Notes under the pieces: generated by a model
Database searches by the model: none
Seen by the model: the letters and a program-made list of their open reading frames with translations, nothing else
What the model was told of the DNA's origin: nothing
Shown here: in pieces, positions 1 to 64,000 of the stretch
Layout: each line of letters starts with the position of its first letter
Position numbering within the stretch: the stretch's first letter is position 1
Position numbers and translations under genes: made by a program
NCBI RefSeq assembly: GCF_000981585.1
Contig: NZ_LN831776.1
Location: forward strand, 7,681,903-7,745,902
DNA: 64,000 bases
Source of the DNA: Paenibacillus riograndensis SBR5
Lineage (GTDB): Bacteria; Bacillota; Bacilli; Paenibacillales; Paenibacillaceae
Reading direction: 5' to 3'

Positions 1-877
1 TATTCTCAACCCCCTTCCGGTAAGCCTTGATGAGCAGCATGCTGATCCCTGTGGTCAGAATAAGCAGAATAACGGATACCGCTGCAGACCGCCCCACCCA
101 GCCTGTCTGTGCAAAGCCAAGACGATAGACATGCAGACTTAAGAATTCAGTAGCACTTCCGGGTCCTCCCTGTGTCAGAGAGTACGGGATATCGAATGTT
201 TTCAAAGAATCAATCGCTCTGAAGATCACAGCCAGCAATATCATAGGCCAAAGGAGCGGCAGAGTGATATTACGGAAAATCTGAACACGGCTTGCACCGT
301 CTATTGCCGCCGCCTCGTAAGGATCGGTTGGCAGCGAGCGGATTCCCGCATAGATGATAAGTGCTACGAACGGCGTATTCTGCCATACGTCCACAAGTAC
401 CGTTGACCAAAATGCATTCTCTCCCGATAACCAGATCACCTTGCCTCCAATAAAATGCAGGAGATAATTAAGTACTCCGGACTCCGCATTCATCATCAGC
501 TTCCACACTTGCCCGGTAATGCTTGGTGTCATAGCAATCGGGACAATCATGCAGGCGAACACGAGAAACTTCAGCTTGAATTCACGGTCCAGCAGGACAG
601 CCAGCCAAAATCCAAGCAGCAGCTCTATCACCGTTACAATACCCATGAAGCCAAGACTGATCGTAACGGAATACCAGAATTCCGCATCTCCTCCAGAGAA
701 TAACCGGATAAAATTATCGAGCCCTACGAATTGAAAGGCCGGATAGCCCAACTCGTAATCCGAAACACTCAGCACATATAGAAACAAGGTTGGAATAAAG
801 GTAAGTGTCCCAAGAATGATCATGGCAGGCATAATGTAAGCAAGATGCGGATTTTTTTGAAAATAAGTGCGGATCAT
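1..877 (-). CDS. Sugar ABC transporter permease, MalF/UgpA type (3' end outside window)
   Basis: Inner-membrane permease of a carbohydrate-uptake ABC transporter. The reading frame starts at the ATG at 877-875, preceded by GGAAGGTG, and runs off the left edge, so the C-terminus is missing. The translation begins MIRTYFQKNPHLAYIMPAMI. It has several hydrophobic helices and the permease EAA loop (EAAAIDGASRVQIFRNITLP), which contacts the ATPase. It follows the substrate-binding lipoprotein after a short gap containing a perfect hairpin. Family and order (binding protein, then permease) are typical of the CUT1 transporters controlled by YesMN pairs. The substrate cannot be told from sequence. 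Confidence 0.9.
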   Translation of the reverse strand, partial: MIRTYFQKNPHLAYIMPAMIILGTLTFIPTLFLYVLSVSDYELGYPAFQFVGLDNFIRLFSGGDAEFWYSVTISLGFMGIVTVIELLLGFWLAVLLDREFKLKFLVFACMIVPIAMTPSITGQVWKLMMNAESGVLNYLLHFIGGKVIWLSGENAFWSTVLVDVWQNTPFVALIIYAGIRSLPTDPYEAAAIDGASRVQIFRNITLPLLWPMILLAVIFRAIDSLKTFDIPYSLTQGGPGSATEFLSLHVYRLGFAQTGWVGRSAAVSVILLILTTGISMLLIKAYRKGVEN

Positions 878-904
878 GTTATCACCTTCCCCCAAGTAGC
901 ATGC

Positions 905-924
905 CAGGCCGCTTGAGCGGCCTG
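905..924 (-). promoter_or_regulatory. Intercistronic hairpin between binding-protein and permease genes
   Basis: A perfect inverted repeat CAGGCCGCTTGAGCGGCCTG sits in the 58-nt gap between the lipoprotein stop and the permease start. There is no U-tract. Such hairpins often protect the upstream mRNA or partly terminate, giving more binding protein than permease. That role is inferred. Confidence 0.55.
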
Positions 925-935
925 AACCTTAACAC

Positions 936-2333
936 TTACTTCCCTACAATATCTTCCAGCTCTGTTTGTGATTTTTGAGCCGCTTCCTGTACCGTCATCT
1001 CGCCTGTCATCGCTGCACTCACGTAGTAACCGACACGGTCAAGGATTTGGCCGAGCTTCTCATGTGGCGGAATCCACGAGATTCCTTTTTCCACAAGTAC
1101 GTTCGCATCATTGAGGGCTTCCAGCTGTACAGGATAGGAGGGATCAGCAGCAACCAGTTCTTCATCTTTATAGATGGATGTCCGGACGGGCACCCCGCCG
1201 CCTTGTACATAGGTCTTCGCATTGCTCTTGCTGTTCATGTACACGATAAATGCCCATGCAGCTTCTTTATTTTTCGATAGTGCAGACAAGGACATATTCC
1301 AGCCTGCTAACGCGCTTGCTTTGCCGGCCGGTCCTTCCGGTGTTGGAACAAATCCAACCTTGTCATACACCTGAGAGCTTGACGGGTCTAAGATTCTGGT
1401 TGCCAAAGCTGTTGCATCCAGCCACATGGCTGCTTTGCCGCTTGTAAATGCAGACAGCGCTTCTTCATGAGTGTAGGAGGCCACATCCTTCGGCGCATTC
1501 TTCAGCAGGTCTACATAAAATTGCATGGCTTCCACCGTCTTGGGGTCTGTCATCGTCACTGCGCCCGTCTTCTGATCCATGAATCCGCCGCCAAAGTTGT
1601 ACATGACCGTCATCAATCCCGATGCCGCATGGATCCCCCGCTGGGCACGCATGGATACACCGTACAAGCCGCTTTCCTTGCCATTGAAGAATTTAGCCAG
1701 CTCCAGGAACTCCGCCATCGTTTTGGGCGGCTGCTTGTCATATTTCTCGAAAAGATCCTTGCGGTAAGCCACAAATCTGGTCTCACCCGCTGTAGGTATA
1801 CCATAGATCTTGTCGTTGTATTTGCTGATGCCATTACGGTAGGCAGGCACAATATCCTCATAATCAAACCATGCCGGGGTTAAGTCTTTATTCCCGATAA
1901 AAGTATCAAGAGGTTCCACTACTTTTTTGGCTCCATATTCACTCATCCAGAAGCCGTCGACCATCAGCACATCATAGGAACCTGTTTTGCCGGTGAAATC
2001 AAGCAGCTGCTTATTTTTGAGATACGTTTCCTCCATAACCTCCCATTTCACTTTGATGCCTGTAAGCTTTTCAAAATCTCCGGTCATCTTCTGGAAAGAT
2101 TCTGTCGAAGGATGACTGGCAAAAGCCAGCTTAATCTCCTGGCCGCTGTATTTCTCTTTGATGGTTTTGCCCCAGGCCTCCAACGTATCGGTCGACCCTC
2201 CCGCCGAACTCTGCGCGGCTTCTCCTTTGGTATTCTCTGCATTCTTGCTCCCGCCGCTTCCGCTTGAGCACGCAGAGACCAATGCAACTAACACCACAGC
2301 CACAACTAGTTGAGACCACCATTTTTTCACCAT
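936..2333 (-). CDS. Sugar ABC transporter substrate-binding lipoprotein
   Basis: Extracellular solute-binding protein (family 1) that captures a sugar or oligosaccharide and delivers it to the permease encoded just downstream. The ATG at 2333 is chosen because the longer frame from the TTG at 2354 has GGGGGAGAG inside it, which is the natural ribosome-binding site. The 465-residue product starts MVKKWW and has a signal peptide ending in a lipobox (LVSAC, Cys about 22) and a Ser/Gly-rich linker. The body has family features such as a GFVPTPEGPAGKASALAGWN stretch. A cre-like site lies upstream. The substrate is unknown. Confidence 0.92.
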   Translation of the reverse strand: MVKKWWSQLVVAVVLVALVSACSSGSGGSKNAENTKGEAAQSSAGGSTDTLEAWGKTIKEKYSGQEIKLAFASHPSTESFQKMTGDFEKLTGIKVKWEVMEETYLKNKQLLDFTGKTGSYDVLMVDGFWMSEYGAKKVVEPLDTFIGNKDLTPAWFDYEDIVPAYRNGISKYNDKIYGIPTAGETRFVAYRKDLFEKYDKQPPKTMAEFLELAKFFNGKESGLYGVSMRAQRGIHAASGLMTVMYNFGGGFMDQKTGAVTMTDPKTVEAMQFYVDLLKNAPKDVASYTHEEALSAFTSGKAAMWLDATALATRILDPSSSQVYDKVGFVPTPEGPAGKASALAGWNMSLSALSKNKEAAWAFIVYMNSKSNAKTYVQGGGVPVRTSIYKDEELVAADPSYPVQLEALNDANVLVEKGISWIPPHEKLGQILDRVGYYVSAAMTGEMTVQEAAQKSQTELEDIVGK

Positions 2334-2432
2334 ACCAAACTCTCCCCCTACCAAGAAAATTTTGTTAGATTACATAACGTGAAACTAACTCTCATCTTAC
2401 AATTGCGGCTTTGATGTTTTACATATTATAAT

Positions 2433-2448
2433 TTTAAAGCGCTATCAA
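2433..2448 (-). promoter_or_regulatory. cre-like (CcpA) site and promoter region of the sugar ABC operon
   Basis: On the minus strand TTGATAGCGCTTTAAA matches the catabolite-responsive-element consensus WTGNNARCGNWWWCAW at all but one position. A TATAAT -10 follows closely at about 2423-2428, so bound CcpA would sit on the promoter. No good -35 is visible, which fits a promoter needing the AraC-type activator encoded upstream. Regulation is inferred. Confidence 0.5.
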
Positions 2449-2502
2449 CAATGTACAGAGACACCTTTTCTTGTCTTTACAAAACTCATCTAATAAAAAA
2501 AG

Positions 2503-2547
2503 CAAAAAAAAAGGCCGAGTATGTAACTATTCATTACATGATCAGCC
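2503..2547 (-). terminator. Rho-independent terminator after the YesN-type regulator
   Basis: A stem with GGC on one arm and GCC on the other, two internal mismatches and a loop, overlaps the regulator's stop codon. A run of nine T follows on the minus strand. It separates the two-component operon from the transporter operon. Confidence 0.7.
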
Positions 2548-3588
2548 GTTTTTCTCTTTATATTCCAATGGAGATACGCCAAAATTTTTCTTGAATATCT
2601 TGGAAAAATAAGGATAGTCACTGAAGCCGCATTGTTCAGCGACTATGTTGATTTTGGCAGGAGCATCGTATTTCAGCAGCTCACGGGCTTTTTCCAGCCT
2701 GTATTCGCTTATATACTGCGTAATGGGCTTTTTCATTACTTCTCTGAAGATTTTGCTCAAATAAGGGGCAGTCAGCCCACAGCTCTCGGCCAAACCCTGC
2801 AGATTCAGCGATGCATCGCCATATTGGGCTTCAATCCGGCCCAGTACTTCCTCTACAATTCTTTTATTCCGGGGGGCTCTTCTCTCGGATACATAAAGAA
2901 TGACGCTTGCCAAATAGTTTTTCCACACCTCAAACAGTTCTTCTGCCGATGAAGCGGTCTGTTGAAGCACAGGTAATGCATCCCCAGTGGCCTGCTTCAG
3001 GTTCAGCAGCAGCTCGGAGCGGAAGAGCAATTGGAAATGGCCCATCATCTGCTTGAGCTCCAGCCAGGTATAACCACATTTGCGGCAATGCGCGCTCCAG
3101 CCCTCTATAATTTTATCCGTCTCCTGTTGATCCTCGGCCATTACATTTTTCACAAGTAGAGTCACTGTCGTCTTCATGGTGCGGATAGTCTCACCATCCA
3201 TCTGTGAGGTCCACCTGGCGGGATCTTTGAGCAGGATCTTGGAGATAACCTCATTCAGTTGCTCCTGTGTAACCGGTTTTAGCAAATAATCAGCAACCTG
3301 ATGCCGCAGTGCCTGCTGAACAAAGTCAAATTCCGCATACCCGCTCAGAACGATTACGTCCAATTCAGGATAAACCGCCCTCACTCTACCAATTAAATCC
3401 AGTCCGTTCATGATCGGCATTTGAATATCTGTAATCAGAATGTCTGGCTTGTTGACACTGATTCTAGTCAGCGCTTCTTCGCCGTTTTTAGCCTCATCAA
3501 TATCCGTGATGCCCTTGCTGAACTGCTCCAGCAGCTTGATGAGTCCTTTCCGGATCACAACCTCGTCATCAACGACCAGAATCTTCAT
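2542..3588 (-). CDS. Response regulator with AraC-type DNA-binding domain (YesN family)
   Basis: Cytoplasmic regulator expected to activate the neighbouring sugar ABC operon. The ATG at 3588 (MKILVVDDE) has AAGGAGGG upstream. An earlier in-frame start is less likely. The 348 residues comprise an N-terminal receiver (acidic DDE, phospho-acceptor Asp in DILITDIQMP near residue 55, Lys in LLKP), a middle linker, and a C-terminal double helix-turn-helix AraC domain (about 245-348, with LSKIFREVMKKPITQYI and FSKIFKKNFGVSPLEYK). It overlaps the kinase gene by 20 nt, so the two are translationally coupled. Confidence 0.93.
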   Translation of the reverse strand: MKILVVDDEVVIRKGLIKLLEQFSKGITDIDEAKNGEEALTRISVNKPDILITDIQMPIMNGLDLIGRVRAVYPELDVIVLSGYAEFDFVQQALRHQVADYLLKPVTQEQLNEVISKILLKDPARWTSQMDGETIRTMKTTVTLLVKNVMAEDQQETDKIIEGWSAHCRKCGYTWLELKQMMGHFQLLFRSELLLNLKQATGDALPVLQQTASSAEELFEVWKNYLASVILYVSERRAPRNKRIVEEVLGRIEAQYGDASLNLQGLAESCGLTAPYLSKIFREVMKKPITQYISEYRLEKARELLKYDAPAKINIVAEQCGFSDYPYFSKIFKKNFGVSPLEYKEKNG

Positions 3589-5338
3589 TCTCTTTTCCCT
3601 CCTTGGGAAGTAAAATCTCAACCGAAATGCCGCCGGTCAATGACTCTGCAAGGGTCAAACCATACCGACCGCCATAACGCAATCTAATGCGGTGATGTAC
3701 ATTCAGAAGACCAATCCCATGCCTGCTGCTGGCATTCCCCTGGGGCAACTCCATGGATTCTTTAGCAAAAAGAGCATTCATCGCCTCCATCGCAGCTGTT
3801 TGCATCCCTTCACCATTATCCTCGATAATTAGGGCATAGGTATCCGGTGAAATATCTGCTGCATAGACTTTCAGGTAATAGTCCCGTCCTCCTATGAATC
3901 CATACTGAAAAGCATTCTCCACAATAGGCTGAACTGTCAGCTTTATAATTGGATAGGCGTAGAAAAGCTCCAATCCATCCAGGTCGATTTCAATATCAGG
4001 ATACCGCTCGTGCTGAATCTCCAGATAGGTTCTGACATGCTGTATTTCGACTGATAATTCCACCTCAATCCTGGGAGAATCAACAGTGTAACGAAAAAAA
4101 TCAGCCATGGCTTTACTCATGCGGCTAATTTCCGGGACATCGTTGAGAATCGCCTGACAATTGATCACTTCAAGCGTGTTATATAGAAAATGCGGATTAA
4201 TCTGATGCTGCATAGCGAGCATTGTTGCATCCTTCTGTTTCATCTCTGCATTAATCTTCTCCATCTCGACAACGTACATTTTATCAATCATTTCGGACAG
4301 ATTAGAGAGCATCCTGTTAAAGTTCCGGCCCAGCAGTCCAATCTCATCTGTATATTTGCTTGAGAAACGGACCCTGAGGTCGCCAACCTCAACATGCTTC
4401 ATTAGTTGCAGCAATTTTTTGATCGGCTGGACGAGTGTAAGCGACAGAACGAACGAAATAATCATCGTAATCACCAAAACAATTACAATAACCAGCGGCT
4501 GGACAATTTCAGCCTTTCGTACCTTTTGGGAAATCGCCTGCTGATTGATGAACGCCTGCACTCCAAACCCGCTATTGTTAAGCTTGGAATCCATCTGCAA
4601 ATACCGGGACCGGTTAGCGCTAATGTCATCCGGCAAAGAGGAATACACAATATTCCCATCCGGGTCCTTGAGCTCAATAAGAAGGTCGGATGTGGCAAGA
4701 ATACGGAAAGCATCGCTGAACAGCCTGCCGTTCAGCCGCACCACCAGCATGCCATCACGGCCTTCTGCAGTATACTTTCCAAGCGTCAAATAAATCGTAC
4801 GATAAGAGCGGTCCTGATAGAATAAATGCTCTTTGGTGAGCTTGGACCACAGCTCCGTATCCTTGTTAATGAAATCCCGATACCATGCTTGACTCCTGTA
4901 ATCAATGTCGGGAACCCGGTCCAGGTTCTCATCATAAATCAGTGCCTCTCCCCCCTCTTCTTTATCATCTTTGATCATAAGAAATACCGATTCCAGCTCA
5001 CTTGAGTACTGGGTCCTATACGCTTCGAGCGCCTTCTCCACCTTATTGCGGTCTGTGGCCTCAATGAGCTCCGAGCCATTATCGGAATAATAGAAAAAGT
5101 AATTAATATTCTGGACGATCCGGGTCAACTGGTTATCCAGATTAAGACCGGCCTGATTAATGGAACGCTGCACACGCTCCATTTCATTCACTGTTAATAC
5201 TCTCTCGAAATACTGTTGATAGAAAGCCACCAGACTGAACACGCCGACGAATGATACGATGGAGATGGAAACAAATATTTTCGTAAAAAACTTACGGTTC
5301 ATCAGCGGTCTTACGACCCATTGAATCAACCAGTTCAT
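3569..5338 (-). CDS. Membrane sensor histidine kinase (YesM family)
   Basis: Sensor kinase partner of the downstream YesN-type regulator. The 589-residue protein starting MNWLIQWVV has TM1 near 18-40, an extracellular sensor domain of about 240 residues, TM2 near 285-308, a HAMP domain, a His_kinase domain with HQINPHFLYNTLEVI (phospho-His near 375) and a HATPase domain (ENAFQYGF, DNGEGM). An in-frame ATG at 5386 would add 16 residues. The 5338 start is preferred because its product matches the family N-terminus, but its ribosome-binding site (GGGGGG) is only fair. It likely senses extracellular sugar or a binding-protein complex. Confidence 0.92.
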   Translation of the reverse strand: MNWLIQWVVRPLMNRKFFTKIFVSISIVSFVGVFSLVAFYQQYFERVLTVNEMERVQRSINQAGLNLDNQLTRIVQNINYFFYYSDNGSELIEATDRNKVEKALEAYRTQYSSELESVFLMIKDDKEEGGEALIYDENLDRVPDIDYRSQAWYRDFINKDTELWSKLTKEHLFYQDRSYRTIYLTLGKYTAEGRDGMLVVRLNGRLFSDAFRILATSDLLIELKDPDGNIVYSSLPDDISANRSRYLQMDSKLNNSGFGVQAFINQQAISQKVRKAEIVQPLVIVIVLVITMIISFVLSLTLVQPIKKLLQLMKHVEVGDLRVRFSSKYTDEIGLLGRNFNRMLSNLSEMIDKMYVVEMEKINAEMKQKDATMLAMQHQINPHFLYNTLEVINCQAILNDVPEISRMSKAMADFFRYTVDSPRIEVELSVEIQHVRTYLEIQHERYPDIEIDLDGLELFYAYPIIKLTVQPIVENAFQYGFIGGRDYYLKVYAADISPDTYALIIEDNGEGMQTAAMEAMNALFAKESMELPQGNASSRHGIGLLNVHHRIRLRYGGRYGLTLAESLTGGISVEILLPKEGKENEDSGR

Positions 5339-5434
5339 TGTCGCCCCCCACTTCGTGTAAGTATTTCCTTGCTGCCTGGGAATCATTCAGCTGCTGCTTC
5401 CCTTCATTCAACCTCAATCAGGTTCTGTAAAGCT

Positions 5435-5462
5435 ATTATACATTCCATCTTTTCTTCGGCAA
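5435..5462 (-). promoter_or_regulatory. Putative sigma-A promoter of the yesMN-type operon
   Basis: Minus-strand TTGCCG (-35) and TATAAT (-10, 5440-5435) are spaced by 16 nt, about 95 nt upstream of the kinase start. Only sequence match supports it. Confidence 0.45.
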
Positions 5463-5492
5463 CATTTTCTCTGAAGAGCCCCTCTGATTTCC

Positions 5493-5540
5493 AAACACAA
5501 ACGACCCCTCTCCATCCACCGGAGAGGGGCCGCTTGTGTT
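5493..5540 (-). terminator. Strong terminator after the DUF4353 gene
   Basis: A long inverted repeat (CCCCTCTCC paired with GGAGAGGGG, extended by CACAA/TTGTG arms) begins at the stop codon of the DUF4353 gene and ends in a T-rich segment on the minus strand. It ends the three-gene surface operon. Confidence 0.75.
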
Positions 5541-7709
5541 TTAATTTGCAGTTTCACCTGCAGCATCTGGCGGTGTTCCGCCTGCTCCGCCTTCGGGCGG
5601 GTTGCCGCCAGCGCCGCGCTCAGGTCTGGTGCCGCCGCCACCGCCGAAGCCGCCGCCTCCAGGGCCACGGCCAGTGTTGGCTGTGGTGACGCCTGATTCG
5701 TTCAGCCAGGTAACGCTGCCGGAGATGTCGAACGCTACGACCTGCGTGCCGCCGGTATAAGCGCCGTCTGCGTACAATCCGTCTACTGCCGTGCCTGTAG
5801 AAGTTCCGCCTGTAGAGAGGGTGTAGGAACCGCCCTTCTTCAAATCCGGAGAGCTGACAACAACGGACGAGAAGTTCTTCGAAGGTGCGAAGGTCAGGAT
5901 GTTGTTGCCGTCACCGTCTTCCAGATGAACCAGCGTTCCAGCCTGCTGGGCCGCAGTGAAGCTCATGCTGACTGAGTATTGGCTGGAATCCTCGCCCGGA
6001 GCCTGGGCCATCCCCGAGCTGCCCGCAGCAACCAGTAAGCCGCCTGTCATGTCGAAGGTGCCGTCATAATCCAGCGGACCGTTGCCATCATTGGTTGGGC
6101 CGTTGACAATCACGGTTCCGCCAGTCATGGAGACCGATCCGTTGGAATCCAGCCCGTCGCCCGTGGAGTCAACCGTTACTGATCCGCCGCTGATTGTGAG
6201 CAGGCCGCTGCCGGAGCTTGTGAATTGATCCTGCTGTGCAGTTCCCTGCGCTGCGTTGCCGTCATTGCCGCCGGATACGTTCACGCCGTCATCGGAAGCG
6301 ACCACGCGGATGTCTCCGCCGGAGATGGTGATATTGCCGCCTTCAATACCTTCATAACTCTTCGTGATATCGATGGTGCCACCCGACAAGGAGGTCAGGC
6401 TGTCGGCATGAATGCCATCGTCTCCCGCAGTAATTTTGAATTCGCCGTTCGTAACGGAGACATTGCTGTTGCTGTGCAGCGCATCATCTGCGGAGTTAAT
6501 GGTGAAGCTGCCGCCATTCACGGTAAGATCTCCTCCGGCCTTCAGCCCCTTGGCGCTTGTGGATTCCGTTTCGGCCGTTGTTGCAGCTGCCTCCGCTGTA
6601 GATACCGCTGCTGTAGTCACGGCTGCTGTATCCGCCGCAGCTGCAGCCGTGTTGACTGCGGGAGCCGCATCGGTTGTGGCTGCCGAGGTGCCGTCCACTG
6701 CCCCCTGGTTACCGAAGCCGCCGCGTCCGCCGCCCATACCGCCCGGCCCTTGGTCACCCGTCTTCGCCTCAGCGTTCTCATAGCCTCCGTTCGTTACGAT
6801 GTTGAACGTTCCGCCATCGATGACTTCCGCAGTCTCGGCTTGAATGCCGTCGTTGCCTGCCGCGATATCGAATGTTCCGGCCGCGATGGCCACGAAACCT
6901 TTGGCGGTATCCTCATCATTGGTGGATTTGATGCCGTCTCCTTCGGCCTTGATGGTAAGAATGCCGTCCTGTACGGCCACCAGATCCTTGCCGACAATGC
7001 CGTCATCTGCTGCCGTAATATCAATTGTGCCGCCGGCAATTTTCAGATCATCCTTGCTGGTGATGCCGTCCTTGTAGCTCCCGGTAACCGTCAGCTTGCC
7101 GGTTCCGTTAATGGTCAGATCGGCTTTGCTGAAGATGGCCGCACTCGGCTCGTCGGTGCCGGCATCCGCGAACACATAGGTTGCTCCATCGGCAACACTG
7201 TTCTCTGTGCCTTCCTGAAGAGTGATTACAACCTTGCCCGCTTCCTTGATATAGACCGGCGCGCTGTCGCTGTCCTTCAGGTTCACGCCGTTCAGCACCA
7301 GCCGAACGGTTCCTTTGGCCTGCTCATCCACAATAATCTGCCCGTCGCTCAGTGATCCGGAGAGGATATAGGTTCCCGCTTCCGTAATCGTGACCGATCC
7401 GTCCTCGGCTGTAGCGCCAGCACCTTCGATCTCTGCAGTCGTTCCTGCGAGGGCAATATCGGTTGACGCATCTGCCGTCCAGGCTGTAGTGGTATCGTCT
7501 TCGTCATACTCTACCAGATCCGCCGTCTTGACGTTTGCCAGCTCTACAGCGTCTGTGGTGCCGCTCGTTGCACTGGCGGTAACGGCTGTACCGGTTGCTG
7601 CACTATTCGCGGCATTGGTACCCGCCCCTGTATTCGTGCTGCACGCCGTCATAAGCGCTGCACTGAGCAGCACCATCCCTATCTTGCTCCCTGTAAGGAA
7701 ATTTTTCAT
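5541..7709 (-). CDS. Secreted carbohydrate-binding domain lipoprotein (DUF4353, Cthe_2159-like)
   Basis: A 722-residue surface lipoprotein: signal peptide with lipobox (LMTAC, Cys 23), then repeated short beta-strand motifs such as GDLTVNGGSFTINSADDALH and GNITISGGDIRVVASDDGVN, typical of a right-handed beta-helix. The family includes a polygalacturonate-binding protein from Clostridium thermocellum; the ligand here is unknown. Two low-complexity segments stand out: a Gly-rich then Ala/Thr-rich insert near 315-385, and a Gly/Pro-rich tail near 675-722. It follows the DUF4956 gene by 21 nt and is the last gene of an operon with the polyphosphate polymerase. Confidence 0.88.
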   Translation of the reverse strand: MKNFLTGSKIGMVLLSAALMTACSTNTGAGTNAANSAATGTAVTASATSGTTDAVELANVKTADLVEYDEDDTTTAWTADASTDIALAGTTAEIEGAGATAEDGSVTITEAGTYILSGSLSDGQIIVDEQAKGTVRLVLNGVNLKDSDSAPVYIKEAGKVVITLQEGTENSVADGATYVFADAGTDEPSAAIFSKADLTINGTGKLTVTGSYKDGITSKDDLKIAGGTIDITAADDGIVGKDLVAVQDGILTIKAEGDGIKSTNDEDTAKGFVAIAAGTFDIAAGNDGIQAETAEVIDGGTFNIVTNGGYENAEAKTGDQGPGGMGGGRGGFGNQGAVDGTSAATTDAAPAVNTAAAAADTAAVTTAAVSTAEAAATTAETESTSAKGLKAGGDLTVNGGSFTINSADDALHSNSNVSVTNGEFKITAGDDGIHADSLTSLSGGTIDITKSYEGIEGGNITISGGDIRVVASDDGVNVSGGNDGNAAQGTAQQDQFTSSGSGLLTISGGSVTVDSTGDGLDSNGSVSMTGGTVIVNGPTNDGNGPLDYDGTFDMTGGLLVAAGSSGMAQAPGEDSSQYSVSMSFTAAQQAGTLVHLEDGDGNNILTFAPSKNFSSVVVSSPDLKKGGSYTLSTGGTSTGTAVDGLYADGAYTGGTQVVAFDISGSVTWLNESGVTTANTGRGPGGGGFGGGGGTRPERGAGGNPPEGGAGGTPPDAAGETAN

Positions 7710-7730
7710 ATGTCATCGTTCCCTTCAATT

Positions 7731-8423
7731 TTAGTAGTCAGTGGCGGGCGGACACATCGTCAGTGACAGATCCAGATTGCCGTTCCGGGTGCGGACCGCA
7801 TCCAGGAGCTCCTTCTGGCTCGTATGCTCATCGATCGTAACCTCGTAGACCAGCTCGTATAAGCTGCCCAGCTCGGTGGTTCTAATCTTTTTCAGTTCAT
7901 AGCGGACATTGAATGTATCGAACACTTCGGCAAAAGCTTCCTCATACCCCAGATTCTCGGGGATGGTTACCTTAAGCGTCTTCTGCTGCGACTTTCTGGC
8001 CCCGAAGCCGGTGTGGTTCAGGATGAACATCAGCACGCAGAGAATGAGGGTGAACAGTGCGGCGTAGCCGAATGAACCGACCCCGCAGGCCAGTCCCGAA
8101 GCCATGGTGAACAGCACAAATGTAATATCCTTCGGGTCGCCGGGCGCGCTGCGGAAGCGGATAATCGAGAAGGCCCCGGCAAGGCTGAAGGCACGGGCGA
8201 CGTTGCTGCCAATGAGCAGAATGATGATCGCCACAATTACAGGCAGCAGGACCATCGTCAGTGTGAAGCTTTGCGAATATCCCCCCGGGTTGGTTTTCAT
8301 GTAGGTGAAGCTGATCAATCCGCCGAGTACAATCGATATGAAAATAGTCAAAACGGCGTCCGTAAAGGTTAATTCAGCACTCGTCAGAGCGGCGGAAAAT
8401 ATAGAGTCAAGCATACAGGGCAC
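7731..8423 (-). CDS. DUF4956 integral membrane protein
   Basis: A 230-residue protein with an N-terminal membrane half (about four helices, residues 10-145, including an FSIIRFRSAPGDPKDI segment between helices) and a soluble C-terminal alpha/beta half. The family often sits next to VTC-type polyphosphate polymerases, as here, where it overlaps the polymerase gene by 17 nt. Its biochemical role is not established. A membrane partner or channel for the polymerase product is an inference from context. Confidence 0.9.
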   Translation of the reverse strand: MPCMLDSIFSAALTSAELTFTDAVLTIFISIVLGGLISFTYMKTNPGGYSQSFTLTMVLLPVIVAIIILLIGSNVARAFSLAGAFSIIRFRSAPGDPKDITFVLFTMASGLACGVGSFGYAALFTLILCVLMFILNHTGFGARKSQQKTLKVTIPENLGYEEAFAEVFDTFNVRYELKKIRTTELGSLYELVYEVTIDEHTSQKELLDAVRTRNGNLDLSLTMCPPATDY

Positions 8424-9150
8424 TCTCCTTTTCGATTTTGCTGGCCTTCAGCATCTGTTTATATTCATTGCCGTATTTGGAGAAGCTGGTGCGGTACATC
8501 CTGTGCTCGGAGAGCATTTTCGCCAGCCAGACGGGAATCGTCTTCTCGGCCTTCACTTCCATCAGCCACTGGCCCTGGGGCATCAGGTACTCGCCATGCG
8601 TGCCATGCTCCAGCTTCAGATCGTAGCGGCGGCTGCGGATGTTCGTGTCGAAGGTGATGCGCAGATCCCGGTTGTTTTTGCAGAAAAGCGCTTTGCGTTC
8701 ATAGGAGAGGTACACCTTGGGCATCAGGTCATACCGGGATAAAAAATACTTGATCTCCTCAATCACCTGCTTGTTCATGTACTCCCGGTACTCCGGCTCC
8801 ACGCCGGTAGCGACAAAATCGTAAGCCTCCTGCAGCTTGAGCGAAGTTCTTCTTTTGTTAACCAGGCCGAACACTTTTTTCTTAATTTCCAGATACACCT
8901 TGGTGTCCTGGTCCGGAACACCGTAGGCCCGCAGCCGGAGCTTTTCCTTGTATTTCGGCTTCGCCAGACTGCTGCGAATCAGCGAGTCATGGGCGGTATC
9001 ATAATAGAGATTCGTAATGGAGTAGAATTCATGCTGCTTGTTGTAATCATCCGGCTCCATATATTCCAGCAGGTCATTGTAGAGTTTCTGGTATGCGGCA
9101 TGGTCCAGCAGATATTTGTTCTCGTACCGGTTGAATACCTCAATCGCCAT
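8407..9150 (-). CDS. VTC-domain polyphosphate polymerase
   Basis: A 247-residue protein with the VTC catalytic fold (tunnel polymerase that makes polyphosphate from NTP in the yeast VTC complex). Expected basic and acidic tunnel motifs are visible: RYENKYLL near the start, KLRLRAYG, YLEIKKKVFG, YERKALF, RITFDTNIR and LMEVKAEKTIP. It is the first gene of the operon with DUF4956 and DUF4353. The ATG at 9150 has GAAAGGAT upstream. Activity on polyphosphate is inferred from the family. The gene is divergent from a two-component system that may control it. Confidence 0.9.
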   Translation of the reverse strand: MAIEVFNRYENKYLLDHAAYQKLYNDLLEYMEPDDYNKQHEFYSITNLYYDTAHDSLIRSSLAKPKYKEKLRLRAYGVPDQDTKVYLEIKKKVFGLVNKRRTSLKLQEAYDFVATGVEPEYREYMNKQVIEEIKYFLSRYDLMPKVYLSYERKALFCKNNRDLRITFDTNIRSRRYDLKLEHGTHGEYLMPQGQWLMEVKAEKTIPVWLAKMLSEHRMYRTSFSKYGNEYKQMLKASKIEKESALYA

Positions 9151-9260
9151 AAGGGTCAGATCCTTTCATAGTGGAGTATTTCTAAGTATTCTATATGGAG
9201 TGAACTTAAGATATTTACATTAGGGACTTCGTTGGGACTACGGAGAATGTTTGGACTTCC

Positions 9261-9334
9261 AGCCGCTGTTGTCTGCAGATTTCTTGATTAATCCCGCTCT
9301 TCGCGGTGGAAATCCGCAGACAAAGGCGGACGCT
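9261..9334. repeat. Large imperfect hairpin element in intergenic DNA
   Basis: The 525-nt gap between the polymerase and the regulator has an inverted repeat: GTCTGCAGATTTC (9271-9283) pairs with GAAATCCGCAGAC (9309-9321) with one mismatch, and the loop holds a nested CCGC/GCGG hairpin. Flanking GC-rich arms extend it. It resembles the dispersed intergenic palindromes of Paenibacillus genomes. The rest of the gap holds nothing clear except the promoter near 9600. Confidence 0.5.
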
Positions 9335-9596
9335 ACCGCTCCGTAAGTATCCAAACTTCCCCTCATCCCTTTTCCCCTTTGTTACTTTTTCAAGTTCGCT
9401 TTATATAAGTACCTATAAGTGCTGTATGTGTGTGTTCCATGTATGCCCTCGCTTGCTTATGAATGTATCTTAGTCCCGGAACCTTTAGTGAATCTTAAAT
9501 GGTTTTACACTCCTGTGATCTTTTTACACCCGCTTAACAAAAGGCTGGTGCCCGCCAGAATTCCTTCATATATAGCGTTCCTGGTGTATGGAATCC

Positions 9597-9630
9597 GGTT
9601 AAGGTTGGTTAAAGGTAATCTTGCTATAAT
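9597..9630 (+). promoter_or_regulatory. Promoter with direct GGTTAA repeats before the OmpR-type regulator
   Basis: A TATAAT -10 at 9625-9630 lacks a consensus -35, but two GGTTAA repeats, at 9597 and 9607, are spaced 10 bp apart. This is the usual arrangement for OmpR-family binding, which suggests autoregulation. Confidence 0.45.
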
Positions 9631-9675
9631 GGCTTAAGTAATCAGCAAACTTCTATGCAGAGGATGGGCACACCC

Positions 9676-10352
9676 ATGAGAATATTAATAGTGGAAGACG
9701 AAGTGCATCTGACGGAAGCCTTGACTCAAATATTGAAGAAACAGAATTATTCGGTGGACGCGGTCCATGACGGCAGATCGGGGCTGGACTATGCACAGAG
9801 CGGGATCTATGATCTGCTGCTGCTGGATATCATGATGCCGGAGATGGATGGCTTTACTGTGCTGAAGAAGCTCCGCAGCGGGGCGTATCCACTCCCGTGA
9901 TCATGCTGACCGCCAAGGGAGAGATAACGGATATGGTGGCGGGGCTGGATTACGGGGCCGATGATTATATCGCCAAACCCTTCTCGTCAGAGGAACTCAT
10001 GGCCAGAATACGGGCGGCGCTGCGGCGCAAAGGCGAGGTCATCCCGGATGACACGCTGAAGCTGGGGGATATGGAGCTGAATACGGCGAACCTGCGGCTC
10101 TCCGTGAAGGGCAAAGAAATCAAGCTGAACCTGAAGGAAAATGAGCTGCTGGAGCTGCTGATCCTAAGGAAGCAGGCGATAACCTCGAAGGAGCAGATTA
10201 TCGAGAAGCTGTGGGGCTTCGACTCGGAGGCGGAGCATAACAATGTGGAGGTATACATCTCTTTTTTGCGGAAAAAGCTGGTGTTCCTGAATTCAGAGGT
10301 GCGCATTAACACAATTCGAAATGTCGGCTATGTATTAGAGGTGACCAGTTGA
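9676..10352 (+). pseudogene. OmpR-family response regulator, interrupted by a 1-nt frameshift
   Basis: The ATG at 9676 begins MRILIVEDEVHLTEALTQIL, a receiver domain with phospho-acceptor Asp in LLLLDIMMPEMDGF. The frame stops after LRSGAYPLP at 9900. Restoring one G in the G-run at 9880-9883 gives LRSGGVSTPVIMLTAKGE and joins it to the downstream frame, which holds the rest of the receiver (GADDYIAKPF) and a winged-helix effector domain up to 10352. This is a true decay event, a switchable G-tract or a sequencing error. The kinase gene overlaps the stop codon by 1 nt, so the pair was an operon. Confidence 0.85.
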
Positions 10353-11617
10353 TGTTCAAAAAACTCAGAAACCGGTTTCTGATCGTCAATCTGACCACCA
10401 TCTCCGTGATTATGCTGATCGCCTTTGCCTCGATCTATGTGATCATGTACCTGAATGTGCAGAACGACATTAATATGAATCTCCACCGGATTGCGGACTA
10501 CCAGCAGAAAGGCCCGGGCGATGCAGGACATCCGGGCTCCGCTGACGGGATACCTCCCAAAGAGAACAGGCCTATGGAGGGCGGCAACCCGCCGCCGGAG
10601 CGTTCCATCTCCTTCACGGTGACAACGGACGCGAGCGGCAATCTGAAAGACAAGGACTCCAAATTTACGATGGACGATGAGTTCTATACGGCTGCACTGA
10701 AGGAGGCCCTCAGCATCGGCAAGGACATCGGCCGTTTCACCCTGGATGACAGCCGATGGATTTTCACAGTCAAGCATACGGGCGAAGGTAAGGTCATCGT
10801 CTTCCTGGACATCACGGCCCAGCAAAAAATCCTCACCAACCTGATCTACACCTTCACCGCCGTCGGCCTGCTGATGCTGATTATCCTCTACTTCACCAGC
10901 CGGTTCTTTGCTAACCGCTCGATTGCACCGGTCCGGGAGGCTTTTGATAAGCAGAAGCAGTTCATCGCCGATGCCTCCCATGAGCTGAAGACGCCGCTGA
11001 CGATCATCAATACCAACGCGGATGTGCTGCTGTCCAATAGCGGCGACACGATCGGCAATCAGGCGAAGTGGCTGCAGTATATTAAGTCGGAGACGGAGCG
11101 GATGACCCGGCTGACCAATGACCTGCTGTATCTGACGGAGATGGATGATTCCCGGACGGGCATGATGCACAGCAGGTTCAATATAAGCGAAGCGGTAGAG
11201 AATATCATTCTGACGATGGAGGCCGTGATCTTTGAAAAGCATATCTCCTTCGACTATGACATCCAGCCGGAGCTGACCGTGCAGGGCAACAGCGAGCAGA
11301 TTAAGCAGGTGGTGATGATCCTGCTCGACAATGCCGTGAAATATACGAACCCTAAGGGCGCTGTAGCCATCACGCTCAAAAAACAAAATAACGATGTGCT
11401 CCTGTCCGTCTCGAACACCGGGGAAGGCATTGCCGCCGAGCATCTGACCCGCATCTTCGACCGCTTCTACCGCACGGATACTTCCAGAGCGCGCCAGCAG
11501 GGCGGATACGGGCTGGGTCTTGCCATTGCCAAATCGATTGTGGAGCAGCACAAGGGCAGGATTTACGCCAAAAGTGTTGTCGGGGAGTCAACTACGTTCT
11601 ATGTGCAGCTGCCCTGA
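10352..11617 (+). CDS. Membrane sensor histidine kinase (partner of the frameshifted regulator)
   Basis: A 421-residue kinase starting MFKKLRNRF, with its ATG overlapping the regulator's TGA. TM1 (about 8-33) and TM2 (about 160-180) flank an extracellular segment containing a Pro/Gly-rich stretch. The cytoplasmic part has the H-box FIADASHELKTPLTI, an N-box LLDNAVKYTNP, and G-boxes NTGEGIAAEHL and GGYGLGLAIAK. It probably controls the divergent polymerase/DUF4956/DUF4353 operon, judged only from position. If the frameshift is real, the kinase lacks a working cognate regulator. Confidence 0.92.
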   Translation: MFKKLRNRFLIVNLTTISVIMLIAFASIYVIMYLNVQNDINMNLHRIADYQQKGPGDAGHPGSADGIPPKENRPMEGGNPPPERSISFTVTTDASGNLKDKDSKFTMDDEFYTAALKEALSIGKDIGRFTLDDSRWIFTVKHTGEGKVIVFLDITAQQKILTNLIYTFTAVGLLMLIILYFTSRFFANRSIAPVREAFDKQKQFIADASHELKTPLTIINTNADVLLSNSGDTIGNQAKWLQYIKSETERMTRLTNDLLYLTEMDDSRTGMMHSRFNISEAVENIILTMEAVIFEKHISFDYDIQPELTVQGNSEQIKQVVMILLDNAVKYTNPKGAVAITLKKQNNDVLLSVSNTGEGIAAEHLTRIFDRFYRTDTSRARQQGGYGLGLAIAKSIVEQHKGRIYAKSVVGESTTFYVQLP

Positions 11618-11647
11618 AAGGCCAACACAAGAAGTGTAGACAAATGA

Positions 11648-11653
11648 TATAAT
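11648..11653 (+). promoter_or_regulatory. Putative -10 element of the bceRS-like operon
   Basis: TATAAT lies 36 nt upstream of the TTG start codon of the regulator. The -35 region is poor, so only the -10 is called. Confidence 0.35.
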
Positions 11654-11688
11654 ACCAGCATCACATGCCCAGAGCTGGAGGAATCATA

Positions 11689-12360
11689 TTGTTTCGAATC
11701 ATGATCGTAGAAGACGATGAGAAGATTAGAAGAATTGTAGCCGACACGCTGTCTAAGTGGAAATACGAGGTCACGCAGGTGTCTTCTTTTGACCAGGTTA
11801 TGGACGACTTCACCGCCAGTCAGCCTCATCTGGTGCTGCTCGATGTAAATCTGCCGGTGTACGACGGGTTCTACTGGTGCCAGCAAATCCGTGCTGTCTC
11901 CAAAGTGCCGATTATTTTCCTGTCTTCACGCAATCAGAATATGGATGTCATCATGGCGATTAATATGGGGGCGGATGACTTCGTGCAGAAGCCCTTCGAC
12001 CTTGGCGTGCTGGTGGCGAAGGTGAGCGCGCTGCTGCGGCGCAACTACACCTACCAGGATGAGAGTCTGCAGATGGCCCACCGCCAGCTTACATTCCATC
12101 TGTCCAATTCCTCCGTCGAGTATGAGGGCCAGACCGCAGAGCTGTCGCGGAATGAATTCATTATCCTGCAAACCATGATGAGAAATATCGGGAAGATTGT
12201 ATCCCGGGACAGCTTGATGCAGGTGCTGTGGAGCGATGAGCAGTTCATAGACGACAATACGTTAACCGTTAACGTCAACCGCCTGCGCCGTAAAATCGCC
12301 CTGCTGGGGCTGGAGGACTTCATCGTCACCCGCAAGGGAATGGGGTATATCATCGAATGA
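11689..12360 (+). CDS. bceR: BceR-like response regulator (OmpR family)
   Basis: Regulator of a peptide-antibiotic resistance module. The TTG at 11689 is chosen as start because CTGGAGG lies 7 nt upstream. The product then begins MFRIMIVEDDEKIRRIVAD, as in BceR relatives. A receiver domain with Asp in LVLLDVNLPVYDGF and Lys in FVQKPFD is followed by a winged-helix effector domain with VNRLRRKIALLG near the C-terminus. Its TGA overlaps the kinase ATG. Its likely target is the box at 16172-16185 upstream of the ABC transporter genes that face it. Confidence 0.9.
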   Translation: MFRIMIVEDDEKIRRIVADTLSKWKYEVTQVSSFDQVMDDFTASQPHLVLLDVNLPVYDGFYWCQQIRAVSKVPIIFLSSRNQNMDVIMAINMGADDFVQKPFDLGVLVAKVSALLRRNYTYQDESLQMAHRQLTFHLSNSSVEYEGQTAELSRNEFIILQTMMRNIGKIVSRDSLMQVLWSDEQFIDDNTLTVNVNRLRRKIALLGLEDFIVTRKGMGYIIE

Positions 12361-13340
12361 GATTCTGGCGATTCCTGAAATATGAGAAACCGTATATCGG
12401 CCTGTATGCCGCCGTATTTCTGCTGATGGTTGCCGTATTTGCCGCAGATCCGCAGATTCCATGGCACTGGCGGACCTTCTTCTATGCGCTGGCACTGCTG
12501 TTATTAGGTCTGGCAGGCTTTTTGCTCCATCGTTACATGAAGAATGTGCAGGCTCTCCGCCACTTATCGGATGAAGATGCGGAGCCGCTGTCCCTGGAGG
12601 CCGAGGGATACCGGGAAGCTATAGAGCAGCTGCAGATCCAGCACATTCGTGCCCTGAACGAAGCGCAAATGCAGCAGAAAGAGCATTATGATTTCATCAT
12701 TTCCTGGTTTCACGAGGTCAAGACACCCATCGCCGTCCTCCGGCTGATGCAGCAGACAGAGATCGATCACAGCAGCCTGGAAGAGGAGCTGTCACGGATC
12801 GAGCACTACATCGACCAGGCTTTATATTATTCCAAGCTTGACACCTTCAATCAGGACTACGAGATCGTTAACTGCAATTTGGAGCTGCTGGTCAAAGAGG
12901 CCGTTAAAGCCCATTCCAAGACGTTCATCTCCAAAAAAATCAAAATCCGGCTCGATGTACAAGCCACAATGGTGCAAAGCGACTCCAAATGGCTGTCCTT
13001 CATTATCAACCAGCTGGTCACGAACAGCCTGAAATATACCGGGGACCAAGGAGAGATATCGTTCACGACACAGGTTACACCGCATGAGAAACTGCTTATT
13101 GTGCGTGATAACGGCATCGGCATTGACCGCAGGGATCTGCCGCGGGTGTTCAACCGCGGATTCACCGGCACCAACGGGCGTACCTATGCAAAATCGACAG
13201 GCATGGGCTTGTATTTGGCCCAGGAGCTGTCCAAAAAACTGGGGCACTACATTTCCTGCGAATCCGAAGCAGGCAGCTTCAGCGAATTCACCATCCACTT
13301 TCCGAAAAACCATGATCCTTATTTGAAAATGCTGCGGTAA
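12357..13340 (+). CDS. bceS: BceS-like intramembrane-sensing histidine kinase
   Basis: A 327-residue kinase with two N-terminal membrane helices (about 13-32 and 40-60) and almost no extracellular loop, the mark of intramembrane-sensing kinases that read out flux through a BceAB transporter. The H-box is FIISWFHEVKTPIAVLRLM. The ATPase domain has NQLVTNSLKY, DNGIGIDRRDLP and GMGLYLAQEL. It overlaps the regulator by 4 nt (ATGA). Sensing through the neighbouring ABC permease is established for the family and inferred here. Confidence 0.92.
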   Translation: MRFWRFLKYEKPYIGLYAAVFLLMVAVFAADPQIPWHWRTFFYALALLLLGLAGFLLHRYMKNVQALRHLSDEDAEPLSLEAEGYREAIEQLQIQHIRALNEAQMQQKEHYDFIISWFHEVKTPIAVLRLMQQTEIDHSSLEEELSRIEHYIDQALYYSKLDTFNQDYEIVNCNLELLVKEAVKAHSKTFISKKIKIRLDVQATMVQSDSKWLSFIINQLVTNSLKYTGDQGEISFTTQVTPHEKLLIVRDNGIGIDRRDLPRVFNRGFTGTNGRTYAKSTGMGLYLAQELSKKLGHYISCESEAGSFSEFTIHFPKNHDPYLKMLR

Positions 13341-13347
13341 GGGAACA

Positions 13348-13374
13348 GCGATCCTCCAATCACCGGAGAATCGC
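13348..13374. terminator. Putative bidirectional hairpin between bceS and bceB
   Basis: GCGAT/ATCGC and CTCC/GGAG arms form a hairpin in the 46-nt gap between convergent genes. The T-tract is weak, so termination is tentative. Confidence 0.4.
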
Positions 13375-13386
13375 TTGAATAGAGAG

Positions 13387-15351
13387 TTACGGGTTTTCAT
13401 TAACAATTTTATAATACACATTCGTGGAAGAAACGTAGAACAGTACGTAAATCAGGAAATACACCCCCATGATGCCCCACACGGTTGCCGTAAGTCCAGT
13501 AAAGCCCTGCACAGAATCCAGGATGTAATACTTGATAATGAACCAGCTGTGGCATACCCCAAGCACCAGCGGCGGCAAAAAGACAAACAGCAGCTGCTTG
13601 CGGATCACGCTTTTCATCTGCCGGTCATCCACGCCCATTTTGCGCAGAATGGTATATTGCATCCGTTCGTCTGTAGCCTCACGCAATTGCTTGAAATAAA
13701 TCACACTGGCAAGCGCGAAGATCGCAATCAGGGCCAAAAAGCCGCTGGAGAACAGCATAAGCGACGAGCCTTCAATTTGCTTGGAGTACACGTCTGCGAA
13801 CGAGGAATAATAGGCACCCGGCGTCTCCGTGACGATGGCATGGACCTGCTTCGAGAGTTCTTCGGCCCGGCCGGCATCCGCAATACCATAGATTTCAAAA
13901 GATTTCTTGTCCGCATGCTCCCGCAGGCTCCGGTAAGCCTCGTCGGAGATTACGAGCACCGCAGGTTTAATGACCATAGATCTCACCGGATCTGAAGACC
14001 AGCCAAGATAGGCGTAGTCCTTCTTCTCAATAATCCGAAAAGCGGTTTCCGCATCTGTCTTCACCTTAAATTCCGGCTGCCGGTTTGCGGCATAGGATTG
14101 CGCGAAGTCCGATCCCTGGGCAAGGGTTACCGCTTCCTCACCTTGCAGATCCAGGATTTGCTTGGGGTCCCGTTCCTGCATCAGCCCGTTATAGGTTTGC
14201 TCGGATACAAGCAGCAGGTATGGAGTATAGTACTCGGGATTCTCAAAAGCCGGCCCCATATCCGATACCGGCTCAGCCACTATCGCCTCTTGCGTCAGGT
14301 GGTACCGGACCTCGTGGCCGGAGCTGCGGATCAGGCTGTCGATCCGGTTGTTGGTTGAAGAGGCCAGCGATTCAAACGCTATATCATTAGGCAGGTTTCT
14401 CCCCACCGCTTCGAACTGCACCTTATAGTTAATCGTCATGAAGCTCAGCAGCAGCATAATCGCCGCACTGAACAATGAAATAAAGGTCAAGTTCAACGTG
14501 TTGCCTCTAATCTGAAACCGCAGGGAAGAGGTCCACAGCATCGTATTGCCCTCATAGTATTTTTTCCGGCGGCTTACCGCCTGGAGCAGCCAGCCGGCAA
14601 GTTGACGAAAGAACAGAAAGGTGCCCGCAATAATGCCAATGGTCACAGCAATCATACTCACCGTCGCGTAGTCCTGCCAGAACACCGAACCTTTTCCGCT
14701 GCTGATCAGAGCAAAGGCCATGCCCAGCAGAAGTACAGCAATCATAGCCCAGGCCGAAGACACGCGGACGGGTGTCTCCATCTTTTGCTTCGCATGAAAC
14801 AACTCCGTAAGCTGCACCCGGTTCAGCATGATGTAGCTCTGTACACTTATAATCATAGCGAGCAATAAGAAGACACCGATCGTTGCAGCAATCGACGGCA
14901 TAGGGAATGACAGGGAAATAACCTGGTTGTAATTCATTAAATCCATCAGCAACATCCCAAACAGCTTGGACAGCAGCCCCCCGATCAATATTCCCGTGAA
15001 TAGTGAAATGGCGCTCATAATCAGGGTTTCATAAAATACCATCCGCGTAATTTGCCGTTCGTTCAGGCCGTAAAGCAGGTACATGCCGAACTCTTTTTTA
15101 CGCTGCTTCATGAAGAACGAATTGGCATACAGAATAAAGAAAATGATAAATAAGAACACAACAAGTGAAGCGATGCCCACACCGGTCTGGAAATTGGCCC
15201 GGTTCTGGAGCGCATCCATAATATCTTTGTTGTACATCAGGGATGTGAACGTAAATTGAATGATGACCCCGGCAATCATCGAGAACAGATAGATGGAATA
15301 TAGGCGGAAGTTGCGCTTCACATTTCGGACCGTAAGCTCCAGCAGACTCAT
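13387..15351 (-). CDS. bceB: BceB-like ABC transporter permease (FtsX fold)
   Basis: A 654-residue membrane subunit of a bacitracin-type peptide-detoxification ABC transporter. About ten membrane helices are visible, with the large extracellular domain of about 200 residues (roughly 315-520) between helices 7 and 8 that is diagnostic of BceB. The N-terminus (MSLLELTVRNVKRNFRLYSI) and the C-terminal FtsX block are typical. It overlaps the ATPase gene by 4 nt. The antimicrobial peptide recognised cannot be read from sequence. Confidence 0.93.
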   Translation of the reverse strand: MSLLELTVRNVKRNFRLYSIYLFSMIAGVIIQFTFTSLMYNKDIMDALQNRANFQTGVGIASLVVFLFIIFFILYANSFFMKQRKKEFGMYLLYGLNERQITRMVFYETLIMSAISLFTGILIGGLLSKLFGMLLMDLMNYNQVISLSFPMPSIAATIGVFLLLAMIISVQSYIMLNRVQLTELFHAKQKMETPVRVSSAWAMIAVLLLGMAFALISSGKGSVFWQDYATVSMIAVTIGIIAGTFLFFRQLAGWLLQAVSRRKKYYEGNTMLWTSSLRFQIRGNTLNLTFISLFSAAIMLLLSFMTINYKVQFEAVGRNLPNDIAFESLASSTNNRIDSLIRSSGHEVRYHLTQEAIVAEPVSDMGPAFENPEYYTPYLLLVSEQTYNGLMQERDPKQILDLQGEEAVTLAQGSDFAQSYAANRQPEFKVKTDAETAFRIIEKKDYAYLGWSSDPVRSMVIKPAVLVISDEAYRSLREHADKKSFEIYGIADAGRAEELSKQVHAIVTETPGAYYSSFADVYSKQIEGSSLMLFSSGFLALIAIFALASVIYFKQLREATDERMQYTILRKMGVDDRQMKSVIRKQLLFVFLPPLVLGVCHSWFIIKYYILDSVQGFTGLTATVWGIMGVYFLIYVLFYVSSTNVYYKIVNENP

Positions 15352-16094
15352 CGCAGCTTGCCCCCCATCAGGCTTTGGGTTTCCAGAATGCGGTCGTAGA
15401 ACGCTTTTTGAGTCTGGTCTCCTGCGTAAATCTCATTAACAATTCCTCCGTCACGCAGAAAAATAACCCTTTTACAATAGCTGGCCGCATAGGGATCATG
15501 AGTGACCATCATAATCGTTGTCCCGAACGTCCCGTTCAGCTCTGCAAGCTGCTCCAGCATTTGGGTCGCGGACCGGGAATCCAGTGCTCCCGTCGGCTCA
15601 TCGGCAAAAACAATGGACGGATTGGTAATGATCGCCCGCGCCGAAGCTACCCGCTGCTTCTGTCCCCCTGACAGCTCGCTTGGATATTTATGAAGGATCT
15701 CTTCAATATTCAGCGCCCGCACAATCGGCAGCAGCAGGTCTTCCATCTCTTCCACCTTCACTCTGCGCAGGGAGAGCGGCAACAGAATATTCTCTTTGGC
15801 CGTCAGCGTATCCAGGAGATTATAGTCCTGAAAAATAAATCCCATGCGCTCCTGCCGAAATTGCCGCAGTGATTTTTTTTTGAGCTCCAGCAGGGATTTC
15901 CCCTCCAGCCAGACCTCGCCGCCCGTAAACCGGTCAATGGTAGACAGCACGTTCATCAGCGTCGATTTCCCGGAGCCCGAGGGTCCCATAACCGCTGTAA
16001 ATTCTCCCGATTGGATCATCAGATCAATATTCTTAAGTACCGCTGTTGTCCCATAGTTTTTCGATAAATTTTGGGTCTGAATCACAGTTTGCAT
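15348..16094 (-). CDS. bceA: BceA-like ABC transporter ATP-binding protein
   Basis: A 248-residue ATPase that powers the BceB permease. It has Walker [10 protein letters not shown] (about 37-45), a Q-loop in FIFQDYNLLDTL, signature LSGGQKQRVASARA, Walker B IVFADEPTGALD and an H-loop in MMVTHDPYAASY. GGGGAGG precedes the ATG. It is first in the bceAB-like pair and carries a BceR-type box about 80 nt upstream, consistent with induction by the convergent two-component system. Confidence 0.94.
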   Translation of the reverse strand: MQTVIQTQNLSKNYGTTAVLKNIDLMIQSGEFTAVMGPSGSGKSTLMNVLSTIDRFTGGEVWLEGKSLLELKKKSLRQFRQERMGFIFQDYNLLDTLTAKENILLPLSLRRVKVEEMEDLLLPIVRALNIEEILHKYPSELSGGQKQRVASARAIITNPSIVFADEPTGALDSRSATQMLEQLAELNGTFGTTIMMVTHDPYAASYCKRVIFLRDGGIVNEIYAGDQTQKAFYDRILETQSLMGGKLR

Positions 16095-16171
16095 CTCTTT
16101 ATCCTCCCCTTCCTGTTACTTATCATAGACGCAGCTTGGGTTTGCAACCATAGAAGCAGGATGTATTTGGG

Positions 16172-16185
16172 TGACGTTTTTGTCA
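16172..16185 (-). promoter_or_regulatory. BceR-type operator upstream of bceA
   Basis: Minus-strand TGACAAAAACGTCA fits the known BceR-type pattern TNACA-N4-TGTNA with a single mismatch in the second half. A possible -10 (TATGAT) lies about 45 nt closer to bceA, so the box is in an activator position. Confidence 0.55.
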
Positions 16186-16293
16186 CTCAGCAGACCGGAT
16201 ATGATTAAATGTAAGTTTACATTACATGAAAACGCTTAAAATGCCTAAATAAAGCATTAAAATTAATAATTTTAAATTTTTATGTTATAGTTG

Positions 16294-16322
16294 TTGACAT
16301 TTCCTATCGAGCTAATTATATT
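16294..16322 (+). promoter_or_regulatory. Sigma-A promoter of the nitrate operon
   Basis: A consensus TTGACA (16294-16299), a 17-nt spacer and TATATT (16317-16322). Transcription from about 16329 gives a leader of some 240 nt that contains the structures at 16382-16527 before the transporter gene. Confidence 0.7.
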
Positions 16323-16381
16323 GACATTATAAGATTTCAACGACACAACAATGTGTCCCTGAAGGTGACAACAGATTGTTC

Positions 16382-16478
16382 CCACAATGCTGTGGACGGA
16401 TAATCTGCTGTACCGGAGTGTTACTTTCAATAATTATTCAGTCAGTCACGATGGTGTGGCTGCAATGGCAATGGGGCC
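16382..16478 (+). ncRNA. Predicted dual-hexaloop ANTAR-binding antiterminator RNA
   Basis: Two hairpins carry six-base loops with A at position 1 and G at position 4, the hallmark of ANTAR-protein targets. P1: stem CCAC/GTGG (16382-16385, 16392-16395) with loop AATGCT. P2: stem GGC/GCC plus a U-G pair (16466-16469, 16476-16479) with loop AATGGG. The 3' arm of P2 overlaps the 5' arm of the following terminator, so formation of P2 would block termination. The P1-P2 linker of about 70 nt is long for the family. The ANTAR protein is not in this window. Confidence 0.7.
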
Positions 16479-16527
16479 GATGAACTTAATCCGCAGATGT
16501 GCGGGTTCTGTCAGTCGGCCTTTTTTT
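16475..16527 (+). terminator. Leader terminator controlled by the ANTAR-type antiterminator
   Basis: GGCCGA (16475-16480) pairs with TCGGCC (16515-16520), enclosing TGAAC/GTTC and CCGCA/TGCGG pairs, followed by seven T (16521-16527). It lies 44 nt before the transporter start and would stop transcription unless the overlapping P2 hairpin forms. Confidence 0.75.
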
Positions 16528-16570
16528 GCCGGTTCATTTACTTGGGGTTATTCAAAGGAGGATGTCAGCG

Positions 16571-17803
16571 ATGGAAGCAAAAGGTTTTCGTAAGGCGGGT
16601 CACGCCCCGAGTTTATTGTCAGCTTTTTTGTACTTTGATGTAAGCTTTATGATTTGGGTGCTGTGTGGAGCCCTGTCGCTCTATATCACCAAGGATTTCG
16701 GATTATCAGATACTCAAAAAGCGGCCATGGTTGCCATCCCCATCCTCGGCGGTTCGATCTTCCGCATCCCGATGGGCATCCTGGCTGACCGGATTGGCAG
16801 TAAAAAAGCAGGCCTGCTCGGAATGTTCCTCACCATTATCCCCCTCCTGTGGGGCTGGCTGGGCGGAACCAGCCTGCTGCAGATGCATATGATCGGATTC
16901 CTGCTCGGTTTTGCAGGGGCGAGCTTTGCCGTCTCCCTCTCCCTCGCCAGCCGCTGGTACCCGCCGCAATATCAGGGACTCGCAATGGGTATTGCCGGAG
17001 CCGGGAACAGCGGAACGGCGCTGGCGACCTTTTTCGGGCCGCAGATCGCCCAGGCTTATGGATGGCATAGCGTGTTCGGGATCGCGCTGATTCCCCTGGT
17101 CCTCGTTATGATTGTTTTTGCCCTATTGGCTAAAGACGCCCCGAATGCCCCGGCACCCAAGCCGCTTAAAAGCTATCTCAGCGTCTTCAAGCATGCCGAT
17201 ACCTGGTGGTTCTCGATGTTCTACGCCATTACCTTCGGCGGGTTTGTCGGGTTCGCCAACTATGCGAGCATCTTCTTCTATGATGTGTACGGCGACGGCG
17301 TACATTCCGGGGGCCTGACCAAAGTCCAGGTAGGCTACCTGGTCACCATCACAGTTATCGCAGGCAGCTTCTTCCGGCCTTTAGGCGGCTGGATTGCGGA
17401 CCGGATTGGCGGCATGCGTCTCCTGCTTGTTTTGTATGCTGTAGTTTCTGTATGTGCGTTCGCCATTGCGTCGATGCCTAGTTCCTTCCTCGTGATGCTG
17501 CTCTATACCAGCGTGATGATGGCCTGCCTCGGAATGGGCAACGGTTCGGTCTTCCAGATCATCCCGCAGCGCTTCTCCAGCGAAATCGGAGTCATTACCG
17601 GCATTGTCGGCGCAGCCGGAGGTCTTGGCGGATATCTGCTGCCGACTTACGTTCTCGGTCCGCTGAAGCAATCCACCGGCTCACAGGTTACCGGATTTCT
17701 GGTGGTCGGTTCTATCGTGCTTCTGACAACCCTGATTTTCTATGCTGTAACCCGTTCGTGGAAAAAATCCTGGGCGAAGGCGGAATCCGGGGTCAATTTC
17801 TAA
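16571..17803 (+). CDS. Nitrate/nitrite MFS transporter (NarK family)
   Basis: A 410-residue, twelve-helix major facilitator of the NarK/NNP group, expected to import nitrate for the reductase encoded next. The ATG at 16571 (MEAKGFRKAGHAPS) is chosen because AAAGGAGG lies 9 nt upstream. Family signs include RIPMGILADRIGSKKAG after helix 2, the glycine-rich helix 5 motif (GIAGAGNSGTALATFFGPQIA) and the helix 11 signature (GIVGAAGGLGGYLLP). It is separated from the reductase by 39 nt and shares its ANTAR-type leader. Confidence 0.92.
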   Translation: MEAKGFRKAGHAPSLLSAFLYFDVSFMIWVLCGALSLYITKDFGLSDTQKAAMVAIPILGGSIFRIPMGILADRIGSKKAGLLGMFLTIIPLLWGWLGGTSLLQMHMIGFLLGFAGASFAVSLSLASRWYPPQYQGLAMGIAGAGNSGTALATFFGPQIAQAYGWHSVFGIALIPLVLVMIVFALLAKDAPNAPAPKPLKSYLSVFKHADTWWFSMFYAITFGGFVGFANYASIFFYDVYGDGVHSGGLTKVQVGYLVTITVIAGSFFRPLGGWIADRIGGMRLLLVLYAVVSVCAFAIASMPSSFLVMLLYTSVMMACLGMGNGSVFQIIPQRFSSEIGVITGIVGAAGGLGGYLLPTYVLGPLKQSTGSQVTGFLVVGSIVLLTTLIFYAVTRSWKKSWAKAESGVNF

Positions 17804-17842
17804 CATTATTTATCCAGAGAACCTTCGAGGCGGTGAACTCAC

Positions 17843-20800
17843 ATGACAACGGGCAAAGTGAAAAGCGTCTGTCCTTATTGCGGCGTTGGCTGCGGGATCA
17901 TACTCGAAGTGTCGGGTAACCGCGTAGTCAGCATCACCGGAGATAAGGAGCATCCGGCCAATTTCGGCAGGCTGTGCACCAAAGGCAGCACGGCGGCAGC
18001 CGCACTCACGGAATCGGGCCGGATGGAATATGCCTACAAACGCCAGGATCGCGGAGCCGGGCCTGAACGAGTGAAAATAGATGAAGCTATCCGTGATACC
18101 GCGCAGCGGCTGCGGGCCATTCTGGAGGAACATGGCCCGGATGCCCTGTCCGTGTATGTGTCAGGTCAAATGTCGCTGGAGGCCCAGTATCTGATCAACA
18201 AGCTGGCCAAGGGCTTCATCCGTACCCCCAATATTGAGTCTAATTCACGCTTATGCATGGCGGGCGCTGGCAACGGATATAAGCTCTCCCTGGGAGCCGA
18301 TGGGCCTCCGGGTTCTTATCAGGATATGGATAAGACGGATTTATTCTTCGTTATCGGCGCCAATATGGCCGATTGTCATCCGATTCTGTTCCTGCGGATG
18401 ATGGACCGGGTGAAGGCCGGGGCCAAGCTGATTGTCGTGGACCCCCGGCGGACCGCAACCGCAGACAAAGCAGACCTGTTCATGCAGATCAGGCCCGGCA
18501 CGGATCTTGCCCTGCTGAATGGACTGCTGCATCTGCTTGTTAAGAACGGACACACAGACCCGGCCTTCATCGCCCGGTTCACCTCCGGCTTTGAGAGTAT
18601 GGAGGCATTTCTGGAGGACTATCCGCCGGATAAAGTGTCCGAAATTACCGGCATCCCCGAAGCCGATATCCGGCAGGCTGCCGAGTGGATTGGCGGGGCG
18701 CCGGAGTGGATGTCCTGCTGGACCATGGGTCTTAACCAGAGCATTCACGGCACCTGGCACACGAATGCCATCTGCAACCTGCATCTCGCCACAGGTGCGA
18801 TCTGCCGCCCGGGGAGCGGCCCCTTCTCGCTCACCGGCCAGCCCAATGCCATGGGCGGGCGGGAGATGGGCTACATGGGGCCGGGCCTCCCCGGGCAGCG
18901 CTCCCTGGTGTCTGAGGCTGACCGCAGCTTCATAGAGAAGCTGTGGGAAATCCCCCAAGGCACCCTTCGGTCGGATGCCAGCGGCGGCACCATTTCCATG
19001 TTTGAGAGCATGATTGCAGGCAGGATCAAAGCCTGCTGGATCATCTGCACCAATCCGGTGGCTACGGTTCCCAACCGCAAGAAGGTCATCGCTGCCCTTG
19101 AGGCGGCTGAACTGGTTATTACGCAGGACAGCTTCCTCGACACCGAGACTAACCGTTATGCGGATATCCTGCTGCCCGGGGCCCTGTGGGCCGAAGGCGA
19201 AGGCGTGATGATCAACTCCGAGCGCAATCTGACCCTGATGCAGCAAGCCGTCGAGCCGCCCGGAGAGGCCATGCCTGACTGGCAGCTGATTGCCCGGGTA
19301 GCCGCTGAAATGGGCTATGCCGGGGCATTTGCCTACCAATCTTCGGCAGAGGTCTATGCCGAAATCCAGCAGGCCTGGAATCCGAAGACCGGCTACGACC
19401 TGCGCGGAGCCACGTATGCACGGCTGCGGGAAACGCCTGTGCAGTGGCCCTCTGCGCCGGACCAGCCGAACGACCGGAACCCGATCCGGTACTTGAACCG
19501 TCAGGGCGGCACTGCCCTTAATGAGCCTGCTGATGGCAGCGTTCCAGATATCGTATTTCCGACAGACAGCGGAAAAGCTGTATTCTGGGCACGCCCGTAT
19601 ATGCCGCCTGCAGAAATGCCTGACAGCGACTATCCCTTTGTGCTGAATTCCGGCCGCTTGCAGCATCAATGGCATACGCTGACCAAGACCGGCAAGGTTC
19701 CCAAGCTTAATAAGCTGAACCCGGGTCCATTTGTGGAGATTCACCCGGAAGATGCTGAGGCGCTTGGAATTAAGGACCGCCAGCCGGTAGAGCTTCGTTC
19801 GCGGCGGGGCCAGGCGGTTCTTCCGGCCGTCCTTTCCGACCGCGTGCGCCCGGGCAACTGCTTCGCCCCCTTCCACTGGAATGATGTCTTTGGTGCCCAG
19901 TTAGCCGTCAATGACGTCACGAATGATGCCGTCGATCCCCTGTCCTTACAGCCTGAGCTGAAATTTTGTTCCGTGTCGCTGGTCAAGGCTGCGGGCCAGC
20001 TGTCCGGGGAGCCGCAAGCGCCGGATATGGGCGGGAATCAGCCCGTACCGCCAGCCGCCGCTGAGAACGCCCATCTGAAGGAGGCCGTAACCATGAAGCA
20101 GCTTGATGCGCTTGCAGGCTTGTTTGGCCTTGAAGCCCCTACGGCCATGACCCTGGATCGCCGGGAACAGGCTTATCTATCCGGTTTCATCACGAGCCTG
20201 CGCACCGAGGCTGGCCGGTCTGCCTCCGGCATTCCGGTTCTGCCGGCCACCGCACCGTTTGAGCCATCCACCCGCTACTTTGTGGACGGTCTGCTGGCGG
20301 GAATGTTCTCCCGCACTCCGCTTCCCGGAGCGGAACCGCATTCCCGGCAGGTAATGCCTTCGGGTCCAGCCTCTTCAGGGGCAGCCTCCGAAGAGGCTGA
20401 GGCAGCAGGCAAGCTTCCCGTAACCATCCTTTGGGCCTCACAGACCGGAAATGCCGAAGGTGCAGCCATTGACTGCGCGAAGAAATTACAGCAGGCCGGT
20501 TACGACATACGGCTGGTAAATATGAATCAATATTCTGTAAGCGATCTGGCGAAAACCCGGTTTGCGCTGTTCATCGCCAGCACCTTCGGAGCCGGAGATC
20601 CTCCGGACAACGGAGAAAGCTTTTACCAGGCACTTAGGGCAGAGAATGCTTCTCTGCTGAAGGATCTGCGGTACGCCGTGCTCGCTTTCGGGGATTCTAA
20701 CTATGATCTTTTTTGCGGCTTCGGAAAAAATCTGGATACCCGGCTGGAGGAGCTTGGCGCGTCTCGGCTGCTGGACTGTGCCCATTGCGATACGGACTAT

Positions 20801-22075
20801 CAGGAACAGGCGGATGCATGGACAAAGGATATCTCGGAACTGCTTCGCGGGTTCACAGGCCGCCCGGAGCCTTCTGGACTAGCCGCAGCAAGCGGCATCT
20901 CCTCCGCTTCCATTGCTGCCTCCGGCCCGGCTTCCCCGAACCCGGACCAACGCGGATATCACCGGAATCACCCGGTCCCGTCACGGCTCCTGTTCAAACA
21001 GCAGCTGAATAAGGCCGGATCTGAAAAAGAAACCCGCCACTACGCCTTCGACCTGAAGTCCGCAGGTGTGCAGTTCGAAGCAGGTGATGCGCTCGGGGTA
21101 TGGCCCGTCAATTGTCCCGGCCTGGTTGATGATCTGCTGCACACCTTGGACATTGAGCCTTCTGCTCCGGTAATGGTTGCAGGCCAGGGAGAACTGCCGG
21201 TCAACGAAGCGCTGCACCGTCATTTTGAGATTGCCCGCATTGCTCCGGAGATGCTCCGGTTCATCCGGGACCGGACACAGAACAGGCAGCTCATCAAGCT
21301 CCTTCAAAGCGAAAACCAGACGGAGCTGAAGCAGTGGCTCTGGGGGCGCCAGCTCATTGATGTTCTGCAGGAATTTCCGGTTGCCCTCAGCGCTCAGGAG
21401 TTTCTGGAACAGCTCAAGCCCTTGCAGCCCCGCCTGTATTCCATTTCGTCCAGTCCGAAAGCCCATCCGGACGAGGTTCATATTACAGTGTCTACTGTAC
21501 GCTATGGGAATAACGGTAACGTCCGCAAGGGAGTATGCTCCACGTTCCTCGCGGACCTCGCTACAGAAGATACAGAGATTCCAATTTTCATTCAAAAGAA
21601 TGCCCATTTCCGGCCACCGGTTAACCCCGATGCCCCGATGATTATGGTTGGACCGGGCACAGGCATCGCCCCGTTCCGCGGCTTCCTGCAGGAGCGCAAA
21701 GCATCCGGTGCCAAGGGCAAAAACTGGCTGATCTTCGGCGAACAGCGGGAGGACAGTGATTTCTATTTCCGCGGGGAGCTTGAGGCGTTTCGGGAGGAAG
21801 GCTTCCTGCAGCGGCTGGATACGGCCTTTTCCCGGGATCAGGCGGAGAAAATCTATGTACAGCACCGTATCCTGGAGCATGGGGCAAAAATCTGGGCCTG
21901 GCTTCAGGAAGGCGCCCATTTCTATGTATGCGGAGACGCCCGGCAAATGGCCAAAGAAGTGGATGCCGCGCTGAAGACAGTGATCCGGCAGCATGGCGGC
22001 AGGACTGCGGATGAGGCCCATGATTATGTAAAAGAAATGTCATTAACCAAGCGGTACGTGCGGGATGTCTATTGA
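17843..22075 (+). CDS. Fused assimilatory nitrate reductase / CysJ-like flavoprotein reductase
   Basis: A 1410-residue cytoplasmic fusion that would take electrons from NADPH to nitrate in one chain. Residues 1 to about 740 are a molybdopterin bis-MGD nitrate reductase: an N-terminal 4Fe-4S motif (CPYCGVGC, then LCTKG), SRLCMAGAG, and a molydopterin-binding C-terminal domain. Residues from about 750 resemble CysJ: its N-terminal linker, flavodoxin-like FMN domain (ILWASQTGNAEG near 860), FAD domain (RLYSISSSP) and NADPH domain (VGPGTGIAPFRGF), ending KRYVRDVY as in CysJ. No frameshift is needed. There is no adjacent nitrite reductase or molybdenum-cofactor gene. Confidence 0.93.
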   Translation: MTTGKVKSVCPYCGVGCGIILEVSGNRVVSITGDKEHPANFGRLCTKGSTAAAALTESGRMEYAYKRQDRGAGPERVKIDEAIRDTAQRLRAILEEHGPDALSVYVSGQMSLEAQYLINKLAKGFIRTPNIESNSRLCMAGAGNGYKLSLGADGPPGSYQDMDKTDLFFVIGANMADCHPILFLRMMDRVKAGAKLIVVDPRRTATADKADLFMQIRPGTDLALLNGLLHLLVKNGHTDPAFIARFTSGFESMEAFLEDYPPDKVSEITGIPEADIRQAAEWIGGAPEWMSCWTMGLNQSIHGTWHTNAICNLHLATGAICRPGSGPFSLTGQPNAMGGREMGYMGPGLPGQRSLVSEADRSFIEKLWEIPQGTLRSDASGGTISMFESMIAGRIKACWIICTNPVATVPNRKKVIAALEAAELVITQDSFLDTETNRYADILLPGALWAEGEGVMINSERNLTLMQQAVEPPGEAMPDWQLIARVAAEMGYAGAFAYQSSAEVYAEIQQAWNPKTGYDLRGATYARLRETPVQWPSAPDQPNDRNPIRYLNRQGGTALNEPADGSVPDIVFPTDSGKAVFWARPYMPPAEMPDSDYPFVLNSGRLQHQWHTLTKTGKVPKLNKLNPGPFVEIHPEDAEALGIKDRQPVELRSRRGQAVLPAVLSDRVRPGNCFAPFHWNDVFGAQLAVNDVTNDAVDPLSLQPELKFCSVSLVKAAGQLSGEPQAPDMGGNQPVPPAAAENAHLKEAVTMKQLDALAGLFGLEAPTAMTLDRREQAYLSGFITSLRTEAGRSASGIPVLPATAPFEPSTRYFVDGLLAGMFSRTPLPGAEPHSRQVMPSGPASSGAASEEAEAAGKLPVTILWASQTGNAEGAAIDCAKKLQQAGYDIRLVNMNQYSVSDLAKTRFALFIASTFGAGDPPDNGESFYQALRAENASLLKDLRYAVLAFGDSNYDLFCGFGKNLDTRLEELGASRLLDCAHCDTDYQEQADAWTKDISELLRGFTGRPEPSGLAAASGISSASIAASGPASPNPDQRGYHRNHPVPSRLLFKQQLNKAGSEKETRHYAFDLKSAGVQFEAGDALGVWPVNCPGLVDDLLHTLDIEPSAPVMVAGQGELPVNEALHRHFEIARIAPEMLRFIRDRTQNRQLIKLLQSENQTELKQWLWGRQLIDVLQEFPVALSAQEFLEQLKPLQPRLYSISSSPKAHPDEVHITVSTVRYGNNGNVRKGVCSTFLADLATEDTEIPIFIQKNAHFRPPVNPDAPMIMVGPGTGIAPFRGFLQERKASGAKGKNWLIFGEQREDSDFYFRGELEAFREEGFLQRLDTAFSRDQAEKIYVQHRILEHGAKIWAWLQEGAHFYVCGDARQMAKEVDAALKTVIRQHGGRTADEAHDYVKEMSLTKRYVRDVY

Positions 22076-22131
22076 AGCAGCAATGGCGGGCATGGATCGG
22101 CCATCAGGGTTCAGCATTGAAGCACATCAAT

Positions 22132-22161
22132 GCATAAAATCTTCCGGCAACGATCACCCTA
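22132..22161 (+). promoter_or_regulatory. Possible sigma-G promoter of tlp
   Basis: GCATA and CACCCTA, 18 nt apart, resemble the forespore sigma-G consensus (GNATR, CATNNTA) with one mismatch. The position, 49 nt before the tlp start, and the nature of the gene fit. The evidence is weak. Confidence 0.35.
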
Positions 22162-22209
22162 CAGATTAGCGTCCTTGCGGGCGCGTTAATCACAGGAGGC
22201 GATCCCCAA

Positions 22210-22434
22210 ATGGCAAAACCGGATAACCGGGCGGATAACGTTGAGCATTTACAACAGAGCATTCAGCACACCATGCAGAACCTGCATGAAGCTGAAGACT
22301 ATTTAAACGAATTCTCTTCTGAGATCAGCAGCAAAGAACGTGAACAAATCGAAGCAAAAAACGAACGCCGTAAAGAAAGCATTAAAGGCTTCCGCGAGGA
22401 AGTTAAGGACGAGGCCGCGCATTCCCATGAGTAG
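22210..22434 (+). CDS. tlp: Small acid-soluble spore protein Tlp
   Basis: A 74-residue charged helical protein, MAKPDNRADNVEHLQQSIQ at its start, matching the Tlp family of minor spore proteins by the N-terminal MAKPDnRxDNVE block, the NEFSSE segment and the KNERRKESIKGFREE/KDEAA C-terminus. CAGGAGG precedes the ATG. Tlp accumulates in the spore core in Bacillus, so this supports an endospore-former. It is a single gene followed by a strong hairpin. Confidence 0.93.
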   Translation: MAKPDNRADNVEHLQQSIQHTMQNLHEAEDYLNEFSSEISSKEREQIEAKNERRKESIKGFREEVKDEAAHSHE

Positions 22435-22452
22435 TTAAAGAACGGCAGTTCA

Positions 22453-22500
22453 GCCAAACGGCGGTTCACCCGGTTATTCCGGGCTGAACCGCCGTTTGGC
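22453..22500 (+). terminator. Strong hairpin after tlp
   Basis: GCCAAACGGCGGTTCA pairs perfectly with TGAACCGCCGTTTGGC, with an inner CCCGG/CCGGG pair. The T-tract is poor (TTGGGTTAT), but the stem is very stable and lies between tlp and the next gene. Confidence 0.6.
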
Positions 22501-22562
22501 TTGGGTTATAATGAAGGCATATGCGGACTAACGCATCCGATATCCAGGAAAGGTGTGTGCTT

Positions 22563-23210
22563 ATGCATTCTACAGGACCCGATCCGAACGCAGTTCATCC
22601 TAACCCCAATATTAAGCAAGTCCGGTTCATCAAAAATACCGTCACCCGCCCCAATATCATCGCCGGAGATTACTCCTACTATGATGATCCTGACGAATCT
22701 GTCTCTTTTGAAAGCCGTGTCACCCACCATTATGAATTCATCGGGGACCAGCTGATTATCGGCAAATTCTGCGCCATCGCCCGCGGCACCGAGTTCATCA
22801 TGAACGGCGCCAATCACCGGATGGGCTCAGTGACGACCTATCCCTTCAACATTATGGGCGGCGGCTGGGAGAAAGCCACGCCGGAGCTGGCGGACCTGCC
22901 CTACAAGGGCGATACCGTCATCGGCAACGATGTGTGGATCGGCCAGAACGCCACCATCATGCCTGGTGTAACCATTGGCGACGGATCCATCATCGCTGCC
23001 AATTCCACCGTAACCAAGGATGTGCCTCCCTATCATATTGCCGGCGGGAATCCGGCACGCATGCTTAGAAAACGCTTCGACGATGAACTCATTGCCCTGC
23101 TGCTGGAGCTGAAATGGTGGGACTGGAGCAAGGAGAAGATCACAGCCAATCTTGATGTGCTGTGCAGCAATGATCTGGAGCGGATTAAGGGCCTCGCAGG
23201 TGGCTGCTGA
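22563..23210 (+). CDS. Vat/CatB-type xenobiotic O-acetyltransferase
   Basis: A 215-residue left-handed beta-helix acetyltransferase. The ATG at 22563 is chosen over the upstream one because AAAGG lies 9 nt before it. The family features are HYEFIGDQLIIGKFCAIA, the catalytic-His segment NGANHRMGS, hexapeptide repeats (VIGNDVWIGQNATIMPGVTI) and the NPARMLRKRF C-terminal motif. Relatives acetylate streptogramin A or chloramphenicol, but chromosomal copies in soil Bacilli are common and their true substrates are usually unknown, so drug resistance should not be assumed. Confidence 0.9.
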   Translation: MHSTGPDPNAVHPNPNIKQVRFIKNTVTRPNIIAGDYSYYDDPDESVSFESRVTHHYEFIGDQLIIGKFCAIARGTEFIMNGANHRMGSVTTYPFNIMGGGWEKATPELADLPYKGDTVIGNDVWIGQNATIMPGVTIGDGSIIAANSTVTKDVPPYHIAGGNPARMLRKRFDDELIALLLELKWWDWSKEKITANLDVLCSNDLERIKGLAGGC

Positions 23211-23306
23211 AGTCTTGCCGGGGCTTCCGGTGTACCTTGGCAATGGCTCTTGGCAACGCTATTTTACGCTAGAATTTTTGCATACATTACGTCATACCCA
23301 GGCAAA

Positions 23307-23342
23307 AAGAGCGGTCAATCCCCAACAGGATGAACCGCTCTT
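23307..23342. terminator. Bidirectional terminator between convergent genes
   Basis: AAGAGCGGT pairs with ACCGCTCTT around an 18-nt loop. An A-run precedes and T-rich sequence follows, so it can serve both the acetyltransferase and the nucleotidyltransferase. Confidence 0.65.
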
Positions 23343-23355
23343 AGATTAACCTTTG

Positions 23356-24102
23356 TCACTCAGCCAGTTTCCCCAGCCTAGCCCGCATCTCCGCATAAGC
23401 TTCAGGGGTGCCGACATCATCAATCGCGCCCTCCGTATAGTAGGCCCTGATCTCTTGTCGGGAATGCAGCCACTCGGGAAAATAACTCGGCGCGTCCGGG
23501 TTGCCCCCTTCGGCCAGATAACGGGAGAATAGCGGCAGCGTGGACCGTTTATAGATGTAGAGTGCGAATACACCAATGTTCGTCCGGGGCGCCTGCGGCT
23601 TTTCTTCCAAAGAAAGGACCCGCATCTCGGCATCCAGCTCAGCCACTCCGACACTGCGCAGCTCCCGGATATCGTCCACCGTCCGGACCAGAATACAATC
23701 CTTGTCCACCTGGTGAAAATAACTCAAATATTCCTCAAGGCCAAATCCCAGCACATTGTCGCCCGCCAGAACCAGCAGATCATCCTGTATCTGCTCCCGC
23801 CCGATAGCAAACTGGATATCGCCAATCGCCCCTAACCGCCCCTCCGGTGAAGTGGTGCCGTCGTTCAGAATACGAATCGGCTTTGTCCCTCTGTACTTCT
23901 GACTCCACTGCTCAAAAGCCCGGAAGAACCGGTCATTGGTCACAATGAGCACCTCCGCAACCTCATCCAGCACCTCCAGACGGTCCAGCAGCAAATCCAG
24001 AATGGTACGGCTTCCTTGAACCGGCAGCAGCGGCTTCGGCGTATCTTTTGTTAACGGATAGAGACGGGTCGCATACCCCGCAGCCAAGATTAATGCAATC
24101 AT
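23356..24102 (-). CDS. Sugar-phosphate nucleotidyltransferase (RmlA/GlmU-N type)
   Basis: A 248-residue nucleotidyltransferase that would activate a sugar 1-phosphate with an NTP. The ATG at 24102 is chosen because the product then starts with the signature MIALILAAGYATRLYPLTKDTPKPLLP, split here as LILAAGYATRLYPLT and PKPLLP, the nucleotide-binding loop. Other family motifs are LVLAGDNVLGFGLEEYL and SLEEKPQAPRTNIGVFALYI. A longer in-frame extension lacks homology. It stands alone, so the sugar and pathway (cell-wall polymer or exopolysaccharide) are unknown. Confidence 0.9.
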   Translation of the reverse strand: MIALILAAGYATRLYPLTKDTPKPLLPVQGSRTILDLLLDRLEVLDEVAEVLIVTNDRFFRAFEQWSQKYRGTKPIRILNDGTTSPEGRLGAIGDIQFAIGREQIQDDLLVLAGDNVLGFGLEEYLSYFHQVDKDCILVRTVDDIRELRSVGVAELDAEMRVLSLEEKPQAPRTNIGVFALYIYKRSTLPLFSRYLAEGGNPDAPSYFPEWLHSRQEIRAYYTEGAIDDVGTPEAYAEMRARLGKLAE

Positions 24103-24232
24103 CCCCTGTTCGCTCCTCTGCCTGCAAATTGTCCCTCTACTATATACCACCGGAGTCGGCCAGCCAAGGCTACTGCTGCTGATAAAACCGCCTTTGCGAT
24201 AAGCTGATTGCGCTTGTGCCGGAACGAATCGA

Positions 24233-24261
24233 ACAGCCCATCCCTTGAAGGGATGGGCTGT
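24233..24261 (-). terminator. Hairpin after the TetR gene
   Basis: A perfect 14-bp inverted repeat (ACAGCCCATCCCTT and its complement) with a one-base loop lies just beyond the regulator's stop. The following T-tract is broken, so its efficiency is uncertain. Confidence 0.5.
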
Positions 24262-24274
24262 CAGGAGTAATCCG

Positions 24275-24949
24275 CTATGGCTTGGATACTGCAAACAAGG
24301 ATCGGGACAGCAAAACTATTGTTTGTTTGTAGACGGTATGGGCCGCATCGGCATCGCCAAGGAACCCGCCCATATACAGGTGGATTACGCCGTGCAGCGA
24401 AGCCCATATGGTGCTCACGATGGTCTGAGTCTCTTCCTTGTCCGAAATCTGTCCCTGCTGCTGGGCGGTGCTGATTAGAATCAACAAGCGGCTCATGGCT
24501 GTCATCGTCCCTTGCATACTCTCCGCATCCGGCTTGAACTCGGCAAAAGCCCCTCCAAACATCAGCTTGTAGTAGCTGGTATATTCCTGCCCGAACTGCC
24601 AGAAGGCTTCGCCCAAATCCAGCAAATGCTGCAAGGGGTCAGAGGACGGCGGTACTTCTTCAAAACGCTGGGCCAGCAATTTGCAGCCCTCCAGATACAG
24701 CTGCTGAGCCAGACCTTCTTTATTGACGAACAAACTGTAAATGATTTTGGTAGAGCAGCCCATCTTTTGCGATACTCTGCGCACAGTGACGGCCTCAGGC
24801 CCCTCTTCCTGCAGAATGGCTGCGGCCGCATCAACTACAAGCTTACGGAGGTTTTCCGTATTTTGCAGACGGGCTTCCTGATATGTTTTTAATACCCGCC
24901 CCGTGGATGGTGAAGGCTTGTCTTCGTTACTGATAAGGATCACCTTCAT
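24275..24949 (-). CDS. TetR-family repressor
   Basis: A 224-residue regulator with an N-terminal TetR helix-turn-helix near 35-85 (VVDAAAAILQEEGPEAVTVRRVSQKMGCSTKIIYSLF) [shown in parts: AILQEEGPEAVTVRRVS; KMGCSTKIIYSLF] and a C-terminal ligand domain. It is divergent from an SDR and a strictosidine-synthase-like gene. Three copies of a 13-bp near-palindrome GTAACNNNGTTTC lie in the shared 256-nt control region, one just downstream of its own promoter and two at the SDR promoters, so it most likely represses itself and that operon. The ligand is unknown. Confidence 0.9.
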   Translation of the reverse strand: MKVILISNEDKPSPSTGRVLKTYQEARLQNTENLRKLVVDAAAAILQEEGPEAVTVRRVSQKMGCSTKIIYSLFVNKEGLAQQLYLEGCKLLAQRFEEVPPSSDPLQHLLDLGEAFWQFGQEYTSYYKLMFGGAFAEFKPDAESMQGTMTAMSRLLILISTAQQQGQISDKEETQTIVSTIWASLHGVIHLYMGGFLGDADAAHTVYKQTIVLLSRSLFAVSKP

Positions 24950-24971
24950 TCGGTTATCTTGTTATTGACCA

Positions 24972-24984
24972 GAAACAAGGTTAC
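24972..24984. promoter_or_regulatory. TetR operator copy 1 (autoregulatory)
   Basis: GAAACAAGGTTAC, read on the minus strand as GTAACCTTGTTTC. It lies between the tetR -10 and start codon, a repressing position. Confidence 0.6.
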
Positions 24985-25000
24985 TGAGCTTCTAACAGGC

Positions 25001-25029
25001 ATTCTAACCATTTGCAGGAGGGTTGTCAA
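25001..25029 (-). promoter_or_regulatory. Promoter of the TetR gene
   Basis: Minus-strand TTGACA (25029-25024), a 17-nt spacer and TAGAAT (25006-25001), followed about 17 nt later by operator copy 1. Confidence 0.65.
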
Positions 25030-25055
25030 TTGATCCATAAGTTTTAAAAAAAGAT

Positions 25056-25108
25056 TTGACACACATGAACCTTTTGGTTACTATGATTCTCATAGGAAAC
25101 AGTGTTAC
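25056..25108 (+). promoter_or_regulatory. SDR promoter P1 with TetR operator copy 2
   Basis: TTGACA (25056-25061), 17-nt spacer, TACTAT (25079-25084). Operator copy 2, GAAACAGTGTTAC (25096-25108), covers the initial transcribed region. Confidence 0.6.
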
Positions 25109-25148
25109 CAGTTATGAATTTATGTTCACAAGCTTCACTATCTTTTTT

Positions 25149-25177
25149 TTGACACCTAGTAACAACGTTTCTAAAAT
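25149..25177 (+). promoter_or_regulatory. SDR promoter P2 with TetR operator copy 3 in the spacer
   Basis: TTGACA (25149-25154), 17-nt spacer, TAAAAT (25172-25177). Operator copy 3, GTAACAACGTTTC (25159-25171), fills the spacer, so bound repressor would exclude RNA polymerase. Confidence 0.65.
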
Positions 25178-25205
25178 AAAACATCGTAACAAAGGGGCGA
25201 AATTC

Positions 25206-25991
25206 ATGAATATTAAAGGGAAATGGTCGCTAATCACTGGGGCCTCTTCGGGAATCGGCGAACAGTTCGCAAGACAATTGGCAAAGGAAGGCAGCCATTT
25301 GGTGCTTGTAGCCAGATCCAAACGCAAACTTGATACGCTTGCAGCAGAATTGACCCGAAGCTATGGAATTCAGTGCCAGGTGGTTCCCCAGGATCTATCC
25401 ATCGAAGGCGCTGCCGGAGAGCTGTATCAGAAGTGCCAGCAGCTCAACCTGAACATTGATCTGTTGGTTAACAATGCAGGTTTTGCCACCCATGGTCTGT
25501 TCGAGCAAATCTCCGGCGAGCGCCAGCATGAAGAAGTGATGCTCAACGTCGCCGCTGTAGTGGATATGACTCATTTATTTCTTCCGGGGATGCTCCATCG
25601 AGGCGCTGGCGCTGTTATCAATGTTTCGTCTACCGCAGGCTTTCAGCCGCTGCCTTATATGGCCGTCTATGGGGCGACCAAAGCTTTTGTCTTGTCCTTT
25701 ACCGATGCCCTTTGGTGGGAGAATCGTGACCGTGGCGTTCAATTTTTTGCCTTGTGCCCAGGGTCGACGGAGACGAATTTCTTCAACGTTGTTGGCACAG
25801 AGGACGCCTCTGTCGGTGCGAAGGATACGCCGGAACGTGTAGTGGAAGTTACACTGCGCGCTATGAAAAAAGGGAAACAGTATGTTGTTCCGGGACTCCG
25901 GAATTATCTGGGTGCCCAAATTTCCCGTTTCATGACCCGCAGACAAAGTCTGCGGCTGGCCCAGGGCATGCTTAGCCCCCGCAAACAATAA
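25206..25991 (+). CDS. Short-chain dehydrogenase/reductase (classical SDR)
   Basis: A 261-residue NAD(P)-dependent oxidoreductase. The ATG at 25206 has AAAGGGG upstream and gives MNIKGKWSLITGASSGIGEQ, with the TGxxxGxG cofactor loop. LLVNNAGFATHG, the catalytic Ser in INVSSTAG and YGATK (Tyr/Lys) complete the active site. The C-terminus (CPGSTETNFF) fits the DltE/YqjQ-like SDR group. It is first in a probable two-gene operon (13-nt gap) with the next gene, under the TetR control described above. The substrate is unknown. Confidence 0.92.
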   Translation: MNIKGKWSLITGASSGIGEQFARQLAKEGSHLVLVARSKRKLDTLAAELTRSYGIQCQVVPQDLSIEGAAGELYQKCQQLNLNIDLLVNNAGFATHGLFEQISGERQHEEVMLNVAAVVDMTHLFLPGMLHRGAGAVINVSSTAGFQPLPYMAVYGATKAFVLSFTDALWWENRDRGVQFFALCPGSTETNFFNVVGTEDASVGAKDTPERVVEVTLRAMKKGKQYVVPGLRNYLGAQISRFMTRRQSLRLAQGMLSPRKQ

Positions 25992-26003
25992 GGAGGATTA
26001 ATA

Positions 26004-27137
26004 ATGTCCACAGAACCAAAGCAACGCAAACGTTCAACACGTCAAAAAGTCGGCAGATGGAGCTTGGCCCTGCTCGGGGTAATTGTGCTGGGAATCGCTG
26101 TTTTTCTGCTGATACCTGCTCCGGTAGATCCAGCGTTATGGTCTGCACCTGCCGCCCCTTCCTTTGAGAAAGAGGGACCCTGGAAAGAAAACAGCAAGCT
26201 CAGCTCGGCTGAGCTGGTTACAGACCGCGCCAAGTTCCCGGAATTCATCACTTTTGATACCAAAGGACGGCTGTATACGGGGGACTCCGACGGCAAAATT
26301 TACAGAGTGGCCTTTGACGCAGAGGGCAAGGCGCAGCCGGCTGAAGTGTTCGCCGATACCCATGGAACACCTAACGGACTGAAATTCGACGCGGCGGGGA
26401 ATCTCATTGTGACAGATATTCAAAAAGGGCTGCTGTCGATTGACCCGGAGGGAAATATTCAAGTACTAACCACAGAAGTAGAGGGAGGGCCCATCTACCT
26501 GGCGAACGAACTGGACATCGCACAGGACGGATCGATCTATTTCTCGGATACCTCTAACTACGGCAAGGTCATGTTCAAAGAAATTGCCGAGAACAAACCG
26601 CATGGACGATTGCTGAAATATGATCCGCAGACCAAGCAGACGACCGTTTTACTTCGGGACTTATATTTTGCCAATGGGGTAGCCTTATCTGCTGACGAAG
26701 ATTTCGTGCTCGTGGCCGAATCGTATCATTATCAGTTGACCCGATACTGGCTGAAGGGGGCCAAGCAAGGCACCTCGGATATTTTTGCAGACAATATTGC
26801 TGGTTTCCCGGACAACATCACACGTGATGTACATGGACATTTCTGGGTAGGGGTATTCACAACCCGGTTGCCTTTTGCCGACTACATGCATAGCCATCCC
26901 TGGTTAGCGGCTACAATGTCCAAAGTTCCACAATCCTTGTTAAATGGAGCCAGTGCGCCGGTGAAGCATGGACTGGTCGCGGAATATGGACCCGAAGGGG
27001 AACTTGTGAATAGCTGGCATGATCCTGAAGGTACATTGTATGGCATCACCACTGCCGTAAACCAGGGTGGATATTTATATCTCGGAACCGCACCGGGAGG
27101 AAGCCAGGGCGTTCATCGGGTGCTTATGAATCCGTAA
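26004..27137 (+). CDS. Membrane-anchored strictosidine-synthase/SMP-30-like beta-propeller
   Basis: A 377-residue protein with an N-terminal membrane anchor (about 18-40: SLALLGVIVLGIAVFLLIPA) and a six-bladed propeller outside the membrane. Motifs typical of the strictosidine synthase/APMAP branch are visible: GGPIYLANELDIAQDGSIYF, PHGRLLKYDP, LYFANGVALSADEDFVLVAE and FPDNITRDVHGHFWVG. Members are usually lactonase- or esterase-like; the true reaction here is unknown. It is paired with the SDR, so the two may act on the same small molecule sensed by the TetR protein. Confidence 0.88.
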   Translation: MSTEPKQRKRSTRQKVGRWSLALLGVIVLGIAVFLLIPAPVDPALWSAPAAPSFEKEGPWKENSKLSSAELVTDRAKFPEFITFDTKGRLYTGDSDGKIYRVAFDAEGKAQPAEVFADTHGTPNGLKFDAAGNLIVTDIQKGLLSIDPEGNIQVLTTEVEGGPIYLANELDIAQDGSIYFSDTSNYGKVMFKEIAENKPHGRLLKYDPQTKQTTVLLRDLYFANGVALSADEDFVLVAESYHYQLTRYWLKGAKQGTSDIFADNIAGFPDNITRDVHGHFWVGVFTTRLPFADYMHSHPWLAATMSKVPQSLLNGASAPVKHGLVAEYGPEGELVNSWHDPEGTLYGITTAVNQGGYLYLGTAPGGSQGVHRVLMNP

Positions 27138-27188
27138 GGTAGTGTTAATGCTATATTCCTCCCCCCACTGCCACTTTAAGGCATTCCA

Positions 27189-27224
27189 AACAGCAGCTCA
27201 CTCCGTACAGGAGGAGCTGCTGTT
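27189..27224. terminator. Terminator hairpin after the propeller gene
   Basis: AACAGCAGCTC pairs with GAGCTGCTGTT around a 14-nt loop in the gap between convergent genes. T-tract is short. Confidence 0.55.
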
Positions 27225-27259
27225 CATATTGGGGGCATTTTCTTCCTACCCTCCAAACG

Positions 27260-27631
27260 CTAAGCGCGTGGACGATACGCCACACCATCCATCTGCACCT
27301 TCAGCCCATCCGGCCCGCCGACATGCGCGAACTCGGTGGAGATCGTTTTCCGGGCAGGGTACTTGCCTTGAAATCTGCGCTTGAACACCGTCTCCATCAC
27401 CGGAATATCCCACACATCCCGCAGCAAAATATCCAGCTTCACCACATCCGCAAGCCCCAGCCCCACCTGCTGCAAGCGGCTACTCATATCATCCAGCGCA
27501 CCTTCCACCTGCTCCTCCACCGTCCCGCCCACATTGCCTACACAGAAGCTGAGAAAAATAAAATCCCCTGCCTCCACAAATCCGGAATACGCATACTCCT
27601 CATTCACATCATGTCTAACGATCCCATCCAT
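27260..27631 (-). CDS. RidA (YjgF/YER057c/UK114) family protein
   Basis: A 123-residue protein of the RidA fold. The ATG at 27631 is chosen because GAGAGGT precedes it and a TATAAT promoter element lies within the longer frame. MDGIVRHDVNEEYAYSGFV begins the domain, with VEEQVEGALDDMSSRLQQVG and a conserved DVVKLDILLRDV segment. The catalytic Arg of the RidA subgroup is not clearly placed (KTISTEFAHVGG), so enamine/imine deaminase activity is uncertain. It stands alone. Confidence 0.85.
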   Translation of the reverse strand: MDGIVRHDVNEEYAYSGFVEAGDFIFLSFCVGNVGGTVEEQVEGALDDMSSRLQQVGLGLADVVKLDILLRDVWDIPVMETVFKRRFQGKYPARKTISTEFAHVGGPDGLKVQMDGVAYRPRA

Positions 27632-27779
27632 ACCTCTCGTCCCCTTATCCTTTAAGATAGGTTCATTATAAGAGGGGAAATCGGACAACTGTGTGTCGTG
27701 GTTCGGGAGGGGAATTATGGTAATATTGTACTTATCTCATATAGATTAATACAAAAAAATGAATGTATGGGGGATTTTA

Positions 27780-28328
27780 ATGACGCAATTTTATCTCGTT
27801 CGCCACGGTGAACCTCAGTGGGACATAAATGAACACTACAAATTAAAGGGACATGGCCGGGACCTGGTTCCTCTTACGAATAAAGGAATTAACCAAGTAT
27901 ATTTGACCGCTAAAGATCAACGTTTAAAAGAAGCCGAAATTATTGTCTCTTCCCCTTACCCAAGAGCACTTCAAACAGCCGCTATTCTATCAAAGGAACT
28001 TGGTTTAGAAATAATGGTTGAATTCGATTTAAGGGAATGGCAGCCCGACTTAACATTTGAATATGACTCATTGGAGAGGCTTAAAGAACTGGGGGACGAT
28101 TATGATGCTAATCATGGAGTCTATCCTCCTGGGATTAACAAGCTTTGGGAAACTAAAGAACTACTGAAGAACCGTATGGAGAAAGTAATTGACAAATATC
28201 TCGAATTTCAAAAGGTGATCATTACTGGACACGGCATGGCTTTTCGTACTTTGGTAGGAGAGGTAGGCGAAATTCCACATGCTTCGATTATCGAGTATTA
28301 TAAAAAAAGGCATGCCGCACTACGTTAA
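27780..28328 (+). CDS. Histidine phosphatase family protein
   Basis: A 182-residue phosphoglycerate-mutase-like phosphatase. The ATG at 27780 is chosen because GGGGGA precedes it, giving MTQFYLVRHGEPQW with the catalytic RHG motif. SSPYPRALQTA contributes the second Arg, and ITGHGMAFR the second catalytic His. The sequence is AT-richer than the genes to its left, marking the start of an accessory-looking stretch. The substrate is not predictable. Confidence 0.9.
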   Translation: MTQFYLVRHGEPQWDINEHYKLKGHGRDLVPLTNKGINQVYLTAKDQRLKEAEIIVSSPYPRALQTAAILSKELGLEIMVEFDLREWQPDLTFEYDSLERLKELGDDYDANHGVYPPGINKLWETKELLKNRMEKVIDKYLEFQKVIITGHGMAFRTLVGEVGEIPHASIIEYYKKRHAALR

Positions 28329-28379
28329 CAAGGAATTTGTCTGAATGATACGCAAATCTTATATGTGAGGGTGATTCGT

Positions 28380-28970
28380 TTGAAGCAAGGACTTATTGTG
28401 TTGTTGAACGGAACTTCAAGTTCTGGAAAGACTAGTATTTCTATGGAACTGAAAAATCAGAAAGAGATTCCTTTTCATCATTTATCCATAGATGATTTTT
28501 TTGGTAATTACAATGATTTTATTGATAATAAATATCCGGATATTGAACCTACAAGAGAAGTGGAAGATGTCGGACAAATACTTTTTGATCCCATAATCTC
28601 AGTGTACTATGCAACAATTAAATTGTTTTCAGAAATGGGTTTGAATGTCATCGTCGATACCGTAATCGACAATGACAAGCGGTTTAATGATTTCCTTGAT
28701 CTATTTTTTGACCATCCTACATTGTTTGTAGGCGTATTATGCTCGAAAGAAGAACTCACAAGAAGAGAGCAAATCAGAGGAGATCGTGAGATTGGACTAG
28801 CAAATTCCCAGTACGACAAAATATATTCCTTTACTGAATATGACCTTGAAGTAAATACTGGAGAGTTGAGTCCAACAGAATGCGCCGAAAAAATATTAAG
28901 TTTTATTAAGTCCGATCAGGATTACTCTGCATTTAAGAAATTAAGTAAAAGAGAGATTAGCGTTTCATAG
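28380..28970 (+). CDS. Chloramphenicol-phosphotransferase-like P-loop kinase
   Basis: A 196-residue P-loop protein. The TTG at 28380 follows GAGGGTG and gives MKQGLIVLLNGTSSSGKTSI, with Walker A GTSSSGKT near residue 12. LSIDDFFGNYNDF and VIVDTVIDN provide the acidic Asp residues expected for a small-molecule kinase of the CPT group. True chloramphenicol 3-O-phosphotransferase is from Streptomyces, and most relatives have unknown substrates. It is AT-rich like its neighbour and ends 13 nt into the end of the convergent helical-repeat gene. Confidence 0.8.
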   Translation: MKQGLIVLLNGTSSSGKTSISMELKNQKEIPFHHLSIDDFFGNYNDFIDNKYPDIEPTREVEDVGQILFDPIISVYYATIKLFSEMGLNVIVDTVIDNDKRFNDFLDLFFDHPTLFVGVLCSKEELTRREQIRGDREIGLANSQYDKIYSFTEYDLEVNTGELSPTECAEKILSFIKSDQDYSAFKKLSKREISVS

Positions 28971-29837
28971 AAGGCGAATCCACCCCCGACAGTACACCCG
29001 CATGATGCAGTTCCGGGAGCTCCAAAACAACCTGGCCCAGACACTCCGTCAGCACCTCATGATATCGCCGAGCCTGCTCTTCGGTAACGTCTTCACGCAG
29101 CGATTCGAACAACGCCAGACAGCGCTTGAAATTCCCGTCATGCCTGGACTGATGGGCCAGTCTTAAAGATTGTATCGTCCATTCCAGCGCCTCCTGCAAT
29201 CTGCCTGCCCGCTTATGATATAACGCAAAGTGATAACAATAGCGAAATAATGCGAGAGATTGCCTGCATCCTCATTCTCCCTGAACCCATCACTCTGTTC
29301 AGCGAATGTGTGCAGCAGATCATCCACATCAAGACCGTACTGCACCGCAGCCTGCAAAATTGTCCCCAACCCCGGCAACAGCTCCTCGGGATTATCCTGC
29401 AGGAATCGGGCATACCCCTCCAGCAATTCTGTTTTGCCCGACAAAATCTCCACGATGTACAGGTTGGCACGGGCCAAATATCTGAACTCCTCGGCGACTT
29501 CCTCCCCTTCCACTCCCAAATCCTCTATCCAGCCAAGCTCGGCATAGCGGTAAATGGAATCTCTGGCCTCATCATACTTCCCCTGCTTCTGGCAAACGAT
29601 GCCCCGCATCAGATGACTGAATCCGAAGTAATACACCAGCGGACGTTCCATATCCACAATCGGCACCGGAAGTTTCTTAGCCTTGTGATACTGCCGCTCC
29701 TCATAGATGCACTGCGCATAGCTGTACAGAATACCCGCCGTATTCAGCATCTTGTCCCAATCCTCGAAGCGATAAGCCATTTCCAGCATTTCAACAATAA
29801 TATCCGGCTTGAGTGATTTCAGAATGGAAGGACGCAC
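28957..29837 (-). pseudogene. Helical-repeat (TPR-like) protein, interrupted by a 1-nt frameshift
   Basis: A GTG at 29837 with AAGGAGG upstream opens a frame beginning MRPSILKSLKPDIIVEMLEM. It is an all-helical protein with TPR-like pairs (MRGIVCQKQGKYDEARDSIY). The frame reads on into unrelated sequence, while the continuing helix (FALYHKRAGRLQEALEWTIQ) is in another frame to 28957. One extra T in the T-run near 29250-29254 would restore a protein of about 293 residues (HYFRYCYHFALYHKRAG). It is divergent from three XRE regulators, an arrangement seen for regulator/sensor pairs. Function unknown. Confidence 0.75.
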
Positions 29838-30023
29838 GGGTGGGGCCTCCTTCGTTTAGATAGGATATAGTTCTGATTTCTTCGATACGTATTTTATTGA
29901 ACTTAAAGGAAATAATGGAATGCATATTCATTATCTATAAGTATTATTTAAAAGTCAAATACAATCTATAGTGTGTTAATAAGACATACTTACTCAGTTA
30001 AGCTTGTCATGAGGTGAGCCAAA

Positions 30024-30383
30024 ATGCCAGATGAATCCAAGTCAGAGCTTGTAAAAAAAATTGGAGAACGCATCCGAAGATTACGTAAAGAAATGAACCT
30101 ATCGCAAGAGCAGCTTGCAGAACGGTCCAGTTTACATACGAATTATGTGGGACAAGTCGAACGCGGAGAAAAGAACCTTACGCTTGAGACCTTGGAGAAA
30201 GTGGTTGGAGGTCTAGACATTTCGTTAGAGGAGTTATTCAGGTACATTGGGCCAATGGAGAAACAAGACGCTCTTGGACAAATTGTAGAACTGCTTGTTG
30301 AACGTTCGGTGGAAGATCAAAATATGGCATTGAATGTTTTGAAGACGGTTATAGAATGGGAAGAAAAAAAAATTAAAGAGTAA
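30024..30383 (+). CDS. XRE-family regulator 1 (of three tandem)
   Basis: A 119-residue protein with an N-terminal lambda-Cro-type helix-turn-helix (about 12-68: IGERIRRLRKEMNLSQEQLA, then YVGQVERGEKNLTLETLEKV) and a short helical tail of about 45 residues. A GAGGTG site precedes the ATG. It is the first of three similar, co-directional genes within 1.2 kb. Small XRE proteins of this size usually act as dimeric repressors; the target is unknown. Confidence 0.9.
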   Translation: MPDESKSELVKKIGERIRRLRKEMNLSQEQLAERSSLHTNYVGQVERGEKNLTLETLEKVVGGLDISLEELFRYIGPMEKQDALGQIVELLVERSVEDQNMALNVLKTVIEWEEKKIKE

Positions 30384-30522
30384 GACTTTATTTCGATACC
30401 TTCGTTGCTGCTGCAAATACAAATATGATGAAGGTTAGTTGTCTGTTTATCATCATATGCTCCCCGTCCTCCTCTCCCCGCTTGATTATCCTTTCTTAAC
30501 CTTCGGAAAAGGTGATTCATAT

Positions 30523-30870
30523 ATGATAGATCTACGGAATACAGTCGGAGACAGAATTCGGGTTATAAGAAAAGCAAAGGGATTAACGCAACAGCAATTA
30601 GCAGAACTATCCAACCTGGATGATGCATACATAGGGGCAGTAGAACGTGGTGAACGGAATTTTTCTATTGATACACTGGAGAAAATAGTTACAGCACTGA
30701 AAATTCAACCGATGGAGTTGTTTCAAAATCATGATGATTTGAATGAGGTTGAAGCCGCACAGAGGAGAGCAATTGATGAATATGCAGTTACTGTTAGTGA
30801 GTTGAGTGTTAAGCAGATAAATACTTTGAATAGGATTGTTAGAGAGGTTAAGGGAGCTTTTGTGGATTAG
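30523..30870 (+). CDS. XRE-family regulator 2 (of three tandem)
   Basis: A 115-residue paralogue of the previous gene: helix-turn-helix with VGDRIRVIRKAKGLTQQQLA and YIGAVERGERNFSIDTLEKI, then a different acidic/helical tail. The ATG at 30523 is preferred because AAAAGGTG precedes it and the product aligns with its neighbours; an upstream in-frame start would add 28 unrelated residues. A 139-nt gap with its own ribosome site separates it from regulator 1. Confidence 0.9.
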   Translation: MIDLRNTVGDRIRVIRKAKGLTQQQLAELSNLDDAYIGAVERGERNFSIDTLEKIVTALKIQPMELFQNHDDLNEVEAAQRRAIDEYAVTVSELSVKQINTLNRIVREVKGAFVD

Positions 30871-30888
30871 GCGTACTGAGGAGATCCA

Positions 30889-31239
30889 ATGAATTTACCA
30901 GAAAGTGTAGGAAATCGGATACGTGAGCTCAGAAAAGCAAAAGGATGGACGCAAGAACAACTAGCTGAAGCAGCATCCCTTCATTACAGTTACATAGGTG
31001 GGGTAGAGCGAGGCGACCGTAACATTTCTTTGGAGACTCTGGCGAAAATAATAACCGCCTTCCAAGTTCCGGCTGTAGAAATTTTTCGTTTTGAGGATGA
31101 AACCGACCGCCGTAAGGCGTTAGATGAGCATATGACCTTAATAAGTGATAGGAGTACAGAGGAAATAGCAGCAATCACTAAAATCAATCGGGAAGTGATT
31201 GCTACCATGGGTTATGGAGTGGGAGCAAAAAAACATTAA
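30889..31239 (+). CDS. XRE-family regulator 3 (of three tandem)
   Basis: A 116-residue protein with the same plan: VGNRIRELRKAKGWTQEQLA, YIGGVERGDRNISLETLAKI and a C-terminal helix. GAGGAG lies before the ATG, 18 nt after regulator 2, so these two are probably co-transcribed. The three tails differ most, which suggests duplication followed by divergence in partner or ligand binding. Confidence 0.9.
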   Translation: MNLPESVGNRIRELRKAKGWTQEQLAEAASLHYSYIGGVERGDRNISLETLAKIITAFQVPAVEIFRFEDETDRRKALDEHMTLISDRSTEEIAAITKINREVIATMGYGVGAKKH

Positions 31240-31303
31240 AGAGTAAAACTTTACTGACTATCCTCTCTTAACCTTTGAATAGAATTGTTAGCTATACAAA
31301 GAA

Positions 31304-31347
31304 CAAAACGGCTACGCAGTCCTTCACCGGACAACATAGCCGTTTTG
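31304..31347. terminator. Terminator after the XRE cluster
   Basis: CAAAACGGCTA pairs with TAGCCGTTTTG around a 22-nt loop, giving A-rich and T-rich flanks suited to either direction. Confidence 0.6.
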
Positions 31348-31383
31348 GCGTTGCCTGGAGAACCCTTTATGTTCGGCAACTCC

Positions 31384-31617
31384 AAGTGGAAAAAGGATCA
31401 CTAATTTGCTCGAGCACCCTATTCTCCGCAGGTTAAGTGGAAAAAGGATCACTAATTCAGCCCATTTCGCTCCCGGAGAGGTAATGTGGCCCAATTAAGT
31501 GTCCTTTTTCCACCTAAATCTCACAATTGTTGATTTTGGGGAGAAATAAGTTCCCTTTTTCCACCTAGCACTGCTCACCTGCTACTTCGACAGCGCTAGT
31601 TGGAAAAAGGCTATCGA
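31384..31617. repeat. Five copies of a GTGGAAAAAGGATCACTAAT-like repeat
   Basis: The 385-nt gap between the XRE cluster and ptsI holds five related units: direct copies at 31384-31406 and 31435-31457, inverted copies at 31493-31515 and 31544-31566, and a partial direct copy at 31598-31617. The shared core is GTGGAAAAAGG. Opposed copies could form long hairpins. No gene is seen here. Confidence 0.75.
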
Positions 31618-31624
31618 ATCCGGC

Positions 31625-33352
31625 TTACACCTGATGGATATCGAATGTCCTTTTGACATACTCAATAACTTCTTCTGAAGTTTTCATGGATAGAACGGCC
31701 TCTTTAACGCTTGTTGCATGTTCACTAGACAGCTCTTTGATTTGTGCACGTGCCGGAAGGATTGAGGTTGCACTCATGGAGAACTCATCAAGCCCTAAAC
31801 TAACCAGGAGAGGAATGGCAATCGGGTCGCCTGCCATTTCTCCACACATCCCAACCCACTTTCCTTCTTTGTGCGCCGCGTCAATGACCATTGAAACCAG
31901 CCGTAGAATCGCTGGATTATAGGGTTGATACAAATAGGATACACGTTCATTCATACGATCGGCAGCCATGGTATATTGGATCAAATCATTGGTTCCAATG
32001 CTTAAGAAGTCAACCTCTTTGGCAAATTGATCCGCCATTACGGCTGTAGACGGAATTTCAACCATCATGCCAATTTCAATGTTATCCGCTGCCTTTACGC
32101 CGCTGGCAATAAGCTTTTCCTTTTCTTCCATAAGAATGGCTTTGGCTTCCCTGAATTCAGAAACTGTTGCAATCATAGGGAACATGATTTTCAAGTTTCC
32201 ATAGCTGCCGGCACGTAATAATGCACGTAATTGTGTACGGAAAATATCCTGTTCCTCCAGGCATAAACGAATCGCTCTAAAGCCTAAAAACGGGTTCATT
32301 TCTTTCGGCAGATTTAAGTAGGGCAGCTCTTTATCTCCACCGATGTCCAGTGTGCGGACAACAACCGGTTTTCCGTCCATTTTTTCAAGAACGGTTTTGT
32401 AGGCATTAAATTGCTCTTCCTCTGTCGGAAGCCGGTCCTTGCCCATATAAAGAAACTCCGTACGATACAGCCCTACCGCCTCTCCGCCATTTGCCAGCAC
32501 CCCTTTAACATCAGCCGGTGTACCGATGTTTGCGGCCAGTTCGACATGCACGCCATCTTTAGTCACCGTCGGCTCATGAACTACTTTCGCCCACAGTGCT
32601 TTTTGCGCTTCGTATTTTACTTTTTTCGCTTCATATAGAGCAATGACTTCTGATGACGGGTCAATGATGACTTCACCTTCCAAACCGTCAACAATGACCA
32701 TTATCCCGTTTTCAATCATTGAAACAGCTTGTTTTGTACCGACGACAGCGGGGATTTCCATGGAGCGGGCCATGATCGCCGAATGGGAAGTGCGGCCCCC
32801 GATATCTGTCGTAAAACCTTTCACATACCGGCGGTTTAGCTGCGCGGTATCTGAAGGGGTTAAATCCCCGGCGATGATGATGACTTCTTCAGAAATCAGG
32901 CTGGGATCGGAAATTTGCACGCCTAATAAATGTGCGGTCACCCGATTCGTTACATCGCGGATGTCTTTGGCGCGTTCCCGCATATACTCGTTATCCATGG
33001 ATTCCAGCATGGAAACAAATCTGTCGGCTGACTCTTTTAAGGCAAACTCCGCATTTACGCCTTCCGTGCTTATCTTTTCGAACACGGGATTTAATAGTTC
33101 CGGGTCATTCAGCACCAATAGCTGGGCAGCGAGAATTTCTGCTTTGTCAGCGCCAAGCTCACAGTTTACGTATTCCGTAATTTTCTCAAGCTCTGCTTTT
33201 GACCTGCTGATGGCTTGCTCCAACCGCTGTTTCTCGGCTTCCTTATCTTTGACATTCTTCTTTAAGATGTGGAGCTCCGGCTCCTCCAGACGATAGGCTT
33301 TGGCGATCGCTATGCCGGATGAGGCCCCGATTCCTTTCAACTGATTTCGCAT
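31625..33352 (-). CDS. ptsI: PTS enzyme I (phosphoenolpyruvate-protein phosphotransferase)
   Basis: A 575-residue enzyme I, of normal length, that passes phosphate from PEP to HPr. It has the HPr-binding N-terminal domain, the phospho-His motif [12 protein letters not shown] (about 180-195), and the PEP-binding C-terminal barrel with the [14 protein letters not shown] segment and catalytic Cys in [11 protein letters not shown]. It overlaps the HPr gene by 16 nt. It is unusual that it sits inside a sugar-specific PTS operon and not in a separate general ptsHI locus. Confidence 0.95.
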
Positions 33353-33618
33353 GGTTCGCCGAGCCCTTCCTTTTTCAAAGCTTCTTCAATCCCTTCGATC
33401 GCCTTATCCGCATCGGAGCCAGCCGCAGCAATTTGAATTTGAGCTCCTTGCGGAACCCCCAAAGACATCACGCCCACAATCGATTTCAGGTTAACGGTTC
33501 GGCCGTTATATTCGATGTTCACCTCCGTATTATATTTGCTTGCAGCTTGAACTAAGATTGACGCCGGACGCGTGTGTATTCCCAGCTCATCAGTTACAGT
33601 AAATGTTTTTTTCACCAT
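33337..33618 (-). CDS. ptsH: HPr phosphocarrier protein
   Basis: A 93-residue HPr with the active-site His15 in GIHTRPAS and the regulatory Ser46 region [11 protein letters not shown], so both EI-dependent and HPr-kinase-dependent phosphorylation look possible. It is a few residues longer than the usual 88. It lies between the membrane protein gene (36-nt gap) and ptsI, in the same direction as the beta-glucoside PTS genes. Confidence 0.95.
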
Positions 33619-33654
33619 AGCTTCCGTCTCCTCTTTCTATAGAAATTGCTTTTT

Positions 33655-35753
<2,099 letters not shown>

Positions 35754-35764
35754 TTATTGATTAT

Positions 35765-36112
35765 TTATTTATTGATCATTTCCAGTTGGGTCAGCCTCTG
35801 ATTAAAGCTCTCGAAAATATCAATTAACCGCTTGGCAATATTAATTTCACTATAAATTGTCATTAACGTGTCTTGGGCATGGGCAAATAAAACGGAGTAC
35901 TCCCCTTTCGCCCCTTCGGTTTCTTTTTGGATGCAATTCGTTTGCACGCGATGAGCGATGACAATTTCCGCATTGGCTAATTTCATCTTCTCCTTAGCCC
36001 CGGCAAAGTCGCTTTTTTCAATATCCTTTAGCGCATCCGTACAATGCTTTCTTGCTTCCCCTGCGTGCAAAATGATTTGCATTGCATCTTGAGCCACTTC
36101 TTCAGAAGTCAT
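35765..36112 (-). CDS. PTS lactose/cellobiose-type IIA component
   Basis: A 115-residue IIA protein of the Lac family, all-helical, with phospho-His 78 in the motif LFAHAQDTLM. It receives phosphate from HPr and gives it to IIB. It lies 20 nt after the IIC gene and 32 nt before the glucosidase gene in one operon. Confidence 0.95.
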   Translation of the reverse strand: MTSEEVAQDAMQIILHAGEARKHCTDALKDIEKSDFAGAKEKMKLANAEIVIAHRVQTNCIQKETEGAKGEYSVLFAHAQDTLMTIYSEINIAKRLIDIFESFNQRLTQLEMINK

Positions 36113-36132
36113 AATAAAGTCTCCTTAACAGA

Positions 36133-37362
36133 TTAATTGGCTTGCGGCAATTCTTTTTCAAGTTCTTGCTTTTCGTAGGCTTTGAAAAATGGATACCAAA
36201 TCAGCGTAGCTGCCGTGACAACGATAAGCATCAGGATAATCCCTGTAATGGTTCCCGTTGTAACCCACGTAGAGATTGGAAAAGGAACGTACCACATATC
36301 GAAAACCACTTTCGGGATGGGGCCAAAGTGAATGACTTTGGTTCCGATCCAAACGATCAACGGCAAGACCAAACCATTGATCCACATCGGCAGCATCATA
36401 ATGGGATTCCATACGATTGAACCAAACACTAAAGGCTCGTTGATATTAAAGATGGATGGTACCAAACTTGCGCGTCCCAGCGCTTTTAGCTTGGTGCTTT
36501 TAGAAAGCAGATGCATAAAGGCCAGCGGCAACGTACAGGCCACGCCTCCAACCCACAGGTATGCTGAATAAATCGTTTCGGCTGTTACGAGATTATGCGC
36601 CCCCGCGGTAGCGTTGGCCATAATAGCCGCCAGAAAGATCGGTTTGGTGACAGGGGTTAGAATCCAACTGGAAATCCCCATGGAATATAAGAAACAGCTG
36701 ATAAACAAAATTAGCATGAATCCCCAAGGCGTCTCTACCACGCTCGCCAACGGCATAAAAATATTCAAAATGATGTTGTAGATATCAATATGAACGAGAT
36801 CGACCAACACCCAGGCCAGAATGATAGTTACCCCAATCGGAAGCATGGAATCAAACCAGGCTCTGACAAAGTCCGGGATGACGGATTCTTCTTTGAAAAA
36901 CGAGAATTTTCCGAACAGACTCATGATATAACCCGTGATAAGAGCGGCAATGATAGCAACGAACATGCCGCCGGTTCCCAAAGAACTATGCTTGAAACCA
37001 ACCGTACCGTCCTTTACAACTTGGGGAGTAACGATGATCAAAAAAGTAATCAGGCTTGTACATCCGGCAATAAAGCGCTGTTTTCTCAGCTTCTTCTTTT
37101 CCATCAAGTTGAACGGAATCAGGAAAGAAACCAGCAGCGAAAGCATGCCCATCGTCCACCCAAAGGGAACCCAAAAGTCAGGGTAGTTTTTGATATGATA
37201 CACATCTCCAGGTATAGTCAGAAGGCAAAATACCGATCCTAAAAGAATAAAAGGCAATAGCTGCATAACAGAATCTTTAAGTGTGATAACCCATACATTG
37301 TTATTGACTTTATTCATCTTCGGAGAAAAGTCATTTTTCAGCCATTCTATTAATTTGTTCAT
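36133..37362 (-). CDS. PTS cellobiose-type IIC permease
   Basis: A 409-residue membrane component with about ten helices, of the lactose/cellobiose IIC family. Motifs include LLGSVFCLLTIPGD near helix 1 and the conserved loop SLVPSIFNINEPLVFGSIVWNP (shown as PSIFNINEPLVFG), which lines the sugar site. GGGGATAACAG lies before the start. It moves and phosphorylates a beta-glucoside together with IIB and IIA. Confidence 0.94.
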   Translation of the reverse strand: MNKLIEWLKNDFSPKMNKVNNNVWVITLKDSVMQLLPFILLGSVFCLLTIPGDVYHIKNYPDFWVPFGWTMGMLSLLVSFLIPFNLMEKKKLRKQRFIAGCTSLITFLIIVTPQVVKDGTVGFKHSSLGTGGMFVAIIAALITGYIMSLFGKFSFFKEESVIPDFVRAWFDSMLPIGVTIILAWVLVDLVHIDIYNIILNIFMPLASVVETPWGFMLILFISCFLYSMGISSWILTPVTKPIFLAAIMANATAGAHNLVTAETIYSAYLWVGGVACTLPLAFMHLLSKSTKLKALGRASLVPSIFNINEPLVFGSIVWNPIMMLPMWINGLVLPLIVWIGTKVIHFGPIPKVVFDMWYVPFPISTWVTTGTITGIILMLIVVTAATLIWYPFFKAYEKQELEKELPQAN

Positions 37363-37376
37363 TTCTGTTATCCCCT

Positions 37377-37703
37377 TTAAATTTTCAATTCGCTCAGCAA
37401 ATCATTTAAAGCGGCTTCCCCATCTAAGGTGGAATAATAAGAAGGCTTCATTAAGAGCACTTTGACATCGGAATCTCTGGTAAGCTCTTCGATTTCATCA
37501 ACGATATAAGCCAAGTGGGGACCGACTAACAAAGCATCGATATCATCGATATAATTTTCGATTTCCGCTTCCCCTCTGGCTATGATATCCATATTCAGGT
37601 TTCTCTTTTTGGCGGCCTTGCGAATATTGGCAGCCATAAAACCGGAGCTTGCTCCCGACCCGCAAACCAACAACACATGTAACATTTCGCTTGAATTTGC
37701 CAT
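37377..37703 (-). CDS. PTS lactose/cellobiose-type IIB component
   Basis: A 108-residue IIB with the phospho-Cys at residue 15 in LLVCGSGASSGFM. It is the first gene of the PTS operon, 14 nt before IIC, with AAGGAGG upstream of its ATG. A cre site and the divergent activator gene lie just upstream. Confidence 0.95.
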   Translation of the reverse strand: MANSSEMLHVLLVCGSGASSGFMAANIRKAAKKRNLNMDIIARGEAEIENYIDDIDALLVGPHLAYIVDEIEELTRDSDVKVLLMKPSYYSTLDGEAALNDLLSELKI

Positions 37704-37734
37704 GGTAATCCTCCTTGCTTTTATTTATAATGTT

Positions 37735-37770
37735 TTGACAGCGCTATCTTTGTTACAACCAAACTATAAT
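37735..37770. promoter_or_regulatory. cre site and divergent promoter region of the PTS operon and its activator
   Basis: TTGACAGCGCTATCTT (37735-37750) matches the cre consensus with one mismatch. TATAAT (37765-37770) is a plausible -10 for the activator gene on the plus strand, and TTATAA at about 37724-37729 lies suitably for the operon on the minus strand. Neither has a strong -35, as expected for activator-dependent promoters. Confidence 0.55.
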
Positions 37771-37842
37771 ACAAACCCCGAAACGGGCTCAAATAAAAAA
37801 CTGCACCCCTATGGTGCAACATTTTAAAGCGAGGGATGCAAC

Positions 37843-39750
37843 ATGAAAACGCAGTATATTGATTTGATTCAATATTTAAGCTCACAAAACAATAAATGGG
37901 TATCATCACAAAGTTTGGCGAGCAAATATGACGTGTCCAAGCGCACCATCAAATCTTATATCAGTGAAATTAATGCTATTCACCACGGGTTAATCCTATC
38001 GTCGAATAAAGGTTATAAGGTTGATACCCATCAAGTAAACAGGTTTCTAACCAGTGAACAAAAAGCCATCCCGCAAACCCAACCCGAAAGAATGGCTTAT
38101 ATTCTGAAAAAACTGGTGCAAACCAATGAGCCCATTTACATTTACGATTTAAGTGACGCTCTTTTTATCAGCGAATCAACGCTTAGACTTGATTTAAAGC
38201 TGGTCAAAGAAAAACTTACCAAGAATAATTTGGAATTGCAGTTGATTAAGGATCATGTTCGTTTACAGGGGAAAGAAAAAGATAAACGCAAGTTAATGAG
38301 TAGTATTTTATACGAAGAGGCTAATGGAAGTTTTATTGATATTGATAAAATCAAAGGAGTTTATAAAGAGTTAAATATCGATTACATTCGGGAAGTTGTC
38401 ATTGGAACCTTTTCTGCGCATCACTTTTTTACGAATGATTATTATTTAACCGACGTGATTATCCACATCACCATTGCATTGGACAGAATGAAACATGATT
38501 TTCAGTTTTTAAATAAAACCTTGAATTATAGCATGGACAACAACGCATTTTTAATCGCTAAAGAAATCGCCTCAAAATTAGAATCGTATTTTCATGTAAC
38601 CTATCCGGAAGAAGAAATCGCTGACTTGGCGATCTTAATTTCGTGCAATGGGACCAATGTTAACTTTACGCAAATTGAAGTAAGCGACCTGGAAAATATC
38701 GCCGGTATAGATTGCATTGATTTGGTAAGTGAAATAGCCGTTGACCTGGACAAGTATTACTATATCAGTATCGCCGATTCTGATTTTATTACACGTTTTA
38801 CACTACATGTAAAAAACCTTTTAATGAGATTAAAAAATCATCATTCAACGAAAAATCCATTAACGAACAGTATCAAAAGAGAATGTCCGCTCATTTATGA
38901 TTGCGCTGTTCATGCTTCACATGTGATTAAAGAACGAACCGGTTATACCATTAGCGATGATGAAATTGCTTATTTGGCTTTTCACCTGGGGTATGCCATT
39001 GAATTGCAGCGGCAATCGAACGTAAAAATCTCGTGCACGGTGCTGTTTCCGCTTTACTACAATATGAATGTGCAAATCATCAATAAATTACAGCAGTATT
39101 TTGGCGATGATATTTCGATTCACTCGATTGTAACGGATGAGAGCGATTTGAGTCATGCAACAAGTGATTTTATTATTTCCTCTGCCCAATTGCATAAGAT
39201 TCCGGAAGTGCCCTATGTCGTGATTACCCCATTTTTTATCGAAAGCGACCGGGAAAAAGTATCGGACAAAATTTTTGAATTAAAAGAACAAAAAAAGAAA
39301 AATCAGTTTAAAATCAATTTAGAATCCTTTTTGGACGAAAGGCATTTTTGCAGCTCTACAAAACGGTCTGACAAAGAAGACGTTTTACGTTTTATATGTC
39401 AAATTATGAATCAAGACGGTTATACGGACGATGATTTCTTCTGCAAAATTATGGAGCGGGAAGCCATGTCATCTACTGCGTTCGGACAAGTTGCTATCCC
39501 TCATGCGATAAAAATGGACTCCCGTAAAACAGGTATGTTCATTTATTTAAATCCAAATGGAATTCAATGGGATACTTCTACCGTGAAAATTGTATTATTA
39601 CTCACCGTAAGCGGAGAGGACCGAAAAATATTCCGCGATGTATTCGATGCACTCGCCACCATATTGACGGACGATAAAAATGTGAACCTGTTATCTTCTA
39701 TGCATAGCTTCGATGATTTCATCAATAAATTAATCGCTTGCTGGGAATAA
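37843..39750 (+). CDS. LicR/BglG-type PTS-regulated transcriptional activator
   Basis: A 635-residue regulator divergent from the PTS operon it most likely activates. N-terminal helix-turn-helix (LASKYDVSKRTIKSYISEIN) and a second winged helix, two PRD domains (about 175-395), a degenerate EIIB-like domain (near 400-490, with CTVLFPLYYNMN), and a C-terminal EIIA domain with phospho-His in AIPHAI. In this family phosphorylation by HPr and by the IIB component sets activity according to sugar supply. GAGGG precedes the ATG. The gene is AT-rich. Confidence 0.92.
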   Translation: MKTQYIDLIQYLSSQNNKWVSSQSLASKYDVSKRTIKSYISEINAIHHGLILSSNKGYKVDTHQVNRFLTSEQKAIPQTQPERMAYILKKLVQTNEPIYIYDLSDALFISESTLRLDLKLVKEKLTKNNLELQLIKDHVRLQGKEKDKRKLMSSILYEEANGSFIDIDKIKGVYKELNIDYIREVVIGTFSAHHFFTNDYYLTDVIIHITIALDRMKHDFQFLNKTLNYSMDNNAFLIAKEIASKLESYFHVTYPEEEIADLAILISCNGTNVNFTQIEVSDLENIAGIDCIDLVSEIAVDLDKYYYISIADSDFITRFTLHVKNLLMRLKNHHSTKNPLTNSIKRECPLIYDCAVHASHVIKERTGYTISDDEIAYLAFHLGYAIELQRQSNVKISCTVLFPLYYNMNVQIINKLQQYFGDDISIHSIVTDESDLSHATSDFIISSAQLHKIPEVPYVVITPFFIESDREKVSDKIFELKEQKKKNQFKINLESFLDERHFCSSTKRSDKEDVLRFICQIMNQDGYTDDDFFCKIMEREAMSSTAFGQVAIPHAIKMDSRKTGMFIYLNPNGIQWDTSTVKIVLLLTVSGEDRKIFRDVFDALATILTDDKNVNLLSSMHSFDDFINKLIACWE

Positions 39751-39788
39751 ATCTATCTATATAGGAATTGGCTTCACTTTCCGTGTGA

Positions 39789-39967
39789 TTGCACTTTCTA
39801 CAATAGAAAGCTAAGATTCTTGCGGCGAATCGCATTCTGCTGTATTTCGTGCAGTAGATTTCTTGATTTGGAGCCAAAAGCGACTTTTTCGCCCGATTCT
39901 GCTGTACAGAGTGCAATAGATTCCATTTCCCCGCTGATTTAAGGATCATCTGTTGTAGAAAGTGCAA
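39789..39967. repeat. Four copies of a TTGCACTTTCTACA-type repeat
   Basis: The 247-nt gap between the LicR-like gene and the MerR gene holds a direct copy at 39789-39802 and inverted copies at 39841-39854, 39903-39916 and 39954-39967. The outer pair is a perfect 14-bp inverted repeat. No gene is seen; the element looks like a dispersed intergenic repeat. Confidence 0.7.
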
Positions 39968-39997
39968 TTGAATGCTGGCTATAGCCCAGTCTGAGCT

Positions 39998-40366
39998 TTA
40001 ATAATTCTCCCCGCGGTAATAACGCTCAAGCTTGTGCTCCAAGTGAACGAGTTGAGCTTTTTTCTTGTCGATATCGTCCAGCAGGGCTTGTTTCTGGTCC
40101 TGGATGAGCTTGATCCTCTCAGGCAAGGTGGATGTTCCGGCTTTGACCATGTCGTAGTACTTCTTAATCTCCTCTACACTCATTCCGGTTTCACGCAGGC
40201 ATCTAAGAAAGATCAGCCAATTAATCTCGTCATCGGTATACAGCCGATTGTTCTGTTCGTTGCGGACAACCGGATCGAGCAGACCCTTTCTCTCATAAAA
40301 ACGGATTGCCCCTATGTTGAGCCCTACTTTTGCGGCGACTTGTCCTATCGTAAAAATCTTAATCAC
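39998..40366 (-). CDS. MerR-family regulator
   Basis: A 122-residue regulator with the MerR helix-turn-helix and wing at the N-terminus (FTIGQVAAKVGLNIGAIRFY, ERKGLL) and a dimerising coiled coil (about 85-120). No Cys pair suggesting metal binding is seen. It is divergent from an SDR gene, and a 15-bp palindrome sits in a long-spacer promoter between them, so it probably activates that gene by DNA untwisting. Confidence 0.92.
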   Translation of the reverse strand: MIKIFTIGQVAAKVGLNIGAIRFYERKGLLDPVVRNEQNNRLYTDDEINWLIFLRCLRETGMSVEEIKKYYDMVKAGTSTLPERIKLIQDQKQALLDDIDKKKAQLVHLEHKLERYYRGENY

Positions 40367-40382
40367 TTCCTGACATTTAGTG

Positions 40383-40413
40383 TTGACCTACACTTAGTGT
40401 AGCATAGTAAGCT
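40383..40413 (+). promoter_or_regulatory. MerR-type operator/promoter of the SDR gene
   Basis: The perfect palindrome CTACACTTAGTGTAG (40388-40402) lies between TTGACC (40383-40388) and a weak -10 TAAGCT (40408-40413). The 19-nt spacer is the length typical of MerR-activated promoters. Confidence 0.6.
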
Positions 40414-40455
40414 ACGAATTGTGATAGATACTATTCCGCAGAAAGAAGGATAACC

Positions 40456-41166
40456 ATGACAAAAATTGCTTTGGTAACGGGTGCGAATAAAGGGATTGGA
40501 TTCGAAATCGCCAGACAGCTTGGTGAAGCAGGCTGGAAAGTATTGCTGGGCGCACGCAGCATCGAACGGGGGAAAGCAGCCGTTGCTGAATTAACCAGCC
40601 AAGGATTGGATGTGGAGTTCCTGCAGATTGACATGACAAGTCTGGAGAGTATTGAACAGGCAGCCGGTACCCTCCGGAACAACTATCCCGGGTTAACACT
40701 TTTAATTAACAATGCAGGTATGCCGGGCGCTTTCTCCAGCTCGTTCAGCAATACTCAGGAAGAGCATTTACGGGAGGCCTTTGAAGTGAACTTCTTCGGA
40801 ACCTTCCGCTTGAATCAGCGTCTTCTCCCATTAATTACAGAAAATGATGGAACGATTGTGAACGTCTCCACCGATATGGCGTCACTGCACTTTATGCAGA
40901 ATGCGGAATACGCACTGAATGCGTTCGACTACAATTCCTCCAAAACGGCAAACAATGCGATGACGGTAGCCATGGCCATAGAATTAAAAAACAGCAAAGC
41001 TCAGGTATTCGCCGTAACTCCCGGGTTTACGAAGACTGACTTAAACGGCAATGCTGAAGGTGGAAAATCCAAAGAAGCCGGGGCGGCCATTATTGTAGGC
41101 TATGCCACGGACGGCAAACGTCACAACGGTGAGTTTTTGGATATTAACGGGGTTTACGCGTGGTAA
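40456..41166 (+). CDS. Short-chain dehydrogenase/reductase (MerR-linked)
   Basis: A 236-residue SDR resembling carbonyl reductases: cofactor loop VTGANKGIGFEIA, LLINNAGMPGAF, a catalytic Ser in VNVSTDMASL, and Tyr/Lys in FDYNSSKTA. GAAAGAAGGA precedes the ATG. Under the divergent MerR regulator it is a likely inducible reductase for aldehydes, ketones or other stress compounds; the substrate is unknown. Confidence 0.92.
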   Translation: MTKIALVTGANKGIGFEIARQLGEAGWKVLLGARSIERGKAAVAELTSQGLDVEFLQIDMTSLESIEQAAGTLRNNYPGLTLLINNAGMPGAFSSSFSNTQEEHLREAFEVNFFGTFRLNQRLLPLITENDGTIVNVSTDMASLHFMQNAEYALNAFDYNSSKTANNAMTVAMAIELKNSKAQVFAVTPGFTKTDLNGNAEGGKSKEAGAAIIVGYATDGKRHNGEFLDINGVYAW

Positions 41167-41216
41167 AACAGAACCGCCACAACAGGCTCCTGCATCTACA
41201 TTACAGGGCTGCCAAA

Positions 41217-41246
41217 AAACCGGGGAAGCCTGTGCTTCCCCGGTTT
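41217..41246. terminator. Bidirectional terminator between the SDR and DUF421 genes
   Basis: AAACCGGGGAAGC pairs with GCTTCCCCGGTTT around a 4-nt loop, with an A-run before and T-rich sequence after. Confidence 0.75.
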
Positions 41247-41301
41247 GTATTGCTGCGCCAGCTGCAAGATTTATTCCTGTTTCCGCTTAACGCTCCCATG
41301 G

Positions 41302-42012
41302 CTACTCCCGATCCAGCGGCTGCTGCAGCCCGTCCTCATAGAAATCGAACACGAGCTGCTGCTGCGTGCCTTTTACCGCATAGAATACATCTGCCAGCGT
41401 CTTCCCCTTCTGCTTCTTGTCCAGCTCCTTCTCCAGCCACTCCCGGGTCAGGCCGTGCTGCTTGAGATTGTCCTCAACCAGCTTGCCGTCCATAATCAGC
41501 TCCACGGGAAAAACCTGCGGTTTCAGCGCCAGCCCCAGATCCTGCTTCGTGACGGACTGGTACGCTTCCTTCTTGAGAACAGAAACCTGTCCGTTATCCT
41601 CAAGCACGGCATAATCAACCTCTTCAATATTAAAAATCTCCTTCTTCCTCAGCGCCTGGTCCAGCGAATCCATGGTATAGCGGATCTTCCGCATGTTGGC
41701 TTCCATGATTTTGCCTTCCTCGATCAGGACCGTGGGGGAACCGGAAATCCAGCTGCGCAGGCGGCGGCTTTTGAGGGCAATGAAGGAGAGCAGGAACGAG
41801 GTAGCCGTTATAACAACAATGGACAGGACAAGATAGGTGAATTTCAGATTGACATTGAACGCCAGATTTGCCGCCAAGGAGCCAAGCGTAATACTGATCA
41901 CGAAATCGTTGGACGTCATATTGGAAAGGGTCTGCTTGCCTAGTATTCTGGGAATTAGCAGCAGCAGGCCCACCGATAGAATGGTTCTCATCAGAATCTC
42001 TGCATAGTTCAT
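41302..42012 (-). CDS. DUF421 (YetF-like) membrane protein
   Basis: A 236-residue protein with three N-terminal helices (about 7-75) and a soluble C-terminal domain, as in the DUF421/YetF family. Typical blocks are SNMTSNDFVISITLGSLAAN, RSWISGSPTVLIEEGKI and YAVLEDNGQVSVLKK. In Bacillus, spore-associated relatives of this fold form the core of germination-related channels, but most copies have no known role. It is a single gene. Confidence 0.9.
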   Translation of the reverse strand: MNYAEILMRTILSVGLLLLIPRILGKQTLSNMTSNDFVISITLGSLAANLAFNVNLKFTYLVLSIVVITATSFLLSFIALKSRRLRSWISGSPTVLIEEGKIMEANMRKIRYTMDSLDQALRKKEIFNIEEVDYAVLEDNGQVSVLKKEAYQSVTKQDLGLALKPQVFPVELIMDGKLVEDNLKQHGLTREWLEKELDKKQKGKTLADVFYAVKGTQQQLVFDFYEDGLQQPLDRE

Positions 42013-42108
42013 TTTCCAGCCTCCTCCCCACCATTATTTCCAAACGGGTTCAAAAGAAACGGGAGCCGGGGAATTGCGGGGAGGAAATTCATTTCGAGTT
42101 GCTCTTGC

Positions 42109-42615
42109 CTATTTAACCGACTGCAAATGCTCTTCGAGGCGGTCCCAGGTTTCGGTAATGCCTTGCTCCATACCCATATCCATGACCGTCTTGAGCGCTT
42201 CAGCCGATTCATATTTCGAACGGCTTACCAGCTTTGTTTTTCCGTCATATTCTTCAAAGAGCATCGTAACCAGTGTGGACGGCATGCCTTCGGCTTCATT
42301 GCCTTCCGCATCCGAGAAGTAATCGGTGTAGACGACTTTCTCCCCGTCAACAATTTCATGGTAGACCCCTTTGCCCCAGGACTCCATTCCGAAGAAGTCC
42401 CCCTGCTTCTCGTCGACACACTTCATACAGTAATGCCAAATGCCGCCCGGACGAAAATCTACGGTGCAAACGGGAACAATCCAGCCGCGCGGGCCCCACC
42501 ATTGCTTCAAATGCTCCGCCTCGGAGAATACTTTGAATACAAGCTCGCGGGGTGCATCGAATACACGTTCAAGAACCAGTTCAAGGCCTTCTACTCTGGA
42601 AATCATTTTGGACAT
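42109..42615 (-). CDS. SRPBCC/AHSA1-domain protein
   Basis: A 168-residue protein of the Aha1-C-like START-fold group. The ATG at 42615 has AGGAGGG upstream and gives MSKMISRVEGLELVLERVFD. Features are APRELVFKVFSEAEHLKQWW, GPRGWIVPVCTVDFRPGG and a C-terminal MEQGITETWDRLEEHL. This pairing with an ArsR-type repressor just upstream (31-nt gap) is common in Firmicutes, but the ligand is unknown. Confidence 0.92.
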   Translation of the reverse strand: MSKMISRVEGLELVLERVFDAPRELVFKVFSEAEHLKQWWGPRGWIVPVCTVDFRPGGIWHYCMKCVDEKQGDFFGMESWGKGVYHEIVDGEKVVYTDYFSDAEGNEAEGMPSTLVTMLFEEYDGKTKLVSRSKYESAEALKTVMDMGMEQGITETWDRLEEHLQSVK

Positions 42616-42646
42616 TTCAATTCCCTCCTGTAAGTAACGTTCATTG

Positions 42647-42970
42647 TTATTCCTTGCCTTGGGATTGCAGGTGCCGCAGGTACTCATCCAGATTGTCGAA
42701 GCGTTCATTCCACATCTTCCGGTAGGCTTCAAGCCATGCATCCAGTGCCTCCAGCGGCTCTGTTCGCAGCCTGTAGTTCCGCCGGTTGGCTTGCGCCTCT
42801 ACCTCAACCAGCCCGGCTTCCAGCAGGACGCGCAGATGCTTCGAGGCCTGAGGCTGGCGGAGCCCGAGTTGTTCGGCAATCTCGCCTACACTCAGCGGTC
42901 CGTCCTTCAGCATTTCTACCATCCGCAAGCGGGTGGGTTCGGCTAATGCGCTAAATGTCGTTGTGTCCAT
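42647..42970 (-). CDS. ArsR-family repressor
   Basis: A 107-residue winged-helix regulator with ALAEPTRLRMVEMLKDG, SVGEIAEQLGLRQPQASKHL and LVEVEAQANRRNYRL. The start at 42970 gives MDTTTFSALAEP; an in-frame ATG at 42997 would add nine residues. No metal-binding Cys pair is seen, so it probably senses something other than arsenite. It is the first gene of an operon with the AHSA1 gene. Confidence 0.9.
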   Translation of the reverse strand: MDTTTFSALAEPTRLRMVEMLKDGPLSVGEIAEQLGLRQPQASKHLRVLLEAGLVEVEAQANRRNYRLRTEPLEALDAWLEAYRKMWNERFDNLDEYLRHLQSQGKE

Positions 42971-43086
42971 CTTTCCGACGTTCCTTTTGTGAAGCATTTA
43001 TTATTGTTTAGGTACATTTATAATATACCCTAAAAGGAATATTCCCGTCAAGGAATATTTAAAATATTCTTAGAATTACAATTACT

Positions 43087-43287
43087 CTATTGGGCGGCTT
43101 GGGTTGGCTCATCTACGCCGAATTCAAAGGTACTTTTACCTCTCATTTCAGCATCTAAGCCGCCTGAGACGAATTCAAAGGTACTTTTACCTCTCATTTC
43201 ACCACTTAGCCTGCCTGAGGCGAATTCAAAGGTACTTTTACCTCTGATTCCAGCATTCGCAGACAATCCGTGCTTGTCTATCATCAA
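43087..43287 (-). CDS. Possible small repeat peptide with three RGKSTFEF units
   Basis: A 66-residue open frame containing three 17-residue units built on RGKSTFEF(A/V)SG, followed by an acidic tail. There is no convincing ribosome-binding site before the ATG pair. The repeat period is exactly 51 nt, which keeps frame, but the core is identical at nucleotide level including silent sites, so it may be a DNA repeat and not a gene. I do not recognise a family. Confidence 0.3.
   Translation of the reverse strand: MMIDKHGLSANAGIRGKSTFEFASGRLSGEMRGKSTFEFVSGGLDAEMRGKSTFEFGVDEPTQAAQ
43120..43252. repeat. Three tandem 51-bp repeats
   Basis: Copies of a 27- to 30-bp core (beginning GAATTCAAAGGTACTTTTAC) start at 43120, 43171 and 43222, each followed by a more variable spacer. 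The core is perfectly kept in all three copies. It lies between the ArsR gene and the divergent methyltransferase gene. Confidence 0.9.
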
Positions 43288-43377
43288 GTTTTAAGCTGGT
43301 GATGCAGCCGCAGGGGATTTATAATAACAGAAACATTGAAATTCTGTTCATAGAGTGTAAAGAGAGGAACGGATTAC

Positions 43378-43956
43378 ATGCTCATCCTCCAAATCATTAC
43401 CTGGCTTCTGGCACTTGCTGTACTCCTGTCTGTGATGTGGATCGTCGTAGACACCTGGAGGAACGGGATCTCCCCGATGCCCGCCTCGAAGGCTGTAAGG
43501 CTGGCGGTTGCCGGAGAGGTGAACCGGGTGCCCGGCTATGGCACAATTGTCGAAGCAGGGTCCGGTTGGGGCACATTGGGGCTGGATATCATCCGGCATT
43601 GTCCGGGCAAAAGATTGACCGGCATTGAGAATTCAAGCCTCCCCTTGTGGGGCTCGCAGCTGCTGGCGCTGATTGCAGCGCGGCTCCAACATTCAGGGAA
43701 CGGCCGGGAACCGCTTCAAGGCCGGCTCCGCTTCATCCGGGGCAATATCTACCGCGGCTCGTACGCCGATGCCGATATGGTTATCTGCTATTTGTTCCCC
43801 GGCGCGATGGAGCGGCTGGCAGTTAAGTTCAGGCAGGAGCTTCCCCCCGGGGCGGTAGTAATCAGTGTTTTTTTCGCCCTGCCGGATATGCAGCCGGTCC
43901 GCACAGTCACCTGTAGAGATACGCTGCAAACGAAGCTGTATGTGTATTCCTTTTAA
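43378..43956 (+). CDS. Membrane-anchored class I SAM-dependent methyltransferase
   Basis: A 192-residue protein with an N-terminal membrane helix (about 3-25: ILQIITWLLALAVLLSVMWI) and a Rossmann methyltransferase domain: motif I IVEAGSGWGTLG, motif II LTGIENSS, and motif IV ADMVICYLFPGAME. AGAGAGGAA precedes the ATG. The short domain lacks a clear substrate-binding insert. No partner gene hints at its substrate. Confidence 0.85.
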   Translation: MLILQIITWLLALAVLLSVMWIVVDTWRNGISPMPASKAVRLAVAGEVNRVPGYGTIVEAGSGWGTLGLDIIRHCPGKRLTGIENSSLPLWGSQLLALIAARLQHSGNGREPLQGRLRFIRGNIYRGSYADADMVICYLFPGAMERLAVKFRQELPPGAVVISVFFALPDMQPVRTVTCRDTLQTKLYVYSF

Positions 43957-44024
43957 AAATAAAACCAACGCCATGATTCTGTTCTTCTCCCATCTTTATT
44001 CCATCACGGCATAGGAGGCTTCCC

Positions 44025-45371
44025 ATGATCGACAAGTCCATTACCGAAGGCGTCATCCGCACCCGCACCAAACTGCGCAAGGATCTGCTGATCTCTATCT
44101 TCGATGAATTCGACGGCAGCATTATGGGGCTCAGCCCGGAGAAACGGGCGGAGAAATATTTGAAAATGTCGCAGAGCGCTTTTTCCTTTTACCGGGGCAG
44201 TGCCTACTTATTCTATTTCGATACAACCCGCCAGTATTTCCCGTACCACACTGCAGAGGACCGGCCTACCTGGATTCAGGGGGATCTGCACTTCGAGAAC
44301 TTCGGCGCGATCCGTAGCAGTGACGGGGAAATCGTCTATGACGTCAATGATTTCGATGAGGGCTATGTGGGTTCTTATCTCTACGATCTTCTGCGCATGG
44401 CGGGCAGTATCGCTCTGGTGGGCAGACAGCTCGGTTACGGTGAAGCTGAACAGCTAAGCTGTATTGAGCGCTTCGTACAGGCCTATGCCAGACAGATCCG
44501 CCGGTTCGCGCAGGGCAAGGACAACCCAGCCACTTATGTGATGGATGAGGGAAGGGCCAAAGGTCCGGTGAAAAAGCTCCTCCGCAAGCTGGAGAAACGC
44601 AGACAGGCACATTTTCTGGAGAAGGTTACGGCTCAAATGCAGACTGGCCGGGTGTTTCTGGAGAATTCCGAGCTGGCCGTTCCGGGGCAGGCCGAACAGT
44701 CCCTTCTGGAGAGCGCCTGGGCATTCTATATACAGACCATCACTTCCCGCAGCCAGGACGAGAATCACTACCGGATGAAGGACATTGCCGTCAAGCATGG
44801 CTCAGGAACCGCCTCCATTGGGCTGGACCGCTATTACATCCTCATTGAGGGTGGACAGGAGCACGAGGATACAGACGATACAGTTCTTGAGGTAAAAGAG
44901 GTCCGGGTGCCGGTGCCAGCCTATTTCATGCCCTATTCCGAATCCTTCTGGCAGTATTTTGGACATCAGGGGAAGCGTGTAACAGCGACACAGCAGGCCA
45001 TGCACCACAAGGCCGATCCATATCTGGGTTTTCTTACGCTGGAGGGAAGACATTTTTATGTAAGAGAACGTTCGCCTTATAAAAAAAGATTGAAGCTGAA
45101 AGACATCTCCAGTCCAGAGGATATGAACCGTGTGCTTGAGGGGATGGGCTGCCTGACCGCCAAAATGCATGCCCGGGCCGATATAGATGTAGACCAGGGG
45201 ATTCTTCCTTATCATAGCGAGGAGGAAATCGCCAAGGCCATGGGGCAGGACCCGGATGCTTTTGCCCGTTATCTCTCCCGGTGGGCTTATGGGTATGCCG
45301 ATCAGGTGGAGAAGGATTTTGTTGTGTTCACGGAATGGGTGAGCAGAAATGGCAGTGCCGTCCTTGCATAA
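44025..45371 (+). CDS. DUF2252 family protein (kinase-like fold)
   Basis: A 448-residue DUF2252 protein with features reminiscent of aminoglycoside-phosphotransferase-type kinases: WIQGDLHFENFGA (catalytic-loop-like) and VYDVNDFDEGYVG (DFD metal motif). FYRGSAYLFYFD and RERSPYKKRLKLKD are also family blocks. AGGAGG lies before the ATG. The family has no settled function; enzyme activity is an inference from these motifs. Confidence 0.9.
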   Translation: MIDKSITEGVIRTRTKLRKDLLISIFDEFDGSIMGLSPEKRAEKYLKMSQSAFSFYRGSAYLFYFDTTRQYFPYHTAEDRPTWIQGDLHFENFGAIRSSDGEIVYDVNDFDEGYVGSYLYDLLRMAGSIALVGRQLGYGEAEQLSCIERFVQAYARQIRRFAQGKDNPATYVMDEGRAKGPVKKLLRKLEKRRQAHFLEKVTAQMQTGRVFLENSELAVPGQAEQSLLESAWAFYIQTITSRSQDENHYRMKDIAVKHGSGTASIGLDRYYILIEGGQEHEDTDDTVLEVKEVRVPVPAYFMPYSESFWQYFGHQGKRVTATQQAMHHKADPYLGFLTLEGRHFYVRERSPYKKRLKLKDISSPEDMNRVLEGMGCLTAKMHARADIDVDQGILPYHSEEEIAKAMGQDPDAFARYLSRWAYGYADQVEKDFVVFTEWVSRNGSAVLA

Positions 45372-45382
45372 GGACGGCACTG
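45353..45382 (+). terminator. Terminator hairpin overlapping the DUF2252 stop codon
   Basis: CAGTGCCGTCCTT pairs with AAGGACGGCACTG around GCAT; a short T-tract follows. Confidence 0.6.
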
Positions 45383-45437
45383 TTTCAGTAGAAGAAGACA
45401 GATAATAGTCGGCCAAAGCCCGGCCACAGGGGAATTA

Positions 45438-47156
45438 TCAGTCCAGCTCGGCGCGGGAGAACAGGTCCCGGATCAGGGACTCATCTTCGCAGGCTTTTTT
45501 GAACCCGGCGGCAAATTTAAGGATAGCTTCCCTATTCCCGGAGTATGCGCAGAACATATCGGCTTCCGGGTCAAAATGAACGGTCTCCGCCAGCTCCGGC
45601 ATTTGCTCTTCCAGATATACGGCCGCCAGGGAGGACCAATCGTAGCCGTTGCCTTCGAAGCCTTCTTCTGCCCGCGACTCGAACAGATCGGCCAAGTAGG
45701 TGCCCACACTCAGAATGACGGACATTCCGCCATTCTCCTGCTCCACCAGGATGAACGGGGCAACCTTTCCGGCAGCGGGCACGGCAACGTTCTTCAGCTT
45801 GTGCAGCAGTTCCTCTTTGGCCTCGTCCGTGAAGGCAAGCGCGCCGCCCCGTTCTACGATCATTCCCGACCGGATGCGGTCATCCAGCCAATCGGAAATG
45901 AACGCCGGCGCATAGCCGCCGGTTCCGAATTCGCCGCCGAACGCGATCATTTTTGAGTAGGCCTCCAGGTATTCGCCGCGGTTCGTATCCGGGTAAGCTT
46001 TGATGTATATCCAGAACTGCACATCGTACATCAAGGTAGACCGCTCATCGGCATGGAGAGAAAAATGCCCTTTTTCTTCAACAATAGCCGTACAGATCTT
46101 GCGGATTATGCCCTCGATGTTCTCTATCTCCGTGACTTTGCCGCACAGCTCCGCCAGCAGGGGAGAGAAGGCCCCATGAGCTACCTTTCGCAGATCGTCC
46201 GCCTTGTCCTCCTCGGATGTATCGAAGACCTCTTCGTTCACCAGCCCGCGTACAAAGCTCTCGAAGTCTTTGGCGAGAAAGGTGATCTCGTAATCGGCTT
46301 CCTGATCCACGTGGATCACTGCCGGTTCCCCTTCCCTGCCGCAGGCCCGGTAATCCAGCATGATCACATCATGTCCTGCGGACGGGCAGTCCCCGAACAC
46401 CACGCCAATATCGGGATACCCCCATTCTTCAATCATGAACCGGCTGCCTAAATCTCCGCACAGCGAATAGGTCTTGTCCCGTCCGATGCCCATAATTCCC
46501 GTAATGGCCACATGGTCTTCGGCCCAGGAGGTGCCTTCCTCCGTAGGGAAACAGGTGTCACGGGGAACGCCCCCGTTATGCTGCTTCATCATCTCAATAT
46601 AAAAAGCCGGCAGCTTATACCCCAGCTCCTGCTCCACAGAAGCAATCAGCTCGTCCGTGGGCGGCTCGGACACATACGACTCCAGCGCATAGTCGCTATC
46701 CTCCCAGAAGTCAACGAACTCCCGGGGATCAAAGCGCCCACCGCCGGAACGAACTCCACCGCTGGACTGCGCAGCCGCAAAACGCTGCTGTTCCCGCGCC
46801 TCCCGCCCGGCCGCCCGGCGGCTCCAGTCAAGCAGCTGAAGAACTGCCTCATCTCCAGGCTCCAGCTCATCGGCAAGCTCAAATTCACGGACTGCCTGAT
46901 CGTATTGCTTCAGATAGTAATAGGCATACCCCACACGGTAGTGCCAGATGGGGTCCTGCTCCCCTTGCTCCGCAATGCTCAGCAGCTGTTCCAGCGCTTC
47001 GTTGTAGCGGTCCAGATTGTTCAGTGCCCTGCCGAGCTGGCCAATGAGCACATAATCCCTGTCCGGTTCAGGAATGTCCATAATGGCTTCTACGATTTTG
47101 GCAAATTCATCTTCTTCATGCCACTGCGCCAACTGCTCCAGCAAATTTTCTTCCAC
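45438..47156 (-). CDS. TPR and SUKH (SMI1/KNR4) domain protein
   Basis: A 572-residue cytoplasmic protein with three parts: N-terminal TPR repeats (1-115; LGRALNNLDRYNEALEQLL, HYRVGYAYYYLKQYDQAVRE), a SUKH domain (about 160-305; LIASVEQELGYKLPAFYIEMM, then GGVPRDTCFPTEEGTSWAED) and a C-terminal helical region of unknown family. SUKH domains are frequent in immunity proteins of contact-dependent toxin systems, but no toxin is nearby. The TPR part is clearly paralogous to the short gene at 50360-50752. Confidence 0.85.
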   Translation of the reverse strand: MEENLLEQLAQWHEEDEFAKIVEAIMDIPEPDRDYVLIGQLGRALNNLDRYNEALEQLLSIAEQGEQDPIWHYRVGYAYYYLKQYDQAVREFELADELEPGDEAVLQLLDWSRRAAGREAREQQRFAAAQSSGGVRSGGGRFDPREFVDFWEDSDYALESYVSEPPTDELIASVEQELGYKLPAFYIEMMKQHNGGVPRDTCFPTEEGTSWAEDHVAITGIMGIGRDKTYSLCGDLGSRFMIEEWGYPDIGVVFGDCPSAGHDVIMLDYRACGREGEPAVIHVDQEADYEITFLAKDFESFVRGLVNEEVFDTSEEDKADDLRKVAHGAFSPLLAELCGKVTEIENIEGIIRKICTAIVEEKGHFSLHADERSTLMYDVQFWIYIKAYPDTNRGEYLEAYSKMIAFGGEFGTGGYAPAFISDWLDDRIRSGMIVERGGALAFTDEAKEELLHKLKNVAVPAAGKVAPFILVEQENGGMSVILSVGTYLADLFESRAEEGFEGNGYDWSSLAAVYLEEQMPELAETVHFDPEADMFCAYSGNREAILKFAAGFKKACEDESLIRDLFSRAELD

Positions 47157-47236
47157 TATGTATGTACCTCCTTAAGCATTTATTCTTTATTCCCCTCTAA
47201 GGGGAGGAGTTAAACATTTCCATTCGGGCAGGTCTG

Positions 47237-47695
47237 CTATTCAAGCAGGTTTGGGCTTGCTCCTTCCAGCGAAGGAATAAGATATTTATGATCAATGGGC
47301 GATGACATCACAATTAGAATGGTATAGTTCCCGTATTTATCGCATTCATTGCCGAACTGCTCCAAGGCTTGTGTGGAATCGGTCATTACTTTTAACAGAT
47401 AATTGTGCTCTCCACTGATCCGGTAACATTCAACGACCTCCGGAGAGGAGCGGCAGAAATCCATGAAGGCGGTACATTCTCTGGAGTGGAACAGCATATA
47501 GGCGGCCGCATGTTTTCCAATCTTTTCGGGAGAGATTATGGTACGGTACCCGCTGATCACCCCGTTTTCCTCCATACGTCTAACCCTTTCCGTCACTGCC
47601 GGTTGTGATAGGCCCACACATTTTCCGAGTTCTGTCATAGATATTCTCGCTTGGCTCTGAAGGTGAAACAGAATCTGCTTATCCGTATGGTCCAT
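47237..47695 (-). CDS. Lrp/AsnC-family regulator
   Basis: A 152-residue regulator with an N-terminal helix-turn-helix (TDKQILFHLQSQARISMTEL, then VGLSQPAVTERVRRMEENG) and a C-terminal RAM ligand domain. The ATG at 47695 has AAAGGAG 9 nt upstream. It is divergent from a serine hydrolase and an MFS exporter, and an inverted repeat lies in the gap, so it probably controls those genes. The effector, usually an amino acid, is unknown. Confidence 0.9.
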   Translation of the reverse strand: MDHTDKQILFHLQSQARISMTELGKCVGLSQPAVTERVRRMEENGVISGYRTIISPEKIGKHAAAYMLFHSRECTAFMDFCRSSPEVVECYRISGEHNYLLKVMTDSTQALEQFGNECDKYGNYTILIVMSSPIDHKYLIPSLEGASPNLLE

Positions 47696-47805
47696 CCCAT
47701 TCAACTCCTTTAATTTTAAGGGGCCTTGTGCAAACTGCCTTGTTTTTAACCGCCGAACGGCAGTTATAGCTTTAGTGCCTTATGTAAGGCTGTTAACTAA
47801 TTTTA

Positions 47806-47848
47806 TATAATATACTTACAATAGTAAAGCAATTGCTGCTTTAACTAT
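47806..47848 (+). promoter_or_regulatory. -10 element and inverted repeat before the serine hydrolase gene
   Basis: TATAAT at 47806-47811 is followed at 47821-47848 by an inverted repeat with ATAGT/ACTAT outer and AAAGCA/TGCTTT inner arms. Its place at the start of transcription suggests an operator for the Lrp-type regulator, or a leader hairpin. Confidence 0.45.
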
Positions 47849-47867
47849 AACGAAAGGATGATCACTG

Positions 47868-49043
47868 TTGAGTATACTGCATTCGAACACGATTAACCTA
47901 GACCGCCTCCCGGAACGCATTGATAAAGTAATTGACCAGACGCTTACCGACAAGCGCCTGGCTGGTGCTGTCATCAAGGTGGCGGTAGATGGGGAGCTCA
48001 TATATAACCGGGCGGCCGGATTTGCGAACCGCGAACTGAACCAGCCCATGCGGGAAGATGCCTTATTCCGGCTCGCATCGGTTTCCAAACCCATTACCTC
48101 TACAGCTGCGCTGGTACTAGTGGCCCAAGGCCGCTTGCAGCTTGATGACCGGGTGGACCGCTGGCTGCCGGAGTTTCAGCCACGTCTGAAGAACGGCGAA
48201 CACGCAGCAATCACGATCCGTCACTTAATGACGCATACCGCTGGTCTGACCTACCGTTTCTTCCAGGAAGAGGGGGGCTCCTATGAGCAGGCCGGGGTAT
48301 CCGATGGCATGGATCAGCCCGGCATCACGCTGGATGAGAATCTGCGGCGGATCGCCTCAGCCCCGCTGCTCTATACGCCAGGCACCCAGTGGAGATATTC
48401 TATCGCAACAGATGTGCTGGGGGCTGTGATCGCAAGGGTTGCCGGAACCACGCTCAGCGAAGCTATCGATGCACTCGTAACCCGGCCGCTCGGCATGAAG
48501 GACACCGGCTTCCTTGCAACGGACCCGCAGCGGCTGGCCACCGCTTATGCCGATGACGTTCCCGGTCTGCGGCCTTTGCACAATCCGGACAGCCTTGCTT
48601 TTATGGAGGGTACAGCAGGCTTCCGGCTTTCCCCTGGACGGGCGCTCGACCCTGCCGCCTATCATTCCGGGGGAGCCGGCATGGTCGGCAGTACCGGAGA
48701 CTTTCTGCATCTGCTGGAAACCTTGCGCAAGGGTGGAGCGCCTCTGCTGCCGGAACCTCTGGTCCGTGAAATGACCACCAATCAGATTGGGGATCTGCAC
48801 ATGCCCTTCTGGCCAGGACGAGGTTTTGGCCTGGGGATTACGGTGCTGAAAGACCCTGTTGCAGCAGACACTGCGGAATCGCCTGGCACATGGCGCATGG
48901 GGGGCACCTATGGGCATTCGTGGTTCGTCGATCCGGAGCAGCGGCTAAGCGTGGCAGCCTTCACCAACACCGCATTGGAGGGGATGTCAGGCCCGTTTAC
49001 CATTGACCTCTGCAACGCCGTCTACGGCAGATTGAACAAATAA
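47868..49043 (+). CDS. Serine hydrolase of the class C beta-lactamase/EstB family
   Basis: A 391-residue hydrolase with the nucleophile motif SVSK (in LASVSKPITS), the Tyr motif RYSIATDVLG typical of EstB-like esterases, and a late YHSGGAGMVG loop. The start is a TTG with GAAAGGATG upstream. No signal peptide is evident, so it acts in the cytoplasm or is secreted by another route. Esterase or peptidase activity is more likely than beta-lactam resistance. It lies 26 nt before an MFS exporter gene. Confidence 0.88.
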   Translation: MSILHSNTINLDRLPERIDKVIDQTLTDKRLAGAVIKVAVDGELIYNRAAGFANRELNQPMREDALFRLASVSKPITSTAALVLVAQGRLQLDDRVDRWLPEFQPRLKNGEHAAITIRHLMTHTAGLTYRFFQEEGGSYEQAGVSDGMDQPGITLDENLRRIASAPLLYTPGTQWRYSIATDVLGAVIARVAGTTLSEAIDALVTRPLGMKDTGFLATDPQRLATAYADDVPGLRPLHNPDSLAFMEGTAGFRLSPGRALDPAAYHSGGAGMVGSTGDFLHLLETLRKGGAPLLPEPLVREMTTNQIGDLHMPFWPGRGFGLGITVLKDPVAADTAESPGTWRMGGTYGHSWFVDPEQRLSVAAFTNTALEGMSGPFTIDLCNAVYGRLNK

Positions 49044-49069
49044 ATACTATCATTAGAGAGGTGTACACA

Positions 49070-50278
49070 ATGAGCAGCACCACAGCTTCCGCCTCCCCGC
49101 CAGTTCCCGGCACTCCAGCTTCCGGGCGGCTTCCTTGGGGGAGCTTGCTCGCCCTTGCTATGACTGGCTTCATCTGTATTCTTACCGAAACAGTCCCCGC
49201 CGGTTTATTGCTCCAGATCACTCATGGGCTTGGAGTGACAGAGGCCATGGCGGGTCAGCTTGTTACCTTATACGCGCTTGGCTCACTGTCAGCAGCCATC
49301 CCATTAACCGCCGCGACGCGCGGTTGGCGGCGGAAACCTCTGCTGCTGCTGTGTATCCTTGGCTTTCTCGTCTTCAACACCGTTACCACATTTTCTTCTA
49401 ACTATACGCTGACGCTGGCAGCGCGCTTCTTCGCGGGCGTATCTGCCGGTGTCCTATGGGGAATGTCCGCAGGCTATGCCCGGCGCATGGTGCCGGAGCC
49501 GCTGAAGGGACGCGCTATGGCCGTTGCAATGGTAGGAACACCTCTTGCTCTGGCGTTCGGTGTTCCTGCCGGCACCTTATTCGGCGACCTTGCCGGCTGG
49601 CGCAGTGTCTTCGGAATCTTGTCGCTGTCCGCGCTGCTGCTGGCCGTCTGGGTGCTCTGGAAGCTGCCGGACTATCCGGGAGAAGATGCCGGCAAACGGC
49701 TCCCTTTGCACAAGGTCTTCACTGCCCCGGGAGTTCGCCCGGTACTGTTAGTCGTGCTGGCGTGGGTACTGGCACATAACATCCTGTATACCTATATTGC
49801 ACCTTATCTTACCCAGACGGGGTTTACCGGGCGTATGGACTTGGTTCTGCTTATTTTCGGGATTACAGCGCTTCTTGGCATTTGGTTGATCGGTGTATGG
49901 ATCGACCGCCATCTGCGGCCGCTGGTTCTGGTCAGCCTGGCTGCGTTTGCCTTGGCATCCGTCCTGCTTGGCATAGTCAGCAACCAGCCTGGCGTGATCT
50001 GTCTGGTGGCTGCAGTCTGGGGGCTAACCTTCGGGGGAGCCGCGACTCTGCTGCAGACAGCCATTGCTATAGCCGGCCGCGAGAGTGCGGATGTGGCTCA
50101 GTCGATGCTGGTGACGGCATGGAACCTGGCGATTGGCGGCGGCGGTGTGATCGGTGGTATTCTTCTTGAAACAACGGGAGTCCGCTCCTTTCCCTGGGTG
50201 CTGTTCATTCTGCTGAGTTTTGCACTTCTAATCGCTTGGCGAAGCAGAGCACATGGATTCCCTGCAAAAAGGCTGTAG
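49070..50278 (+). CDS. MFS exporter (AraJ/DHA1-like)
   Basis: A 402-residue twelve-helix transporter of the sugar/drug efflux type (AraJ/YdhP-like), with MAGQLVTLYALGSLSAAIPL near helix 2, GVLWGMSAGYARRMVP near helix 4 and GTPLALAFGVPAGTLFGD in helix 5. GAGAGGTG lies 7 nt before the ATG at 49070. Co-transcription with the serine hydrolase under a divergent Lrp-type regulator suggests that the two handle one metabolite or toxic compound. Confidence 0.9.
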   Translation: MSSTTASASPPVPGTPASGRLPWGSLLALAMTGFICILTETVPAGLLLQITHGLGVTEAMAGQLVTLYALGSLSAAIPLTAATRGWRRKPLLLLCILGFLVFNTVTTFSSNYTLTLAARFFAGVSAGVLWGMSAGYARRMVPEPLKGRAMAVAMVGTPLALAFGVPAGTLFGDLAGWRSVFGILSLSALLLAVWVLWKLPDYPGEDAGKRLPLHKVFTAPGVRPVLLVVLAWVLAHNILYTYIAPYLTQTGFTGRMDLVLLIFGITALLGIWLIGVWIDRHLRPLVLVSLAAFALASVLLGIVSNQPGVICLVAAVWGLTFGGAATLLQTAIAIAGRESADVAQSMLVTAWNLAIGGGGVIGGILLETTGVRSFPWVLFILLSFALLIAWRSRAHGFPAKRL

Positions 50279-50302
50279 CATTTCCACCTCTTCCGGACAA
50301 AA

Positions 50303-50331
50303 AGCCCCCATCTGAGGTTCAGATGGGGGCT
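50303..50331. terminator. Bidirectional terminator between convergent MFS and TPR genes
   Basis: AGCCCCCATCTGA pairs with TCAGATGGGGGCT around GGT, with an A-run before it. Confidence 0.75.
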
Positions 50332-50359
50332 GCCCGTTTCATGCTTAGGAAATAAGCCG

Positions 50360-50752
50360 CTATTCCTCTTCCTCGTCAGATTCCTTATCTGCCGGGGCTT
50401 CAGCAGCCTCCTTGCGGCTCCATTCCAGAAACTGAATGGTATCTTCATCTTCGGGGTCCAGCTTGTGTGCAATCTCAAATTCCCGGATCGCATCCTGCAG
50501 CTCATCCAGATAATAATGGGCGTATCCCACACGGAAATGCCACAGCGGGTCCTTTTTACCCTTGTCCGCAGTCTTCATGAACCACTTCAGTGCCGACTTG
50601 TACCGCCCGAGATTGTTCAGTGCTCTCCCCAAATGGGTGGCCAGCTCGTCATCAATCAATATCGTCGGCGTTTCTTTGATCCGGTCTACGATTTCCTGAT
50701 ATTTGTCCTCCTCATGCCACTTATTTAATTGTGCGATAAGTTCTTCTCTCAT
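50360..50752 (-). CDS. Short TPR protein, paralogue of the TPR-SUKH N-terminus
   Basis: A 130-residue protein with two or three TPR-like helix pairs (LGRALNNLGRYKSALKWFM, HFRVGYAHYYLDELQDAIRE) and an acidic C-terminus (ESDEEEE). Residue for residue it parallels the first 115 positions of the TPR-SUKH protein 3 kb away. It may be a partner, or a remnant of a duplication in which the SUKH domain was lost. Confidence 0.85.
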   Translation of the reverse strand: MREELIAQLNKWHEEDKYQEIVDRIKETPTILIDDELATHLGRALNNLGRYKSALKWFMKTADKGKKDPLWHFRVGYAHYYLDELQDAIREFEIAHKLDPEDEDTIQFLEWSRKEAAEAPADKESDEEEE

Positions 50753-50839
50753 TGCTTATGCCTCCCGGTTGGATTCCTGAAAAATTCTCTGCTTAAGAAA
50801 TACTTTACCATTATTGGACAGGTGTCTGCCATAGAACGC

Positions 50840-52078
50840 TTAAGTGGGGATGGTGATCAGGAAGGTCGTGCCCTTCCCCTTTTCACTTTCCACTTCTATA
50901 ATCCCTTTGACCTTATTGATAGCGCTGTACGCCATCAGCATGCCGAGGCCTGTCCCTTCTTCTTTGGTGGAATAATACGGCTTGCCGAGACGCGAGATTT
51001 CTTCCTTGGTCATCCCGATACCGGTATCCTGAATACTGATGACGATGTTTTGTTTTTTCTCCGAAATATCAATGGTGAGCGTGCCCCCGTCCTTTTCCCT
51101 CATCGCTTCGATCCCGTTCTTGTAGAGATTAATGAGGCATTGCTGAATCTGGTTTTTGTCATAACATTTATTCAGGGTGTTGTTGAAATTGAACTGAACA
51201 TCCACTTTATGAATGGTTGCGTAAGGCATGATGATGTTCTTGGTATACTCGGCTTCAGCCTTCATATTGGAACACACCATATTATCGGATTGCGGCTTGG
51301 CAAAAGAGAGATAGTCACTGACGATCTTCTCCGCCCGGTTCAGTTCCAGCAAGGATAATTCGACATAACCCTTTTCTTCCGGTGTAATCGTATTCGATTT
51401 ATTCAGCAGCTGCAGGAAACCGCTGGTTACCGTAAGCGGATTCCTGATTTCATGCGACACGCTGGCTGCCAGCTCACTGACCACATTGAGGCGTTCAGAC
51501 TGCAGAATCCGGTCACGGTTTTTAATATTGGTAATGATCTGCTCGATGAGAATCATAATAATGCTCATAACGGCACCATGCGTCAACAAGGCATAGACCG
51601 TAAGTATCCAGAATTGCTGATCCAATTTGTCCGTGATCAATCCCAGATTAATCAGGTACAGCCCCATGGTTAACGCAGCGATGACCACTGCCCACAGGAT
51701 GCGGCGTTTGGAAGACAGCTTGATAAAGCGTTTGCTGAGATATGGGACCAGCAGCAGCACCGCCGTTGAGAACAGGAAGGAAGGGAAGGTCCCCGCTCCC
51801 CCCAGGTAGAACCGGTAAATGTTCATAATCAAGTACAGTGGAAACACACTCCGGTATCCGCCAAACAGAGCCACGAGAATAAACGGAATATATCTGAGAT
51901 CATAAATAAATCCCATTTCCAGCTTAATCGGCTTGGCAATGCATAAAATCATCGTTACCGCGGACATGAAGACCAGAAGCCTGTTGTTGTACGGATATGC
52001 TCTATTTTCAAAAAAAATCACCACGATTAAGACCGGAAACAACAAGAACAGGAAATTTAAAAGTAAGGTTTCAAACAA
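50840..52078 (-). CDS. Membrane sensor histidine kinase, KinB-like (5TMR-LYT)
   Basis: A 412-residue kinase. Six or so N-terminal helices (1-190) form a LytS/KinB-type 5TM receptor region, with FIYDLRYIPFILVALFGGYR as its signature loop. The cytoplasmic kinase has SHEIRNPLTVTSGFLQLL (phospho-His), an N-box NLYKNGIEAM and DTGIGMTKEEI. There is no receiver domain or partner gene, as in sporulation kinases feeding the Spo0F phosphorelay; that role is inferred. The start is a TTG with GAGAGGAAG 8 nt upstream. Confidence 0.88.
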   Translation of the reverse strand: MFETLLLNFLFLLFPVLIVVIFFENRAYPYNNRLLVFMSAVTMILCIAKPIKLEMGFIYDLRYIPFILVALFGGYRSVFPLYLIMNIYRFYLGGAGTFPSFLFSTAVLLLVPYLSKRFIKLSSKRRILWAVVIAALTMGLYLINLGLITDKLDQQFWILTVYALLTHGAVMSIIMILIEQIITNIKNRDRILQSERLNVVSELAASVSHEIRNPLTVTSGFLQLLNKSNTITPEEKGYVELSLLELNRAEKIVSDYLSFAKPQSDNMVCSNMKAEAEYTKNIIMPYATIHKVDVQFNFNNTLNKCYDKNQIQQCLINLYKNGIEAMREKDGGTLTIDISEKKQNIVISIQDTGIGMTKEEISRLGKPYYSTKEEGTGLGMLMAYSAINKVKGIIEVESEKGKGTTFLITIPT

Positions 52079-52438
52079 TGGCTAACTTCCTCTCAGTTTG
52101 TCTTGCCAGACAACTCCTATAACTATTTTATCGGAATTTTTCTGCTGTGCACTTCGATTATATACAGAATAAACCAAAAGTTGGACAATTTTTTTAAAGC
52201 TGTTTATCTTTCCGGCTTCGGACGCCCCGGATTTTATGGGGTACGCATATGCACACACCAAAGCCTGCAAAAACCGCTAACGTAAATTGGCGGCCATATG
52301 CCATTGTTTTTTCGTATTTCGGTCATAAAAGCAGTTAAATTGCTCTCTTTATGGTTTAATTACGATAAATGTCCTATGAAAAAAGGCCTACATAATTTAA
52401 CTTTTATATTATATCTACATAATGAAAGAGGTACACCG
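52079..52438. other. Divergent control region between the KinB-like and GGDEF-EAL genes
   Basis: 360 nt without a gene I can support. It holds the two ribosome-binding sites and weak promoter-like matches (TTGGAC with TATCTT for the plus strand), and a small CCCC/GGGG hairpin near 52230-52246. I looked for a cyclic-di-GMP riboswitch, which would suit the right-hand gene, and did not find a fit. Confidence 0.4.
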
Positions 52439-54835
52439 ATGTTATACTTAGAACTCCTGAATATGAACTGGCTGCAGCTGGCTCTGGCACTGCTGGCAAG
52501 CCTGGCGGCCTGCACTCTCATTGTTTTCGGAACGGTTCCCTTCCGCACTCATGCCCAAGGCCTGCAGGTCTGCTTCACCCGGACGAAGATGATACTGCTG
52601 GGAACCGCCACCTTCAGCGCTTCCCATATTCTGATCCCTTTATCTATTAATCTGCCCCTGGCTCCGGAATATTACATACTGCATCTCCTGTTCACCATGG
52701 CCGGCTGCTGGGCTGCCACTTACTTCGGCATCTGGTATTCCAGTATGCCCCGCAGCTATGCTGGCCGCCACTTCAGCATCAGCCTGGCTATTGCCGGCAT
52801 CATTCTGGTGTTCGATTATCTGAATATCATCTTTCTGTTCCGTGACTATGTGGTCTGGAAGCCCGTACTCGTCCTCATGACGGCAGCTTCCGCGCTCAGC
52901 CTGTGCCTGGCCATCCTTCGTGTCCTGGTGATCTCGAACCGCAACCGCGAGTATCAGCTTCATTCCAAGGCTACGGTTCCCGGCATTGTGCTCTGTGCAG
53001 CAGGCCTGCTGTTAATTCCGCTGCTCTGCGCCTTTTCGGTGCTTCCGGTCGGGAATCCCGCTCCGGGAAGTTATCTGCAGCTGACTCCCTACATCCTGAC
53101 GCTGTTTATTTGCAGCGGCCTGTACATCATTCCGGATGCCTACAGAGACACCCGGCAGGAGCGCCAGAACCGCAGAATCATAGAGACAGAGCAGCACTAT
53201 ATGTCGCTGTTTGAGTACAACCCGGACAGTGTGCTGGCATTCGATGCCCAGGGGATCGTCACCGGGCTGAACCGCAAGGCCGAGCTGCTCGCCCGGCAGC
53301 TCGGCCTGGAGCTGGTCGGAAGGCATTTCTCGGATCTTTTTGAGGGGGAATACCATGCACTGGCCCAGCATCATTACCGGCATGTTCTCCGCGGGCAATC
53401 CAGCACCATCGAGCTGGAGCTGAGAAATCCCGCCGGCGGTATGCTGACCTTCTGGCTCACCTCGCTGCCGATTGTGGTTGAAGCTGTGCCGGTAGGCATC
53501 TACAGCATCATTAAAGACATTACCAAGAATAAAAAGGACCAGGAAACCATCCGCCATCTCGCCTATTCTGATGAGCTGACCGGGCTGGCAAACCGCCGCT
53601 CCTTCCACAATCTGCTGCTTGAACATACGGAGCATACCGGCGTTCCCGCTTACCCGTTCACACTGTTCTTCATTGACCTGGACCGCTTCAAGCGGATCAA
53701 TGATCTATTTGGCCATTCCTTCGGCGACAAGGTCATCCAGCAGGCGGCCGGCAAGCTGAAGCGCTGCCTCCCTTCCTCCTGCAGCATCGCACGGATGGGC
53801 GGGGACGAATTCACAGTGCTGGTGCCCCACTTGCGCTCAAGGGCAGAGATGGAATCCCTCGCTGCCAGCATCGTGGAAGAGTTCGCCCACCCCTTTGAAG
53901 TGGGCAACCATTCGGTCAAGCTGTCTGCTTCGGTAGGAATCGCCCGCTTTCCGGAGGACGGGCTGGATGCCGACTCACTGGTGAAGCACGCCGATACCGC
54001 AATGTACAGCGCTAAGGAGAACGGCAGCTTCCAGTACCAGTTCTACGATGCGGAACGCGACCAGACCAGTCTGGAGCGGATTATTCTGGAGAATGATCTG
54101 GAGCAGTCGCTGGACAATGACCAGATCAGGCTGTTCTACCAGCCCAAAATCGATATCCGCAGCGGTGAAATCGTTGGTCTTGAAGCGCTGGTGCGCTGGC
54201 AGCATCCCCTTCTGGGCATGATTCCTCCCCTGGAGTTCATTCCGCTGGCGGAGAAATCGGGATTCATTATTCCGCTGGAGCAGTGGGTGCTCCGCACGGC
54301 CTGTGCCCAGGTAAAAACCTGGGAGCAGGAGGGCCGCCAGGTCGTTCCCGTGGCCGTGAATGTTTCGCAGATTCATCTGATGAAACCGGATATTTTTCAA
54401 TCGATTATGAGTACAATCCATGAGCTGGATTTCGACACCCAGCTGCTGGAGCTGGAGATTACAGAGAGTGCGATGATGCACAACGAAGAACATGTGATCA
54501 GCATCCTGAATGATCTCCGGAGAGCCGGGATTTCCGTATCGATGGACGATTTTGGGACAGGCTACAGCTCACTCAGCTATTTGCAGAGTCTTCCTATCGG
54601 CTGCCTGAAGATTGACCGGTCCTTTGTCCGCAAAATCACTACAGACACCGACAGCAGGGCTATTGCCGAGATGATTATCTCGATGGCCAAGCAGCTTGGG
54701 CTGACCATCGTCGCCGAAGGCGTGGAGACCGAAGAGCAGGTTGCGCTGCTCAAGGAAATTCAGTGCTACAATGCCCAGGGCTTCTATTATAGTAAGCCGG
54801 TAAGCGCGGACGAGATCACGAGCATATATTTATAG
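52439..54835 (+). CDS. Cyclic-di-GMP turnover protein: 7TM-PAS-GGDEF-EAL
   Basis: A 798-residue membrane protein. The ATG at 52439 has GAAAGAGG upstream; a longer frame is possible but has no site. Seven N-terminal helices (1-245) may be a degenerate MHYT-type sensor. A PAS domain (about 265-375) is followed by GGDEF (MGGDEFTVLV, intact) and EAL (EALVRW, DDFGTGYSSL, intact). Both enzyme halves have their key residues, so it may make or break cyclic di-GMP; which dominates cannot be told. Confidence 0.92.
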   Translation: MLYLELLNMNWLQLALALLASLAACTLIVFGTVPFRTHAQGLQVCFTRTKMILLGTATFSASHILIPLSINLPLAPEYYILHLLFTMAGCWAATYFGIWYSSMPRSYAGRHFSISLAIAGIILVFDYLNIIFLFRDYVVWKPVLVLMTAASALSLCLAILRVLVISNRNREYQLHSKATVPGIVLCAAGLLLIPLLCAFSVLPVGNPAPGSYLQLTPYILTLFICSGLYIIPDAYRDTRQERQNRRIIETEQHYMSLFEYNPDSVLAFDAQGIVTGLNRKAELLARQLGLELVGRHFSDLFEGEYHALAQHHYRHVLRGQSSTIELELRNPAGGMLTFWLTSLPIVVEAVPVGIYSIIKDITKNKKDQETIRHLAYSDELTGLANRRSFHNLLLEHTEHTGVPAYPFTLFFIDLDRFKRINDLFGHSFGDKVIQQAAGKLKRCLPSSCSIARMGGDEFTVLVPHLRSRAEMESLAASIVEEFAHPFEVGNHSVKLSASVGIARFPEDGLDADSLVKHADTAMYSAKENGSFQYQFYDAERDQTSLERIILENDLEQSLDNDQIRLFYQPKIDIRSGEIVGLEALVRWQHPLLGMIPPLEFIPLAEKSGFIIPLEQWVLRTACAQVKTWEQEGRQVVPVAVNVSQIHLMKPDIFQSIMSTIHELDFDTQLLELEITESAMMHNEEHVISILNDLRRAGISVSMDDFGTGYSSLSYLQSLPIGCLKIDRSFVRKITTDTDSRAIAEMIISMAKQLGLTIVAEGVETEEQVALLKEIQCYNAQGFYYSKPVSADEITSIYL

Positions 54836-54902
54836 AATTATTCTCATGATTTTTGGGTAATAGACGTACAGGAACAACTTCCCAATGAGGAGAGATATAC
54901 AT

Positions 54903-55382
54903 ATGGGTATTACCGGTGCGTATTATATGGAAAAAAACAATTTGGAAGAAATCCTGGCAGGCCGTGTCCAGGGGCCCAGACTGGACATCGACAAAACCTG
55001 GAGCCTGATCGCAGGCATGTTCCCCGATGTCCCACTCGTTCCTATACAGGAACAGTACAGGGTCGACAGCGAGGTTACGGAGTATGGCGCATTCTATTTG
55101 CCCGCAGAGATGGTAGCCCAAATCGCTGTACAGGTTCCCGGTCTTAGACAGCCTGAGCGCCTGGAGGAACGAATCGATTTCGAGAAGTGGACAAGCCTTC
55201 AGGATATGGACGTGGAAGCTCTCGATGAACAGTCGCTGATACTGTTGGCCTTTCCAATGACAGATGATGAGACCTATGAAGAGCTGGTTGAGGAGTATCT
55301 GCTGCCTCATCTGCAGTCCCTGTTCGATCTATTTGAAGAGGCGGCGCGGCAGCAGTATGGGTTGGTATTTTTTATTTTCTAA
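54903..55382 (+). CDS. DUF1877 (YfbM-like) protein
   Basis: A 159-residue acidic protein of the DUF1877 family, with ITGAYYMEKNNLEEI at the start, LDIDKTWSLIAGMF and SLILLAFPMTDDETYEELVE. The ATG at 54903 has GAGGAGAG upstream. Function is unknown. Members occur as stand-alone genes, sometimes near toxin-immunity loci; there is no such sign here. Confidence 0.85.
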   Translation: MGITGAYYMEKNNLEEILAGRVQGPRLDIDKTWSLIAGMFPDVPLVPIQEQYRVDSEVTEYGAFYLPAEMVAQIAVQVPGLRQPERLEERIDFEKWTSLQDMDVEALDEQSLILLAFPMTDDETYEELVEEYLLPHLQSLFDLFEEAARQQYGLVFFIF

Positions 55383-55425
55383 CCATCACGCTCCCCGTCA
55401 CTAAACTGTTAATACAATATAAAGC

Positions 55426-55453
55426 AAACCCAGATCATAAATGACCTGGGTTT
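55426..55453 (+). terminator. Terminator after the DUF1877 gene
   Basis: AAACCCAG pairs with CTGGGTTT, with an inner TCAT/ATGA pair, followed by TTCTTT. Confidence 0.65.
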
Positions 55454-55521
55454 CTTTGCGAAAAGGAGGAGTTCTTTTACGGAATCTTATGTTCATAAAA
55501 GAAGTTTGTTATTTATCCGGC

Positions 55522-56526
55522 TTAATAAGGAACCTTGAACATATAACGTCTTTCTTCCAGCGGATGCCCGGTAGCCTTGGCAAGCTCAACCGCGTATACA
55601 CGCAATACAAGGTTCATCACCAGTGGGGCGATATAACCCTTCACTTCTTCCTCTATGCCGGTCAAATCAAATTGCTCAGCATCGATCACCAGCATTTTTT
55701 CCCCGTGTTCCTTCAGGAACTTCAAGGCCCGCTCTTCCATCGGACGTGTTTCATCAAGGCCCATCAATAATATGAATGGAACATTTTTGTCCAGGATTTC
55801 AAACGGGCCATGAAAGAATTCCCCGGCATGAATCGCATGTGAGTGAATCCACTGCATTTCCATCAGGATGCAAATTGCAAAGGAATACGCAATCCCGTAG
55901 TTTGATCCGCTAGCCATGGTATACATTATTTTTTCATCTTTATATTCGGCGGCGAACGCCTTGGCTGGAGCAAGATACTGTACCTTGGCTTTTTCCAGCA
56001 CCGTATCCATGTTCTCCAAACTGCTTAGAAGCTTCAAGTACAGTTCATTTCCCTCCTGCACATATAAAAGCCCCATGGTAAGACGGTACAAAATGGAATA
56101 GTTCATGATCTCGGGAAGTGGATCAAGCTCCCCCGGAGGCGCCCAGCTGTAATTAACAATGAAATCCGATTCATCAGCCAGCGGAGCGGTGTCTACATAC
56201 ATCAGTGAAACTACAAGGGCTCCCTTGGATTTAGCAAAATGTGCAGCATCCGTAGTCTCTGGCGTTTTTCCTTTATGAGAGCAAAGGATGACCAGCGAGT
56301 CCGCTCCAAGTGACTTAGGATTACGGTATATGAACTCATTGGAGCTATAGATTTCTGCTGTAATGTTACTGGATTCACGGTCAATAAAATACTTGCTTGG
56401 ATACATCAGGGCAGACGATCCGCCGCAGGCCACATAAAAGACGTTATTAATGGTTTTCTGCTTAAAAGCCTCCAGAATCCTTTCCACTTGGAATTGCGCT
56501 TTAGTTAATCTGTCTACAGTACTCAT
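55522..56526 (-). CDS. SIS-domain deglycase-like protein (FrlB/FraB family)
   Basis: A 334-residue protein with two SIS domains, resembling deglycases that split a 6-phosphorylated Amadori compound into glucose 6-phosphate and an amino acid. Parallels with FrlB include FYVACGGSSALMYPSK in the first SIS domain, the active-site region AGEFFHGPFEILDKNVPFI, and the ERRYMFKVPY tail. The ATG at 56526 has TGGAGG upstream. It comes last in a run with aspartase, malic enzyme and an amino-acid ABC transporter. No kinase that would make the phosphorylated substrate is in the window. Confidence 0.85.
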   Translation of the reverse strand: MSTVDRLTKAQFQVERILEAFKQKTINNVFYVACGGSSALMYPSKYFIDRESSNITAEIYSSNEFIYRNPKSLGADSLVILCSHKGKTPETTDAAHFAKSKGALVVSLMYVDTAPLADESDFIVNYSWAPPGELDPLPEIMNYSILYRLTMGLLYVQEGNELYLKLLSSLENMDTVLEKAKVQYLAPAKAFAAEYKDEKIMYTMASGSNYGIAYSFAICILMEMQWIHSHAIHAGEFFHGPFEILDKNVPFILLMGLDETRPMEERALKFLKEHGEKMLVIDAEQFDLTGIEEEVKGYIAPLVMNLVLRVYAVELAKATGHPLEERRYMFKVPY

Positions 56527-56553
56527 TGCATGATTACCTCCATTATTATACTC

Positions 56554-56583
56554 GTTATATATTGTTATATTATAATATATAAC
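56554..56583 (-). promoter_or_regulatory. AT-rich promoter with GTTATAT inverted repeats before the SIS gene
   Basis: GTTATAT at 56554 and 56564 and its complement ATATAAC at 56577 surround TATAAT-like -10 sequences in the 97-nt gap after the aspartase gene. This looks like an operator/promoter, so the SIS gene may also be transcribed on its own. Confidence 0.45.
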
Positions 56584-56623
56584 ATTACAATCGAGTGAAG
56601 TCAACCTGCCTTTGCAGGTTATT

Positions 56624-58036
56624 CTAAGTCACCGAACCTGCGATGCCGGGCTCTGTCATGCGGTAGGGGTTGAGAATACGGTCCAGCTCTTCCTCTTTCA
56701 GCAGGTTATACCGCAGGCAAAGCGAACGGACAGACTCTCCTGTCTGAATCGCTTCATGCGCAATCCTTGCCGCTTCTTCATAGCCCAAATAAGGATTCAA
56801 CGCAGTAATCACCCCTACGCTTTGCTTGACATAACCTTCGCATCTCTCTTTATCCACTGTAATTCCATCGATGCAGTGCTGCTGAAAAGCACCTAACGCA
56901 CGGTTCATAATGCTTAGAGACTGGAGCAAATTAAATACAAGCACAGGCTCCATTACATTCAATTCAAGCTGTCCGGCTTCCGAGGCCATACAAATCGTAT
57001 GGTCATTGCCCATAACTTGAAAGGCCACCTGATTCACAACCTCACACATTACCGGGTTCACCTTGCCCGGCATGATGGAAGAGCCCGGCTGCCGGGCAGG
57101 AAGCTTAATTTCCCCCAGACCCGCCCGTGGCCCCGAAGCCATAAGCCGCAAATCGTTGGCTGCTTTGGACATATTGATCATAGCGATCTTGAGCGCAGCA
57201 GAAACCTCCGTATAGACGTCCGTATTCTGGGTGGCATCGGGCAGATGCGCTGCGTTTTCTAACGGATAACCGCTTATATCGGCCAGCAACTCTACAACCT
57301 TGCTTATATAGCGGGGGTCAGCATTTAATCCGGTACCTACGGCAGTGGCCCCCATGTTGATTTCATACAAATGGAACTTGGTCTGCCTGATCCGTACCAA
57401 ATCCCTTTCCAGCATTCTGGCATAGGCGGCAAACTCCTGTCCAAGCCGGATGGGAACCGCATCCTGAAGATGGGTCCGGCCCATCTTGATAATGCCATCA
57501 AACTCTTCAGCCTTCCGGACAAAGGCACCGTGCAGGCCTGCCATGGTCACCAGCAGTTCATCGATCAAATAGAGGACGGCAATATGAGTAGCTGTGGGAA
57601 AACTGTCGTTGGTAGACTGCGACATATTTACATGTGAATTAGGACTGATCATGGTGTAATCGCCCTTCACTCCTCCGAGCAGCTCAATCGCACGGTTCGC
57701 AATCACCTCATTAGCATTCATGTTGATTGATGTGCCCGCCCCGCCCTGTATGGGATCTACCTTAAACTGCTCACTCCATCCCCCTGCGATTATCTCATCC
57801 GCAGCCTGTACGATTACATGCCCTATCCGTGAGGGTAGGCGGTGGATATCCATATTGGCAAGGGCTGCAGCCTTCTTGACCATGGCCATGGAGGTAATTA
57901 AGCGTTCATGAATAGAGTAGCCGGTGATCGGAAAATTCTCGATGGCCCTCAGCGTTTGAATTCCATAATAAGCATCGGCGGGAACTTCCATTTCACCGAG
58001 AAAATCATGCTCAACCCTGACAAGTTTGTTCAACAA
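56624..58036 (-). CDS. aspA: Aspartate ammonia-lyase (aspartase)
   Basis: A 470-residue lyase that converts L-aspartate to fumarate and ammonia. The family signature GSSIMPGKVNPVMCE (near 318) is intact, with TNDSFPTATHIAVLY and GRTHLQDAVPIRLGQEF as substrate loops. The N-terminus ETPADAYYGIQTLRAIENF (here with EVPADAYYG) favours aspartase over fumarase, though the two are related. The start is a TTG after GAAGGGGG, 22 nt beyond the malic enzyme gene in the same direction. Confidence 0.93.
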   Translation of the reverse strand: MLNKLVRVEHDFLGEMEVPADAYYGIQTLRAIENFPITGYSIHERLITSMAMVKKAAALANMDIHRLPSRIGHVIVQAADEIIAGGWSEQFKVDPIQGGAGTSINMNANEVIANRAIELLGGVKGDYTMISPNSHVNMSQSTNDSFPTATHIAVLYLIDELLVTMAGLHGAFVRKAEEFDGIIKMGRTHLQDAVPIRLGQEFAAYARMLERDLVRIRQTKFHLYEINMGATAVGTGLNADPRYISKVVELLADISGYPLENAAHLPDATQNTDVYTEVSAALKIAMINMSKAANDLRLMASGPRAGLGEIKLPARQPGSSIMPGKVNPVMCEVVNQVAFQVMGNDHTICMASEAGQLELNVMEPVLVFNLLQSLSIMNRALGAFQQHCIDGITVDKERCEGYVKQSVGVITALNPYLGYEEAARIAHEAIQTGESVRSLCLRYNLLKEEELDRILNPYRMTEPGIAGSVT

Positions 58037-58058
58037 AGCGGAGAGCCCCCTTCACCCC

Positions 58059-59246
58059 TTATATTTCAAAGCCTGGCGGGATAATCTTTGCAATGCCGCT
58101 TGATACCGCTGCCTCAATTACAGCTTGCCTTACCTTAATAACGACCTGATCGTTGAACAGGCTGGGAATAATATACGCTGCGTTCAGTTCGGTATCCTTA
58201 ACCACCGCTGCGATCGCCTGGGCGGCTGCCAGCTTCATCTGGTCGTTGATACGCTGTGCCCTGCATTCCAGCGCCCCCTTGAAGATGCCCGGAAAAGCCA
58301 GCACGTTGTTGATCTGATTGGGATAATCACTTCGTCCGGTAGCATATACTCCGGCGTATGGCAGAGCAAGCTCAGGCGATATCTCGGGTTCGGGATTTGC
58401 CATAGCGAACACGATAGGCAAGGGGGCCATGCGCTGCACATCCTGCGGCTGCAGAATGCCGCCGCGGGAGACGCCGATAAAAACATCCGCACCGGCAATC
58501 ACCTCCTGCAGCGTACCGGGCTGATCCTCGACCCCGGACTGCCCGGCAAGCCATTGCCACTTGGGATGAGCATAATTCCCGCCTCTTATAAGCGCTCCCT
58601 CCTGATCGACAGGAACCAGATGCCGGGCACCCGCTGCAAGCAGCATCCTGCAAATGGATACCCCTGCGGCTCCAACGCCATTAACAACAATACGGACATG
58701 ATCTATTTGTTTGCCGGTAACCTTCAACGCATTGATCAAACCTGCCAAGACTACAATAGCTGTTCCATGCTGATCATCATGAAACACCGGAATATCCAGC
58801 TCCTCCTCCAGACGGCGTTCAATCTCAAAGCATCGCGGCGAGCTGATATCCTCCAGATTAATGCCGCCGAAGATAGGCGCAATCGCTTTTACCGTACGTA
58901 TAATTTCCTCGGTATCCGTGGTATCGAGGCAGATCGGAAAGGCATTGATTCCAGCCAGCTGTTTGAACAGCACCGCCTTCCCTTCCATGACCGGAGCAGC
59001 AGCATAAGGGCCAATATTGCCAAGTCCCAGCACAGCGGTTCCATCCGTCACGACGGCAACCATATTCCGCTTGACCGTCAGTGCATATACCTGTTCCGGG
59101 TCTTCATGAATCGCGGTGCATACCTGAGCTACCCCGGGAGTATATATTCGGGCCAGATCATCATGGTTGAGGATCGGCAGATTGGGCCGGGTGTGTATTT
59201 TACCACCCTGATGAGCCAAAAAAATCCGGTCGGTAATGTCGATCAT
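58059..59246 (-). CDS. Malic enzyme (NAD(P)-dependent malate dehydrogenase, decarboxylating)
   Basis: A 395-residue malic enzyme of the short bacterial type, turning malate into pyruvate and CO2. Motifs are VVTDGTAVLGLGNIGPYAA, the catalytic KAVLFKQLAGINAFPICLD, FHDDQHGTAIVVLAG (metal ligands) and the dinucleotide loop VVNGVGAAGVSICR. Its ATG overlaps the stop of the MFS gene (ATGA). With the aspartase it would drain aspartate carbon to pyruvate if fumarase is supplied elsewhere. Confidence 0.95.
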   Translation of the reverse strand: MIDITDRIFLAHQGGKIHTRPNLPILNHDDLARIYTPGVAQVCTAIHEDPEQVYALTVKRNMVAVVTDGTAVLGLGNIGPYAAAPVMEGKAVLFKQLAGINAFPICLDTTDTEEIIRTVKAIAPIFGGINLEDISSPRCFEIERRLEEELDIPVFHDDQHGTAIVVLAGLINALKVTGKQIDHVRIVVNGVGAAGVSICRMLLAAGARHLVPVDQEGALIRGGNYAHPKWQWLAGQSGVEDQPGTLQEVIAGADVFIGVSRGGILQPQDVQRMAPLPIVFAMANPEPEISPELALPYAGVYATGRSDYPNQINNVLAFPGIFKGALECRAQRINDQMKLAAAQAIAAVVKDTELNAAYIIPSLFNDQVVIKVRQAVIEAAVSSGIAKIIPPGFEI

Positions 59247-60445
59247 ACCTTTAGTCTCCCCTCACGTCTCTTCACTCTTCCGAGCGAGGCAAAGCCCGCT
59301 GCTCCAAGCAGGCTCATGACAGCAGCTCCCTGGAACAAAAGAGAATAGCCTCCACGTTCAACGACCCATCCGCCTACATTGCTGGCTACAATTCCTGCAA
59401 CATTCGTATAGACAACAACGAACAGGGAATGCGCTGTTGTCTTTGCCCTATCCGAACTGTTGTCATAGGCATAGTTCACACCTGCCGACAGAAACAGGGC
59501 ATAGGTAAGTCCTGACAGCATCTGGTTAGCCATTAGAATTTCAAATGACGGCTCCAGCGAAAGCACATACCATCGGAGCGCACCCGCCAGTGAAACAGCC
59601 GTCAGTATTTTGACATAGCCGAATTTCCTGATGATATAACCTGAGAATAAAAAGACCGGAATCTCTGTCAGAGATGCAGCAGTATAGAGCAGGCCGATTT
59701 TCGCCGAAGCCTCTCCCCCAAAATGGCTGATATATACGGAGTAAAAGGCATTATTCATTTGCGGCCCAATCGCTGCCAAAAATACAGGAATGAGAAACCA
59801 TACAAATTTCGGTTCCTTTAATAAGGTGATCATTCCGGCGGTCATCCCGCTTCGCGGCGCCCCTTTTCCCGCCATCTCCGGTTTCGGACGCCCCTTTCTG
59901 TCTCCCGGGATGGAGAAGGTTAGCAGACAGACTAAGGTCATGGTGAGGATATAGGCAGCAAACACAGTGGATATTCCGAAATGCTCATACATCTGGCCGA
60001 ATACGGCCACAGCCAGGCCGAAGCTGATCGAACCCACCACACGAATGGCTCCATAGCTAAGCGAGTTATGTTTGGCATGGCGCACAGTAACGGCATCAAT
60101 CACCGGTAAAGTAGCGGAAGAGAAGACTGCCAGCACAACGGATATCACGATATACAGCCAGAAATGATGCCCTGCAAACCGGTAGGCTATAACGACCCAA
60201 GGGGTAATTCCTGTGCTGATGAGCAGCAGCCATTTAGCCATGCCGTAATAATCAATGAGCATGCCCCAGAGCGGCTGGACCAAAAATCCGACCAAAGGAC
60301 CAATAGAGAAGATGAGTCCGATCTGCTGTGTCGATAATCCATCCTCCGCAAACCAGTAGCTGATGAACGGCAGATAAGAAGCGTAAGCAATGTAGAAAAA
60401 ATAATTATAGACATGCAGGGAATATTTCCGGTAGCTAATCTTCAT
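59243..60445 (-). CDS. MFS transporter of the MFS_1-like/PPT group
   Basis: A 400-residue twelve-helix transporter beginning MKISYRKYSLHVYNYFFYIA. LVGFLVQPLWGMLIDYYGMAK near helix 2 fits the group containing 3-phenylpropionate and nucleoside/sugar carriers. CGGAGGGG precedes the ATG. Position between ABC permease and malic enzyme suggests uptake or export of a related acid or sugar conjugate; the substrate is unknown. Confidence 0.9.
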   Translation of the reverse strand: MKISYRKYSLHVYNYFFYIAYASYLPFISYWFAEDGLSTQQIGLIFSIGPLVGFLVQPLWGMLIDYYGMAKWLLLISTGITPWVVIAYRFAGHHFWLYIVISVVLAVFSSATLPVIDAVTVRHAKHNSLSYGAIRVVGSISFGLAVAVFGQMYEHFGISTVFAAYILTMTLVCLLTFSIPGDRKGRPKPEMAGKGAPRSGMTAGMITLLKEPKFVWFLIPVFLAAIGPQMNNAFYSVYISHFGGEASAKIGLLYTAASLTEIPVFLFSGYIIRKFGYVKILTAVSLAGALRWYVLSLEPSFEILMANQMLSGLTYALFLSAGVNYAYDNSSDRAKTTAHSLFVVVYTNVAGIVASNVGGWVVERGGYSLLFQGAAVMSLLGAAGFASLGRVKRREGRLKV

Positions 60446-60497
60446 AAGCCCCTCCGGCTGCAGCAGGTTAAGGTTCCAATTGCCTAGTGTTTAGCCG

Positions 60498-61151
60498 TTA
60501 GCGGTACGAACGCTCCAAACGTTTAGCCCACATGGACAAGGGGTAACAGATAACAAAATAGACCAACAGCACCAGCACATAGATCTGAAAAGCAATTGAA
60601 CCTCCCTGCATGATCTCCACCCGTTCAATCACGAGCTGGGCAGACTTGAGAAAATCCAGATTTCCTATCAAAACCGACAGGGTAGTGGACTGCACCAGAT
60701 TGGACAAAAGCCCGATAATCGACGGGAGCATCCGGCGGAATGCCTGCGGCAGGATAACATACCGCATCGTCTGCACAGAGCTCAGACCGAGGGAATGAGC
60801 CGCTTCGAACTGCGTAGGAGGGATCGACTGAATCGCTCCGCGCACAGCTACGGATATGTTGGAGCTGCTCCAGACACTGAGTGCGATCATTGCTGAAATA
60901 TAGCTATTGACATATATCCCCGCCTCCGGGAGCATAAAGAAGACAATGAATAAGGTTATGACGATAGGCAGCCCCCGAAAGAGTTCCGCGTAGCCTCTGG
61001 CAATCGACGAGACGAGTCTGTTCTTTGCCATTTGGAGCACGCCCACACCAATCCCGATAATCAGCGCAATACACAGGCAGCTAATGCTTAGAAGCAGCGT
61101 GTTAATTACCCCTTCTAAAAGAAAGTGCGAGTTTTTCAACAAAACCTCCAC
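60498..61151 (-). CDS. Polar amino-acid ABC transporter permease 2
   Basis: A 217-residue permease of the HisM/GlnP type with about five helices and the EAA loop (FEAAHSLGLSSVQTMRYVILPQAF, in two parts: FEAAHSLGLSSVQTMRYV; ILPQAFRRMLP). The GTG start follows GGGAGGAAAGG and lies 50 nt inside the end of permease 1, so the two genes overlap strongly. Confidence 0.92.
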   Translation of the reverse strand: MEVLLKNSHFLLEGVINTLLLSISCLCIALIIGIGVGVLQMAKNRLVSSIARGYAELFRGLPIVITLFIVFFMLPEAGIYVNSYISAMIALSVWSSSNISVAVRGAIQSIPPTQFEAAHSLGLSSVQTMRYVILPQAFRRMLPSIIGLLSNLVQSTTLSVLIGNLDFLKSAQLVIERVEIMQGGSIAFQIYVLVLLVYFVICYPLSMWAKRLERSYR

Positions 61152-61839
61152 GGCCCTTTCCTCCCTTCACCGTCTTTTTGTTGAAATCCAGTCTTCTTTC
61201 GATCTTGCTGAACAGATAGGAGGCTCCCCAGATCAGCGCTAAATAAATGACTGCAATCGCAAGCAGCATTTCATAGGTTTTGAAATCATAGGCCATGCGG
61301 TCCACCGCCACAAAGGTCAGCTCGACGACACCGATCCCCGTCATGTAGGCCGAGTTCTTGATCACGGAAACCGCTGTATTGGAGAAGGCCGGAAAGCTGA
61401 TCCGGAACCCCAGAGGGACGATGATATGCCGCACCACCTGCCATCTGCTGAGCCCGAGGGACTCGCCGGATTCAATCAAGGATTTCGATACGGCGTCTGT
61501 GCCTCCACGAAAGTTCTCGACCGCAAAGGCTCCGCCCCACAGTGAGAGGGTAACAATGCCCACAGTCACTGCATCCAGCTTAATGCCTATTACGGGGAGA
61601 CCAAAATAAACAAAGAATATATGCACCAGAAGAGGGGTGTTCCGGATAATATCTACATAAACAGCTACAATCCGGGATACTACCGGCACCTTGAGTGTTC
61701 TGGCTGCAGCCCCGCTGAGGCCAATCAGGAGTGAGAACAGGATAGCCAGCACGCTGATAAACACCGTCATTTTAAGGCCTACCATAAGCACGGGCAGCGT
61801 TTGAATGATATAGCCGAAGTCAAAGCTCAACCTACTCAC
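61102..61839 (-). CDS. Polar amino-acid ABC transporter permease 1
   Basis: A 245-residue permease of the same family, with VYVDIIRNTPLLVHIFFVYF and the EAA-type loop ESGESLGLSRWQVVRHIIVP. It has a 25-residue basic C-terminal tail not shared with permease 2, encoded where the two genes overlap. It lies 8 nt after the ATPase gene. Confidence 0.92.
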   Translation of the reverse strand: MSRLSFDFGYIIQTLPVLMVGLKMTVFISVLAILFSLLIGLSGAAARTLKVPVVSRIVAVYVDIIRNTPLLVHIFFVYFGLPVIGIKLDAVTVGIVTLSLWGGAFAVENFRGGTDAVSKSLIESGESLGLSRWQVVRHIIVPLGFRISFPAFSNTAVSVIKNSAYMTGIGVVELTFVAVDRMAYDFKTYEMLLAIAVIYLALIWGASYLFSKIERRLDFNKKTVKGGKGRGGFVEKLALSFRRGN

Positions 61840-61847
61840 CCTCCTTT

Positions 61848-62588
61848 TTACATCACATTGCGCAGAAATTGCCGGGTCCGCTCTTCCTGGGGATTGCCGA
61901 ATATTTGCTCAGGCGGACCCTGTTCCACGATTACACCCTGATCCATGAAGATAATCCGGTCACCCACATCGCGGCCAAAGCCCATCTCATGCGTAACGAT
62001 GATCATAGTTGTTCCGGTATGCGCCAACGCCTTCATTACATCCAGCACATCCCGGACCCTTTCAGGGTCCAGTGCCGAAGTAACCTCGTCAAAGAGGATG
62101 ACTTCCGGATTCATCACCAGAGAGCGGGCAATGGCTACGCGCTGCTGCTGTCCTCCCGATAATTGCGAAGGGTAGCTGTCCGCTTTATCAGACATGCCTA
62201 CCTGCTTCAGCAGTTCCTCGGCGCGGGGCAGCACCTCCGCTTTGGTTTTCTTCTGCACCTTTAATGGAGCGAGCAGCAAATTCTCCATGACGGTAAGATG
62301 AGGAAAGAGATTGTAGCTCTGAAAGACCATCCCGATCCGTTGGCGGACCTTTTGAAGGGAAGCAGGGGTATACTCGATCGCAGCCTCATCGATAAAGATC
62401 TGCCCGTCGTTAATTCCCTCCAAGCCGTTGATACAGCGGAGCAGCGTGCTTTTTCCTGATCCGCTGGGACCTATAATAACTATGACCTCCTGGGAAAATA
62501 CTTCAAAATTGACCCCCCGGAGGATCTGAAGCTCCCCGAACCGTTTGTGCAGATTGCGGATCGTCAATTTGGGTTTGTTCGTCTCCAT
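61848..62588 (-). CDS. Polar amino-acid ABC transporter ATP-binding protein
   Basis: A 246-residue GlnQ/HisP-like ATPase: Walker [18 protein letters not shown]-loop [13 protein letters not shown], signature [14 protein letters not shown], Walker [15 protein letters not shown] and H-loop [15 protein letters not shown] lies before the ATG, 22 nt after the binding-protein gene. Confidence 0.95.
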
Positions 62589-62610
62589 CTTATAGCCTCC
62601 TAAATTCTCT

Positions 62611-63528
62611 TTATGGACGCGGGATCATTTCCATTGGATCGAGATCGCCTGCTTTTGGCAAATACTCTTCAATCAATACCTTGAAGTAATCCTCCTGTCT
62701 CATCTTTTCGAGGGAGCCATTAAGGAAATTCAGCATTTCCGGTTCATTCTTGCGTGCACCCATCGCCATGGGGGCAAAGGCCACCTGTTCACCCACGATT
62801 TTATATTCCGGTGAAGTCTTAATGAACTCAGACATCAGCACGGCGTCATGGAACATGGCATCGGCCCGTCCATCCTTCAGCGCGCGGAAGGCATCCGCGT
62901 TGCTCTCAATCTTCATCTGCTCCGCAGTCGGCACATTTTCTTCAAGGTAGGTGGAGCCTGTGGACCCTTTGATTACAATGACCTTCTTTCCGGCGAGATC
63001 AGGGATAGAGGTAATCCCGCTGTCCTGGGGAACAACTGTAACGGCGCCGCCGTCAAAGAATGTGGTCGTGAAATCAAGCTGCTTTTTCCGCTCTTCAGTT
63101 ACTCCCAGCGTAGCTGCAATAAAGTCTATTTTCTTGGAGGTAAGATACGGAATGCGGTTAGTGGCATTGACCGGGATAAACTCTACGGCATTAGGATCAC
63201 CGAAGGCATATTCAGCCATTTTACGCACAACGCCAATTTCATAACCGGCATTATTGCCATTCTCATCCAGGTATCCAAGCGGCGGATAGTCTACTTTAAC
63301 ACCCACAACCAGCTTTCCTCTTTCCTTTACAGCCTCAGGGAGAGCAAGGGAATCTGATGTGGCAGGAGCCGTGGAAGAAGCCGTAGGTTCAGAGGAAGCT
63401 CCCGGGGCTGCATTGGTCGCGCTCCCCGTGTTGGACGCTGCATTATTGCCGCAGCCTGCCAGAGCAAGTATACATACCAGAACCATTAACAATGTGATTG
63501 CTGCCTTGTTGCCTACCGCTTTTTTCAT
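62611..63528 (-). CDS. Polar amino-acid ABC transporter substrate-binding lipoprotein (family 3)
   Basis: A 305-residue binding protein with lipobox LALAGC (Cys 26), a Ser/Ala/Thr-rich linker to about 65, and a family 3 domain ([40 protein letters not shown]). The region usually holding the Arg and Asp that bind the amino acid's alpha groups is present ([10 protein letters not shown]). It is the first gene of the transporter set. A conjugate of an amino acid could also fit such a protein. Confidence 0.93.
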
Positions 63529-63670
63529 CTCAAATCCCTCACTTCACTAGAATTGTGTGTACTGCAATCAACGCATAAATGCCAGAAAGTTCATCCCCGG
63601 ACGCTGCATTGTCATGTAAGCGCATCCCAGCCATTGGAATCAGAAAGCATTCCAGCGGAAACTCCAGGAT

Positions 63671-64000
63671 TTACTCGCCCATAACCTGAATGTAGACTTT
63701 TCTGCTCTTGGGGCCATCGAACTCCACAAAATATACATCTTGTGCATCCCCGGTAACCATGATTCCATCCTGGACAACGAACAGGCAGCTATTGCCGGAC
63801 AGCATAGATTTTAGATGAGAAGGGGAGTTGCTGCCGGTTGCCCCATAGCTGGGAAGAAAGTGGGCATGGGCATAGGGCGCATCCTTGGGAATCAGCCTGT
63901 CCAGGGTCTCCTCAATGTCTGTTTCCACACATTCAAGACCTTCATTGACCATAATGCCGGTTGTAGTATGAGCTGTAATCACAGCGGCCAAGCCATTTTT
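63671..64000 (-). CDS. YjbQ family protein (5' end outside window)
   Basis: The C-terminal part (about 110 residues) of a YjbQ/UPF0047 protein, which runs off the right edge. Family motifs are ITAHTTTGIMVNEG, APYAHAHFLPSYGATGSNSP and the closing VYFVEFDGPKSRKVYIQV. The family is structurally known and sometimes credited with weak thiamine-phosphate-synthase activity, but its role is unsettled. It is 142 nt upstream of the ABC binding-protein gene in the same direction. Confidence 0.88.
   Translation of the reverse strand, partial: KNGLAAVITAHTTTGIMVNEGLECVETDIEETLDRLIPKDAPYAHAHFLPSYGATGSNSPSHLKSMLSGNSCLFVVQDGIMVTGDAQDVYFVEFDGPKSRKVYIQVMGE

Follow-up and report, generated by a model that had tools for sequence, protein, structure and literature searches.

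A predicted ANTAR-type antitermination leader on a nitrate operon of Paenibacillus riograndensis SBR5, with a TrpD-like protein as candidate partner of its regulator

We analyzed a 64,000-nucleotide stretch of Paenibacillus riograndensis SBR5 (hereafter the window), in which a promoter, a series of hairpins and an intrinsic terminator precede a gene for a narK-type nitrate/nitrite transporter and a gene for a probable assimilatory nitrate reductase fusion (Table 1). A preliminary description of this locus had proposed an ANTAR antitermination leader and had placed a sigma-A promoter about 60 nt before position 16382 and a NarK and a fused nitrate reductase downstream; the promoter is present, and the domain and family model matches agree with both gene assignments. 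The narK product matched the NarK family TIGR00886 at 5.6e-86 with 288.9 bits, below the cut-off of 311.7, and the nitrate reductase fusion scored 450.9 bits against the NasC equivalog model, below the cut-off of 1100. By eye, the narK promoter is kept across an alignment of 30 narK leaders.

Table 1. Features of the narK leader and the nitrate operon in the window
Feature	Position	Strand	Description
GlnR/TnrA-type box	16210..16226	+	upstream of the narK promoter; exact match to TGTNAN7TNACA
Second GlnR/TnrA-type box	16283..16299	+	exact match TGTTATAGTTGTTGACA; overlaps the -35 hexamer
Sigma-A-type promoter	16294..16322	+	TTGACA 16294-16299, 17-nt spacer, TATATT 16317-16322
Hairpin H0	16342..16357	+	GACAC-AACAAT-GTGTC; no G4 in the window
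Hairpin H1	16372..16407	+	hexaloop CCAC-AATGCT-GTGG 16382-16395 on a longer stem, without a T tract
P1 of the predicted ANTAR motif	16443..16462	+	CAGTCAC-GATGGT-GTGGCTG, 7 bp, six-base loop
P2 of the predicted ANTAR motif	16467..16478	+	GGC-AATGGG-GCC; 4-nt linker from P1
Intrinsic terminator	16475..16527	+	stem 16475-16520, seven T 16521-16527; predicted fold -28.2 kcal/mol
Ribosome-binding site of narK	16554..16561	+	AAAGGAGG
narK-type nitrate/nitrite MFS transporter	16571..17803	+	MFS_1 3.6e-44
Probable assimilatory nitrate reductase fusion	17843..22075	+	1410 aa; molybdopterin part and CysJ-like flavodoxin/FAD/NAD (diflavin) reductase

The predicted folding energy of the segment 16360-16540 is -73.8 kcal/mol; its shuffles average -50.1 (z -5.98), and none of 200 folds as well. 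For the H1 region (16372-16414), the value is -16.0 kcal/mol. Both hairpins named in the preliminary description, with the hexaloops AATGCT (16382-16395) and AATGGG (16466-16479, TGGC-AATGGG-GCCG), are present, as is the terminator with seven T, whose 5' arm starts within P2, in the 3' arm of that hairpin. The AATGCT hairpin had been taken as P1, which gave a P1-P2 linker of about 70 nt that was called unusual. However, a conserved hairpin lying between these two had been missed, and it is this one that partners P2; with P1 at 16443-16462 and a linker of 4 nt, the unusually long linker vanishes. The 16382-16395 hairpin (H1) was set aside as the ANTAR partner of P2 after comparison with the 30 narK leaders, and it is a genuine extra hexaloop of a usually conserved type. 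A search for a strict ANTAR motif (P1 of at least 5 bp with the loop RANG.., a linker of at most 16 nt, a P2 loop AANG.. and an overlapping terminator with a T tract) found a single site across the two strands of the window, namely, the pair of P1 at 16443-16462 and P2, and none in 60 dinucleotide shuffles. Looser pairing (loops A..G.., with P1 and P2 at most 90 nt apart) gave 2 sites on the forward strand of the window and 10 on the forward strands of the 60 shuffles and is therefore weaker evidence when taken alone.

Leader DNA was matched in 33 of 100 genomes of the same genus, and 30 narK loci of these were used for comparison. The P1-P2 linker was 4 nt long in 15 of the 30 narK leaders and 5 nt in the other 15, and it was 7-8 nt long in seven nirB-type leaders examined. 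The preliminary description saw A1 and G4 in both hexaloops and looked to their retention in homologous leaders. Both bases are indeed found in the loops of P2 and H1, and the P2 loop reads AAYGRG in all 30 narK leaders, whereas the loop of the true P1 begins with G1 in the window and keeps G4. Across the narK leaders, A1 of the P1 loop is replaced by G1 in 21 (the window included) and kept in 9, and G4 is kept in 29; the remaining leader, from a close relative (L004), has the P1 loop GATAGT, with A4 instead of G4.

Compensatory changes were evaluated in alignment A1, which contains the 46 distinct sequences among 51 narK and nirB leader segments. In P1, 96.9% of the cells are paired, and five of the seven pairs show changes on both sides; the A-U and C-G pairs that close the loop do not vary. 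None of 500 shuffles was as high in covariation score or in percentage paired. Sliding the alignment by 1-3 columns gave lower covariation scores and reduced the proportion of paired P1 and P2 cells to 21-44%. Two of the five covariation measures lay within the shuffles (both-side-changed pairs, 50/500; further pair types, 106/500), and because alignment A1 mixes two groups, part of the signal is the single split between narK and nirB. The P1 result was repeated in alignment A4, which was fitted to the model and contains 84 leader matches, of which 80 come from the gap between the ANTAR gene and nirB in 80 loci (0/500 shuffles for four measures and 50/500 for both-side-changed pairs). By contrast with P1, the 3-bp stem of P2 never varied (46/46 rows of alignment A1 and 83/83 distinct rows of alignment A4), so that covariation says nothing on P2 either way. 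In the loops, A at positions 1 and 2 and G at position 4 are invariant in P2 (46/46 in alignment A1, 84/84 in alignment A4), and the same three bases occupy the P1 loop in all 21 nirB leaders of alignment A1 and all 84 rows of alignment A4.

An extra A1/G4 hairpin (C-AANGNN-G with at least 3 bp) lies upstream of P1 in 29 of the 30 narK leaders, compared with 1.6% of shuffled versions of these stretches; when the stem is set to at least 4 bp, the values are 20 of 30 and 0.6%. The narK leaders are related, and the extra hairpin thus does not represent 29 independent events. Its position is that of H0 in L020, L026 and L030-L032 and that of H1 in the other 24 leaders, and L029 has P1 and P2 only, with no extra hexaloop. 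In leaders with a good H1 and a readable H0, H0 lacks G4 in the same register (by eye). The wide occurrence of this hairpin, together with G1 in most P1 loops and the loss of G4 in L004, could mean that H1 and P2 are the working ANTAR sites and that the middle hairpin merely folds the spacer. We think this quite unlikely, since H1 is missing at its own place in four leaders (L020, L026, L029 and L030) and does not have the A1/G4 form in two others (L031 and L032), L029 has P1 and P2 alone, and the extra hairpin stands 42-97 nt from P1 (loop to loop) in the narK leaders against a constant 4-5 nt between P1 and P2. In the seven nirB-type leaders examined, a search upstream gave no such additional hexaloop, and, according to excerpts of PMC8934654, the addition of 20 nt to the linker abolishes antitermination in the EutV system.

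With P1 and P2 preferred as the working pair, the extra hairpin can be compared with tandem arrangements in relatives. It is present in each of the seven narK-type leaders obtained from other genera within the family (L205-L211). In L208-L211, from three genomes, there are two complete ANTAR units, both made up of P1, P2 and a terminator that has a T run, and the hairpin at the H0 position is the P1 of the complete first unit. Two complete units also occur in L259, from another family of the order, where the loop of the second P2 begins with G, and L263 has two matches side by side, seen as model matches only. L205 and L207 look intermediate, with an intact H0, a decayed first P2 and the first terminator stem kept. 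Because some relatives have two complete tandem units, the extra hairpin looks like a remodeled first unit. By this comparison, H0 of the window is a probable relic of the P1 of the first unit and H1 is probably the former first terminator, and we infer that the two together are the remodeled remains of a first ANTAR unit. Selection may keep one extra hexaloop, though L029 manages without it.

A whole-genome domain search of the 7.92-Mb, single-contig host genome found one ANTAR gene (PF03861, E 3.4e-18), which encodes a protein of 198 aa and is divergent from nirB (nitrite reductase large subunit); a sumT-like gene (by eye) follows nirB. A second ANTAR leader, that of the nirB operon, adjoins this sole ANTAR gene and consists of GAATAC-AACGGT-GTATTC, a short linker, GGC-AATGGC-GCC and a terminator with five T. 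When the host genome was searched with model R1 and 150 of 2350 first-look candidates were scored, the strong sites were the narK leader (7.4e-17) and the nirB leader (2.4e-14), and the next best site had an E value of 3.96.

Among the 100 genomes of the same genus, an ANTAR match was seen in 78; with 40 first-look candidates scored per genome, leader matches with E no higher than 0.01 were seen in 70. All 65 genomes that have a non-EutV ANTAR gene, a class set by exclusion with a minority of its ANTAR loci opened, have the leader, versus 1 of 26 genomes without a full ANTAR domain (22 without an ANTAR match and 4 with a weak partial match); this one genome, G022, is a 900-contig draft. Nine genomes whose ANTAR genes were all judged to be EutV-type or unclear were left out, and four of these had weak leader matches. 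Related genomes are not independent, and the Fisher value for this co-occurrence (1.6e-21) therefore overstates the case. Across the family, with 13 first-look candidates scored, leader matches with E no higher than 0.001 were seen in 175 of 295 genomes, which belong to 11 of 19 genera; some of these matches are weak and possibly of the EutV kind. In other lineages of the genus (L176-L183 and L185), leader matches lie on one or both sides of divergent narK and oxidoreductase operons, named from the sequence start alone. Weak partial ANTAR matches were also seen in frames of approximately 303-326 aa that represent a different protein type (G008, G035, G068, G078 and others).

No Rfam family matched in the whole window at the gathering threshold, and nothing matched 16200-16700 even at E up to 1. 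This absence, and the fact that ANTAR binding is read from the sequence, would fit an ordinary attenuator or another riboswitch, with a terminator that answers something else and hexaloops that are incidental. The covarying stem and conserved loops argue against an ordinary attenuator, as do the presence of just two strong sites in the genome, one of them beside the sole ANTAR gene, and the co-occurrence of leader and ANTAR gene across genomes, and we regard such an explanation as very improbable. The narK leader is very likely an ANTAR leader, and the proposal of an ANTAR-type antitermination leader on the nitrate operon is supported by sequence, predicted fold, covariation, co-occurrence and synteny.

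The predicted fold of the regulator (mean pLDDT 86) comprises a receiver-like domain, a long helix (coiled coil) and an ANTAR bundle, and its best solved matches are EutV, AmiR and Rv1626. The preliminary description had suggested a genome search for an ANTAR protein with a nitrate sensor; there is one ANTAR protein, as given above, but a NIT domain was not found in it, ANTAR being its only Pfam domain at E up to 0.001. Alignment A5 sets seven regulators of the window type against two EutV-like proteins from relatives. Where the EutV-like proteins have the phospho-acceptor Asp (VILD/VIMD), all seven regulators have I or V, and the N-terminal acidic pair is gone from them save one E in L054. 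The end of predicted strand 3 (residue 56 of the host protein) is N, H, C or A in these regulators. The residues at EutV Lys143, Tyr164 and Met172 are invariant in alignment A5, where the Enterococcus faecalis numbering is assumed to equal that of the EutV-like row. These results suggest that the regulator is a pseudo-receiver ANTAR protein and not a phospho-regulated protein of the EutV type, and, as the usual phospho-acceptor is absent, its switch is most likely a protein partner.

A TrpD-like gene lies directly downstream of the host ANTAR gene, and its product is 94% and 95% identical to its counterparts in Paenibacillus graminis and P. jilunlii, respectively. The trio of ANTAR gene, TrpD-like gene and divergent nirB was present in 21 of the 31 opened ANTAR loci (alignments A2 and A3 represent 16 of these 21); in the other 10, of another type, neither neighbor was found within the 3 kb examined. 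TrpD-like loci were also fetched by the sequence of the TrpD-like protein itself, and the best 80 of 208 confirmed loci were used: the ANTAR gene is just upstream in 80/80, nirB is divergent in 79/80, the leader is in the gap in 80/80, and 15-75 nt separate the ANTAR and TrpD-like matches. These 80 loci come from Paenibacillus, Cohnella, Fontibacillus, Saccharibacillus and two records named Bacillus sp. Order-wide, 139 of 198 genomes had a TrpD-like match at E up to 1e-60, and among 19 such loci that were opened, the ANTAR gene stood beside the TrpD-like gene in 11/11 at 420 bits or more and in 0/8 at 351 bits or less. A more distant TrpD-like subfamily is represented by L266-L273, in which no ANTAR gene was found within the 9-10 kb examined.

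The TrpD-like protein has glycosyl transferase 3 domains and a TrpD fold. The sequences GTGGD and KHGN, which are present in the TrpD chain used for comparison and which we take to be the PRPP motifs of the TrpD anthranilate phosphoribosyltransferase, are rewritten yet conserved as GPYDG and LHGS in the TrpD-like proteins, and P82, D84, G85 and H110 are among the invariant columns. The protein scored 135 bits against TIGR01245 (cut-off, 199.05). A separate trpD-like match in the host genome adjoins a frame resembling anthranilate synthase (by eye), and because of this other match and the differing motifs, we do not regard the TrpD-like protein as the TrpD enzyme of tryptophan synthesis. We also considered a connection with the cyanobacterial protein named NirB; the cut-off of the corresponding model, PRK07394, was reached in 1 of 14 control genomes. 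By its gene neighborhood, the TrpD-like protein is tied to the ANTAR regulator, and the consistent co-location and the rewritten motifs lead us to take it as a likely sensor or antagonist of the regulator, by analogy with AmiC and NasS for theirs. Alternatively, the ANTAR protein may control the leader while the TrpD-like protein is an enzyme or binds nucleic acid and has no switching role, the pseudo-receiver or another protein doing the sensing. This would fit genome G013 (L256), which has the ANTAR gene and two leaders, one of them on nirB, with no TrpD-like match at E up to 1e-60, and the TrpD2 protein YbiB is called DNA-binding in an excerpt of PMC10123104. The close pairing of the two genes in the best 80 of 208 loci, its order-wide dependence on bit score, the separate trpD-like match and the conservation of the rewritten motifs weigh against this alternative, which we consider possible yet somewhat doubtful. 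With the TrpD-like protein as the preferred candidate partner, G013 provides a natural test of its contribution. Among the matches listed in a literature search, no work linked ANTAR and anthranilate phosphoribosyltransferase by title.

Upstream of the narK leader, the pattern TGTNAN7TNACA, which we take to be a GlnR/TnrA-type box, occurs twice. The window contains three exact boxes, where shuffles average 0.59; the third, at 2522-2538, is not near the nitrate operon. Of the 30 narK loci, 28 have such a box ahead of the leader, as do 75 of 80 ANTAR/nirB loci; among random 200-bp pieces from the ANTAR/nirB loci, 2.1% have one. As stated in an excerpt of PMC9948412, GlnR binds the nasA and nasD promoters in P. 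polymyxa. Control is likely to be divided, the promoter responding to nitrogen status and the terminator to a nitrogen-oxide signal. An A+T-rich stretch at 16250-16290 (AAATTTTTATGTTATA and near variants) is kept in narK leaders (by eye); it sits between the upstream box and the -35 hexamer and is possibly an UP element or another regulator site.

In the mechanism that we propose, RNA polymerase would start at the 16294-16322 promoter, where the GlnR/TnrA-type boxes would give the nitrogen-status input. Without active regulator, the 16475-16527 terminator would form, and narK and the nitrate reductase gene would be off. The ANTAR domains of the active protein would take the hexaloop of P1 and then that of P2; P2, when held, would block the 5' arm of the terminator, and transcription would thus read through into narK. 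The same ANTAR protein would control nirB via the second leader, beside its own gene. H1 would act as an accessory hairpin for capture, a remnant of an ancestor in which two complete ANTAR units stood in tandem, and a protein partner would switch the regulator, the best candidate being the co-encoded TrpD-fold protein in a role like that of AmiC or NasS. Taken as a whole, with the narK leader as an ANTAR antitermination leader, the sole ANTAR protein as its regulator, the TrpD-like protein as partner candidate and H1 as accessory, this explanation is in our judgment highly probable. A more specific model, in which a TrpD-fold sensor of nitrate/nitrite or a nitrogen metabolite holds and releases a pseudo-receiver ANTAR antiterminator of a small nitrate regulon and the narK leader derives from tandem antiterminators, has in our view an even chance of being correct.

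The proposed leader resembles the eut leaders of EutV/EutW in E. faecalis (excerpts of PMC3369931 and PMC8934654) in its dual hexaloops P1 and P2 and the overlap of P2 with the terminator; the linker is short in both, and the 4-5 nt of the narK leaders touch or fall slightly under the range of 5-12 nt given for the eut leaders. Tyr164 and Met172 of the EutV ANTAR domain are kept in the regulator, but here the receiver-like part lacks the phospho-acceptor, the targets are nitrate/nitrite assimilation genes, and the narK leaders add an extra hexaloop or a second unit. Mutations of A1 and G4 are harmful in EutV targets, as an excerpt of PMC3369931 states. In excerpts of PMC8934654, A1 makes no specific contact with EutV, G4 stacks on Tyr164, Met172 positions and holds P2, Lys143 is highlighted, and the minimal EutV site is one hexaloop, two hexaloops being bound successively; these findings agree with a purine as the first loop base, with a linker of 4 nt between P1 and P2, and with a role in capture that the extra hexaloop may have. 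In Klebsiella NasR-nasF (4akk), as proposed here, an ANTAR protein brings about read-through of the leader of a nitrate operon (excerpt of PMC3369931). Of the NasR and EutV logic invoked in the preliminary description, the dual hexaloop and the terminator are found here, whereas the NIT sensor of NasR and the phospho-acceptor of EutV are not.

NasS-NasT of Paracoccus and others (excerpt of PMC3795266) has in common with this system the control of nitrate assimilation by a receiver-like and ANTAR protein with a candidate sensor gene co-encoded. Unlike NasT, the regulator here has no NasS-like neighbor; the neighbor has a TrpD fold, also in the best 80 of 208 loci, which were chosen by that protein. 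Four NMT1_2 proteins of the host genome lie away from the ANTAR gene and have lipoprotein-like starts (by eye). The fold match to AmiR of Pseudomonas aeruginosa AmiC-AmiR (1qo0) would lead one to expect a pseudo-receiver under partner-protein control, as proposed here, but the candidate partner is TrpD-like and not of the AmiC type, and the targets differ. With TrpD and TrpD2/YbiB, the neighbor protein shares glycosyl transferase 3 domains and the TrpD fold, and it differs from them in GPYDG and LHGS and in its genetic tie to the ANTAR regulator. This kind of leader is already known, since, in an excerpt of PMC3369931, ANTAR RNA hits are reported before nitrate/nitrite transporter and nitrite reductase genes of diverse bacteria. 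We found nothing in literature searches on ANTAR antitermination and nitrate in Paenibacillus, or on Paenibacillus nitrate assimilation and NasT; the matches listed for ANTAR and Paenibacillus include none on this leader by title, and the words nitrite, nitrate and ANTAR do not occur in the main text of PMC5445326.

If the proposal is correct, the TrpD-fold protein would be a further type of partner beside AmiC/NasS, NIT domains and histidine kinases, and its role as a sensor is now a directly testable question. The Paenibacillaceae, which live in soil and with plants and have nitrogen fixers among them, would gain a concrete nitrate RNA switch for which the regulator, both targets and a likely partner are named. 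In addition, one set of relatives suggests that a tandem antiterminator was worn down to a single unit and an extra hexaloop, which bears on the natural use of single hexaloops by ANTAR proteins. Elsewhere in the window, at 9655-10352, a response-regulator gene shows up as overlapping open frames of 81 aa and 151 aa in different reading frames, so that it is either broken or read with a frameshift.
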